A DNA stretch of 64,000 nt from Daucus carota subsp. sativus (lineage: Eukaryota; Streptophyta; Magnoliopsida; Apiales; Apiaceae): NCBI RefSeq assembly GCF_001625215.2, contig NC_030385.2, forward strand, positions 37,969,598 through 38,033,597, in the 5' to 3' direction. Shown in pieces: positions 1 through 64,000 of this stretch; position 1 is the stretch's first letter, and every line of letters starts with the position of its first letter. The notes under the pieces were generated by a model, which did no database searches, had not been told where the DNA came from, and saw only the letters and a list, made by a program, of their open reading frames with translations. Both the position numbers and the translations under genes were made by a program.

Positions 1-941
1 GACAGTTGGGAATTAATTCGGGTTTTTGGGTGGGACATTCACGGTTCATCAACTTCACGTTGGATTTCTCTTTCGTTTTTTTCTTTATTTTTGTGAGTAT
101 TTCAAATTGTACATGATTTTTATGAATATTATTTTATTATTGAAAACAGGAGACTACACATGTTTAGTGGAATATTATAAGATATATCGGGGATTTCAAA
201 AGGAAAACAGTTTTTTTTAAAAAATGTTTTATTTTATATATTTAATAAAAATACATATTTTTCAAAAAATCGAAAAGCAACTTCAACACTCTTTTGTTAA
301 AAAAAAATGAATAGAATTGCATTTGATTGTGATAGAACGCATATTTGCAATAATTTTCAGAAATTAGTAAAATCATATTTTTTTAAGAAAATAATATTAT
401 TGATAATTTCAATATAAATATATAAAACATCTTTCACTTCACTTGCTAAACATATATAATTCGAGACCTCAATTAAAATTGTAATTTTTTGACTCATAAA
501 TAAACGGTTGACCGATTTATTGATTTTTGATATTATTAGTTTTCTCATAAAGCATTCAATTAATGTTTATAATATTATATTTTCCAAACAACTTAATATG
601 TAAATGCCTGAAAATTCAATCAATTTTATTGGAGATTCACGACTAGGTCTGTTTGCAAGAATATAACAAAACACATGAGTTAAAAGAATCTTGAATTATC
701 TCCCTGATGATACATGCTTTATCAGCAAAGCCAGAGTTCCAAAGCTATTTTCCTCTACAAAGCTGTTACTATCAGAGCATAATCTTTTTCAAGCAAAAAA
801 TTCTATTGCACCAGATGGCCTACAGGCTACAACTTTATGATTTGAACTCAAATTTTACTTTAATTTACTTTATCAGGTATAGTTTAATTTATTAATTAGC
901 ACTTAATGAGGATCACATATCCTGCTGCGGCATTCTTTTAC
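1..941. other. AT-rich flank; 3' end region of the uncoupling-protein gene
   Basis: No coding region or RNA gene can be supported here. The sequence is strongly AT-rich with short spurious frames. The right part, just below the stop codon at 942-944, should hold the 3'UTR of the minus-strand carrier gene, but no clear polyadenylation signal could be assigned. Confidence 0.5.
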
Positions 942-3900
942 TCAAGCTGACTCTATACTTTTAACCAACTTCTTAGCCTGCCACCAAAAAACCAAGAGGA
1001 AAGCATATGTCAGAAGCAATAAAATACATCCAAAATAAACTTAAATCTACTTATAGTCAGGAGAAAATAGTTAGGGTTGCTGATACAACACTTATGTAAT
1101 CAACTTCTTAATAACGACTTGGAATTATAGTAGTGTTACACATAATCTAAATATATTGGGGTTTCCGGTTTCAAACGGACCTTGAAACCACTAGCATGAT
1201 GATGTAGACTAAGGGTACAAGATACATAGAATGCTTTGATTAAGATCGAGATTAATACCTGCTCCAACGTCAAAAACATGATCACATTCCAAGATCCAAG
1301 CCGTCCAAAATTTGGAATGAAGCCCTTGTAGAATGCAAAAGGGCCCTGAAGAATTTCATGAGAAGTTTTGTTAAGTATCTCATCACGATGCTCTATTTAC
1401 TTACTAATGCAAGACTTCGCAACCAAGTTAATTACTAAATATCTGAGTATAATGCATTGCATAATGATCGAAAATAAGTTGCCAATGGTTGAACAAATCA
1501 TATCACAGTGAAAGATTGGTTCAATAGATTTCACTAAAGTCAATGTTTATTCTCAAGTGAATAAAAAGTCACTTGAAAATTTGTATTGATGATTGCTACA
1601 GAAAAGTAGTCAAAAATATTCCTGTAAAAAAAATTGAGTTTTTGGACAAACATGTCTCACATGTTCTATTCTAAAGAGAACAAGAAAATTAAATTGTCCG
1701 TCAGGTGCATATTGTTTGGAGAAAATATTGAAGCGAAATTAAATTACTGTTAGTCGATATATAGTAAGCTTACATCATTCTTCAAAGTCTTCACAAAACA
1801 GTCGAGTGTATTTTTGTATGCGGTCGAATCTCCCATCATTCTTGATTTGACCTGTAAAAGTAACCTCTCCCATTATTCACTGCTTAGAATTTGAGTGCAA
1901 GTCCAAAATAAATAGTCACAGCATGTCCATAAAGGCTAGTCTATACCAAACCTCAAATATATTATACATGGATACACCTTATCAGCATGAAACACAAATA
2001 CTACCTATGGTAGTCAGGATGAAGCAATACCAGATTATGAAACTAGATTACAACTAATCTCGAGAGGCAACACAAAGCATTATCCTTGTGTACCTAATTA
2101 CCTATAACTAGAAATCATCGCTGCATTGTAACAAATGGACCTTATAAATGTTCTAAAAGAGCCCTAAGATGTTATAGTCTAGTACACATTACTTCTGGAT
2201 CTTCTAAATTTTTTATGAATCTACCTATTAAACAATGCAGGAGGTGATTACTTCATAAACAGTTAAATAATATTTATGTTCGTACAAATGAAACAGAATG
2301 GGTTATGCTATCTAGACCAGTGGAGGGAGGCATCAGAGACGGTCATGGTTTATTAGTACACTAAGATAATCCATATGCAAATCAGACACCGCACATAGAG
2401 TACACTTCTTAGTGCCTTTATTGTACATGTAAGAGAAGGATCAATGATCAGCCAATTATTGCCTAATGCATCTAGAGACAAAATGAAAGAATTATGAATA
2501 AGAGAATAGCTGTGATGTATTGAAGGAAAAGAAAGTCGTGAGTATCAAGACCAGCAAATAAGATAACAAGTAGTGGAAAAATACAAATCACAAGTCATAG
2601 CTTACCAAACAATAGAAGAGAAGGAAAGAACATTACTCCTATAAATACTCTGCTCAGGATTTGAGCAGATGTATTGTAATCCCAACAAGAAGGATTACGT
2701 CAACATCTTGCAATTAACTACTGACGACTAATGATTGATGTGTGGGATTATTTATTAAATAATTAAATCAGAGGCTCGCAGATACAGGGGGAGTGCCTTA
2801 TCGATGCCACTGAGGCAAGGCACAGAACCCTCGTCTCCCCACTCCCTGTACACCTTTGATGACACTGTGTGAGAAGAAATATGTACTTCTGACTGACTTT
2901 ATGGGAAGGAATCGTGCTTTTCTATAATAAGTGACCTTGCAACCATCAAATACTTTGTAAAGTTCTTACGTTGAAGTGTACTTTATATGCTTCACCATGC
3001 AAAAAATAAATTACCACGTTCTTCAAAAGTCCTACAACAATGCATGACAAAATTGAATCACATTTTACTGAATATTTACATGTCATCCACATGTCGTAAT
3101 TATATTATTTATTAGTCAGATTAGTCCCGACTCCAGAGTGGAAATTGCAGCATTTTTAAAACTGTAGCATAGTCGACCTAAAAGCAATGCACACAGTTGA
3201 ATGCTCAAAAGAAGTTCACTAAAGACTACAATTGCAAAATATGTAAAATACATGCATTTAAGACAGAGACTCTGACCTAAAGATTTTTAATATGTGAAGA
3301 AACTTAGTCATAAGCAGACACAGTGTATTCATCTGAAGAAAATCGCTTATTAAAACAACAAATATATTCAGCACAAAGAATTTACCACATCAACCGGAGA
3401 CCCCACGCAGACTGCAACAAAACCTGCTCCCAGACCAGATAATATATGCGTAAGAACATTGTCAGTAAACCCTGGGATCTTCAAAATTGTCTGTACAAAA
3501 CAAAGGAGTTAGAAGTCTAATAAATTTCCTATAGTAACGAGTAAACGGTGTGATAAGTTTAATGATTCTGGAACTAGCCTGCTTCACTTGATCATAACTA
3601 GCTAACTCAGCCGCATTTATGATTGCATTGCGTGCAACATTCGGCCCAAGTCCAGTCCATAAGGCACGTACTCCTTCCTAAATTATTGATTCACTGTGAG
3701 GAAAAATAGATAATGACAAGTGGTCTGAGAATTCATGTGGGCGGAATATTGTAGAATAACCTGTTTTGCTATTGTGGAGTACGCATTCAGAGCTCCACTA
3801 TACCGCCTTGGAACACCAGGTGCTAGTTTCCCTTCAGCTTGAAGTCGGACTTTCACAAGATCGGTAGGATTTGCCACCGCAATAGCAAGCGCACCTGTTT

Positions 3901-5225
3901 CATTTAATACAATATATCATTGCTACACAAGCTTCTAAATACAGATAATAATATTATCTATATAGGAAATCTAATCTTTCAGCGGGCCGATATCTTGGTG
4001 GATGGGAGGATGGTGAACACATACAAAAATATAAGCTGATAACTTTATAGGCTCTATGAATTTTCATATTCTTGTGCCAACAACTTGTATGAAAATAAAT
4101 TCTGTATTCTCACCAGTTGTAAGCCCAGCTAGTATCTTCTTGGTTAAAGGTACATCGCCAACAAAATTTTCACCCACGTAAAGATTCTTGACCTGTCCCA
4201 TGTACAGAAAATGCAATTGAATTGTGACTGCTGAAGCAAGAAACAACAGATTTTATAAGTAGAAAGTATCTTACGTACAGGTTCATATAATCCAATCCTC
4301 AACCCTCCAAACAAGCATTGCCGATGTAATCCAGGTACAATGCCTTTCCAGAGGGCAGATAGACCTTCTTCCCTTGCAATCGTGCCAACTGTACCCAACA
4401 TACCATTGTACTTTGGTAAAACGACTCCATCGCCTACAAGAGCTTTCTTTTGTAGTTGAAGCCTAACCTTAGCAGTATCCAAGGGAATTGTACAGATCTG
4501 CAACAAAATCATTACAGATCACTAGCAAGAATTTACATAGCTCATTGACGCTTATCATAACAAAAAAATCTATTAATCCTATGATGAGTATCATAGATTC
4601 CTAATAACCAAAAAATCTATTAATCCTATGATGAGTATCATAAATTCCTAATAACCGTAATAACTTAGTTAATGGTCTACAGCTTAAAGGAATAAAAAAA
4701 AAAAATAGATGGTAAGTATAATGGTAAAGGAACCTCAACAACACAGATTAAAGATATTGGTAATGTCAATCAAAGATTAGATTAAACCGTAAACTTGCCA
4801 GTAAGGTGAATAACCTTGCCGTCACTGCACCAAAATCATAGATCTAGCCATTTCAAAAAATCATTTCCAACTAACACTATGAAGGTCAACTAAAGAAATA
4901 CTAGCAGATAATTACATATGCACATATACACACACAGATACAACAGCATTCTAATTAAAAACAGCAGAAAAGTCTAGGAAAAATGAAAGAAACATATAAA
5001 TCAATTGTCTTTGCAATGCTTACATCTGCAGAAACAATTTGGCCAGATCATAACAAAAAAACAATCACACTCTAGTACAAAATAATTCTAAAAAGAAAAA
5101 AAGAAAAAAAAGAAAAAGAAATGATCCTAATAAGTAGTTACCTCAGCAAAACAAGCAGCAAAAGCACTACTAGCGAAAGTGCCAGGTAAAGAAATGTCTG
5201 ATTTAGAGTTGCCACCGCCCACCAT
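942..5225 (-). CDS. UCP1: Mitochondrial uncoupling protein (PUMP/UCP1-type carrier)
   Basis: Nine exons on the minus strand join into a 306-residue protein, the usual length of plant UCP1: about 5225-5142, 4497-4279, 4192-4114, 3894-3761, 3677-3579, 3490-3386, 1851-1774, 1345-1259 and 977-942. The three mitochondrial-carrier signatures are visible: [10 protein letters not shown] in exon 2, [10 protein letters not shown] in exon 4 and PVDVVKSRMMG across exons 6 and 7. So is the plant UCP C-terminal region ending in [17 protein letters not shown] and a lysine-rich tail. Known family role: six-helix carrier of the inner mitochondrial membrane that dissipates the proton gradient and/or exchanges dicarboxylates and amino acids. 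The start codon opens with MVGGG just upstream of the first carrier repeat and no cleavable presequence is expected. The intron after exon 5 appears to use a GC donor. All other junctions are GT-AG, and the longest intron is 1.5 kb (1852-3385). Apparently intact. The family is certain; the paralogue number (UCP1 versus UCP2) is less so. Confidence 0.93.
4563..4656. repeat. 47 bp tandem duplication in UCP intron 1
   Basis: Two nearly identical 47 bp copies, 4563-4609 and 4610-4656, starting AAAAAATCTATTAATCC. They differ by about one base (CATAGATTCC versus CATAAATTCC). The repeat lies inside the first intron of the carrier gene and should be removed by splicing. Confidence 0.9.
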
Positions 5226-7023
5226 CTTCAAGGCAAGGGATTGATGAAATGATGACTTGGGGCTTGATTGATTATAAGGGTGTATACCTTGTACTTGTTG
5301 CTAGAGAGATTATGTATTTATGCAGACAGAGAGGCAGTGAGTATAGTTTACAATATCTAACCACCATGTGTGTATTGTGTATGTATGTGCGAGTATAATA
5401 AAGAGTTTTGGAGTGGGGGGATTCTCATTCTCGGGAAAAGCAAAATGCAAATTGGTTTCAGACGTCATCTCAGATATAGAGTATGTATTCTTGGGCATAA
5501 ATTATTATGCTGCGCTTCCTTTGCATACACTGTCCTAAACTTTTTATTGTGTCTGCATTGTATCGTCCCCCTAAATTCTAGGCCTTCGTTGTCTGGCATT
5601 CCTTCTCATTGTATTCCGAGTTTTTGTCAATATTTGGTGTCCGTTCGAGCTTTCCAACCGAACTCTTGTATATACCTTGAACAAAATTTGACACAGGCAT
5701 TTTTTTAATTTTCACGGTTTATAAATTATTTTAATGTTTTGAATCAAAAAATTTTAAAATAAATTATTAAATTATAGTTTTTAAAAATTCTAAAATACGT
5801 GTCAAAAAATTCAGAAAAAAATGTATAAAAATGAGTGTAACATAGTTACTTCAATCTCTTTCAAATTCACGTAATAGTTATTGCAATTTATTGCGTGGTA
5901 AAATTTAGTTCCGTAAATTATTTTTTATTTTTCTTCGACGCAACAAAATTTCAGATTGAATATTAATTTGGGACGGAAATAATAAATCATACGGTAATTT
6001 ATTATCATCAGAACAAACTTAAATGAGAACCGAAAATTTACAATTCTTTCCTACATATGATTATTGAGGAAGAAGAATAAAAGAAGCCGCACGCTGAGAA
6101 GTTTCAAATGGATAACACCTCAATCCACCTTGTTGGAGTATAGTCATAGCCATTACAATATTGGCAACTGACAGTAAAGAATGCAGTACCACATACTTGA
6201 CCAACAACTGGGAGTGGACCTTTTTCTTTGAGGAAAGCCAGCAAGCCAGGCATATACCACACAGCATAAGGTGGAATGCTGATCTCAATTACACCCCCTA
6301 CAAGCTTTAACTTGTTACTTCATTTTGACAACGTCTAGCTAAACCACACAACTGAACTACATACACCTCAAAGACTACCCATGGAGAAGGCCAAAAAGGT
6401 TGCGCTCATGAAACTGAAAACCTTCGGATCAATTTAACAAACGGTTACGACATTATTATTGGACAGTAAGTAATCCCAAGCACTTCTGACACATGAATCT
6501 CCGAAGCATTTCTGAAGCATGATTACACAGTATGCTGCACAAGTATAAACTTCTGAAGCTAATCCGTGGACAATAATTATAGCGACCAATCTTTTCTTTT
6601 CAAACCATATTTACCAAGACCGAAGTGAAAATATAACCAGAAGACGGGGAAGGGACTGTTTGGTGATCAATAAAGTATTATATTTGTAAGAAAAATGATA
6701 ATGCGCGTGTACAAGTTGGGAGAAAATATGATACTTATGATACAGGTTGAGCAAACAATAAATTGATTGAATAGAGTTTCCCAAAAGAATAGTTGACACC
6801 TGAAGACCATGGGAAGAGAAGCCAAAGATGCTTGTTTCAATTTCTTCACCCAAAACACCATATCTTACTGAAGCAACAGGCGGGATCTCCTCTTTTCTGG
6901 TTCCCAGAAAGAAACAGGAGGGGGTAACATTTTACCAAAAGCATAATGGAGGTAAATTTTGGATTTGGGGAAAAAAAATTGATAGCTCTATATGATAATA
7001 CAAACAAGGGAGAAAGAAATGGT
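5226..7023. other. Intergenic: UCP promoter/5'UTR and translocator 3' region
   Basis: This holds the upstream region of the minus-strand UCP gene (near 5226-5700) and the downstream region of the minus-strand transporter gene (towards 7023). Neither strand has a frame with recognisable protein similarity. The stretch 6050-6300 is less AT-rich and could be transcribed 3' sequence, but no product is supported. Confidence 0.45.
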
Positions 7024-10000
7024 CTATCGGCTCCTCTTCTTGGCTTCACTGTACAAAACAACTCCAATGACTGTCAGAAAGTATCCCATCATCCCGGTTA
7101 CTGAGACGGGATTTCTGAATATCAAAATTGAAACCACTACAGCCACAGCTCCTTTTGCATTTCCCAAGACCTGGAATCATAGATATTGGAAGATATTAAT
7201 CTAAGATGCACAAGCTTTAACCTATTTTTAGTGTTTTTTTAAGAACAAAATAAAATCCTAGAATGAGATTGGCCTGAAGACTGGAGGTCCAAATTTTAAA
7301 CTCCTTGTAGTTCTATAATATCAAAATAAAGTGTCTTTTTAAAGAAAAAAAATACATTCAGCAGCCTCAAAAGCAATTTCATATGCTGCTGTCCATCCAC
7401 CATGCTGAATGATATTACGATATAACCCTACAGTCACCATGTTGAACTACATAGTGTACTACATCTGACAGTTGCCTACATGATTGGTTTGTTTTCTTAG
7501 AAATAATTGTATGACACGTATCTCACATTTAGCATCATACTTTGTGCAGTATAAATTAAGTGTAATGGAATAAAAATTCGTTTAACATTTACAAATCTTA
7601 CTTTTCAGTTGGGCTTATGCATGATTCATGAAGTATGACAAGGTTAAACTAAATTTACTTGATAGCAGATGTGTCATGTGTGTATATAAATCTTAGATTA
7701 TTATAATTATAGTGCAGAACTAAGATATACTCCCTCCGTCCCAATTCTTTTGGCTTATTTGACTTTTTATGGTCAAATTGACCAAACTTTGACCAGTAAT
7801 AACTAATTTTTCTTATATGATTTTCAAAATCTGAAACATACATCTTAAAGTAGAATAAATGTAGATTTTGGTAATATATTTTTTATAAACTTTTTCAATT
7901 ATTTAATACATGTAAATTTCAGTCAAAATTTAATCAATTTGACCATAAAAAGTCAAACAAGCCAAAAGAATTGGGACGGAGGGAGTAGTCAAATGCTGAA
8001 ACACAGATGGCACCTAATACCAAAATTTGTAGATGGTATAATTGTTGAAGATAGGATAGGAGGGTAGATACATCATGATTACTGAATAACTGATGTGCAC
8101 ACTACACAGTTAATACAAATAACAGAAAAAAGAAATATGCAATGGTTGATTAGGTGATACCTGTAGTGTCAAAGCACTGGTGTGCTTGGTAACCAGGAAG
8201 TTTGTCAAGTTCACACAATAAGCCAGGGCAGAATTAAAGAGCAGATACCATATTATCTTAACATCATTTCTTGCAAGTGCCACCGTGATACCAACAACGT
8301 TATGCTCCATCAATAAGGTTGCAGGCAATAAGAATATAACAGCAACCGGTGCCATGTAGAGTAGAAGATTCATAGAATTTAGCTTTTCCCTAAAAAGTTT
8401 TAAAGGTCAGTGACCCAAGCAGTAATATCATGTAGTAAACTGAGGGGCTTTAATTACCACCATGTTATGACTAATGAGTAATCAATGGGAATATATTCAT
8501 TCGGAACACAAGAAACAAGGCTGGCGAAGAACTGACAGTAAGAAACAAGGAAGATATTAATACCCTTCTGAGGACAGCAAAATTCCTTGAAGCACCGACT
8601 TCAAAGCCCTTGCAGCAGTAGCACCAACACACATTATAAAACCAAACAAATGGAAACTTGGTTCACCCTGCAGCCAAGATGATGAAGGTTAATACGTTAC
8701 CATTTTCTTAATAAATGGATACTTTCTACATATATACACTTGCAAGATTCTGAATCAAGTGTTTGCTGATCAAAACATAAGCTTTGCTATACTGACTTGA
8801 TGACCCAAGAAAAAGCATCAATGCATATTGGACTACAAACATTTCACAACACAAGGATCACTATATTTTTATTAAAAGCAGTGACGTTATATCCAACTGG
8901 TTCTAGGTTCCACCAAAAACTACACGAGACAGAGAACAGATGCATCTATAACATTGGAGGTAATGAGATAGAAAGTGAGATGTGGGTTGCAGATGAATCA
9001 TCACTGATTCATAAGAAACACAGATATATACAATATATCACATATATATTACGAAAAATTATGTGGCGGATGATAGAGATAGACGGAGTTGTGAAATTCT
9101 GCATTATACTAACCAGTTAAGAATTATATAAAAGGTTTTAAGGTCTGTCTGAGAACATGGATTTGATGTGAAATTCTGGATGTGGTCAAATTACATGTTT
9201 GGGGATAAACAAATGATATGGATTTAAATTTTATTTGGTATCCAAGACATTCAAATACTAGTATAAACTTGAAAATCTGAAATGACAAATGAAATCATGG
9301 TATTTGAAATCCAGCTTCTGAAATGAATTACATGTTCCCACAATCTTAACAAAAATTGCAAGTTTTAACTAGTTTTGTAGAATATATATGCCATTTTGGA
9401 TGAAATGGTGATATAAGTTTGTACAAGCAAACAGATTATTCATAAATTTAAAACATTCAGTCACTTCATAACAAAGGCTGAAATAAGTTCCCAATGCAAC
9501 AAAATAATTAATAAGAAACATGTGCATATAAACGGCTGCTTAACAATGGAGTATAAGCTAGGCAGACTTGGTCAATGAATATTATTACTGCATCTACTAT
9601 TGAGCTTCACTAAATGTGTAAGATTAGAGGCGCCCAATGTTGGTCCGCTGCAAGAAGCGGACAAGAATAGCAACACACTCAAAATGTCTATTGAGTATAA
9701 GTATCGTTACTCATGTACTGGAAGTTTCTATGAAAAGCTGGTTCCTTTGTTAAAGAGGTCTCACTAGTACATCAAATTGTGTTAAGAGATATGGTACCCG
9801 ATGTAGATATACTAAAATACACAGGTCGCATAAAGTAAGGACTGCTTTCTTGTATACAACTTGTAAGCATTGCATATTTCCAACTAATGCCCCAACCGAA
9901 GTGTACCCTTTAAAAATTTAATTCATGATCAATACACATAACCAACCAACCATAACTACTATTTGTCCATTACTGACAAACAAGTGGACCAAACCCCAAT

Positions 10001-10691
10001 CCATTTTCCTGCCAGAAATCCTAAAATTTATAGCATCAATTCCTAGCTTAAAAATGCCTTTGAAAGGTCATGCTCTGATCATTAAGTTCTCAATGCACCC
10101 AATTCCACAAGACGTATCAAAACCCCTAATTTCATTTCCCTACGGAAAATTCTAAGAAAATACAAAATCCAAAAATTTAAGCATCCTACTCCACCTTAAC
10201 AACTCAAAATACACACGCACAAATCATGAAACAAAATCAAGGAAAATTACCCCACTGGCAATAACAACACCAGTAACAACGGGAACAAGCGCAGCATAAG
10301 TCAACCAAGCCTCCCTCTTCTTCGTCATCAAATACGCAAACACGGCAGTAAAAAAAGGCGTAGTAGAGCCAATAGCTTGCGTAAACGAAACCGGAAGATA
10401 CCTGAGTGACACATTCCCACTAACAACAGAAGTACAGAACACCAAACTCAAAGCAGAGATCTTCAAGAACTGAAGTCTAGACCTAACAGTCTGTAAAGGC
10501 ACAATCTTTAACCAAACAATAGCAGCATAACTGAACAAAGAACAAGCAGTCATATGACACATAGTCAAAAAGATTGGATATTTAAACCCATAATTACTCA
10601 ACAAGTACTTGTTTAGTAGCAATACACCTATGTTTGATGTGTACCATGCTGACACGAGCCCAATTGTGAACCATTGGCTCGTGCTTTTCAT
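7024..10691 (-). CDS. Probable sugar-phosphate/nucleotide-sugar translocator (TPT/DMT family)
   Basis: Four minus-strand exons (10691-10251, 8667-8564, 8389-8161, 7170-7024) encode 306 residues with GT-AG junctions. The protein is hydrophobic throughout, with about ten predicted membrane segments, as in the TPT branch of the drug/metabolite transporter superfamily. Recognisable blocks are [20 protein letters not shown] near the N-terminus, [20 protein letters not shown] in exon 1, [20 protein letters not shown] across exons 2-3, [20 protein letters not shown] across exons 3-4, and a C-terminal KKRSR tail resembling a dilysine ER/Golgi retrieval signal. There is no plastid transit peptide. This fits the Golgi/ER-located 'probable sugar phosphate/phosphate translocator' group of Arabidopsis At3g11320/At5g05820 type rather than the plastid TPT itself. 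Substrate unknown. Intron 1 is about 1.6 kb. Apparently intact. Confidence 0.92.
7728..7987. mobile_element. Stowaway-like MITE in translocator intron 3
   Basis: The element starts TA-CTCCCTCCGTCCCAATTCTT and ends with the reverse complement, GGGACGGAGGGAG-TA. That gives long terminal inverted repeats flanked by the TA dinucleotide typical of Stowaway (Tc1/mariner-derived) MITEs. It is about 260 bp long and lies within the last intron of the transporter gene, so it should not affect the coding sequence. Confidence 0.85.
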
Positions 10692-12419
10692 TGGGTCAAC
10701 ACAAAAGCTCAGCTCAGCTCAGCTACTGTGTGTGTGTGTGTGTGTGTGTTTAGGGTTTTTGGGGATCTGGGGTTGCTTGGATCTGGGAGATGGTTGGTGG
10801 GGTTGGATCAATGGAGGGTTTAAAGCGAGTTGAAAATTGAGTGTATCAGTGTATGTATAGGTGTATATGTAGAAGAGAGTGAAGGGGGTGAAGAAGGCGC
10901 GAGCTGATGTAGATTGGAGATGATTATTGGGGGCTTGGGCTTTGTATTTTAATGTAACGGTACTGAACAAAATGTGGATATTATTATTCCGTTTAAGCGC
11001 GTTTTGCTTTTGATAGAATGTTAAAGAAATGGACTTTTGATTTGTACTTTTTCGGAGGAATATGATATTTGATTTTTCAGGAGAAAAAGATGAATGATTG
11101 ATGCGTTTTAATATATCAACTATTTATTTGAAAGACTCAAAGTAAGGATAGAGTATTTAAATGTAGAATAATATTCTACTTCTAATCTATATTTGTTGTT
11201 ATAACTTTTTAAAATCAAATGATAAATATGTAAAATCAATCAACAGTCTCTAACATGAAATATACGAGTCTCTAACAAGATATATATGAAACATAGATTA
11301 TCCCGTTAAAATATTGTCAAGAAAAAATTATGGGATAAAATTTTGACAATCTCTTATCGGGAAAATAAGAAAATTAATAATTGAAGTTTTGTCATAATAT
11401 ATTTTGAATCGATACATTCATCACAATTTTTTAAAAAACTGAATATGATTTTATGAATAAATCTGCAAATTGGTCATATCACCAAATTCCTAATCTATTT
11501 ATTTCATAATCCTTTAAATTGTTATTTGATTGATCAAAATTAATAAGATGATTATTTTGAATAATCATAAATTTAATCAACTCGGAACAATGATTATAGG
11601 GTTACAAATAACTTTACATCCGCAGTTTGTTGACCTTAATTTATGAAGAGAAACAAAAAAGTCCCTTTATATATAAATCAATGCGTGAGAACATATTAGA
11701 CAGTTTTGGTTAAAAATAATTGACTAAATTAGGCTTGTAAAAATATTTTGTATTTGTTGAAATTGTAAAATATTTAATTTCACCTCACTATATTAATTCG
11801 CTATTTTTAAGAGATATTGTACTTGTTGAAGCCCAGAGTTCTGTCATAACCCTAAAGCCCATGTGATCTGGTATACGCAAATTTGTCTATAAATACAGAA
11901 GCCTTCGTTACTTTATGCATAAAAACAAGGGGACTTTCTCAAGGCCGCGGTAATAATCTCCGGGGTTTTGCAAGTCTCAAGTCCTCTGATTTAATAAATA
12001 TGCTTGTTTATTTTTCTCAACTATATAATGGTTTTTCTTAAGCTGAACACTGTATGAGAGATTGAGAGCAATTTTTGAATACTGCACGTTGAACCGTGCG
12101 GTACATGATGATACTATCATGATAATTCTCGTATTATGCAACAAGTTCTTGAATAGTGCATGTCATAATGCGTTCGGGTGTTTTCTTATGATTTTATTTG
12201 CTGATTTTGAGGTTTTGTCGAGAATCAGTCCATCTAAAATGTTAAGCGTTCATCAGTCCATCTAATCTTAAGATGTTATCCAAAGTCCTCAATTAGATCT
12301 TATATTATATTTCAACGGGTTTTTATTTAATCATAACATATTGAAAATGGACATATTAACGTTGTTGCTAGTTAAATTGCAGGATCCTTGTTTTACCGGA
12401 AAAAGAAGAATTGAACACC
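10692..12419. promoter_or_regulatory. Divergent intergenic region: translocator and DUF674 promoters
   Basis: The two flanking genes point away from each other (minus to the left, plus to the right), so this 1.7 kb holds both promoters and 5'UTRs. A CTCAG/TG simple repeat sits in the presumed translocator 5'UTR. An ATTGCAG followed by GATCC at 12375-12385 could be the acceptor of a 5'UTR intron for the DUF674 gene, which is inferred only from consensus. The core (10980-11900) is AT-rich without other recognisable features. Confidence 0.5.
10707..10749. repeat. CTCAG and TG microsatellites, translocator 5'UTR
   Basis: A short CTCAG repeat (about four units) is followed directly by a roughly 22 bp TG run. 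On the minus-strand transcript this reads as a CA tract then CTGAG repeats, 15-60 bases before the ATG at 10691. It is probably part of the 5'UTR and likely length-polymorphic. Confidence 0.85.
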
Positions 12420-14058
12420 ATGGCAATTGTAGTAAGTTCAGAGGCTGCCGCGAGAGCAGTTGTAGTAAGCTCAAAGGATGCCGAAAGAGAAGTTGATATT
12501 CCTGTTAAATTGGTAATAGATAAAGAGAAGAAACGAGTAGTTTTTGCTGAAGCAGATGGTGATTTTGCTGATATCTTGTTCAGCTTCCTCACATTGCCAA
12601 TGGGGACAATTATAAGACTCTTGGCACAACATTCTGATCAATCGAAGCAGTTGAATATTGGGAATTTCAACACTTTATGTAGCAGTGTGAAGAATCTTGA
12701 TGCAAAGTACTTTGTGACGGATGTAAGCAAGGATCTGCTGACCAATACCAGAAATCTAGCAGACTATGAATGTCGTCGTCTTAGGATCAATATTGATGAT
12801 ACTAAGCCCGCTCAGCACTTCGTTTGTCAGAATTTGGATTGTATTGTAGACCAAGATCTTCCCTCTCTGAGCACTTGCAATATTGCAAAATGCAGAAGGT
12901 GCGGGGACTACTTGAAAACGCCAATAAATTTTTTAGATGACATGAGGGAGAATAACAGTGGAGTTTTCTTTGCTCAAACCGCGTCTTTTATCATCACTGA
13001 TGCTCTAAATGTATTTCCTAATACTATGGGCTCAACTTTTGAAATACTAGAGATGGCTGGAGTCTCAGATTTTGGAGTTCTTGAAGAGACAACCCTTCAA
13101 TTTGGTTCGCATGAGGTAATTTGTAATTGAATGTTTTTTTGACATTTATTTGTCATAATCAAGCTTCCTCCCTGTGCAGCCATGCCTAATCACCTTTAAC
13201 TCTTGCTTGTAGATTCTTGAGCTGCTAAAGTGTTCCTTATTCTCCAAGACCCCTTTGTCAGATATGGTTTTTGGTGAGAAAGATATCGTCAAGGACATAG
13301 TTCTTATACCATCTTTCCAGTGTCGGATAAGTACAGAGCACATATACGGTTTTATAAACATGACAGTGAACGTATTGGTCCAAAAGTCGACTAAGAAAAT
13401 ATTGTTGGCTCAAACTGCAGAAGATTTTGTAGAATTTCTATTTGGTTTCCTCGCGATGCCTTTAGGAAGAATCATTAGTTTTTTGGGCGAAAGTTTTTCA
13501 TCAGATGGGACAGTTGAAAATTTACACAATAGCCTGCCAAATTTGGATGTTGGCAGATACTTTAAATTTGATGAACTAAGACAGATTTTACTATACCCTG
13601 AAGTGGATTATGGCTCCTACCATTCATTATATTTTAGAAAAGAATGGAGTCGAGACTTCTATTACACTAGCAGGCGCGAGTCTTCTTATGAGGAGGATAC
13701 CTTCCATTTGACTAGAGAGGGTGGTCCGGTGATGAAAATTGAACATCCAAAGGAATACTTGAGGGGGCCAAAAATGTTTCTGGTGACGGATGACTTGATT
13801 GTGACTCCTTTTTCATCCATGTCTTGTATCACTTATCTTCACAGTTTGAAAGTTTCTCCAGGGGATGTTGAGGAACACCAGATCAACATAGGCCCGGAAG
13901 AGGTAAAACACAAAGCACAGAGAAACAAAATTTTAGCTCTTGTCTGATATACTTGCACTAAATTTTAATTTTTTTTGCAGGCCTTGAACTTATTGAGGGC
14001 ATGTATGATATCTACTTCAGTTTTGAACAACGGCCTTGGCTCCTTGCAAGTCTTTTAA
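12420..14058 (+). CDS. DUF674 family protein with two repeat halves
   Basis: Three exons (12420-13115, 13213-13902, 13981-14058; GT-AG, both introns phase 0) encode 487 residues. The start is the ATG at 12420, in an ACCATGG context. The first half carries a block with KLVIDKEKKRVVFAEADGDF and then FLTLPMGTIIRLL. The second half repeats it as VNVLVQKSTKKILLAQTAEDF and FGFLAMPLGRIISFLGE. This twofold architecture is what plant DUF674 proteins show (established knowledge of the family). The first half also has two CxxC-like pairs (around CRRCG). No signal peptide or membrane segment is evident. Molecular function is unknown. DUF674 genes often occur in lineage-specific clusters, but only one copy is in this window. 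The reading frame is intact and the C-terminus after the second repeat is short (25 residues in exon 3). Confidence 0.88.
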
Positions 14059-14206
14059 TAAATCCAGCAGCAGAGAAATCTCTTATTGCCCAAGTCATAG
14101 ACAGCCTTTAGGCTAAAGCTTCAAAGAATGCTTCTTCTTTTTTCCAAGATTAACTTTTTTAATAATGTTTTTTTCCACAGAAATCGTGTGAACAGATTTA
14201 TTATAA

Positions 14207-14245
14207 AACTAGCATAAAAGCCCGTGCGATGCACGGGCCTCTAGT
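14207..14245. repeat. GC-rich hairpin with flanking CTAG, possible Helitron terminus
   Basis: The perfect stem GCCCGTGC-GAT-GCACGGGC lies between CTAG tetranucleotides (ACTAGCATAAAA on the left, CTCTAGTTTT on the right), about 150 bp after the DUF674 stop codon. A GC hairpin a few bases before CTAG is the 3' end signature of plant Helitrons. Read on the minus strand the spacing is about 7 bases. No matching 5' TC end was fixed, so the element is undefined. Confidence 0.4.
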
Positions 14246-14446
14246 TTTTCCTGTGTTTTAAATAATATTCATGTGTCATTATATTGTTTTCGTACGGGAC
14301 TTGAGTTTGTATTGTGTTTTAAATAATATCCGTGTGTCATCATATTGTTTCGAGCGTAATTATTACGTTTTATTTTTTTATAAAAATATGTAAATATGTA
14401 AAATGTAATATTTGCAACCTAATAGCATTAACATTAATAATAAGTA

Positions 14447-14763
14447 CTATTCCCTCCGTCCCATTTCATATGACATTTATTCCTTTTTGAGACATCTCTA
14501 AAATAATGAACTTATTATACTTACTATTTTTAAACACTACTTTTCACTATCACACCCACTACTTCTCTATTTTATACTCCTTTATATTAAATAAACATTA
14601 TTACACTCACTACTTACCACCACTATCTCAAATCTATTATTAAATTTTGATATGTTCCACCACTTTACCCACTTTCCAACTAAATTTACTCTTTTTTTGC
14701 TACATTTTTCTTAATCTCCGTGAAAGTCAAATAAGGTCACTTAAAATAGGACGAATGGAGTAT
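14447..14763. mobile_element. Stowaway-like MITE (about 310 bp family)
   Basis: The left end is TTCCCTCCGTCCCATTTC and the right end is a degenerate inverted copy, GGACGAATGGAGTA. The interior, including CTACTTACCACCACTATCTC and an AAATCTATTATTAAAT block, is shared with the elements at 24620-24925 and 53051-53358, so it is one family. The right terminus is mutated, which suggests an older insertion. Confidence 0.75.
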
Positions 14764-17630
14764 ATTTCAAAAAAAAAAAAATTATGGATCAAAAACTACA
14801 TTTGAACTGATATTTCTCCATTAAAATTCGTTAGGATACAGAGACCATTATCATATTATCTATGTTCAAAATTATATTCGAAATTAATACTGAAATTTTA
14901 GATTTTAAATATATTATACCTCATTAAAAGTATATGTAATTTATTGTTGAAATTATTAAATTATTTCAACTAATATACCATGATTTTGATGAAAACTTGT
15001 TCTAATTGATATGTGAATTACGATATCCTAAATCATGATTCAATGAAGATGTGTGGTCCGCGTTGTCTTACATTTATCTCTTCTTTTTTGAGCGTACTTT
15101 TGCATAATTGTTAAAGTGATACATGATGAAGCAGATTATCAACACATTTTTTATAGCATATGTTGCACACATTTTGTATAAATAGAAATTGAAACATATG
15201 TTGTATGTAAAAAGATACATACCTTATTTTATTATAAAAGCCTCAATTGAACTACTAACCGTATAATTGCACCCCAAAAATTTCTAACACCTTTGATGTG
15301 TCTTATCCTTCTATTTTTCATATCAATTATATAGTACTTCAACGTATTATATTTTTATTGTTAATTTAAAAATATTAGATGATTATTGCTTTGATATAGT
15401 ATGTTATAACAATATCTTGTTATAAAATTTTAATTTTTTATAATTAATTTTTTGAGCTTGTCGATTAAGACTTTTAATGATTTTTCATGTAATCGTTATA
15501 AACCAGATCCCAAACAAATGATATTCTGGAATTTCAAATAGCAAAAAGAGAGTAGATATGAGTTAGGCCTCATGAAGTTCATAAAACCATGAAATATTTA
15601 GTTCAATTAGTCGTGTGATTACTTTTTTAGCTTTGTGCAAACTCGCATTTTTAAATATTTTGATACTCATATTTATTAGGAGTGATCAATGTGGCATATC
15701 ATGTTCAATTGTTAAAGATATATCCCGTTTAATCAGATATTAGTTTTCATCGTATCACCTCAGATTATCCTGTTCAGAATTAATTATATTTTATTAGTTT
15801 AATTTGCAAATGATTAATTTAATTGTAGTTTGACTCATTTTATTTGACTGGTATGTTATATATCGAATGATGGCATATTAAAAATTATAATTTTAAGACT
15901 TTAATATATATAACTTATTTCTCTGTGTTATTTTATTTAATCAAGTAAAATTTATAGTTCAAATCTTTTTAGTAGTTCTTGTAAACGCGTTTTATTATTA
16001 TATGGTTGATTTTTGATTAACAATATAGGATTTCCTTAAATTCACCTTCATATCACAAGTTATAGTATATCAAATACATATATCATCAAAATGACATCAT
16101 TTAGATATATTTTCTGACACCAAATTTGATGTATTATCACTATTCTTAAATCTATAATTTTTTTAAAAAACGATTTAATTACACATCAAATTCTGAATTC
16201 ATAAGTTTAAAATTAAAATATATTCTAAATAGGAATATTCTTTCCATCACCTTATTTCGTGTTCTCCAAAATATTGTAATCTCTTTATAAATCGCCTTTT
16301 ATAATAAAAGAAATTAATATGACATAGTCCATGTTGAAAGCCCATCAATTTTTCCTTTCAAAGATGCTCGCTTAAACCTCAGTTTTTGTGCTTATTTCTC
16401 ACAATCATGACTTAAAATTTCTATAATATTGTATCGGTGCTCGTTTAAACTATTAAGTTAGATTCGAATTCGTTCTTTTTTATTCGAATATAAATTATAT
16501 CCATTTTTAGAAATCTGAATCATGGCTCGAACCCGATTATTCATATTCTTTTTCAATTTTAAATTTATTTACGTAAATAATTAATTTATAGATATTAATC
16601 TATCATGTAAACAAGATATGAGACTTAACTGAAATAATAACTTATCTCAAATAAATAAGATATTGAAACGAATATAAATACAAAGTCTTAAAGTATGTGG
16701 TTAATGCTTTTGAGTAACAAACTAATTGTTTGTGCAGTTCAAGTGGTTTGAGTGATGTGTTTGTATCGGAGAGGTCCTGAGTTCGAGTCTGATGAATAAC
16801 ATCTTTTTTTATATATATGAGATGAGATTAGGTTCGGAGTTAGGCTCAGGTTCGGAGCTAGGTAATTTATTTGCTCAGGAGGGAGGCTTAACACGAACCT
16901 GTTGGGCTACTATATATATAAGTAGATAGATAAGTAGATGTATGTTACTTATATGAATCTGATCTATTAGGATGAATATATTGGTGATATCACATCATAA
17001 AACGAGAGAAAATAGTGATTAACAGAGATGCACAAGTAGTCTGTAGGGTTGAGTCTTTAGGCTAAATTTTTTTTCGAGTCATTAAAAATCATACTCATAT
17101 GTTTGTGCAGGGAGCTAATAAAGACGGATAAATGGATAATCACATGTATAAAACGCCTACAAATTGGACTCAAATGACAAATAAACATGTCCATACTGTA
17201 TTCCATTGATCCAAATATATCCTTATAATAATAGAATAAGAGCCCAGTTATAAGCCCGCGTTTGATTTAAGGCCTCATTTGGAGTTTGAACTTTGCACAT
17301 GGGCTTCCATTACATATCGCACTTGTAATTTGTAGGTTCTGGGCCTCTGGTAAACATCGTTCTACTTTATGTGATTATAATATAATAAATTGATGTCTAA
17401 ATAAAATATTAAAGATCACAATATGGCAGTGGAATTATAAAAAAAACAAGGAATTTGGGAGAGTGCTTGACTTGAAAATAGTGCTTGTCCATGAAACTCC
17501 TTAGTGGAGGAGGCTAATTGTCAATACAAGAACCTAGATTAATCAAAACCCGCCATTGAACGGGTCTTGTGAGATTTTTCAAAGTTCCAAATGTACATCT
17601 TCGTGGAAAATGACTTTATTATATCGTATA
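14764..17630. other. AT-rich intergenic stretch
   Basis: No coding region can be supported over these 2.9 kb: frames are short and composition is about 70-75% A+T. The only structured item is a tRNA-like head near 16735-16800, listed separately. Decayed transposon sequence is likely. Confidence 0.45.
16733..16800 (+). mobile_element. Possible tRNA-derived SINE head
   Basis: GTTCAAGTGGTTTGAGTGATG followed about 20 bases later by GAGTTCGAGTCTGATG resembles the A and B boxes of an RNA polymerase III internal promoter, as in tRNA-derived plant SINEs. It is not a functional tRNA: no acceptor stem pairing was seen. The 3' end of the element and target duplications could not be fixed. Confidence 0.4.
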
Positions 17631-17640
17631 TTGTAAATTA

Positions 17641-18068
17641 GAGTTAAGTTCTATGTAGTCCACATATTTACTGTAGTACCGTAGACCACGTATGTTCTGC
17701 AACTATAGAATGACATAAAAACATTGCAAAATGTATGAAACTTGTTATTTTGTGAAATACATTCTATAAATATCACTATTTCATGAAAAATATTGAAAAT
17801 CATTTATGTTCGACAAGTAGAACACATATGTTCTGTAATATGTAAATATGTTCTGCAAACTTAACATGTTTTGCAGAATAATGTGTTTTTCACTATTTAA
17901 CTTGTAGAATGTTTAGGATTGTCAAAATTTTTAACAAAATAATGATGTTTATGGAACATGATTTGCAAAATAACACATTTTGCAATGTTTTTATGCCATT
18001 CTATAGTTGCAGAACATACGTGGTCTACGGTACTACAGTAAATATGTGGACTACATGGAACTTTGTTC
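17641..18068. mobile_element. 428 bp MULE-type MITE with 10 bp target duplication
   Basis: Long terminal inverted repeats run inwards from both ends: GAGTTAAGTTCTATGTAGTC on the left and the inverse of GACTACATGGAACTTTGTTC on the right. They continue for about 100 bases through CCGTAGACCACGTATGTTCTG. The element is flanked by perfect direct repeats TTGTAAATTA at 17631-17640 and 18069-18078. A 9-11 bp duplication is characteristic of Mutator-like elements. There is no coding capacity, so it must be mobilised in trans. Confidence 0.88.
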
Positions 18069-18078
18069 TTGTAAATTA

Positions 18079-19037
18079 AGAAAAAACAAATATTCCAATT
18101 ATTGATTTTGTTAGGCATGTGTCTGTGTGGATATTACCCCGGCCTAACAATGTCAGTGTGTATTTTCTCATATTTTATCTTTGTTTAAGCAATTACTTTT
18201 AAATAAATAATACAAATTAAATTAATAATATAGACATATATATATATAATAATAAAATTAAAATTTCTAATTTATTTAATTATATAATATGTTTTATTGT
18301 TATTAAACATATATTAATTTAAACATTTTAACGAATATATCATATATCAAATATAATACATTCATACCAGCTTAACCGTGTAATCCCATACCACGTCCCC
18401 GTCACTGTGGCTTAAATCCACTTGAAGTTTAATTATTATCCGCGCATTAGCGCAGCATGTTTTTTGATATCGGCTGCCAACTCCCTGAGCTAAGTGGTCG
18501 TCCTAACACTTCTTCACGAACGGCCGGATGAAGTCTTCTGGTCATCCACCTATATTAATTTATTATTTGGACGAATTAACTTTTTTATATTTTATTCTTG
18601 TTAAAATTTTTGATTTAACTTTAGCTACAAAAAATCAGTCTGCTATGTATTTTTAACTATGAAGTTAACATTTATTGATGAATAGTAACCGATTGTGGCC
18701 TTTAATTTTATTAAAATCAGAATTAATCTACAATAATAATTATATTACTAAATACCGTAAAGTTTTTTTATTTAGAAAGTACCTTCGAGATCTTAATATA
18801 GTTGATAATTCAACTTTTTCTAAAAAAAAATTTGGATACATATGTCTCTTATTTAAAAAGTACAAGATCTTACTATCCGCAGTATTTTCGGAGACCCGAT
18901 ATTTTCAAATAACTCTGCCTATTTTGTTTGTATGCCGTTTATATTATAAAATTTCCTAAATGTGAAAATAGATAAAAGAAAATAGTTATACTTCATGTCA
19001 GTTTCATCCTAACTAAATACTTTGAATTACTGCTAAT
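18079..19037. other. Intergenic, AT-rich
   Basis: No gene is seen. A slightly GC-richer patch at 18365-18550 (CCGTGTAATCCCATACCACG and following) stands out, but matches no feature that can be named with confidence. Confidence 0.4.
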
Positions 19038-19051
19038 AAAAGTGCAAGTGT

Positions 19052-19572
19052 AACTATTTTTTCTCCTTCTCTCTCTCAAAACCCTAGCCTCCCTAATCTC
19101 CGTTGAAGATTTTTGAAGGGGCTTCCATCGGTTTTCACCGGTGGAAAGCCCCAATTCCTTGTTTTCTGTGTTCTTGGTTTGAAATCTTATTTCCTATTCA
19201 ATAAGTTCCCAATTTATTTGGGTTTTGTTTGTCTCTCCTTCTTGTGAGAGTTGGCCTGTTTTGTTTCGGTGTGTTTTGATGTTCTTCATGACCGAGGTTA
19301 TAGATCGGCATGATTTTCATGGGTTTGATTCAGATTTGAAGGTTATTATGGGATCGCATCTATGGTCGATTGTTCAGAACACTCAGGTGAAAACCAATCA
19401 GATGGAAACAAGTGTGTATATTCAAATCATCTTCAAATCGCTCGGTTGCCTCTCCAAGAAGGAAGGATTCAACAGCGATATTATTCAGCGTCTGTCCAAT
19501 TTCGATTGTGTTTGTAGATGTCGTATGGCTTTTAATTAATGAATTGATTCCTTTTTATCAAAAAAAAAAAAA
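19052..19572 (+). mobile_element. PolyA retroposon (5'-truncated LINE or retroposed transcript)
   Basis: The insert begins with a pyrimidine-rich segment (CTCCTTCTCTCTCTC) and AACCCTAG and ends in a run of about 17 A. It is flanked by the direct repeat AAAAGTGCAAGTGT at 19038-19051 and 19573-19586. PolyA plus a 10-14 bp duplication shows target-primed reverse transcription, as for LINE-mobilised RNA. It contains an open frame of about 100 codons (19225-19539) that is not recognised; it may be the 5' part of a LINE product or chance. Which parental transcript it came from is unknown. Confidence 0.8.
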
Positions 19573-19586
19573 AAAAGTGCAAGTGT

Positions 19587-22500
19587 GAATTTTTACACCT
19601 TATTTTGATGGTATAGTACATACTACTTTCCTTATTCTCAAAATCAAAATGTGTTTTAGGGTGTATATAAAATACAATCTTGTAAGGTATGTATAAAAAA
19701 TTTCTGTCATATAAATATTTAAATCTTATATTTTTATCTGAAAGAAATTAAAGTAATTTATGTAATTAAAGATCTTAAAATACGCGTTAAATCCTGTCCC
19801 AAGATAAATAGTCCAGGGGTATTATTTTTCAGCTAAAATAGAGTCCAAAATTTGTTTAATAAAATTAATATATATAACTTGTGTTATCTAAAATGATTTT
19901 AACTATTATATTTTTTGAGTGGTAGAGAAATCCTCTCAGGTACTCGTTAAATATAAAAGTGTGGTAGTGAGGTACTGACGGTTTGATACGAAGATAGTAC
20001 GTGACACGCGGCAGCAAGAAGATCCTATACGAGAATCTTAAATCGTCACCGACTAGGAAGAATGACAGCCAATAGAACAAAATGGGACACGCTTTCAATG
20101 AATCAATGATTGACTTTCATTGTTCCTCCAAGATGCTACTACTTGGATCTCATCTCCACCTTACTCTGTTTCTTTAACAATTACTACTGGATTTTGCCTA
20201 TCAAACAAACTATTCAAGTGTATACAAAATGATCGGAGGTTTTTGTTTTCACTATGATTCTTTAAAAGAGTAAATATGAGGGGTATGTTTTACATCGATT
20301 TGAAAAAATGTAACCGATTTTTAAAATTAGTAAAAATATGACTGAAAACCAACTCGTCTTTCAAGTTATTGTCCGTCATTTGTTCAAAAAAAAAAAACAA
20401 TTTTTGTCCGTCATGAAATGGAACCTAACGGAAGTAGCGGAAGAGATGACACCTAATTATAGCAGCAGAAGAGATGACACTAACCGAAGTAGCGGAAGAG
20501 ATGACCATGAGCTTAAAATAAGTACTTCATCAAAATAAAAATGTGGAATAAAAATTAAAAGTATGTTAAGACTTACAAGTGATTAAAGTGTTTGGAAAAG
20601 ATTTAAAAGCTCCGCGATAAAAACTGGCATTTGCAATTTCTAAAAACGGCTTCTGCTGTTTTATATATTTGTAATAAAGACATATTTGTGATTTTAACAA
20701 TAATTTAATCGCACCCCAACTTTTCTTTACATCCGTTTTTTGGAGTGAAAACTTTGAAATAAATTTAATAAAGTCATATGACTTTTTATTTACGTTACTA
20801 AAAAACTTGAAAAATACTGATATTAAATATAACTTAATCATTATAATTATATTACAAAAAAACTACGCGACTTCATGTGGTTCGGGTTGTAGAAGAATGT
20901 TGGTTTCCATTAGTTGCAGATAGATAAGTTGTTGAAGTAAATAAAATTCTTGAAGTGTCTTGTGTTTGTTAAAGTAGATTTTTGGAGTACAATTGGGGCT
21001 CCTTTAATCTACTTTTTCTTACACAGTTTTTTCGTGAAGCTTTACGCGATGAAAAGTCATCATCTCTTTTGTTATCAAATATCATGTTATGTTTTTAAGT
21101 AATACAAGTAACGAATTTTTGCATCTTCAAAATTAATATCTCAAGTAAACCCCCTGCTTTAAGAACCTTGTCGGTAGCCAAAACCTTGTAAACTTGATAT
21201 ATCAATTCTAATAAATGGTGGAGTTTTAAGTTGTTTTAAATCAATACAAAATTATAGTATATAATATTAAATAATAAGAGTGTTATGTGAAAATGAGATA
21301 ATATTAGGTAATAGGTACGACTAAATGCATAGAGGTACTGCATTAAGACAAGACAACAAAAGTCGAGTTTAAATATTTGTATTTACTGATGAAGTTCAAT
21401 GAAGATTGTTCCCAAGATGTACTACTTAGCTAAGTCGATCAAGTAGAGTAAGATGGACTTTAGATTGTGGAATATAATCCAAACTAGAAGAAACATGCTT
21501 AACCAGTTGAATTTTACTCATACGGCTGGGAAAATGACTGCACACTCAAACTTGTCTTTCATCAAATTATTTAACGTTCTTCTCTTGACAAGGTTAATAA
21601 GTTAGCATTGATACTCAGAGTTGCATTGTTTCCTACGGACTAAAAGTTTCCCGACTCATATTCATCTCCCTCGCAGACTGAGTGTTTTATCGAATTATTG
21701 TTAGAAAATATAATATTTTGGAAAAGAAGATAAAAGAGATTCTAATAATGACAGGGAAAAGAAAGGAAAAAAAAATACCCGTGATAGGGAGTGAAATAGG
21801 AAAATCTAAATCCTAAAAGGAATTCTGGATTATGGGATTGTAAATTGTAATGTAAAAAAATGTCAAAAATAAAACTCACCAGTAGAGTCAGGTATTTTAA
21901 TACTTTTATAAAATATAATTTTATAAATTATATTATTTTTTTAAAAACAAAAATTTTTAGTTTAAATTATATTCAGACACAAAAATTTTAAAAATAAATT
22001 ATAAGATTACATATAAGCTCTAAAATAATTATAAAAATGAAATATTTTATATGAATAATTTTGAAAGTTTAGTCAGCACTCACAGCTAAGGCTAAAGTAT
22101 CTCCCCCAACTTTTGTCCTCTCATGTAAACTAACATCAGCCATCAAATTATTCTACCATAAAACAAATTAAAAATCGATGTTTTTGAGAAATTCTATTAT
22201 GTAAATAGAAAAGTCATAGTTTGTGTTCAAGTGATTCGAGTCACAGAAATTTCATCTTCCATGTGTAAACTGATTCTTCGTAGTTTATGAATTCCGGCAG
22301 ACAATGACGTTGTATATATAAATATATACTCACACTAACCGAAGCACCACTTATATCTCCGGCACGGAGTTTTCATCGGGAGGCCGGCCGGTGAATGTTA
22401 AATGAAATCCACGTTTTTATACTGCTTTCTTCCAATAATTTCATCGAATAAAATTAAGAAAAATTACGGACTTGTTTCTTAATATCGAAAACAACTTAAT

Positions 22501-23543
22501 GGAGTATTATTTTATTTTTCAGGTACGTACGATGGAACATTATTGTTAAAACATACTGTATCCTTCAACGCCGGAGAAACTTGTGATCATGTGCCTGTTT
22601 CACATGTCACGAATCTCGTCAAGTTTGCCTAATTAAAAACAAGTCATATAGATTTAGTAATTAATTAAAAAATGTTAAAAATATCTGGGTAACCATTATT
22701 TGTATGTAGCTGTTGATCCGAAAATTTATGATAACGATCAACTTTTTTGAGAAACATTATAACGATCAACTTGTTTCTTCCATATATAAAACCATTTGTT
22801 TTTATATTTTCCATAATATGGAGTATGAAATCTATATTTGAAGAAAAGAAAAAAATCTCCACCGAAAATAGGCGGTAAGAATGATCTAAAATAGTATTCA
22901 AGTCAAAATTAGTTAGCAGTTTTTGTCAAATTTAGGTAGTGATATATGCAAAATGTTCTAAGCCGTTCAGCAGAGTCAAGTACTCCTAATCTTCAATTAT
23001 TACCTAATTACATTACAAACCGTTGATCAGAAAAAACTTCTAAAAGTGATTATAAAACAATATAATTTCAAAAATAAATGTGAGCACGTAAAATTTATTA
23101 AAGAAAATCCGGGGATACCCCAGAGTAACTAACTTCGAAAATATGACGTGCGAGATACGTGAGGAACGATATTTAATCATAATTTATATTTTTATCATAA
23201 TTTATATTTTTGAAATTTGATTTAATAACCCACTAATTACATGAATTGATTGATAAATATATAAATATATTATGCGCACAACAATCACATCTACACCTAC
23301 ACTCCCATTAGAAATGATCAACATTCTAAAAGGAAGTTACACTTCCATTACGTTTGACTTGTACATCTACTGCCACCGCATTCATCGCACACAATATAAA
23401 TAACAACTTCCTTCACATTCACATCGACTAAGAAACCACATTAAAATCCAACTGTTTATTCTCCCTCGCTTCTTCTTTCCTTTTTTTTCTTTACGTCGTA
23501 AATATTCGAATCCCGTCAAAAACAAGACGGGGTTTGTTTGGAG
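19587..23543. other. Intergenic, with the O-fucosyltransferase promoter at the right end
   Basis: This is 4 kb of AT-rich sequence without a supportable gene. A short imperfect repeat of AGTAGCGGAAGAGATGACAC lies at 20432-20510. The last 250 bases, with CT-rich stretches near 23460-23490, are the likely 5'UTR and promoter of the gene starting at 23544. Confidence 0.45.
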
Positions 23544-26500
23544 ATGCCGAGCAGCAACTCCACCTGTGTGAGTCCACGCAGCAGCGGCCCCGCCACCCAC
23601 CGCCGCCGCGCCGTAGATTATTCAACATCCGAAGACGAAGTGGACGTGGTCGCCGGAGTTTCGCACCACCGTAAAGCTCCGGCGGGGACGTGTTTGGTCA
23701 TGCCGGAGAGTTGGGTCTGGAGGGTGGAGGATTACGTGGCGGAGCTGACAAAAGGTGTGAATTCGTGGAAGTCGAGGAAGAACACGGGCCGTCGGATCGT
23801 GGGAGGATTGATGGTGACGATGATGGTGTTCATGATGTTTTTAAAGAGTTCGTATAATGATGTGGAAATGATTAGTGGTGGGAAACATAACAGGAGATTA
23901 AACGGGTTGTTTACTATGCAAACATGGAGTAATCATCATCAAAGTGTTGTTCTGTCGGAAGAGATTAAGACTTCGGTTGTTTCATCCATGCCCAAGAGAG
24001 TTCTGGAAAAATACCCTGTAAGCAATGGCGTTATTTTACGTTTTTTTTAACTATTTATTTTTTTGGATTTTTTAGCTCATCTTTTACTATTGGCGATGAT
24101 TTGAATCCGATTATTTAAGAAAACGCGTGATATTCGAATTATTGTGATATCATTTGATGAATTATATGCAGAGATTTGATCCCAGAAAGTCATGTGTTAT
24201 TTAGATCAAAGTTTGTATAGTTGTCTTCCGGGAATTTAGGTGCTTCAGGAGTTGAGGTTGTTTTATTTATTTTTTGACTTCGCTTCACAAAAAAAGATAA
24301 TTTGTTACTGAGATTACTAGTGAAACCTAGTTTCAAGGAAACACGTTTTGCAGTTTTCTATTGGTGGCAGTCAACTTGGATTTGTTTTCTATTTTGGTGG
24401 GTTTTCTGTTAAAGATATTTTTATTTTTCATTTCCTTTTAGTTAATTTTACTTAAATTTTACTTATTCTATTTTTATGGAACAAATATGGTTGTATAAAT
24501 TATTTCAAATTTCTGTTCTAAAACAAAATTAACTATTTTTGACAATGCAGGCTTATATGCCTTATAAATTAGTATCTGTTCGTCAACTAGGGTTAGTCAG
24601 AGGATAAATTCAAAATATGTACTCCCTCCGTCTCAATGAATTGTATACAGTTTCCTTTTTGGGACGTCCCATACATTCCAAAGTAGTAAACTTTTATAAT
24701 ATAAAACATCATTACACCAACTACATTCTTCCACTATCTCCATTCTATAATAATATAAAAACTATTACACCCACTACTTTCCTCCACTATCTCAAATCTA
24801 TTATTAAATATAAATAGGTCCCACCACTATACCCACTTTTCATCTAATTTTACTGATTTTCCACACAATTTCTTGGTCTCCGTGTCCCAGTCATTTGTAT
24901 ACAAATGACTGGGACGGAGGGAGTATAAAATAAACATTTTGAAAAATAAACAATTTTTTATATGTATATTAAAACATGTGTTATTTTATACTCCCTCCGT
25001 CCCACCAGGTTCTTTACGTTACTTTTGGGCACGCATTTTAAGACTCTTATAAAGTATAGTTCCATATTATATTTTTTTTTAAAAAAAATCCTGAAAAAAA
25101 GTTAGATGTTTAAACTTAAATTCAAAAAAAAAATATTTTAAAAAAACATTATCGAACTATACTTTATAAGAGTCTCAAAATGCGTGCAAACAGTGATCGT
25201 AAACAATCTGTTGGGACGGAGGGAGTATCGACCTGTGAAGGAAGTTAGTGGAATAGTTTCCCGTTTTATTTTTTCTTGTGAAGAAAAGCACTTGGGCTAC
25301 TTGCCTGCCTAGTGCCTGCTTTACTAGCTGACCGTTGTGCTTTCTCAGTTTCTGACGGCTTTTCTCTGATTTCACATTATTTTTATGTCTACTTTTTAGG
25401 TGGAGGTGTAAATACATATACAGTATTAATTATTAAAACATGCCCCGTGCTAATGAAGGACTAAATCCTGACGTTTTTATACAGAGGAATTGAATGTTGC
25501 AGAATGTAGAGTTTAGCGGTTTTTTTATGACCGATTACAGAAATTTAAATTTTCATTTTTGAGATTATCGAATCATCGATTATCAGTCTTGTATGTGCTC
25601 CGAGCTTTGAGTTTACTGCTGCTTATGATACAAATGACTGAAAGATTTTGTTTTAATTTATAGGTGCCAGAAATATGGATGAAAACAGATAGTGATGACT
25701 ACTATCAATGCATTGTTCGGAAGAATGATCGAACAAGTACATTCAGCTGAACTTATGATTTACTTGTTTTATCCACAAACATGAAAATAAATAAGTGCAG
25801 ATTCTAATTATCATGATTGTTTCTTTTTTCCAATTTTAATAGGGAACAGAATGGCAACGAATGGTTACATATTGGTTCATGCCAATGGTGGACTGAATCA
25901 AATGAGAACTGGAGTGAGTCTACAACTTCATTATCATAATTTAATTTACTTGTGGCCGGACAGTTTAGCAATTGATGGCAGAGTCTTGTGTAACCGGATG
26001 AGCTTTGCAATACTCTATTTGTAGTACTTATTTGGTTAAATGATGCAGATTTGTGACATGGTTGCCATTGCAAAAATCATGAATGCAACTCTTGTTCTTC
26101 CTTCGCTTGATCATGATTCCTTTTGGACGGATCCAAGGTATCATCACTATTTCGCCTTCAGTATGTAATTTGGTTCTCTTTCTCTCGATAGTAGAATGTA
26201 AGGATTGAAGCATTTGTTGCATCTTGCATTGTAGTGATTTTAAAGATATTTTTGACTGGAAGCATTTCATTCAAGTATTAAAAGAAGATATTGAGATAGT
26301 CGAGAAACTGCCACCACGTTTCGCAGCTAAGAAACCCTATCTAAAGGCTCCTGTTTCCTGGTCTAAGGTATGAAATAATACTACCCATTGAACAATTCTT
26401 CGTAAGTGTCATAGTTTGAGTGACCCTGTAACTGGACGTATGATACCATTTGCAGGCGAGTTACTACAGAGGGGAGATGGTTTCGTTGTTAAAAAAACAC

Positions 26501-27588
26501 AAGGTGATCAAGTTTACACATACTGATTCTCGACTTGCCAACAATGGCATCGCAGGCGCTATCCAGAGACTTAGGTGTCGATCCAATTATGAGGCTCTTC
26601 GTTACACAGAAGAGATAGAAGAGCTTGGAAAGATATTGGTAAATCGACTGAAGAATGAAGACTCGCCGTATATTGCTCTACATCTAAGGTAATACCAGGG
26701 CATAACAATAATTTAGGAACTATGGTCATTTTTTTTTTAAACTAACAAAGAGTGGTCTTTCTTTGCAGATACGAAAAGGACATGCTTGCATTTACCGGAT
26801 GCAGCCACAATCTAACTGCAGATGAAGCTCAGGAACTCCGTGCTATGAGGTACAGTGTCAAGCACTGGAAAGAGAAAGAAATAGACAGTTATGAGAAAAG
26901 ATTGCAAGGTGGCTGCCCAATGTCGCCACGAGAGGCAGCTGTTTTCCTCAAAGCTATGGGCTATCCTTCCTCAACGAAGATTTACATTGTTGCAGGGGAA
27001 ATTTTTGGTGGTAACAGCATGGATGCACTCAAATCAGAGTATCCGAATGTTTTCACTCACTCTACTCTAGCCACGGAGATGGAATTAGAGCCCTTTAGGC
27101 ACTATCAGAATCGTCTTGCTGCTTTAGACTACATTGTGGCATTGGAAAGTGATGCATTTGTTTACACTTATGATGGTAACATGGCAAAATCAGTACAGGG
27201 GCATAGAAGGTTTCAAGGATTCCGAAAGACGATCAACCCCAATAGGTTTGTAACATTCTTACAGTTTCCCACTTTCCTTGATTACCGGTAGTTCCTTTTT
27301 GAGTTGAATCAATGATTTATTATTTTTCATCAATGCAGATTGGGGTTTGTGAAGTTGATAGATCAGTTCGATGATGGGACTATAACTTGGGAACAGTTTT
27401 CCTCCGAGGTGAAGAGCTTACACTTGTACAGACTTGGGACTCCTTATCTTAGACAGAGGGGTGAAACGCCAAGATCAGAGGAAAATTTTTATGCAAACCC
27501 TCTACCCGGTTGTGTTTGTAATAGATCGGAGAAGAAAATCAGAGGCAGACGACAATACAGGAGTCCAAGTCTCAATGCTGCTGCATAG
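23544..27588 (+). CDS. O-fucosyltransferase family protein (plant GT106/GT65-related)
   Basis: Eight exons (23544-24017, 25664-25736, 25843-25913, 26049-26137, 26235-26367, 26456-26688, 26769-27245, 27339-27588) give 599 residues, all GT-AG and frame-consistent. Residues about 85-105 ([15 protein letters not shown]) form a single membrane anchor after a basic cytosolic tail, so this is a type II Golgi protein. The catalytic domain begins at about residue 180 with [20 protein letters not shown]. It continues with [30 protein letters not shown], a [16 protein letters not shown] block bearing the HxRxE-like motif, and [11 protein letters not shown]. Near the end is [17 protein letters not shown]. 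These are hallmarks of the plant DUF246/O-fucosyltransferase superfamily, which includes rhamnogalacturonan-I rhamnosyltransferases and cell-adhesion proteins such as FRIABLE1 and ESMERALDA1. Donor and acceptor sugars cannot be told from sequence. Intron 1 (1.6 kb) holds two MITEs. Confidence 0.92.
24620..24925. mobile_element. Stowaway-like MITE in O-fucosyltransferase intron 1
   Basis: The ends are TA-CTCCCTCCGTCTCAATGAATTG and GGGACGGAGGGAG-TA. The inverted ends extend through CATTTGTATACAAATGACTG on the right side. The interior (ACACCCACTACTTTCCTCCA, CTCAAATCTATTATTAAAT) matches the elements at 14447 and 53051. About 306 bp including TA. Confidence 0.88.
24989..25227. mobile_element. Second Stowaway-like MITE in the same intron, highly palindromic
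   Basis: The ends are TA-CTCCCTCCGTCCCACCAGG and GGGACGGAGGGAG-TA. Internally GCATTTTAAGACTCTTATAAAG pairs with CTTTATAAGAGTCTCAAAATGC, so nearly the whole 239 bp can fold into one long hairpin. It is a different MITE family from the neighbour 64 bp upstream. Confidence 0.87.
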
Positions 27589-28519
27589 GGAGATAGATTT
27601 GTGTTTTTGTTAGGATACATGAAACCTTTTTGGCTTTGAGCTGGGGAGCAGTGCAGTCACAGGTAGATGTCTCTGGTTTCAGTGATCTTGCACAGAGGCA
27701 TTTTTGCTTGTTTGAGGCTTAATTTTATTGTACATAGAGAAAACGGAGAACAGAAGCATCATTGAAGAAGAGGCATCGAAGCGATCAGTGACATCCATGC
27801 TTTACTTGCAATCTGCAGCAATGGTAGAAGTAGATCAATTTTTCACCAAGTATAGATAGGTTATTCTTTATTCTTTGATAGATTTTAGTTCCACAGTTTG
27901 CCAATATATCCTATTTTCTCTATTGCTTTCAAACACTTATTTTTGCTGTTTTCTCTTATCCCCAGTAATCTTTACGAATGATCTTAATACTTTCGAATAA
28001 TTGTGTTGACCTCAATATGTTGCCACAAAGATTTAAGGGATCGATACTCAAGACAGACGCTACTGAAACTGCAAACTTGAAGGATGAATCTCGAGATCGC
28101 TGTGGCATACAAGTTTTGCACATTTTAATTAGAATGAAATCAAAAACATCATGCCAATAGCAAACAACCTGCTATTTGGTGGGATGAGCAGCAGCATTAC
28201 TTGTACACACAGCTAACACTTTGCTCAAGAGAGGATATCTGGTGGCATATCAGCGTAAAACTTAGCATGAAACTAGACTGTTGCAGTTGAACTTATTAAG
28301 ATAAAAGATATTGGGCCATGTGGGCAACTAATCTACCATATTGAAAGAGTACTATGCTATTCATTACCACAAAAATTTCATCAACCCTATCAAGGTTTCT
28401 ATTAACTAATGATTACTACAACACAAAATTATCCAACCTCATCAGGTTAAATATTTTGATCAACTAGAGTTCTAATCTACAACACAGGTTGCAAATATGC
28501 TATTTTACAGATACACACT
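27589..28519. other. Convergent intergenic region: 3' ends of O-fucosyltransferase and FLN1 genes
   Basis: The genes on either side converge, so this 0.9 kb should contain both 3'UTRs and terminators. No other feature or frame of interest was found. Confidence 0.5.
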
Positions 28520-30796
28520 TCACCACATTGAAGGCACGTAAACCTGTTCTTTCAGATTTTGTACAGCACTTTCTGTCGGGAAACCTCTTACTGCACCTAT
28601 TGTCCACTGTGATATTATTCCTGCTGCAATTGCAAAACGGATTTGCCTCTCCAAAACATCTTGATCGTGGAACATCTCAGGCTGTGTGGTCAGCTTTCTC
28701 ATTATAGCAGCCACAACAGCGTCCCCGGAACCAGTTCTATCACAAGTGAAAGGGGTAATGAGTACATCTTCCGTTCCAACCACAACACCGTCAAAAGTAG
28801 GAGAATAATAATGGATCCGAAGTGTTCCATCTGTAACAAACAAAAACTTTAAACCAGGGTGCCACAATGGAGAGACTTCCTCGCGTGCATAGTGATAATA
28901 GTCTCTCCTGTTTTTGGTTTGCTCATAATCATCAGCATAATATTGAGGCCGATAATTTCTCCTTCTCACATAATGATCTTCATCTAGCAGAAACTCAAGC
29001 TCTTGTTTAGTAATCTCAATGACATCTGCTTGTTCCCAGGCTTTCTTGATCACTTTCTTTGTCTCATCACGTGATTTCCATAATGGCAATGGTAGATTCA
29101 AGTCGAAAAATATTAGGCTACCAGACTTTTTGGACAATGATATTGCCTTGAACAGACTTGCATGCATAGAAGGAGATGTAAGGACTTCTGAGTTGAAATG
29201 AAACATTTTTGCCTGAAAGTAGACTTGATTAATAGCTCAATTTATGCATCAATTATATGCAGTACTCTAATCTATTCTCACTAACCATAACAAATCTTTA
29301 TGGCTCGGTACAATAACAATAATAGAATATCATCATTTATGAACAATAATAAGCCTTGTGCAATAACAGAATCTGTTTATATAGAAATACAATTGCAGTC
29401 AATATTCTAAAATGGCTGGTTACAAGTTGTTCTCGCCTTGTAAAAGAAAGGTGCCATGTTCATCTTTTTATTTACAGCAGAACAATAAAATATAAAAACC
29501 ATAAGTCTAACTAAAAGCCACTTGATCTAGCAGTCTCTTGCTCGCTTCCTTTACAGTAGGACGTGTGTGAGTGTGTTTAACTATCAAAAAAAGAAAATGC
29601 TAAAGTCAAATGCTTTTTATGCATCAGATAAAAAATCTAGAGCATGTTATCCTATTTTGATCTATATAATTCAGCATCCCTGGGGATATATACTTATTAC
29701 TTAGTACGTATCATATATTAACAAATTTAACAGATCTTTTTTCATGAAGAACCATTTACAAAAATGCTTTAGGCCATACATGAGCTAGAAAAGATAAACT
29801 TTATATAAACCAAACCATACCAAATATTACCTAATGGCTAATTGCTAATGGCTAATGTACTAGACCTTACCACACTCCCTAAAGGAAGAGAGGTTCTTCC
29901 CACAAAGACCCCAATTTTAACACATTCACAAGAACAACATATAACTCTAATAGTACACATTCATACAACAGCATATAGAAATAATCCAAGTGGCATTTCA
30001 ATACCTCTTTCAGCACATGAAGATTTAACTCAGAGCTAAGCAAAGAATCTTCAGCAGATTCCTTAACTGTCTCCGCCCTCATCTTCCCCTTGTCATCAAA
30101 CTTTAGCTTCATATACGCACACCCCGTCTTCGCCGTCTCATCAAACTTAACACCTCTAGTCTGCACATGCTCCTTATTCATCATCAAAACCAACTCTTCC
30201 CCAAAATCATCCTCCCCAACTTTCCCAATAAATGCAGCCCTTCCCCCTAACCTCACTAACGAAATTGCCACATTCGAAGGTGGCCCACCTGGCGCTCTCA
30301 CAAACTCAGGTGGATTCCACTGCAACATCTTCCAATCAGCATAGATATCCGGGTGCATTTGCTCATCTGATACACGGACAGTAGGCACAAATTCCTTCTG
30401 TGCAGCCCCAAAACAACAAACTAACGGTACATCATTCTCGAATATCGAAAGATCATCATCAAGATTGTCACTTTCTTCATCAAATTCACTTGTTTCATCT
30501 TCTTGATTCAGCTCAATTGTGTTACTCTCTTGGGGCTGTATCTTCTTGGGTCTTCCGGGTTTCTTGGGTGTCGAAGATGAGGCCTTTTTGCGGCCACGGC
30601 GCTTTGGGGGCTCAGGTGAGGTGTCTGAAGTGGAATTAGTGGAAGCACAAGGGTACTTCAGGGGTTTTAAAAGATGGGTTTGGGGGAGAAAGAAGGGTGG
30701 AGAAATGTTGAAGCGGGTTAGAGAAGAGTGGAAGTTTAGAGAGTGAGATTGCTGAAGAAATGAGTGAGGGAGAAGAAGAAGATGAGATGCTGCCAT
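28520..30796 (-). CDS. FLN1: Fructokinase-like protein 1, plastid (pfkB fold; PEP-associated)
   Basis: Two exons (30796-30005 and 29212-28520; phase-0 GT-AG intron) encode 494 residues. The N-terminus (MAASHLLLLPHSF, Ser/Thr rich, few acidic residues) looks like a plastid transit peptide. A basic region with KRRGRKK and KKPGRPKK follows, then an acidic stretch, then a pfkB-family domain: LVCCFGAAQKEFVP, RAPGGPPSNVAISLVRLGG (substrate-side signature), ADVIEITKQELEFLLDED and the second signature CDRTGSGDAVVA. The C-terminus QNLKEQVYVPSMW is typical of FLN1. In Arabidopsis FLN1 (PAP6) is part of the plastid-encoded RNA polymerase complex with FLN2 and thioredoxin z and has lost measurable sugar-kinase activity. 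The same role is inferred here. The signature keeps the Asp of GSGD but has DRT in place of the usual DT-x start. FLN1 rather than FLN2 is favoured by length and C-terminus. Confidence 0.9.
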
Positions 30797-31903
30797 GCCT
30801 AAAATCTTGCCACTAGGGTTTATCCATATGTCTGAAAATTTGTTCATTTTATCACTGACACTGAGGGGGTTTTTTAACATGGACATTGAGCATTTTTTTT
30901 TTATCTCGTTTAAACTTTGATTTATCTTTTTTACATATTTCAGGTGATTATTCACAATTTTATATTTTCTTTTTATAATTAACACATGAGAATGATAAAT
31001 GTACAGCGTGCTAGCTTAATTAAATATATATTATTTATTGTGGATATAAATTATCTTTTAGTCTTCTTGTAAAATTATTTATGTTTTCTAATAAAATGTG
31101 GAAGGAAAGATAAAAATGTCAATTTTTGTAAGAGAGGACAAATATTTATTAGTAATGAACCGTTTGCATTTTTAAGAGCGGAAGGACACATTTTTAAAAA
31201 TGGAAGGACAATTTCAGGCACTCAGAAGTCAGAACCCCCTTTATATAAGCATAAAATTTTGTTTAACAAATCACCAATTTAAACTATTCAAAATAATTTT
31301 TTAGAAAGCTTTTATACAAAACCATCTGTAGACATAAGAAGTAAGGGGCTTCATTGTTAATGAGCCGGTTAACGGAAATCGGAACTTAATACCATGACAA
31401 GTGTGTTATTTGATGCTATGGAATAAGAACCCCAATCTTTTTTTTGTTAAATCATACCTTTGCTATGGAATAAGAACCCCAATCTTTTTTTTGTTAAATC
31501 ATACCTTTACCACCTCTTCGGTTACCGTATCATTCTCATTCCCATTAACCCCCATTCCCATTCCCGATTCTCATTCCCAACCTTAATCCAAACGGCCCCC
31601 GAGAGAAATAAAGAAAAACTATCGAACTTTTCTCTACCTAAGTAGTGTCAAAATTCATACTTTCACCATCTTTTTAGAAAACTAACCATTGATGTTCATA
31701 TTTTCACCATTGTTTTTCCAAAACTAACTGCTGAGGGAAGATAGCATAAAAAGGGAAGCATTAACTTAAAAGGTAAATAAGAGAGTGCAAAGATATTACA
31801 ATCCATAACAAATTTCTTGCCCTGCAGTCTTTAAAACAGAAAATTCAATGTATCACAGCAAGAAAACAATAGCATGTCTGTAATGACCAGTACAGCATAC
31901 AAG
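30797..31903. other. Intergenic: FLN1 promoter and PAC1 3' region
   Basis: This contains the upstream region of minus-strand FLN1 and, at the right, the 3'UTR of the minus-strand proteasome gene. A 47 bp tandem repeat (31415-31508) is followed by ATTCC-rich sequence ending in AATCCAAACGGCCCCCGAG, which resembles one end of an old hAT/PIF-type MITE. Its partner end was not found. Confidence 0.45.
31415..31508. repeat. 47 bp tandem duplication
   Basis: Two copies of a 47 bp unit beginning GCTATGGAATAAGAACCCC, at 31415-31461 and 31462-31508, each containing an 8-9 T run and GTTAAATCATACC. Very few differences, so the duplication is recent. Confidence 0.88.
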
Positions 31904-32653
31904 TTAAGAGGTCTCTGCAGGGGGTTGAGTAACACCATACTTGACCAAAAGCTTACTCAGGGCCTCAGGTGAGCAGACTTGGTACTTCACTTTTCCTGAA
32001 GACATATATACCTCTGCCAGTTCAAGCTTCTCGGACGTTAGACTTGTGCTGTCCATTGTCTTGCTGAGAACCTTCAGTGCAAGCTGTACTGCCTCCTCCC
32101 TTGTGATATCGTCCTTGTAATCCTGCTTCAGCATCGATTGTGCTGCCTGGTTGTTAGCACCGACAGCTGCTGCCTTCCAACCCCCATAATTTCCACTTGG
32201 GTCACTCATGTAAAGTTGAAAGCCGTAATTCTTATCCCAACCTGCAAAAAGAAATGAAACCCCAAATGGACGAAGCCCACCAAACTGTGTATAGCCTTGT
32301 TTGGTGTCGCAAAGTGACTGAACTAGCTGCTCGACAGGCATTGGCTCTTGGTACGATAACGTATATCTCTGAGCCTGGACTCTAGCAGTGTTGATGAGAA
32401 TGTTGGCATCAGACATTATTCCGGCCACAGCACATGCAACATGATCATCAATCTTGTACATCTTTTCAGTTGATGTTGAAGTCTGGAGTAGTTTAGAAGT
32501 GACCTTCTTTTCACCAACTAACACAACTCCATCCTTTGACAAAATCCCTATAGCAGAACCTGCATTTCCTATGGCCTCCATAGCATATTCAACCTGGTAG
32601 AGACGGCCCTCAGGGGAGAAGATTGTTGTCCGGCTATCATACCTTCGTGACAT
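31904..32653 (-). CDS. PAC1: 20S proteasome subunit alpha type-4 (alpha-3, PAC)
   Basis: This is an uninterrupted 249-codon frame, the normal length for plant PAC1. The N-terminal alpha-subunit signature [20 protein letters not shown] is intact. Further hallmarks are [15 protein letters not shown], the [20 protein letters not shown] block, and [20 protein letters not shown]. Known role: non-catalytic outer-ring subunit of the 20S core particle, shaping the substrate gate in cytosol and nucleus. The coding region lies in one exon whose first three bases are the ATG, because a CAG acceptor directly precedes it. A long 5'UTR intron separates it from the transcription start. No frameshift or missing motif was seen. 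Confidence 0.97.
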
Positions 32654-35388
32654 CTGTCAGGAACATTGAAAAATATTAGATCCACACTACAAAGTTTTCT
32701 TCAAAAGTTATATATGAAAACTTCTAGTCCACTAAATAAATTAATGGAAGCCTGCAAACAGTAGTACTCAAACTACTTAAAAACATTACTACAGGAATAT
32801 ATGCTAGAAAAAATATCCTTATTTCTTTCACAAACATCAATTAATTTTTTAAAGAGTTATTTTAAGTTGTGCACAAGCCCCACTAACTAAGCAACAAGTT
32901 ATTGTATCTCCCCCTCAATTGTAACTTCAGGAGGAATAGCACATTCTTAAGTTGAACTGATAAGATAACTCATTTTAGCTTATGCTCCATATCCTATACG
33001 CCTATACCTGTTGTAGATATGCATTGCAACTGAATTTGATCAATAAAATCAGAAGCTAACAAAAGCCTAGATTGTCACCAAGAAATTTCAAAAATATAAG
33101 CAAGCCACCAAGTCAAATTTTAAGGACAGAACATGACAAGGACGCAGATCAAGAATCACACAACAATTCCACACTTTTTTATAAAATCAATTTATATTTT
33201 TGAAAAGTGCCACATTAGAAATTATCAAATATCGTCAAAAATAAAGCATGATGTGACTGATGTCTATACATTGACATCACAAGTTCATAGTTACTTGGGC
33301 GGAAATTTATCATTTTGCTCCATAAATAGAGGCTTAAAATACTTTTTGATAATTGCAGCCAATTATGTTTGAATACACATTTCACTTTCTCTACCAATCT
33401 CTTTCTCTACTGGCTACTATCAGTCCGCATATTGTTTTCATGTTTCCTCAGAAAATCTAAGAATAATGCTTTAAAATGTTCCTTTGCTTCATAAAATTAT
33501 CAATTAGAATATAAAGAGCTTTTCAGTGTTGTTATGATGATTGTGTATATCTAGAACAAGAAATGGGAGAGCAAAGGTTTGTTCCCTTAACTTGTGTGCA
33601 AAATAAGAAGGGCCACCATTTGGGATTCGTATAAGCTATAACCATCCTTCTTGGGTTAAAAAGGACTAATCTATGTTATGAAATAGCTGCAGAATATATT
33701 TGATGTAATCATTACTGTGGTTACAAATTTATATATTAGACCTGTTCTAGGACACAAACTAGGTCTCTGATTGTCAAGCTTTCCAATCCCATGAATTCAC
33801 TGACTTATTAATCAGGTCCAGTACAGAGTTGAAGTGCAATTTATATGGAGGCTTTTGGTTCTAATATATAAGAGGTGTAAAAGGTGGATGTGGGGAGCTA
33901 TGATTAAATATATGACGGCATATATATTTATTACTAATGCTCCTTGTGGTAGAAAGAAATGCAATGTAGGTCATATATATTCCAAAATTATATGATCCCT
34001 GCTTTCTCTCATAACTTCCGATCATAATGGAACATCTGTTCAAACTACATTCCACCATTTAATCATTTGAATCATAAATGGCACAAGCTATCGTAACACT
34101 GTTCTTTAAAAGTTTCTACTCGGGAGCCTTGGTTTAGCATATTAATATGAAGCGAAAAACAGAAATACCACATATCTATTTTTAAATGACAAGAATACAA
34201 ATCTCAAAATAGAGGCCACTTTTAGCCACTTCATATGGTTTGAGGAATGGGTATAATTAGATGATACGCATTTGGGGACAGAGTGTCAGCTAATATGCGT
34301 CCAACAAATGTATGGCCCAACCCACCCAGACCCCCCCCCCCCCCTCCCCCCCCACCCCACCAGTAACAGGATATGCATATCACGACCACATAAAACATTC
34401 AAATTAGGTTCTATGAGCAAATTATTGAAGACTCCGGTCTGATAATCTATTGTTGCTGCCACCTAATATATCAACATATCAAAATATATCACCCAACTAC
34501 TCAATATACCATCGGTGACCGGAAGAAACTCAGCTAAAGACGATCCCCTTCCAAGTTCTTCGCAGAAAATTCGGTTTAGTTGTGTATCAGATCATATATC
34601 CACAGTTATAGGGGTCAAGTATTAGTATGCACACGACAAACATTTAAAATTTACGTATTGAACATGTAAAGTTGTCCCCCATTTTGGCATACGGTACTTT
34701 AGTAAAAGATGGCTGTAAAACTGGTATATATGTCATCATTTCCATTCAAAGCCAATGCTATGTTTCCATGTGTAATTGCCTACATTTCTTCCTGAACTAA
34801 CCGACAAAAATCATCCACATACGAAAACATATCCGAGAAGGCTCTCCACACGACACACGGAACTAAATTCATATATACACATATCCATCAAGCAAGAGAA
34901 AAATAGCATAACATACTTAAAAATAGCATTCAGAAATCCCAACTGCACCCAGCCTCCCCGAGCCGACACTTGTAATTCACTAAATGAAATAAACAATTTT
35001 AGCAAGTCTTTCTAAAAACCCTCACAACTGTTCTAATTGCAGACACTTATGAAAGTGAAAAAAACAAAGCATATATGATTGATACAACTTTCGCATATCT
35101 TGTCTTTATCATTATCATTGCGAGATTAAACAACATTCGATATCGATACCCTTATTTCCTTTTGAAATCATTATCTTCTCCAATTCGACACACACAGATA
35201 GAGAATCACAATTCACAAGCTTATTCGTTGACGTCACAAGCAACGAAACTTAATAAATCAAATATCGAAATTGCAATTAAAAACATCAACAATCTGAGTA
35301 AACTAATCTCGCAAATTTACAACGGCTACGCCAATTATAATTACATCCTTCAACACACACAGAGAAAAAGATTAGGTGCTGTGCATAC
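32654..35388 (-). other. 2.7 kb 5'UTR intron of PAC1
   Basis: On the minus strand CTTGTAAAG|GTATGCAC (donor at 35388) and CCTGACAG|ATG (acceptor at 32654) bracket an intron that ends exactly at the start codon. It contains no supported gene. Long first introns in the leader are common in housekeeping plant genes and often raise expression. That effect is inference here. Upstream, 35389-35460 is the likely leader exon. Confidence 0.7.
34331..34359 (-). repeat. C-run / G-rich tract within the PAC1 leader intron
   Basis: Fourteen C, then T, then eight C, then A, then CCCCACC on the plus strand. The minus-strand transcript therefore carries several consecutive G runs, which meet the simple pattern for a G-quadruplex. 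Read length here may be affected by homopolymer sequencing error. Confidence 0.8.
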
Positions 35389-35941
35389 CTTTACAAGTAC
35401 TAGTAGGAGAAGAAGCAGCTGATTCAAATGCGATCTGTATATGTTGAGTGAATGAAGTGAAGAGAGGAGATTGTATAAATCGCGACTAGTTGTCTTGAAG
35501 GGAAAGAAATTATTTTACCCGACCCGCCTGGACTATATGGGTTGAGTGCTTTTTTATAATTTTTATATAATAATTTTCATTATTGGACTTCAAAAGTTTT
35601 GAATAAAATATTTTCTACATTAATTTAGAATTGTGCTGGTATTTTTTTCGCTGATAGTATATTACTAACACAAATGTGGGGACTTGGGCCCTTCTTTATT
35701 GTGTTTGTTAACTGTTTTTTTATGATGGTTCAATTATAAATCTTTTATATTTTATTTCTTGCGAAGAAAATGCCATTTCAATATTGTTGTCAAAAAATAA
35801 ATATGAGGAAAAAATAGCATTTCAGGATTTTATAAAGTTGAATTTTATTTAAATTAATTTCTAGTCGTTTTTCGATAGAAATATATTATAATTTTTTTTG
35901 AGAGCATGAAATATATTATAATTATTATAAGTAAAAGCAAA
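35389..35941. promoter_or_regulatory. PAC1 leader exon and promoter region
   Basis: Upstream of the leader intron of the minus-strand proteasome gene. The leader exon should be near 35389-35460 (GAGAAGAAGCAGCTG region). No clear TATA element was assigned. Beyond 35560 the sequence is AT-rich and runs into the left end of the transposon at 35942. Confidence 0.45.
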
Positions 35942-37883
35942 TGTCATTAAATGCAATGTGTGTACCTAAAGTATGCCTCTTGTGCAAGGTGTGTACCTAA
36001 AGTTTCGATTAAGCAAAATGTGTACCTAAACTATACGTAATGGTGCAATGTGTGTGCTTCTGTGAAGTGTGGTTAACAGACGTTAAGTCTGTCTTCTTTC
36101 CCCTTCATTTTCTCCCTCCATAAAGCACATACTTGCTCTCTCAAACACTATACATGCATAGTCATTAGCTCCAATTTCACCAACCCATATCAAGGCCTCA
36201 TCAAACACTACCTTGCACTTCTGTGATGTAGCTTTTATGTCTATACACCCTTGACTATCTAAGAACTTTGTAAACCAAGAAAGTTGAGTTTCGAGTGACT
36301 CTGGGGTATAATCCTGTCTGATATGTTCTGTACAAAGAATTCATGCTCTATAGCTGTGGAACCAGCAACTGCAAAATTTACACCACTTGACTTATCAGCA
36401 GTTGTGTTACGATGAGGTGGTTATAAATATGGTAAAGACAACAACTTAGATACAAAGTCGATCACGAGGCATTTGTCAGAGTATCTGTTGGTGGCATGCT
36501 GAAAGAATGTTTTGCCATAAGGAGGGTTGTGTTGCCACTTGCCAGTGTCACAGAGGGAGTCTCCAAATGCATATATTTTTCCAAATGACCGCGTACAATT
36601 CATTTGGACATGAGCGGAAGAAGATAGTGTGAGAATGTTGATGATGGTTATTTTGAAGGCAAAACTCATGATGTGTAAGTTTTGTTAATGAAAGCTCTTG
36701 ATCAATTAAATTTGCCTAGAACGCAAGAGATCTGAACACTGTGAACTTGTAATTCTTTTAAATTCTTGGTACAGTGGACTGGTAGAAAATAAGAATGTCT
36801 TTAATTTTAAGACTACCTGAAAATATAAAAATTGTATTTTCATATAAATTTATATTATTATAAATCATAAATAATAAATTATATAAAAGTAATATTATTT
36901 ATATTTATGTAAAAAATAATAAAAAATATTATATTGAATAATCTATTTTTACAAATAATATTACATTGTATATGTGATTGTTTACGTTAATTAATATGAT
37001 TTTTTTTTGACAAATAAGGCTTATAACCTTACAAATGAGTATTTGTTCTAAGATTAATTTATAAACAAATTTTAAATTATAAATTGTAAAAGAAAACTAC
37101 ATAAGTTAAGTTTTAATGGTTTTGAATATTAAATTCTTATTAGATATTTACATAATTTTTTATACGAAAATCAAAGATTTAAGATAAATAAATAAATAAA
37201 TAATTTATTTAATCAAATTAAGTACTATATTTAATATATACAGTGTTTTATCAAATTTGGACCCCTTAAAATTTGAGTCCCGGCTCAAATGCTCCACTTG
37301 CACATGTTAATAGGCCACTTTACTTTTCGAAATGTTTATTGCAATTGAGGTATAAATACGTTCAGATCCTTTCAATTCGTTGCCTCCTAAACTATTGATT
37401 TTTATAAGAAATGTATTTCTTTGAGCACAAAATTAAAAAATTAATTTAATTTGAGCACAACTAAACAATATGAAAACAATTGAGTAAATTAATCTAAACC
37501 AAGGATAATTGGGAATTTGGCATGCGATCATGTCTTAAGAATACAGAACAATCTTCGAACAACACACAACCACATCGAGATAAATTATGACTACAGTAGA
37601 ACCCTTTAAATCAAAAACTCCTCTGCACAGCCATGCATGAACCCACATGGATAATACATTTCCATCCAAGCAAAAAATGAAGACCGCGGCTAGGAAAGAG
37701 GGAGCAAGTATGTGCTTTATGGAGGGAAAGAACACAGACTTAACGTCTGTTAGCCACACTTCACAGCAGCACACACATTGCACCATTATGTACAGTTTAG
37801 GTACACATTTTGCTTAATTGAAACTTTAGGTACACACCTTGCACAAGAGGCATATTTTAGGTACACACATTGCACTTTACTCT
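35942..37883. mobile_element. Mutator-like element with 190-200 bp TIRs carrying a GDSL fragment
   Basis: Long inverted repeats run from about 35942 to 36145 and from about 37695 to 37883. The left arm reads GCAATGTGTGTACCTAAAGT, TGCCTCTTGTGCAAGG, then CAGACGTTAAGTCTGT. The right arm carries the inverse of each in order. The arms contain several GTGTACCTAAA sub-repeats. There is no transposase. The interior has a broken GDSL esterase/lipase piece next to the left arm and AT-rich sequence. Clear target duplications were not found, so the outer ends are accurate only to about 10 bases. Similar ends are seen in the element at 61021, which has a 9 bp duplication, supporting the Mutator-like assignment. 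Confidence 0.75.
36148..36669 (-). pseudogene. GDSL esterase/lipase fragment captured in a transposon
   Basis: Reading minus from 36669: a hydrophobic signal-peptide-like start, IYAFGDSLCDTGKW (GDSL block I with the nucleophile Ser), PPYGKTFFQHATNRYSDKC and LVIDFVSKLLSLPYL. An in-frame stop follows (36421-36423). The same frame resumes with PPHRNTTADKSSGVNFAVAG. After a shift of frame near 36313 it goes on as TPESLETQLSWFTKFLDSQG and a GEIGANDY block (the conserved Asn-containing block III). The piece stops at the TIR boundary, so the C-terminal catalytic Asp-His region is missing. Known family role: secreted or vacuolar ester hydrolysis. This copy cannot encode a functional enzyme. Confidence 0.85.
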
Positions 37884-37948
37884 TAGATTATTGAATTTTG
37901 CTAATCAGTAAGGACAGGTGCAAACTTTGGGCCTGCCACAAAAGAATG

Positions 37949-39722
37949 TGTTGATAGAGGAATTTGGTAATCAACAAAGATGAGGTTCATGGCCGGAATC
38001 AAGATCCGTGACGGTGGTTTTGGTCGCCGGAGAGTGGTGGTTGTTTGTTTTAGGGGGTGGCTGAGATTAGGGTTTTGAGTTGGTCTCACGTGCTCTCAAC
38101 TCATGATCCCCCAATGTGCCTACGTACCCCTATATTTATAGGGGATCAAGCCATACGTAGTTCTATGGAACCAGGAGTCCTAGTTTGATCAGGACTAGGC
38201 CTCTTGGCAATAAGGTCGGAGATAGGCCGAAGGCCCATCTTGGAGAATCCTACTCCTGTTAGAATTAGTCTTGAGTATGACTACCTCAGACTCCTAATCC
38301 AAATAGATCACGGATTCAACGATATCTCCACTACGAGAGATAGCATCTACCACGACTCTTATGGAGAAGTTATCTGGGGGAGCCATGACTAACCCCTCGA
38401 GGTGCAGGGACACGTCCTCACCTCTCGGTGAGGTCTTCATCTTCAAACAAGGTAGACAAGGAGCCAAATTACACGATCGTCTCAATCCCCCGATGAGGGC
38501 TAACTCACCAGAATACAGGATCCAGACATATGATCGGCCTTCGTGTTACCCCGGAGGGCCTTCAAGAGCCATGATCACCTCAAGCCCCCACACGAGGGTT
38601 AACTCGGCAGATAGCAGGATTGAGGATTGTAGATCATGCCCGGATGAGCCCGGGAACTATCAGATGAGCCTGATAACTACCAAATGAGCTTGGTAACTAG
38701 TCTTCATATCCCTCGGAAGGGTTGTCACGGAGACTCACTCATCCTCTTTCTTTCATCATGTATTTCATAACTATGCCTCTTCTGAGTCAAAGGACGCGCC
38801 CTGATAGGGAGGACGTGTCCTTCCCAATTCCCGTCTTCATTCCTGTTTACTTGGACAAGAGACCGCACCTCCCGGGCCATGTCTGGGGAGGGCGCGTCCT
38901 TCCCTTATCTTGTCTTCAATCCTCCTTACTGGACAAGAGACCACACCTCCCGGGCCATGTCTGGGGAGGGCGTGTCCTTCCCTTATCTTGTCTTCAATCC
39001 TCCTTACTGGACAAGAGACCGCACCTCCCGGGCCATGTCTGGGGAGGGCGTGTCCTTCCCTTATCTTGTCTTCAATCCTCCTTACTGGACAAGAGACCGC
39101 ACCTCCCGGGCCATGTCTGGGGAGGGCGCGTCCTCCCCTCCACATGATATACAAAAACGGCTACAACACCTCGGAAGAGTCGTCGTATCCCCCGGAGGGG
39201 TCGTCATATCCCCCCGGAGGGGTAGGTCTTCCTATCCCCGGAGGGACGGTCTTCGTCTCCCTCGGAAGGGTTGTCTCAGCGAATGTACACTCTCTCATAA
39301 GAAGAGCCTTCTTACAACACATCAGACAGGTCCTTCTTTAACATGAGGTCGCGCCCCCGGGGAGGCGAGGACACCCCGTTAAAGGCACGCCCTTGGTCTT
39401 CATCTCATTGTCAACTTCTTACAAGGGACGCGCCCCTCGGTCACCTCCGAAGAGGGCGTGCCCTCCTCCACATATTACAGGACGTGGGTGGACGGAGGTC
39501 GGTCGCGTCTCTCCATCAACACTCTCAAGTAAGGCGTCCCTCCTTGTGACTCGGAGGACGCGTCCTTTTCAAGCAACACCAAGGGTCGGTCGCGTCCTCA
39601 CTTTATAAGCAGGAGGACGCGTCCTTCCTTTATATAGGACTCTTAGCCCAATTCATGTCTTACTTAGTTAAACTAAGTACATACTTGGCCCAACAAGGAC
39701 CTAGCCAAATTTGGCTATAACA
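37949..39722 (-). repeat. Left LTR (3' LTR in element orientation)
   Basis: 1774 bp, bounded by TG and CA, and apparently identical to the right LTR over its whole length. It carries four tandem 78 bp units and many GACGCGTCC and GGCGCGTCC motifs. On the minus strand the U5-like part reads through a CCCTAATCTCAGCC segment common in plant LTR leaders. Confidence 0.93.
38851..39140. repeat. 78 bp tandem array (about 3.7 units) in left LTR
   Basis: Units begin at 38853, 38931, 39009 and 39087 with GGACAAGAGACC, then CCTCCCGGGCCATGTCTGGG and GAGGGCGCGTCC. The period of 78 bases equals 26 codons, so several frames stay open by chance on both strands. These should not be read as genes. Confidence 0.93.
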
Positions 39723-40585
39723 AGTACTCCCCAAATTTTCTTGATATTGGAGATATCAGGGAAATTTTTACTCCATACCACACATCCTCTTCCGAGAGGG
39801 CGTCCGCCCATAGAGGCGTGACGTAAGCCACTTCTATTCCTCGACATTCCAAGATGCAGGCTGTGCACAAGCCTTGCATGTATATAATGTCGGTGTCTTT
39901 GATCATTTAGCAAAGTTGCTAAGCATGAGGCTGTCGCGTCTTCTTGATGTGTTCATAAATAATAAGCAATCTTTATGTAGACAAAAGAAAACAGGGGGCG
40001 CGGCCTATCTGTTGTTGACAGTGGCGCAGCTTCGCTTATTCCTTCCAAAGGACACATTCAACCATAACATTCGCGCCAATGAACTTCAACAAAAGAAGGG
40101 CGCGCCCTCGCTGTGCGAAGGTTTGTGGGTTTTTTTTTTTTTTTTTTTAGCCTTAGTGTGTCCATGGTACCTGGGAATAGTAAATATAAGGCGCGACTTA
40201 CAGAGTGGCGCTGCCTTGTTATAACATGACCCCTTTTAATTCTTTTTGTTAAAGAATTGCCTAAGCAGAGGGCGCGGCTGATGGCGCTGCCTTGCAATAT
40301 TTCTTTTCTTTCAAGGACTGTATAAGCAGAGGGCGCAGCCTTACTTGTAATGTGGGCTCTTTTGATCTTTTCCAAGGATTAAGTAGAGGGCGCGGCCTTT
40401 GGCGCAGCTTTACTTTTTCACGCGTGAATCACTTGCTTAAGAAAATCAAGAGGACCACTCCCCAGTCCATACATCTTCCCATATGGGGCATCACGAATCT
40501 TATCGTGGTTTTCATAACTCCGGTGCATCGCACAGGTCCCAGAGCTCATAGCTCAATGGGGAATGAATAGTATAAAATGTTATCC

Positions 40586-40790
40586 AGAGCATATCATGGA
40601 TATGTAAGATCCAGAGCGTATCATGGATGCGCAAGTATAATGTCCAGAGCGTATCATGGATGCGCAAATATAGTATCCGGAGCGTATCATGGATATGTAA
40701 ATAATCATAGCATCCAGAGTAGATCGTGGATGACATCCAGAGCGTATCATGGATGGTTAAAATTCATAGTACCCAGAGCTGGTCATGGAT
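40586..40790. repeat. Imperfect tandem array of CCAGAGCGTATCATGGATG units
   Basis: Seven imperfect units of a roughly 19 bp core (CCAGAGCGTATCATGGAT) are separated by 8-16 bp variable spacers. Spacer lengths vary, so this is a clustered repeat and not a strict minisatellite. It lies inside the retrotransposon interior. Confidence 0.88.
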
Positions 40791-41837
40791 AATTTGGTAA
40801 CCTTTGAAAGGCCTTAAGTGTACCTTGATCAAAGACCTTGCAGGTATCATGCTACGTTCCTGTAGAACGGAGGGCGCGCCCTCATCAAGATGGACAGCTC
40901 CTTTAGCATGTTGGACTTGACCTGCACTTTATCATGTATACGACTTAATACTGATGGTCAGTGTTACCTCACGACGCGCCCTGTTAGGGGAAGACGCGTC
41001 CTCCCAAATTATCAACCCTGGAAACATGACTTTGGAACTCGGGGTGCGTCCAACTAGGAGGAGGCGCGTCTTTGAAGCATCTCCCTTCTCAACCTTATTA
41101 TCCTGGGGGCGCGCCCTCATGCGCTTCCTCAAGTGATGAGTACTTCCGAGAGGGCGCGCCCCAGGGAGGGACGTGACCTCTTCAAGACTAGTGAGCTCCT
41201 TCCTAAGTATGTTTGTCTTCACAAAATATCATATGAAGCAATTAATGCATCAGACATACCAGAGGGCGCGCCCTGTCAGAGGGAGGCGCGCAATTCGTTC
41301 TCTGATAGAATACTGGTTGGATATGGCGTACCCCTTTAGGAGGGCGCGCCTTGTTGGAGGAAAGTGCGACTACTCCTCACGGAGAAGAGGTGTACTCCTC
41401 TTAAAGGTAACACCATATTACCTGTGAATTTACACATGTAGTAGTCTTAGGGAACCAAATACTGGGGGAGTTTAGTATTTACCTGAGGGCGCGCCCGGTC
41501 AGGGGAAGGCGCGCATCCTTACGACTTTTCGAGCTAGGTTCCATCTCAATAGCTCGCCCTTCGTAACTTTCCCGTTCATATCATCACATGTGGTCAGGCC
41601 TTCAACATGCGCCTCTCGCGAACCTCAAATTACTTGCTCTGGGGAGGGCGCGCCCCTTCAGAAAACCGTTGAGGCTTCCAGGGAGGCGATCTCCTTCTCG
41701 TAAAGACTCAAACCACAACAGACTTGTTAGCAATAACATGCGAAAGCATTGTGAGAATCTTACCCGGAGGTGCGCCTTCTTCGGAGGTGTTAGGGAATTC
41801 GTTCCTCACGGTGGTAGTCGAGCACCACATCACTTGG

Positions 41838-41990
41838 AGGCGTACCCTGTCAGGGGGAGGTGTACCCTGTCCAGGGGAGGTGTACTCTATCCGGGGGAGG
41901 TGTACCCTGTCCAGGGGAGGTGTACTCTGTCCGGGGGAGGTGTACTCTGTCCGGGGGAGGCGTACTCTGTCCGGGGGAGGCGTACCCTCT
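41838..41990. repeat. 20 bp minisatellite in LTR element interior
   Basis: About eight consecutive units of GGGGGAGGTGTACYCTGTCC with a 20 bp period. Variants are C/T and GGTGTA versus GGCGTA. The period is not a multiple of three. It lies in the part of the interior nearest the putative primer-binding site. Confidence 0.92.
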
Positions 41991-42261
41991 TCGTAGGTGT
42001 CAGGTCTCCGAAAATCACATCCTTCGCTGACTCCCCGGTCCAGAAAACCCTGATCGCAAATTAGGTTACCTCCTAGAATTTCGTTGATGATCGTCCTCCT
42101 TCAAACTCCCGATGGAGATATCGTCCTTTTCCTGAAAAAGTAGATGAAGGTCTCCTCCTCTTTTGTGCTCTAGCCATCGCCCTGCCGGAAAACGCTCCTC
42201 CTCTACGTGCGAATCTCCGTCGTGTGACATCTCTTCCTCCTAAGATGAAGATCTTGAATAG

Positions 42262-42282
42262 CCCCTCCTTCTAGCGCCAATT
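42262..42282 (-). other. Candidate primer-binding site of the LTR element
   Basis: On the minus strand the LTR end CTATCAACA is followed after two bases by TTGGCGCTAGAAGGAGGGG. TTGGCGC directly after the LTR is typical of the tRNA primer site in plant Gypsy-type elements. The exact tRNA was not identified. Confidence 0.6.
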
Positions 42283-44056
42283 TGTTGATAGAGGAATTTG
42301 GTAATCAACAAAGATGAGGTTCATGGCCGGAATCAAGATCCGTGACGGTGGTTTTGGTCGCCGGAGAGTGGTGGTTGTTTGTTTTAGGGGGTGGCTGAGA
42401 TTAGGGTTTTGAGTTGGTCTCACGTGCTCTCAACTCATGATCCCCCAATGTGCCTACGTACCCCTATATTTATAGGGGATCAAGCCATACGTAGTTCTAT
42501 GGAACCAGGAGTCCTAGTTTGATCAGGACTAGGCCTCTTGGCAATAAGGTCGGAGATAGGCCGAAGGCCCATCTTGGAGAATCCTACTCCTGTTAGAATT
42601 AGTCTTGAGTATGACTACCTCAGACTCCTAATCCAAATAGATCACGGATTCAACGATATCTCCACTACGAGAGATAGCATCTACCACGACTCTTATGGAG
42701 AAGTTATCTGGGGGAGCCATGACTAACCCCTCGAGGTGCAGGGACACGTCCTCACCTCTCGGTGAGGTCTTCATCTTCAAACAAGGTAGACAAGGAGCCA
42801 AATTACACGATCGTCTCAATCCCCCGATGAGGGCTAACTCACCAGAATACAGGATCCAGACATATGATCGGCCTTCGTGTTACCCCGGAGGGCCTTCAAG
42901 AGCCATGATCACCTCAAGCCCCCACACGAGGGTTAACTCGGCAGATAGCAGGATTGAGGATTGTAGATCATGCCCGGATGAGCCCGGGAACTATCAGATG
43001 AGCCTGATAACTACCAAATGAGCTTGGTAACTAGTCTTCATATCCCTCGGAAGGGTTGTCACGGAGACTCACTCATCCTCTTTCTTTCATCATGTATTTC
43101 ATAACTATGCCTCTTCTGAGTCAAAGGACGCGCCCTGATAGGGAGGACGTGTCCTTCCCAATTCCCGTCTTCATTCCTGTTTACTTGGACAAGAGACCGC
43201 ACCTCCCGGGCCATGTCTGGGGAGGGCGCGTCCTTCCCTTATCTTGTCTTCAATCCTCCTTACTGGACAAGAGACCACACCTCCCGGGCCATGTCTGGGG
43301 AGGGCGTGTCCTTCCCTTATCTTGTCTTCAATCCTCCTTACTGGACAAGAGACCGCACCTCCCGGGCCATGTCTGGGGAGGGCGTGTCCTTCCCTTATCT
43401 TGTCTTCAATCCTCCTTACTGGACAAGAGACCGCACCTCCCGGGCCATGTCTGGGGAGGGCGCGTCCTCCCCTCCACATGATATACAAAAACGGCTACAA
43501 CACCTCGGAAGAGTCGTCGTATCCCCCGGAGGGGTCGTCATATCCCCCCGGAGGGGTAGGTCTTCCTATCCCCGGAGGGACGGTCTTCGTCTCCCTCGGA
43601 AGGGTTGTCTCAGCGAATGTACACTCTCTCATAAGAAGAGCCTTCTTACAACACATCAGACAGGTCCTTCTTTAACATGAGGTCGCGCCCCCGGGGAGGC
43701 GAGGACACCCCGTTAAAGGCACGCCCTTGGTCTTCATCTCATTGTCAACTTCTTACAAGGGACGCGCCCCTCGGTCACCTCCGAAGAGGGCGTGCCCTCC
43801 TCCACATATTACAGGACGTGGGTGGACGGAGGTCGGTCGCGTCTCTCCATCAACACTCTCAAGTAAGGCGTCCCTCCTTGTGACTCGGAGGACGCGTCCT
43901 TTTCAAGCAACACCAAGGGTCGGTCGCGTCCTCACTTTATAAGCAGGAGGACGCGTCCTTCCTTTATATAGGACTCTTAGCCCAATTCATGTCTTACTTA
44001 GTTAAACTAAGTACATACTTGGCCCAACAAGGACCTAGCCAAATTTGGCTATAACA
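42283..44056 (-). repeat. Right LTR (5' LTR in element orientation)
   Basis: 1774 bp, same boundaries as the left LTR (offset 4334 bases), with no difference noticed by eye. In the element's orientation, U3 would run from 44056 to about 42480. A TATAAATA box lies near 42468-42476 and the remaining 180 bases are R-U5. Confidence 0.93.
43185..43474. repeat. 78 bp tandem array in right LTR
   Basis: Exact counterpart of the array at 38851-39140, with the same unit number and same variant order (GACCACACC in the second unit). This shows that the LTRs were copied from one template recently. Confidence 0.93.
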
Positions 44057-44061
44057 GAATG

Positions 44062-46364
44062 TATGGGCCCTCCTTGTTAGGTAATTATGTCCCATCAAAC
44101 AAAGGGAGAGTAGGCCCGTATACTGAAATTGCATTGAGCATTAAAACATGTCAATTTGCAAAAGCCCGACATTTCTTGGGCCTGAAGTTTCAGTGCATAT
44201 GAAATGTTTTTGCTAATTGCCTCCAGTCCGATCAACAAAAAGGAAATTGCTACTAGAATATACTGTTAGGGTGATCATCTCACTAATATTGAGCTATTAA
44301 ACAGAGACCAAACTTAATGTTTCATCCCAATCAAGCTGTTAAATAGATATGAATTCGTTATAGTTACATCAATCTCATCACCAATATGATCATTTCAAAT
44401 TGACATAACATCTATTTGGAGATATTTTAAGGCAAAATAATTTGATATACTGAGCGTTACCTTTTATTATGTGGGTGTTTGGCTACTGCACTTCTCAGAC
44501 TTAAAAGTGCTAAAAGCCCACTTCACTTATTTCAGACATGTTTGGCAAATTTTAAAAAGTACTTAATTAAGGGAAAAGAAGTCGGGAAAATAAGCTACCA
44601 AAGCTGGCTTTTTTTCGTGCTCAGCTTCTCTTCTTGCTGACTCACATGTAGAGAGTAGAGTACTGGAGGCCGGTGCCCCACTCAACTTCCAACCAAACTG
44701 ATACATGTTCTTCGAATTGTTTTTCTTATATTTGTATAAATACTCAGATAAAAATCTGTGGCCATAATTGAATTCCAACTTAGTTTAGTAATTATATCTA
44801 TAATTTATTCATTAATTATATTAAAAATTTATTATATCTATAACTTAGTTTAGTATTTATTAATTTTTTTCTTTTAATGCAGAATTTAAAATTTTGTATC
44901 TGTAAAATATATCATGTATTAATAATAAAAAATCTTTATTATTATAATTTATTTTTTTAAAAAAACAAATTATTATATCACAACATTTCAAAACTATATC
45001 AACTTATAAGTTAAGTTATCCAAACACTTAAATAACTTATAAGTCACGATATCCAAACACTTATAATAACTTATAAATCCAAACCAACTTCTCATTTTTA
45101 ATCCACTTCTTTATTTTAAGCAATAAGTCACTTCTTTTAAGCTCAGCCAAACGGCCCCTATATCTACTAATACTTTTCATATCTATTACCTGTAAAAAAC
45201 ATTAAAATTTACTATTCTTTTTCAATATACAGTATATCAGATTTATAACAGAGACAACACATCGAGAAATGAGCTAACCAAAGGGATAAAAGTTCCGCGG
45301 ACCATAATCCAAAAAACCTGTGCGTACAATAATTGAAGGAAAGTAGGGAATAAGGAAAAAAAACCAATGCACAAGCCATGTTTGAGGCAATCATGTGTAT
45401 GTCATTTCACAAACAACTTGCTGCTGAATGAAATGGCAGGGCAAAGCTGAGACCACTAATTGTATGAGTGTATAGATGGTAGGCAGAAGGAAGGTTCGTT
45501 AAATGGCTTGTTTCATTCTCCACCAGTTATCACCTACACTCTACCCTCTCCTTAACATTTCTGTTTTCTTTTGCCACCATTCCTTTCTCTCTCTCTCTAT
45601 ATATACATTCCACTCTTAATTTTCAGTTAGGTATACCGTATACCGCTCCAATTATATTGTTATTCCAGCATGTTTCTGCCATGTCACCTCATGGGCTATA
45701 CAATTCATGAATGTACAAAGGGAGGTCTTCAAGATAATGATAACATCGAATTTAAATTTGGGATGGACGAGAGAGGGAATAAGCATTTTATTAACGATAA
45801 AGATCAATGTTCCGAATAATCGATTATAATCGCATATTATTTTTTCATTGGAAGATACTGTAATTGCGTATATTAATATTAGATTAAGTGTTTTTAGCGA
45901 ATTTTTTTACTAATAATATATTACAACATTCACATGTCATGATTTGAATATACATATTGGACATGCTTATCGTACTTTTTAGCATCTGTTGAATAGCACA
46001 CTGTCGTCATATTAGAGCTGTTAGAACAGTAATTGCCCATGTTTTGTGTGGCTGTTAAAGATCTTATACATGATGTCATTGTCAAGTTACTATTCAGTAT
46101 TAATCTTTGATGTTACAATTAATTACTAATCGATCTATAGTTCTACATAAATTAAACACGAGCATCGACGTATTTGTCAATTAGTGAAATATATATATGC
46201 TGAAGGAATATTTTAATTTATTTTGCCTGGTCCGTCGGTGCCCATGATTTATATTTTAAATTTCCTTGATATATGTACGCATCTCATTTGCCATTGCTTC
46301 CCATAATTCTATATTTTAACATTTGAATCCTTGTCATGTCTGATTTGCCTGTCATAATCTTAAA
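44062..46364. other. Intergenic region with one decayed MITE
   Basis: No gene is supported. The sequence from 44062 continues the host DNA split by the LTR element. A degenerate TIR element lies at 44471-45160 (listed separately). CT-rich runs and TATATATACATTCC near 45585-45610 resemble a promoter, but no coding region follows within 700 bases. Confidence 0.45.
44471..45160. mobile_element. hAT/PIF-like MITE with GGCCGTTTGGC-type ends
   Basis: The left end is GTGGGTGTTTGGCTACTGCA and the right end is the inverse of GGGGCCGTTTGGCTGAGCTT. Nearby AACTTATAAGT and CCAAACACTTA repeats are typical of this widespread plant group. The ends are only partly complementary and no target duplication is certain, so boundaries are approximate and the copy is old. 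Confidence 0.55.
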
Positions 46365-48806
46365 TAGGGGTGAGCAAAAAATCTCCAAATCGACCGAAAC
46401 CGGCCGATCCAATCCGTCCAAACCAAATTTAACGGTTTAATAACGGTTTGATTTGGTTATGGTTTCAAATTATAAAAACCGAATTATTTCGGTTTGGTTT
46501 CGGTTTTTACCTCCAAACCAACCGATAAATCCGAACCGAACCGAATGTGTAGATTTAAACATTAATATACATGTATTAATAATGTATTATTAAAAATAAA
46601 ATTATAATCTACAGAAAAATGTAAAATCTTAAACATATAAAAAGTATCCTAGTAATAGAGCCCGTCGACAGACTTCATTAACACATTATTATTAATTTAA
46701 TTACAATATAATCTGGTTTGGATTACAATTTATTTGAATTTCAGAAATTGATATAATAGAATCTTTACAATTAAATAAAAACTTTGATTTAGCCCTTCTT
46801 TTGCTTTCAAAAAAAAGAAGAGCCTACTGTCTCCGATGTGTGACTCAATGGTAATCTCTATCTCTCTCTCCCTCCCTCCCCCCTCTCCCTCCCTCTCCCC
46901 CTCTCTCTCTCCCTCCCTCTCTGCAAGCTAGCCTACACACTTATAAGCTAATGAATTATATTTGTAATGTTACGTTTTAGTAAGTTTATGGCGATTCCTA
47001 TGTGTGATTTCATGTCTTATGGCGGATTGGTAAATTATGTCTTATGGTGTTGTACAACTTATTTCGTGTATGTGTGTGGGTGAATGTGTTTAAATGGTTA
47101 TGTTCTGAAATTTGGGCTAGTTCCTTGCACTGGTTTCCGTATAATTAAATTGAAAGAGAGGAGAAGAAAGCTGCTACTTTTAACTTTTTCAAAGAAATAT
47201 TCTTTCAACATTGCTACACACTATTAGTTTCTTCATCCTCGCCGTCATCAGCTGACTTGGGATCTTCGATTTGGACTTTCCGGCGCGATTGGTACCACGA
47301 TCAGAGCCTACAGATTTCGACCACTTTAAGCTTGTATCATTTGTTCATCACGTTTTTAATTTTCCTCATTTTTGCACTTATGACATATACCAGCTTCATT
47401 TGGTATGTAATCTCATGTCCTTATTCTGATGATGCAACCCTTTATTCTTTTATCATATCATTCTGTTTCTTTTCTTTTTAAGTGATTCAGAATATTGTTG
47501 TTTATATTGTTTGTAAGAAAATTGAAATCTTATGTGATTTATATTTTTGATTTGTTATAAATCACAATATGTTAGAACTATGTAACATCTTGGTCGGTGG
47601 TGGTGCTGGTGGTGTAGCGGTGGTTTTACCGGCGGCAGAATCCGTTACGTTTTTGAATCCATAATTATTATGAATTTGATTTTTAGGCAATAATTCTTTT
47701 TTTAAATTGGAGTGGCTTTAATTACGGATCCGTTTTGTTGACTATTTATTATTGGACTCTATTAGCATCAATTTGTATAGTTACTTTTTAAATTGTGATT
47801 GTGATTGGATAGATACTTTTTATGAATATTCAATACCATTTATGAGAGTCATTAAGAATGACTTTATTGTGCCTTTAATGGCTTTATTGTGCCTTTGATG
47901 GCTTTTTGTTCCACTTATGGATGCCATTTTTATGGCTTTGTTTACCATTTTGTAGATCATTATATTTAATATATTTAATTACATTTTAAACTTTGTTTTT
48001 ATTCCTCACTTAGATTTTAATTTTCATGTGTCTAACCAAAGGATTATCCTTTGGTTAGAAATTAATTAATATTTTTATATTATTTTATTTTCTATCTATT
48101 TTTGTTATATATAATCTTTTGTTTATATATATATGCGTGATTCTCTTGTATATTGATTTATGTTTTGTTTGATTTGTTTTTTTCAGGATACTTTGGAAGC
48201 GAGCTGTTTTACGGGACTTATGGGTTTTTCTTTTCTAATTCATTTAAGCTTTATTGTCTAAGCGTCCGGAGTTATGCTTGCATGACTTTCGGTTAGATGA
48301 TAAACTTTCTTGAAAGAAAGAAATCCCGAATGCGGTTTATTGTATTTCTATACAATTCATCTACGAATGTAGACCTTACAAAAAAAAAAAAAAGTATCCT
48401 AGTAAAGATTTTCTTTAAAAATATTATTTATTCTATTTTATGATATTAATTTTGATGTATGTATTATGTTTCCATTATTTTTATTTATATTTTATATAAA
48501 AGTATACGAATCACATTTTGTCAAGCTAATATATTCTTGTATCCTTTTTGAATATGATTAAATAGAAAATATAATTGAATTTTTCATTCCTTATTTTTCA
48601 TGTTAAAATTTAATTTTGTTGCGAACTTTGTTTTACATATAAAAAACAGTTTAAACCGAAACCAAACCAAACCGAACCGTTTTAAACGGATTGGTTTGGT
48701 TTGGATTTTAAACATAATGGTTTGGTTTTGGATTGAGATTCTGAAAAACCGATTATTTCGGTTTGGTTTGGTTTAGACCCTCCAAACCGCCCCATGCTCA
48801 CCCCTA
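46365..48806. mobile_element. TIR element with GGGGTGAGCA ends, split by a retroposon
   Basis: The ends are TAGGGGTGAGCAAAA and TGCTCACCCCTA, perfect inverse copies over about 11 bases. Subterminal regions on both sides hold many AACCGAACC / GGTTTGGTTTGG motifs in opposite orientation, typical of transposase-binding repeats. Without the 1.75 kb nested insert the element is about 0.7 kb and non-coding. The target duplication is TA or AAT (ambiguous), so superfamily (hAT or PIF) is not fixed. Confidence 0.82.
46656..48390 (+). mobile_element. PolyA retroposon nested in the TIR element
   Basis: This 1735 bp insert ends in a run of 10 or more A. It is flanked by a perfect 15 bp direct repeat, AAAGTATCCTAGTAA (46641-46655 and 48391-48405). 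It includes a CT-rich segment (46856-46925), a GC-richer part near 47240-47330, and a 3' part rich in TTCCACTTATGG-type sequence. No reverse transcriptase is recognisable, so it is either a truncated or internally diverged LINE or a retroposed RNA. A TTTTTTTCAG|GATAC at about 48180 looks like an intron acceptor. Confidence 0.85.
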
Positions 48807-50920
48807 ATATTAAGTAAGTGCAATTGATTCACTGCTTACTAATTATAATTACAGCTTTACTGATAAGTGGGATTTAACTGCTCATAATTATAACTTTACT
48901 GAATAACTGGGAATTAACAGAAACGTGACAGCGAATAGATTCAAAGATAGAATTATATGCGACTTTGATGTCCTTCAAAATATCTGATTAAAACTATATT
49001 AAAATATTACACAGTTGCCAAACACCTAAAGACTACTGTTAAATTCTTAGTGGGGACCTTGAATTGTGCAATATTTAAGGTTTATTTTATTATTCTTTAG
49101 ACGTTTTGTTTTAAAAAAATTATCCTATTATAATGCCCATTCTGATGGGAATTGTGGAGACACTACATACAAAACAATATACGAATGTTCTCTTTATCGA
49201 TATTTTGTGCTTAAAAAGAATTAATATATTTGTATAAACTTTTTTCCAACGGTTTTGTTTATCAAATGATACAGATTATTATTGACCCATATTTTAAAAG
49301 GTGCATATAATATGTTCACATTTAATTCCATTTTTTGACAAAGAAAGCACATTTGGCTTCTCATAAATTGTAAGTAGAATTGAAATATGGTTTGTCTTAA
49401 CGAGTGAGAGTGATTGTGTGATTAGACAGAAAGACGAAAGATAATTGTAAGGTAGTATGGATGTGAGGTTCGAATTTGTGAGGCGTGTTTATTGTTTCGT
49501 TTTGCGTCCTCGCATACTCTAGCTATAGTATATACCATATGATTGCTTCAACTAATAATTGCCTACTTTTTTCTTGTTTCTTTTTTTTGAGAAAACTAAT
49601 AATTGCCTACTTTTTTTGATATTTAACTTAATAAAGATTTATCCTAATACAAGGAGGGGTTAAATTGGACATAAATAATATATGTGGATTTAATAATAGA
49701 GTGCAATCGGTATGGAACAAATTATATGAAGCTGGTTGAGAGGATAGACCTAAACTTACACGTGTATTTAATAAGTGGATTCTCTATACACAGCCGCTTC
49801 TGATGACCGGCCACTCTTCAGTGGTAGTAGTAGTTTAGATAGACGGGCTGTTGTTGACTGCGTGTTAAAATATTTTTGCTTTTAGAATCATAATGTTTTT
49901 TTTATATAAGAATCATATATCTTAGGAAAACTACACGAAATGCCTGTGTATAAAATTAATAGAAGTTAGTAAATATAGTCGTATTATTTATTAAAAAGAG
50001 GAAATAAAGTTGAACATTAAGAAATGAGTTTTTATTCTGGAACATTAAACTGAAAAATAAATAACATGATCATGCAATACGGTCTATTTTAACGAGAAAA
50101 GTTCCCGTGTTTAATTATCAAAAAATATATTATCTTAATAGAATATTTATAAATAGAATGAAGCGCATGATACATATTTCATAAATTTTATAATTATGTT
50201 TTAAAAGTGATTAAATTTTTCTATTTAAATTATTTATATAAACTTTTATTCAGAAAAAATATTGAAAATAAATTATAAAATTATATTTTATATTCATCTT
50301 AAAAATTGATATTAGAAGAAAATCATAAAATTAGTGAGACGAAGAGGTACATAACGGGAGAAATAGCAAATCATATGTATTTTATATTTATCTTGATGAT
50401 TCCTTGACAATGTAGAATTGTAGATGGCACATACAGTACTAGCTAATTTTACACCCCTAAACTAATCGGATCTAATTTAACTACATATTTCACTTATTTA
50501 AAAAATTATTGAATATATTATAAATTAAATCATCAGTCAACTGGATATTCCAGGTCAGTTGACTGAGCCCCCTTAGGTCCGACCTCTATAATTCTGCAAT
50601 AACGGGCAAGTTCACAGCACCAGTTGAATAACAAGACAAAAGACGGCGATACATCTCCTAAACGGGCAATAGCCGGTCATCTCACTTACCATTCGCCCCA
50701 TTCCTCTTTCTACACCACCGTCAATATCCGGTCACCCACCTTCCAAATATCTTCACAACACTCTACTCCCATCCACCTATTTATACGTGATAGAAACCCA
50801 GTCTTTTCTTTCATCGCCAACAGCCCGCATAAATATTCTTTTCTTCCATATATGCCCTTCCGACTCCCTTTAATTACAACTATGCCACTCTTCTAAAACT
50901 ATATTCATTGTATCTTCATA
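48807..50920. other. Intergenic, with the DUF7054 gene promoter at the right
   Basis: AT-rich and without supported genes up to about 50530. From 50560 to 50920 the composition changes to CT-rich (CACCCACCTTCC and similar), as expected for the leader of the gene starting at 50921. Confidence 0.45.
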
Positions 50921-51761
50921 ATGTCGTCGCCGGTGAAAAACAACCGCAGAGTGCACGACGACAAGGCCAAAAAACTGAAATCATCAGATAAAGCGTCGTC
51001 GTTCCACGGGAGAACGCCGGAGACTGTGGCGGTAGCGAAGCTACACAGGCCGAGGACAGTGCCGGACTTGCTCTCCGGAAGAAGACTCGCCGGAGTAACT
51101 TCGCCGGAAGTTAAGCCGGCGAAGCTGACGAAGCTGTTGTTAAATGTTACTGTTCAACGGAGCTTAGGACCGGTGATGGTGATCTTGTCGTTGGAATCGA
51201 CGGTCGGTGACTTGATTGCGGCGGTTCTCCGGCAGTATGCTAAGGAAGGACGGCGGCCTATTATAGATACAAATAATTGTGCTGCTTTTGATCTCCATTA
51301 CTCTCAGTTTAGCTTAGAAAGTAAGTGCTTTTTGTGTGCGCATATATATATAGCATAATATAATAACAATATGCATGCAAATTCACAAAAAAATAAATAA
51401 AAGAATCAGTCATGATTCCGAGAAGTAAAATATATTTCTATATATTTAAGTTGTTCTACTTGTCTGTAGTTAAGTCAATAATTTTCTGTGAATCTCGAAA
51501 CAAATTAAGGATTCTATAATTAGAAATTGTTAAAACTGAATAATTTTTTATTCTTTTTACGAATGTGTGTTAAAGGAATGGAAAATTAATATGTGAGAAA
51601 TATGTGCAGGTTTGGATAGGGAGGAGAAGCTGATAAATTTAGGTTCAAGAAATTTCTTCATGTGCGGTGGAATAACGACGGCGACGGCGACGTGCTGGAA
51701 GGAAGCTGAGAAAGGGGCTGCCAAGAATGGGTGGCTCAAATTTATGGATTTCTTATTCTGA
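50921..51761 (+). CDS. Small DUF7054-type plant protein
   Basis: Two exons (50921-51320 and 51610-51761, GT-AG, split Ser codon) encode 183 residues. After a basic, disordered N-terminus (about 75 residues, KKLKSSDK, RPRTVPDLLSGRR) comes the conserved core: TKLLLNVTVQRSLGPVMVIL, ESTVGDLIAAVLRQYAKEGR, FDLHYSQFSLES. Exon 2 adds LDREEKLINLGSRNFFMCGG with the C-terminus. The core looks like a ubiquitin-like beta-grasp of the kind annotated as DUF7054 in many plant proteins. No enzymatic motif, signal peptide or membrane segment is seen, and function is unknown. Upstream DNA (50580-50900) is C-rich and likely leader. Intact. Confidence 0.85.
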
Positions 51762-52685
51762 TCCATTATATAACATAGGTTGAAGTATGAATTTGTAGCT
51801 CAATATATTACCTTGTTTGGGTATTGTATCTTTGTTCCATTGATGTATATAAAAATCTACAGTAAAGTATTTGGAACATTACATCCTCATTTTTACTAAA
51901 TTGGTTCTTTCCATCATGTAGTATAAAAAGGTGGATCCTCGGCCTTTGACATGTTAGAAGACTACTATAACAGTAGGTTTATCATATAATTTTATCATTT
52001 TTCTTTGCTAGACATTAAAATTGGTATTCATCCATTTAACAGTTTTTAACTAGACAGCAGAAATGTATAATTTTACATATTCAATGATTTTTTCAAATAT
52101 TCAAAAAAAAATAAAAAAATTTGACTACTGAAAAGAACATGTATCTGTTCGGGGAAAAAAAACTAGACGTGATAAAATTTTATTATAATCATATCCACAC
52201 AACTGTTTCAAATAAATATACTCAATACTATTAAATAAACCTCCACTAACCGGAAGGAGGACCCTAAAAAGGAAATGTGATAAATATGATGCGAGTCGCA
52301 TTAGATGGATGGCTATGAGTTCATGCAAGACTTTCGTAGACTTTTAAAAAAAAAAAAAATTAATGTTTGCCCAAGAGCTGGGTCATCATTATTAATGCAT
52401 CACCAGTGGCTATATAATTCATGCCTGAATATAAAAATCAATAATTTAGTTAATTAATTATTAATTATCTAATTAGTTATTACACAATTTTTAGAAATTA
52501 ATATTGATAAAGATAATGGAATTAAACAAATTACAGTTTTAATTTATTTAGCGCTGAACTAGTTCTAAAGTGAGTACGTAGTTGTAGCCTTCTAGGTAGT
52601 TGGAGACCCGAGACTAGTGTGGTCTTCGTTGCTTGCACAGTCAAATCGCACCAACAATTTTATTGGAAGTAGATATTTAATCATA
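51762..52685. other. 3' flank of the DUF7054 gene; AT-rich
   Basis: The 3'UTR of the upstream gene should fall in the first 200 bases. The rest is AT-rich sequence with a poly-A run near 52346-52360 and no coding potential. Confidence 0.45.
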
Positions 52686-52901
52686 TACTCCCTCCGTCCC
52701 TTTTTACATGTCCATTTTGACCAGTCAAATTGATTATATTTTGACTGAACTTTACATATATCAGATAATTGAGAAGAATAATAAAAATTATATCACTAGA
52801 AAGTATATTTAGTCTATTTTAATATGCAACTTTCAGATTTTAAAAAGGGTGTTGCTAAATACAGTTCAATATTACTTTGTGCAGTTCAAGCAATCCGCAG
52901 C

Positions 52902-53027
52902 GATTACAAGTATAACCTCAACGTAGTAAATGCATGAAACCCTATTAAGTGTTGTTGATTACGAGATTACAGGTATAACCTCAGCGTAGTAAATGCATGA
53001 AACCCTGTTAAGTGTTGTTGATTACGA
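52902..53027. repeat. 63 bp tandem duplication
   Basis: Two copies of a 63 bp unit starting GATTACAAGTATAACCTCA and containing GTAGTAAATGCATGAAACCC. They differ at about three sites and lie near the left end of the 1.9 kb TIR element. Confidence 0.88.
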
Positions 53028-53050
53028 GATGTTTACTTCTGACATAATAG

Positions 53051-53358
53051 TACTCCATCTGTCCCACTCATTTCTTTACAGTTACTATTTTGGGATGTCT
53101 CTCTCATTTCTTTACGTTACTATAAATAGTAAGTTTTTCTCATCATTACACTCACTATCTTCCCCCACTATCTCATATTTAACAATAAAAACTACTATTA
53201 CACCCACTACATTCCTCCGCTATCTCAAATCTATTATTAAATATTGATAGGTCCCACCATTTTACCCACTTTTTATCTAACTTTACTCATTTTTCATACA
53301 TTGTCTTGGTCTCCGTGTCCCCCTCCAATGTAAACAATTGAGGGGGACGGAGGGAGTA
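53051..53358. mobile_element. Stowaway-like MITE, third nesting level
   Basis: TA-CTCCATCTGTCCCACTCATT to GGGACGGAGGGAG-TA, with the interior ACACCCACTACATTCCTCC and CTCAAATCTATTATTAAATA. Same family as 14447-14763 and 24620-24925. It lies inside the 1.9 kb TIR element, which itself lies in another MITE. Confidence 0.87.
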
Positions 53359-53687
53359 TACATTTTGGGTAGATTCAAACACTTTCTTACTTTTTTGATT
53401 TTAAATATTAAAATATTTAGATTTTAATTGTAAAGCATGTGTTCTTTTAAAAAATGTATAATAAAATATAATTATCATATTTTCAATAATCTATTAGTTT
53501 TTCATATTTAATATTATGAATTAATATAATTATTGACTATTAAAGGATCCATTCACTTTTATAAATTTTATATACATATAAATTTTTATGCAACGAGTAG
53601 TTTTAATCACAAGAAAAATAATTAAAATTACAAGAAAAATTATTAAAAATTGCTTTTGTAATATTTTGTAATTTTTATTTCTGGATG

Positions 53688-53690
<3 letters not shown>

Positions 53691-53737
<47 letters not shown>
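53691..53737. repeat. (TA)n microsatellite
   Basis: About 23 uninterrupted TA units. Probably highly variable in length between individuals. It lies within the nested TIR element. Confidence 0.95.
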
Positions 53738-53739
<2 letters not shown>

Positions 53740-54827
53740 TATGTGTATAAATATTATTGGGATTCTATAATTTTATTTATAAAATTATATATAAAGTTAA
53801 ATAAAAATTATAATAAAGATTATATATCCAAATTATCTTTCTAAACTCTTAATACATGTATTTTTTTATTGTGACTAAAATATTATATCAAACCCTAGTG
53901 TTAAAATTTTAATATTTTAGGTTATTGGGATTTTAGCCATCCCAGCCCTAATGGTTATAGTTACAAATTTTTAAGTTGTTTTGGTTAAATGAGAATGAAC
54001 AAAATAAAAAAAACTAAACACATCGATTAAAAAAATTATAGATGTCGATAATATTATATATAAAGTCAAGTATTTTAATTATAAAATTATATATAAAATG
54101 AAATAAAAATTATATGTATAATGATTATTTATACAAATTATCTTTCTAAATTCTTAATGCATATTAAAGGTTATACGCCAGCTAAAGATTATATTATAAA
54201 AAAAATCAAATATAGCCTAGTATAGCTGTAAAATTTTAAATTGTTTAGATTAAAGTTGTGAATGATTTTTTGACAACAAAAACTAATAAGAATAAAATCA
54301 ACAAGATTGATAACAAATCAATCTATTTATTAAGAAGATGCTATCTTAATAAAACAATGAAATCTATAAATTCTTTTCATATAAAAAAGATAGAGTATGT
54401 ATCATCAGATTTGTTAATTAATAAGTAAATAATTAGTAGACACGATGATATGAATATATTAAGATTGAAATAAAAATAAAAAGAAGATATGTATTAAATA
54501 ATATTCATGCATCAGTTAATAGTTGAAAAAAGATTTAAATATAATATTCGTTAGTGCATGAATGTAGTGATTGTATTCATTAATTCTGTTCACGTGCACA
54601 AAAAATTAGAGTTGAATTTGTTTGCATACTAAGATTACACAAAAGTTTAGGAAGGCTAAATTTGTAATCTTAGTGAACTGCACAAAGTAATCAAAGTAAT
54701 TCTGAATTGTATTTAGCAATTATGTTTTAGAAATGATGAGCAGATAATTTGTAATATTTAGTCAAAAATTGGTCAATTTAACTCCTTGAAAAACAAAATG
54801 GACATGTAAAAGAGGACGGAGGGAGTA

Positions 54828-55430
54828 ATTAGGTTTCTTCCGTCACGAAACCTAAAGTTGCCAACTTCAACTTAGGCAAGACCTTAAAAAAGCAAGTAAC
54901 GATCTCCAGTCTTAAAAAATCGCAGTTGAAAGTCCAAAAAATCTTCAACATCTTAAAAAGGATATCCAGTCTAAGAAAATGGCAATTGAAATGGAAAATC
55001 TCTAAAATACCACGCAATAGGCCGATGACACTACAGCAATAAAGTCACATTTCAAATCCAAAATTTTCAAGAAAAGTTTGGAATGTTTGAGATGACATGT
55101 ATTCATAACACGTGCATCTTTAAATGTGTTCAAATCTGCAACTAACAACCTGCATTTATCATTATCATCCAAACAATACCAAGAGAGAACACGCAACTTT
55201 TGGAAGTGCATCTCAGATTAAACGGATAACCATTGGATTAAGGCAAATATAACATCTTTCTCTCTACGATAAACGTTTGATCATAGATGTTTTAACCATA
55301 CCACCAACTTAGTAGATTAAAAGAGCTACTGATTTTCAATCCTACCAAAAAATCAAAGATAAAGACAAATCCCACCAGCAGGCTAGCAAACCCTTGATTC
55401 CACACGCTTCCATCGCAGAGCAATCCCAAT
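54828..55430. other. Intergenic and 3'UTR region of the HD2 gene
   Basis: The right part is downstream of the minus-strand HD2 stop codon at 55431-55433 and likely includes its 3'UTR. A repeated theme, TCTCCAGTCTTAAAAAATCGCAGTTG and its close variant 60 bases on (54900-55000), is the only internal structure seen. Confidence 0.45.
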
Positions 55431-57947
55431 TTACTTGCCACCATGTTTAGCCTTTGAATGAGACTCCAAACCCTTTTCAGAGTTAAATGTCCTGTAAATT
55501 TGACAATGTAAATCATTAGTCTCAGCTTCACAAGACTAATGCAATAATTAACCAAACAAGTGTTGAGGGTTTCGATGAACGAACTTGCTACATGAACTGC
55601 ATGTAACTCCTCCACTTGATTTGGGAGATTCAGTTGTCTTTTTCTCTGATTTCTTTTTAGGATGAGGGGTTGCAGTGTGAACACTTGCTTTTTTGCCATC
55701 TGCAGCAGTTCCGAGCAAAAAAATTAGTATGAAAATAAAGTGGTTTGCAACAGCTTGCAAAATACTAAAGCTCATACTCCTGGGAGCCCAAGTGTGCTAC
55801 AAAACATCAGAGGAGAACAATCTATCTATAACAATTATCCTAACAGCTAACCTGTTTTTTGGGGGGTTTCGGTCTTTGCTTTTTTGGTAGAAGCTGGAGT
55901 TTTAACTGCAGAGCTAGCAGGCCTCTTCTTAGATGGTGGCTCAACCTAAGAGGTTGAACAATAATTATATATACACAAAATTCAAACTATGGGCATATGG
56001 GAATCTATTTAACAATACTAAGCATCTTTATCCGTACCTTTTGAGGAGTTTCCTCATCTTCAGACATATCATCATCATCACTTGAATCATCCTCTAACGG
56101 GTCAGACTGAAATAAAACATGAAATTGACCAATAAATGCCAATCAGCTGCTAGCATATCAAGTATCTCAGCAGTAGGCAGCCTGATATAAATGAACTGTG
56201 TTAAATATAAAGAATTTAGCATTTAATTCACCTCACTGTCATCTGAATCATCACTGTCATCTTCAGACTCGTCTTTCTTAGGCTCGACAACTGTCACCTT
56301 TGGCTTTGCGGAGGATCCAGGCTTGGTAGCAGCGGCCTTAGATTCAGTAGCTTTGGCTGCGGGGATAGCAGGAACAGGTTTGCCTAAGAAATTCACTTAG
56401 TCAAATGCTTGTAGATCATTATAAACCAAATAAAGTGCATAAAACAATATTACATACAAGTATAAAAGTATATAGCATTTACCATTTTCAAGCTCAATCT
56501 CTTCTTCATCAGAACTATCCTCTTCATCATAGAATCCATCTAAATCATCAACATTAAGTTAGTCATTGCTGTACAAGAAACAGATAAGTAATATATGCCC
56601 ATAACATAGCCTAATACTCACCAGGCCCCTCTGTACCATCATCCGTGAGAAAGACAGCAGAGTCAAGGAAATGTTCAATAAAGTATACAAAAAACATATT
56701 TTTTACCAAGGGACTTTATAATGCACAAAGCACTGTTCTGATTAAGCTTCAAGATCAAACCATAACAGTCAAACCAGTTATTACTTTTGAGGCCAACTTA
56801 CTAACAATGCAAGGAGTGCATAATTATCTTCAATTTATCTACAACATATTATAAAAAAAACACTTGTGGGGATAAAAAAAAAGTAAAAAATAGACCAGCA
56901 AAAGGATATTGTTCAGCACTATATCCACAAAAGTAGATACTCCCATCTTTCCAGTCATGTGAAAGCTCAAAGTCTTTGTCAAGAACCAAGTCAAATGATA
57001 TTTGAGGTCCCTTGTCTGCAGAGAGTGTTCCGATAACAAACTTCTTGCCTTCAACAGTCATACGGACAGGCACATAGTTAGCAGCTTTTGCATTCTTTAC
57101 ATCTCCCAATGCAACCTGGAAATTACACAAAAACACATAAGTTAACATAAATTACAACCAAAATCACAAATAATAGATCCTAATTAATCAGAACAAACCA
57201 AAAGTGTAATCAAACCTGAGAAACATGAATGAGATGCCCAGATTCAACAGGAACAGGTACTTTTTCTCCTGCTTTAACTTCAACTCCTAAAAAGTAGTTA
57301 AGCCAATTCTTCAGAACACATTCAAGAGCTCAATCTTTAAAATCCCGTAAAAACAATGTCTTCCAAGAGGCAAAAATAATAATTCACAAACACATTTAGT
57401 AAGTACCTCTACTAGGGTTATAAAAACATTCATTGATTGGTCCCTAACGCGCACAGATATACTCATTTCCTTGTTATAATCGCCACAATCCTATTCATTA
57501 CATTCATTTCAACTTTTCGACTCATTACATTCATTTCAACTTTTCGACTTTTCACGAGCTTATCAACAAATGGGATACATAAATATATAATCGAGTAAGT
57601 TTCCAACCATTGTTTTAGATATTAGCAAGTACAAGAACAAATCAAAAAATCACACAAATAATAATATACATAATCTGCTTCCAAATAGTCAACAGCTCTC
57701 ATTTCGATTACATGCAAACATCTCAAAAATAGTAGTACATAGCAATATACCACAGTAAAAAAACCTAACAATTAGCCGAGCAAATAATAATAAAATCACA
57801 ATTTTCACAACTCTAAATTTCATACATCAATCCTAGAAAACAGGTCATATCTAAACAAGATAAATAACGATTAGACAAACAGATGTCAACAATATCGGAT
57901 AATTGAAAAATGAAGATGAGAATCGAGAGCTTACCCCAAAACTCCAT
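55431..57947 (-). CDS. HD2-type (plant-specific) histone deacetylase, nucleolar
   Basis: About nine or ten exons from 57947 to 55431. The protein opens with MEFWGVEVKAGEKVPVPVE, the diagnostic HD2 N-terminus. It continues with IHVSQVALGDVKNAK, a TLSADKGPQISFDLVLDKDF block and FELSHDWK (nucleoplasmin-like beta-barrel). A long acidic region (DEEDSSDEEEIE and SEDDSDDSDDSE) and Lys/Pro-rich stretches follow. The C-terminus has a C2H2 zinc finger, CSSCSKTFNSEKGLESHSKA with a KHGGK tail, made by joining an exon ending at about 55569 to one at about 55488. Known role: transcriptional repression through histone deacetylation, mainly in the nucleolus. Exon 1 is only 13 bases and a 9-base exon at 56622-56630 is possible. 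The exact HDT paralogue is not assignable. Frames join without disruption. Confidence 0.92.
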
Positions 57948-58665
57948 GGCTATGAAGATCGATTAAAAAGTTAGGGTTTTAAAGGGGTGAATATTTGAAC
58001 AAGCGATTGCAAGAAGGGGCTGATAATGGGTGTGTTTGATGGGTTTTTATAGGGGGCTTCTAGGGTTTTACAAAAGGGTTTTACATTTTGGGCTGGGCTT
58101 ATGAGATTTGTGTGTTGATGGATTTGGACCTTATACTTTTCATGGCTCACCGCGTATACAAATGGATCAAATTTTTGGTGAAATGCATAACAATACATAA
58201 AGATTCCACTAATTTTAATATCAGGAGTCCATCGTCCATCTGGATCAAAGTAATAATTATATAAAATTTGTACGTGTATTTCTATTTAAATACTTTTGAT
58301 ACTTATCTTTCTAATAATTTTAAGAGTAAAAGTTTGAAACATAATTCTTATTATAAAAATAAAGTTAGTCTTTTTCAACTTAAATAACAAAAGATAACTC
58401 AGATATCCCAACTTAATAACTTCAACAGTGATGTCGGGGCTAAATCTAAAATTGAGATCTGCTCATTCCATAAAGTCAAAAGCTAAAAATTTTCAAATTA
58501 AGACTTATAATGTTTGGAAGTTCACGGCATATTACACATCTCTATTCATTCTAACTCGTTATATTCCATTAAGTCGAAAATTGAAATTCTCAAAATAAGG
58601 GCTATAATTGTATTTCATGGCTATTCAAGGGTTTAAACCAACAAACCACAATTACAGTCTACAAA
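57948..58665. promoter_or_regulatory. HD2 promoter and leader region
   Basis: Upstream of the minus-strand HD2 start codon. The first 100 bases or so read as a likely leader with CCCTAGAAGCCCCC on the transcript strand. The rest is AT-rich without recognisable elements until the Helitron candidate at 58666. Confidence 0.45.
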
Positions 58666-58680
58666 TCAATATACTTATAT

Positions 58681-58800
58681 AAAGGAGAAGCATGAGGCGT
58701 TTAGGTGGCGCCTCTCGCATCGCTCCGTTTTATTTTTCTTAAAGGAGAAGCATGAGGCGTTTAGGTGGCGCCTCTCGCATCGCTCCGTTTTATTTTTCTA
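58681..58800. repeat. 60 bp tandem duplication, with a third diverged copy near 59000
   Basis: AAAGGAGAAGCATGAGGCGT followed by TTAGGTGGCGCCTCTCGCAT occurs at 58681 and 58741, almost identically, and again at 59001 as GGAGAAGCATGGGGCGTTTA with changes. The third copy is followed by a repeated 180 bp stretch (GAAAAATATCAAAAATTAGA and on). Confidence 0.9.
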
Positions 58801-59361
58801 ATTTTTTGGAATTTTTGGATGAAAAATATCAAAAATTAGAACTACTCTTTTTAGTTTCAGATGTATTGGAAGCAAGTTTCGAATCTGATTTTGTTTCAGA
58901 TTATTTATGAAATATAGCAGCTTGAAAATTTTAATCTAATTTTGTTTCAGATTATTTAATTATGGGAAAAAATAGCACACAAGTCTCTCTGCACCTATAT
59001 AAAGGAGAAGCATGGGGCGTTTAGGTGGCGCCTCTCACATCGTTTCGTTCTATTTTTCTAATTTTCTCGAATTTTTGGATGAAAAATATCAAAAATTAGA
59101 ACTATCTTTTTTAGTTTCGGATGTATTGGAAGCAAGTTTCAGAATCTGATTTTGTTTCAGATTATTTATGGAATATAGCAGCTTGAAAGTTTTAATCTGA
59201 TTTTGTTTCAGATTATTTAATAATGGGAAAGAGTAGCACACAAGTCTCTCTGCATCTATAAATATCCTTATAGGTTGTAGGGTTTTGGATCATCTAAACA
59301 CAGCCTATTCTCTCTCAATACCACAACCCTACCTCTCTCTGGTGATAGTTCTCTTGCTCGA

Positions 59362-59455
59362 TTTCTAACTCGATGGTGCCGTTCTTCTACAACAATAAGT
59401 GAAGGTTGTTTCTAACTCGATGGTGCCGTTCTTCTACAACAATAAGTGAAGGCTG
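59362..59455. repeat. 47 bp tandem duplication
   Basis: Two copies of TTTCTAACTCGATGGTGCCG and following sequence through ACAATAAGTGAAGG (59362-59408, 59409-59455), inside the Helitron candidate. Confidence 0.88.
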
Positions 59456-60197
59456 TTTATACGATATTAAAAAACATAAAGGTTGTTACAAGCAATGGTA
59501 GTCATAGACCGCTATGTGAGAGTCGACAAATCCAAAACACGGGAGAAAAATATAGTCTTGACATGATATTGATGGATAATATCAATAAATTAACTATTAG
59601 TGATGTATGTTTGTTGGTTATTCTTTTATAATATTTGTTTTGTTCATCGGACATGTTTGTTGTTAATTTTTATATGATTTACTTTGTACACAGGAAAATA
59701 TTATTCATGCATTATTTGTTTGCTCCGTTCAAACAACTTTTAAGTGAAGACTGTTCATATAGTATTAAAAAGTAAAGGTTGTTACAAGCAATGGTAGTTA
59801 TAGATCGCTATCTCGCGGATTTAAGTTAGACGTTTTTGTGCACAATCAATCCAAAAAAATTGGAGGAAGGTGACAATGTAAGAACATGATTACTTTTCAA
59901 AAAAAAAACACAAATAAAATTAAGATTCGTCGTGTTTTAAATTGTTAATTACGTGCACAAATTTATTTTTATTTTTTTAACGTGAATTATAGTCCAATTT
60001 TGCAATTTTATATAGTAGTATTGGTATTACATCAAGATTTTTATGATATAAAATTTATCTTAACCTACAAATATTAATATTTAATCATTAATATAATTTT
60101 TATAGACAACCACAAAATTATTACATTCGACAAATATTAATATTGAATCATTAATATAATTTTTATAGGCCGCCGCAACGCGCGGTTTCTCAACTAG

Positions 60198-61020
60198 TTT
60201 ATACCTAAAATTAAATTAAGTTTTACAACTGTTGGTTTTAATTAGTCATTCACTGCTAGCCAACTAAAATACAAAAGCCATGCTCTTTCTGTTCTTCAAA
60301 TTTCAATATTCAATATTCCTCGTTTAGTTGATATTTTCTGGTTCTTGCCCTTTCCATCCTGGTCATTCTCCTCCTTCTACATATTTTACAAAATTAGAAA
60401 AAAAAAAGAGTAAATTATGACGAGTGATTAATCGTATGATACTATAAAATTAAAGCAATGAGGTAAGACAAATGATATTAACCAGTCAAATAATTACCCA
60501 TCTAATGGACCTAATAATTACTCATATAAGGGACCTAAAAGATGAGTATGCAAGTTGACAATGTATAACGGGGTGATAACAAAAAATGTGGAAGAAAGGT
60601 GCTTACATATGGAATGATCAATATGTAACTGATCAGCAATTATCACTTATCAGACAAATCCTGGACAGAATATGATGCTACAACATAAATCAGCAACATG
60701 CAACTTTATTAAGAAAATTAGTATCTTTGATGTTAATTATTTGGAATCACATATATGTTTCTGGTAATCCAGTACAAAGACAATTCTCATAATCACTTTT
60801 CAATACTAGACCTTTTCAATAATGAATTTTTCTACCAGATCCATTTTACATATGCATTCTCTTTCCAACGCATGTAATTCATTTTAGCTTCTTTCCTGTA
60901 GCTCTTCAAAACATGACAAATCAGTGTGCCTACATGTAATTAATTTAACTGGTATGTGCTTCAAAAATAGTGTTGTGTCTATACACAAACACATTAAGAA
61001 AAATTTACTCAAACAATAAA
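60198..61020. other. Intergenic, AT-rich
   Basis: No gene or repeat was recognised between the Helitron and the next transposon. Frames are short. Confidence 0.45.
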
Positions 61021-62821
61021 GAGTTAAATGCACATTGTGTACCTGTTATTTCAATTTTATGCATGTTGTGTACCTTAATTTTCATATCTAGCACTTTGTG
61101 TATCTTTAGTTACAAGATTCTTGCAAATGGTGTACCTCCGTTAGTTTGCACTTAACTCCGTCAAATGCACAGCCGAAGAAGGATAAGAAAAATAATAATA
61201 GAGACCAAGACATAAAAAGCTAGAGGAAAGAGATGGGTGTTTGGCAAGAATCTAATTAGCTTTAGGTAGATTAACATGCACACGAAAAGCTGCAAATTCG
61301 TCGGGATGTGATGATATCTACACTTTATCAATTACGAAATCACATCAGTGAAATATTACAATATTATCAAAATTTGATTATCATATGATTTTTCTATTTA
61401 GTAATAATAATAACAATTATATTATGATTTTGATTTTGAATATGGAATAATTTAATTTATGAAATAACTTTATAAATTTTCTAATATATTTTAGAATTCA
61501 TATCGATGAGAAATTCATATTTACATATATTATTAACTAAATTCATATTGATACAAAATTTAATTCAACCTATGTCTTTCACAAGATTGTGATAAAGACG
61601 AAAAATGTGGTGATATTATTGTTACGATACCTCAAATAATCATGAATAAAAAAATAAATTTTATTAAAGATCAAAAACCTTAAAATCTAACTTTTCTTTT
61701 TTTGGTACCAAATATTTTTTTTCGTCTCTTTAAAAATCATAAATTAACATTATGATTGTATTAAAATAAATCATTCTGAAATATATTCATGTGAACATTA
61801 TGATTTAAGAATAATTTTTAGAAAAAGTCAAAATTTTAAAAAGGATCAAATTAAATACAAAAGTAAAAAATAAAAATATTATTATTTGTGGTTGGACATT
61901 CATGCGCATCATAGTCTATTTGATATAGTTAGTTAAACAATTTTTTAATAAATATTTATGATATTATAATTATCGAAATTGTGCTTATCACAAAAATAAA
62001 ATAAAAATTAAGCCCACTTGCAGAGCACGAGAAAAACATACTAGTATCATAATTGTTAATAAATTTGTTTTAAATTAGTGACAACTCTAATTTATTTGAA
62101 AATTTTGAAACAAAAACCTAAAGTTTGACTCTCACTATCTATATATTTAAATTGATATTTATAATTTTAAGTATATATGCACAGTAATATATATGAATAT
62201 AACTCAATCGATATAATATTTTATGTTAAATTTATCAAAAAAAATATGTAAAAAATAATGATAAATAATTTAAAATTAATAAGTAGATACAATTAAAAAC
62301 AGTAGTCATCTATGTTGTTATAATCTCAACAAGGAGAAACAGTCAATGGATCAAAACTAACTAAAAGTTCTATATCATGCCGAGGCTCTCCATGACATGC
62401 ATATATTTATTTTTCTTCATTCACTTTCTCCTCTAAACCTTAGACTTCAACGGTGAATTAAAAAATACAATGGGTTAATGAGTTACTTCCAGGTCCCCTA
62501 TGCTTGATGAACATATGACCAAGTGAGCATAATACATGGCACATAAAATTATATTTAACTTTAAATGTTTTGTTAAAAAAACCAAAGAATTAAATCTCAG
62601 TTTCATACACTAGATAAACACATGGATAGAGCTCTTGGAAGTGCAAAAGGACAGCAGTTGCTCTCATCATCCATGTGTGTCTTTGACGGCGTTAAGTATA
62701 AACTAACGGAAGCATACAAATCGCAAGAATCTTATGAAGTACACAAAGTGCTAGATATGAAAATTAAGGTACACAAAGTGCACAAACTCGAAACAACAGG
62801 TACACGCAATGCATTTAACTC
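61021..62821. mobile_element. 1.8 kb Mutator-like element with 9 bp target duplication
   Basis: The ends are GAGTTAAATGCACATTGTGTAC and the inverse of GTACACGCAATGCATTTAACTC. Inner TIR blocks CTAGCACTTTGTGTATCTT and CTCCGTTAGTTTGCACTTAA pair with AAGTACACAAAGTGCTAG and AAGTATAAACTAACGGAAG. Perfect direct repeats AACAATAAA lie at 61012-61020 and 62822-62830. TIRs are about 150-170 bp with internal GTGTACC sub-repeats. The interior (61200-62620) is AT-rich with no recognisable transposase, so the element is non-autonomous. Confidence 0.88.
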
Positions 62822-62830
62822 AACAATAAA

Positions 62831-63640
62831 TGAATCAATGTTTAAACATTATACTCCTTTTGTTTTTTTTTATTTGAAATTTTGATTTTGCGCACACACT
62901 TTTAAGTGTTTTGACCGAGTAGTTAAAATTATTATTTTCAAAATTTTCTTTTCCTGAATAAAAATATATAACCAAATTTTTTATTCACATAAAAAATTAA
63001 ACAAAAATAATAAATTTTACTATCCGTCAACCCACCTAAAAATGTGTGTCAAAAGTCAAAATGTCAAATAAAAAAAACATAGGAGGCATTTCCTCAATCG
63101 TGAAAACTACGTAGACTTTCAGAATTACAATTGACACTAATTGCTAAGTTACCAACTGATTGATAACCTTAAAAATGTTATTGGGTATACTTTATAACTT
63201 ATAAAAACTTGCAGTTATCGCAAGATTTAATTACCATTTGTCTATTACAAGATTTGATTATTATATTTTACGGACTTTCAATACTACAATAACGTGATTT
63301 TTGTAGTATAATACTTGAAGACTAGGTAGCTAGCTAACTCAAAATTTCGGTATCCTACACACTTAAAATTTATACACTCACTCTCTTATAAAATTTATTT
63401 AAAAAATTTTAAAATCACAACTTAATAACTCTTAAAAATTCACATAAGATTCATACTACATTAAACCACTTGTAACTTTAAGCACGTTAATCACCTGTAT
63501 GTTTACATCTTGACCAGACCCAAATGAGATTTCTACAAAAAATTAGTAAATAATTAAATTAAATAAAAAAGATAGAATTTTAAATTTTAAATTTTAAATT
63601 TAGACCGAAAGATGTTAAATTAAAAAAATTCTAAGAAATT
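62831..63640. other. Intergenic, AT-rich
   Basis: No supported gene. TTTTGACATTTTGACTTTTGACACA-like inverted segments near 62840-63080 (CACACACTTTTAAGTGTTTTG versus AAATGTGTGTCAAAAGTC) hint at another small TIR element, but the ends could not be set. Confidence 0.4.
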
Positions 63641-63644
63641 ACCT

Positions 63645-64000
63645 TTATTTTAGTGAGAGGTTGGGTATCAGGATAATTGTCGAACCTGAAAACCTCAATT
63701 CTATAACGAGCATAATGTGCACGCTCGGTAACAATCTGCAAATCATACAAGTGGTAGGTGGTTTTGCTACTCATCATCCCTTAAGACCCCAATACTGATT
63801 CAAAACTTATTTCCACCCAGTTGGAATATATCATCATCGGATGCATTGTTTTTTGAATCATGTCTGTTGTTGATCTTTTCTCGGCGTGACCGGTGATGAA
63901 AGAAAAAAATAGGTTGGTTTCTAAATTGATCCTCAGTGATGCTAAAATGATTACGAAAGTCAGCAATCGTGTACTTAGTAGGGGTCGTACATAATATTTT
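63645..64000 (-). CDS. Possible edge exon(s) of an unrecognised gene
   Basis: On the minus strand a segment from about 63737 to 63645 reads IVTERAHYARYRIEVFRFDN then YPDTQPLTKIK. It lies between a TTTGCAG acceptor and an AAAG|GTAATTT donor, so it looks like a real internal exon. Farther right (63990-63820) another open frame reads KYTIADFRNHFSITEDQF with a polar tail before a stop. The two are not joined with certainty. No family is recognised, and the rest of the gene would lie outside the window. It could equally be transposon-derived. Confidence 0.3.

Follow-up and report, generated by a model that had tools for sequence, protein, structure and literature searches.

An array of degenerate CGCG-centred palindromes in a non-coding LTR retrotransposon: candidate cis-regulatory sites

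The host element and its surroundings

The window, that is, the whole 64-kb stretch of DNA that was analysed, contains genes for DUF674 proteins, a proteasome alpha subunit, pfkB kinases, and an O-fucosyltransferase, neighbors that presumably fit a plant genome. Among them lies a complete LTR retrotransposon of 6,108 bp, composed of two LTRs and an interior of 2560 bp. It is bounded by identical 5-bp target-site duplications, GAATG, at 37944 to 37948 and 44057 to 44061. In sense orientation, the 5' LTR occupies 42283 to 44056 and the 3' LTR 37949 to 39722, both on the minus strand; each is 1774 bp long, with TG...CA ends. Locating the LTR ends confirmed that the interior boundaries of the earlier sequence-only reading, 39723 and 42282, were exact.

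The primer binding site (PBS), TGGCGCTAGAAGGAGGGG, was found at 42262 to 42279 on the minus strand, 3 nucleotides (AAT) off the LTR end, so that the junction between LTR and interior reads CA/AAT, followed by TGGCGCTAGAAGGAGGGG. A polypurine-tract (PPT) region, AAAATTTGGGGAGTACT, abuts the 3' LTR at 39723 to 39739 on the minus strand. A search of the interior for its 15-mer, AAAATTTGGGGAGTA, found no further copy, even with up to four mismatches allowed. Read on the minus strand, the PBS adjoins the LTR on the right and the PPT the one on the left, which makes the minus strand the sense strand of the element. A TATA-like sequence, CTATAAATATAG, is present in the conventional place at sense LTR position 1582 (42464 to 42475, minus strand), with its second-LTR copy at 38130 to 38141. 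An alternative TATA-like sequence, CTATATAAA, is located at sense LTR position 86 (43963 to 43971, minus strand), just upstream of a copy of GGACGCGTCC, an LTR sequence that is considered below.

The two LTRs do not differ at any of their 1774 positions, and for this reason the insertion appears to be young. All results reported here refer to this one copy of the element, with its two identical LTRs. Across one LTR and the interior, 20 frames run from stop to stop over 75 or more amino acids. None of them gave a Pfam match above the cut-off, and a coding origin of the repeats was rejected on this basis. Sub-threshold matches, the best with an E value of 0.0024, occurred in frames across a 78-bp repeat and were taken as chance. 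Judged by its frames, the element would be non-autonomous, with no recognizable coding sequence, and the enzymes for its copying would have to come from another element. Large retrotransposon derivatives (LARDs) combine LTRs, a target-site duplication, a PBS, and a PPT around a non-coding interior; all of these features were found here, which makes the element LARD-like.

Neither an Rfam match at the gathering score nor a tRNA gene was found in the 64-kb window. Retrozymes are defined by a hammerhead ribozyme in their LTRs, and with no hammerhead match at the Rfam gathering score in the window this class was ruled out. Exact-pattern scans of viral contigs with the PBS and the LTR start returned no match, as expected for a plant element.

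We take TGGCGCTAGAAGGAGGGG to match the 3' end of plant tRNA-Asn. In the part of the survey available to us (PMC6317226), PBSs for tRNA-Asn account for 2% of the plant elements analysed; tRNA-Met is the primer in most chromoviruses and in every Ty1/copia lineage primed by a whole tRNA, and non-chromovirus Ty3/gypsy elements do not use it. Given the tRNA-Asn-type PBS and this pattern of usage, the element most likely derives from a non-chromovirus Ty3/gypsy element, as judged from the PBS alone.

Exact palindromes and the degenerate motif family

The sequence-only reading had noted at least eight exact copies of an 8-bp CpG palindrome, GGCGCGCC, within about 1.6 kb, far beyond chance. All of this was borne out. 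There are eight copies in the 64-kb window, all of them in the interior and within a span of 1,556 bp, at 40099 to 40106, 40873 to 40880, 41108 to 41115, 41153 to 41160, 41265 to 41272, 41343 to 41350, 41488 to 41495, and 41647 to 41654. The copy at 40873 is part of a perfect 14-bp palindrome, GAGGGCGCGCCCTC, and those at 41265 and 41488 are each followed by a second motif 20 bp on. Markov models trained on the interior predicted mean counts of 0.04, 0.23, 1.18, and 1.53 for orders 1 to 4, respectively, and eight or more copies were reached in none of 400 simulated interiors at each order. Palindromes of 6 and 8 bp in general were present in ordinary numbers in the interior at Markov orders 3 and 4, and no excess of 8-bp palindromes was detected in the LTR at these orders. 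Two further claims were overstated. The full 13-mer GAGGGCGCGCCCT, said to enclose most of the copies, surrounds only two of the eight (the context GAGGGCGCGCC holds six), and GGACGCGTCC, said to occur many times in the LTRs, is present twice per LTR, four times altogether.

The eight exact copies belong to a graded family described by a looser 14-bp motif, GAGGGCGCGCCCTC, which is centered on CGCG and which they match best. A 14-mer was counted as a site if at least 7 of the 8 core positions or at least 11 of all 14 positions matched GAGGGCGCGCCCTC. One LTR and the interior together contain 30 such sites, a count that is descriptive rather than blind, since the consensus had been derived from the very sequence in which the sites were counted; the p values given below are therefore indicative only. 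The sites are also not independent of each other, as they include tandem copies and pairs 20 bp apart. The remaining 57,892 bp of the window hold a single site. With first-order Markov models (200 simulations each), the mean was 0.88 for the interior (maximum, 4) and 0.38 for the LTR (maximum, 3), that is, about 1.3 sites expected versus 30 observed.

Nineteen of the sites, 8 exact and 11 degenerate, are spread over 39994 to 41779 of the interior. The other 11 lie in the 3' LTR between 38790 and 39626 (both spans are given for the plus strand) and include the LTR form, GGACGCGTCC, at 39556 and 39615, which is thus a member of the same family. Expressed as sense positions, the LTR sites extend from 97 to 920 of 1774, with 10 of the 11 in the first half. 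They are upstream of the TATA-like CTATAAATATAG at position 1582, and the interior sites are downstream of the promoter. The ratio of observed to expected CpG was 0.81 in the interior and 0.69 in the LTR (0.70 and 0.63, respectively, with the 30 motif sites masked); it was 0.66 in the 20 kb to the left of the element. The contrast is not strong and tells little about methylation, for which the sequence-only reading had suggested the repeats as possible landmarks.

The exact sites had been described as standing in otherwise unlike sequence. This holds for most of the eight, but not for those at 41265 and 41488, where the spacer to the second motif is similar. Over all 28 pairs of exact sites, ungapped 25-bp flanks had a mean identity of 0.27 in direct and 0.26 in inverted comparison, and 500 random pairs of interior positions gave 0.25 (standard deviation, 0.07). 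The most alike pair reached 0.46.

Several tandem arrays were located on the plus strand. One consists of 4.3 copies of a 78-bp unit at 38807 to 39139 and includes four of the counted sites, each 78 bp from the next; an identical array is found in the other LTR at 43141 to 43473. Another comprises 7.7 copies of the 20-bp unit GGAGGTGTACCCTGTCCGGG at 41836 to 41988. It is outside the 30 counted sites, and by its letters the unit looks like the 14-bp motif with TA replacing the second CG. A third, with 3.9 copies of a 33-bp unit at 40581 to 40703, is built from an unrelated dyad-like sequence, ATCCA...TGGAT. Three pairs of motifs are exactly 20 bp apart, and spacings of 78 bp occur four times. 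These regularities suggest that the motif spread partly through local duplication. The earlier view that the repeats were selected or propagated is supported by the excess of degenerate sites over expectation and by flanks that are mostly unlike.

Conservation within the motif and predicted RNA folding

Mismatches to GAGGGCGCGCCCTC were counted by position over the 30 sites. Positions 4, 6 to 9, and 11 carry between 0 and 3 each, making G-CGCG-C the best-kept part of the 14-mer, and the least-kept core positions are 5 and 10 (7 and 13 mismatches, respectively), which correspond to V and B of the sequence VCGCGB. Within the core, the four CpG positions accumulated 6 mismatches versus 22 at the four other positions (one-sided binomial p, 0.0019). 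With only one of the four 78-bp tandem copies retained, the values were 4 versus 19 (p, 0.0013). As core positions are weighed equally by the site criterion, this contrast is not produced by site selection. It arises from positions 5 and 10, and it does not single out CpG, because the non-CpG positions 4 and 11, with 0 and 2 mismatches, are equally well kept. In methylated plant DNA, CpG is often the most mutable dinucleotide. Decay through methylation would have left surplus changes at the CpG positions of the motif, and no such surplus is seen.

The two halves of the motif are unequal. On the plus strand, the left half (GAGGGCG) is the better kept one in 20 sites and the right half in 8, with 2 equal, and the mismatches amount to 29 versus 54. 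Recognition by a symmetric dimer would not call for such a bias. Watson-Crick pairs between the two arms numbered 153, versus 143.7 (standard deviation, 3.8) after shuffling, and 23 of 2,000 shuffles reached the observed value; without three of the tandem copies, the count was 139 versus 129.2, reached by 11 of 2,000 shuffles. This covariation is weak evidence, as the site criterion is itself palindromic.

It had also been proposed that the repeats form RNA hairpins for dimerisation or packaging of the genomic RNA. To this may be added the production of small RNAs at the element's cost. We consider such RNA-level functions improbable as an explanation of the array, and the folding data are divided. 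When interior windows of 150 nucleotides were compared with 60 dinucleotide shuffles, three of the six exact-site windows (41073 to 41522) folded better than the shuffles on both strands, with z scores of -2.3 to -2.4 for sense and -2.7 to -3.9 for antisense. The LTR is rich in stable windows as well: 36 of 167 sense and 32 of 167 antisense windows of 110 nucleotides were below -40 kcal/mol, sense being slightly more stable, versus 2 and 1 of 195, respectively, to the right of the element. Hairpins of this kind could feed small-RNA pathways, and in maize, palindrome clusters of Sireviruses attract small RNAs according to the part of PMC10760457 that was available.

Against an RNA-level function, the other three exact-site windows (40023, 40773, and 41523) did not fold clearly better than the shuffles in sense or antisense (z, -1.5 to 0.7), and it is the antisense strand of the interior that folds better. 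Its mean z was -1.22 versus -0.72 for sense (17 windows per strand; control windows, -0.18 for 25 windows on one strand), and 30 of 245 antisense windows of 110 nucleotides fell below -40 kcal/mol versus 6 of 245 sense windows. Wobble pairs across the arms also favor antisense, with 26 G.T on the plus strand versus 12 A.C (19 and 12, respectively, with three tandem copies dropped).

A dimer initiation site of the HIV-1 type presents its palindrome unpaired, in the loop of a hairpin that the sense RNA forms. Thermodynamic prediction on 88-nucleotide stretches gave a different picture: the local sense fold paired at least 7 of the 8 core bases at every exact site but one, 41108, where it paired 5. 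A CGCG loop was predicted in antisense folds at two of the eight sites (40873 and 41647). With the core mostly paired and no exposed palindromic loop in the predicted sense folds, a dimer initiation site of the retroviral type was rejected. A role in dimerisation of the sense RNA is not supported by these predictions, and hairpins for dimerisation or packaging are disfavored.

Known systems and the candidate reading

Among the open-licence literature matches listed, none described GGCGCGCC or arrays of CGCG palindromes in a Ty3/gypsy or non-coding element, which is weak evidence of absence; the available part of PMC12844716 added no palindromic motif. The closest anatomy to compare is that of Sireviruses. 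As described in the portion of PMC2829016 at hand, each Sirevirus has 8 to 32 copies of a palindromic repeated motif (RM), most of them in the linker and the upper LTR half. The sequence around the copies is diverged, and they form CpG islands that precede the TATA box. Among the Ty1/copia elements compared there, dense palindromic motifs were specific to Sireviruses. Similarly, the present motif is short, dyad symmetric, and CpG containing. It occurs in at least 8 copies (30 by our own near-consensus criterion, 11 LTR and 19 interior) with diverged flanks. The LTR copies are mostly in the first half, upstream of a TATA-like site, and the motif recurs in the interior.

There are also differences from the Sirevirus pattern given in the same source. 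The core is CGCG here and CGG-CCG in Sireviruses; CGG(N0-9)CCG was found 0 times in the interior and 4 times in the LTR, and 1 of the 13 published RMs (Tnd-1) is also devoid of a CGG-CCG core. The PBS is of the tRNA-Asn type, whereas that of Sireviruses, TATCAGAGC, is complementary to tRNA-Met and follows CA/ATTGG. There is one PPT, in contrast to several near the Sirevirus 3' LTR. The element also differs in having no recognizable coding sequence and a conventional-position TATA-like site about 650 bp past the last LTR motif. Membership in the Sireviruses was rejected on the PBS, the core, and the number of PPTs. By anatomy, the array may nevertheless work like the Sirevirus RM.

Elements of the Tat/Retand group resemble the present one in a PBS that is not for tRNA-Met, a 5-bp target-site duplication, and tandem arrays in a non-coding interior, and non-autonomous members are known (PMC11963269, available in part). 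In Retand, such tandem repeats are frequent in the non-coding part, between pol and the 3' LTR, and their function is called unknown there. However, gag-pol is absent from our element, as is the antisense TRP28 open reading frame carried by 97% of recent Retand clusters (none of the 20 frames had a Pfam match above the cut-off), and its LTR of 1774 bp exceeds the 315 to 1,194 bp of those clusters.

A host protein that would read a CGCG core is suggested by published binding sites. VCGCGB is given as the site of SR1/CAMTA3 in the available part of PMC4890006, and a review, likewise seen in part, states that the spacing between CGCG elements influences CAMTA binding (PMC13290587). VCGCGB is central in 22 of the 30 motif sites. 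Its density is 6.64 per kb in the interior and 3.38 per kb in the LTR, versus 0.33 per kb elsewhere in the window, an enrichment of about 20 and 10 times, respectively, which follows largely from the CGCG core itself and therefore marks CAMTA as a candidate reader but is no proof of it. Two features depart from the CAMTA pattern: the flanking GAGGG/CCCTC is outside the published site, and the interior has no copy of MCGTGT, the second sequence recognized by CAMTA.

The analysis establishes the excess of motif sites, their distribution, the well-kept G-CGCG-C skeleton, and their local tandem amplification, and several results point, though not conclusively, to the level of double-stranded DNA. 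Protein-binding sites, one of the possibilities raised by the sequence-only reading, fit this pattern best; the evidence is the pattern itself, and the sites remain putative. We tentatively propose, with a probability somewhat below one-half (about 0.47), that the array consists of multiplied cis-regulatory sites bound by a protein that reads the CGCG core, the candidate being CAMTA/SR1. According to this model, the sites would be bound as double-stranded DNA, and binding would tune transcription of the element. The copies would have been multiplied through slippage and tandem duplication of 20- and 78-bp units and then kept by selection as their flanks diverged. The CAMTA/SR1 stress factor would be the most specific host candidate for the reader. 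Counting against the proposal are the unequal halves of the motif, the location of the interior sites beyond the promoter, the lack of MCGTGT in the interior, and the ordinary numbers of palindromes in general.

An unlikely but serious competitor requires no function at all. Slippage and repeated local duplication may have spread a GC-rich motif within the element, together with template switching by the reverse transcriptase, whose jumps palindromes favor. The tandem arrays, two of which (78 bp and 20 bp) hold the motif or a motif-like unit, are consistent with such an origin, as are the three 20-bp pairs and four 78-bp spacings, the biased orientation of the motif, which duplicated longer units would give, and a retention of CpG positions that does not surpass that of the non-CpG positions 4 and 11. 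On the other hand, such spreading does not readily account for flanks of the exact sites that are hardly more alike than random ones, save for one pair at 0.46, or for CpG positions lacking a decay-type excess of changes. The surplus of arm pairs over shuffles (153 versus 143.7) argues in the same direction, weakly, given the palindromic criterion.

The remaining rival, for which we see little probability, holds that the motif is an address tag for the DNA-binding protein of an autonomous partner, which would relieve silencing or drive transcription. An anti-silencing or activating protein of the partner, for example one resembling TRP28, would read the tag, and the non-coding element would have kept and multiplied it in the LTR and the interior. 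The model is VANC of VANDAL DNA transposons, whose targets, as described in the accessible part of PMC5735166, are short motifs in non-coding regions that were multiplied as tandem repeats, the same anatomy as that of the present array. Retand, moreover, is one Ty3/gypsy lineage said not to use tRNA-Met (PMC6317226, in part). DNA binding is predicted for TRP28, which Retand elements encode in antisense (PMC11963269, in part). However, VANDALs are DNA transposons, their motif, YAGTATTAY, is non-palindromic, and their cognate protein is known (PMC5735166, in part), whereas the reader here is putative; our element has no recognizable protein, and its lineage was deduced from the PBS alone. If the address-tag reading were true, the tag would let a non-coding element be expressed and copied in trans, and an LTR retrotransposon would have a system akin to VANC.

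In sum, the motif array is real and non-random, and it is probably cis-regulatory. The same architecture as in Sireviruses, with a different core, a non-copia primer site, and no genes, would suggest that such arrays originated repeatedly. Motif arrays would then belong to the little that a non-autonomous element has to retain. With its compact motif set and very recent insertion, the present element would also lend itself to asking whether small RNAs, a host stress factor, or a protein encoded by an element is drawn to the motifs.

Features outside the LTR element

Two neighbouring frames at 12372-13944 matched the first and second halves of the DUF674 profile (Pfam PF05056), respectively, and are perhaps parts of a single intron-containing gene. 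At 58740-59260, outside the non-coding LTR retrotransposon (LTR element), a stretch of about 260 bp is directly duplicated in tandem, with 93% identity between the copies. To the left of the LTR element, the region 35949-37877 is bounded by terminal inverted repeats, each about 190 bp long, that share 88% identity and are separated by about 1.6 kb. They probably represent a MULE- or MITE-like DNA element, the right end of which lies about 70 bp short of the LTR element.

Palindrome near the sense start of each LTR

Both LTRs carry the 14-bp palindrome AGCCAAATTTGGCT (39703-39716 and 44037-44050), in each case 6 bp from the sense start, near the LTR end that integrase would handle.

Other repeats in the interior

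Near the exact copy of the 8-base CpG palindrome at 40099, the interior contains 19 consecutive T (40130-40148), corresponding to poly-A in the sense strand. The 33-bp and 59-bp tandem arrays at 40581-40790 are built from a second dyad-like unit, ATCCAGAGCGTATCATGGAT, which is unrelated to the CGCG-centred palindromic motif. The LTR element holds several distinct arrays made of hairpin-like units.
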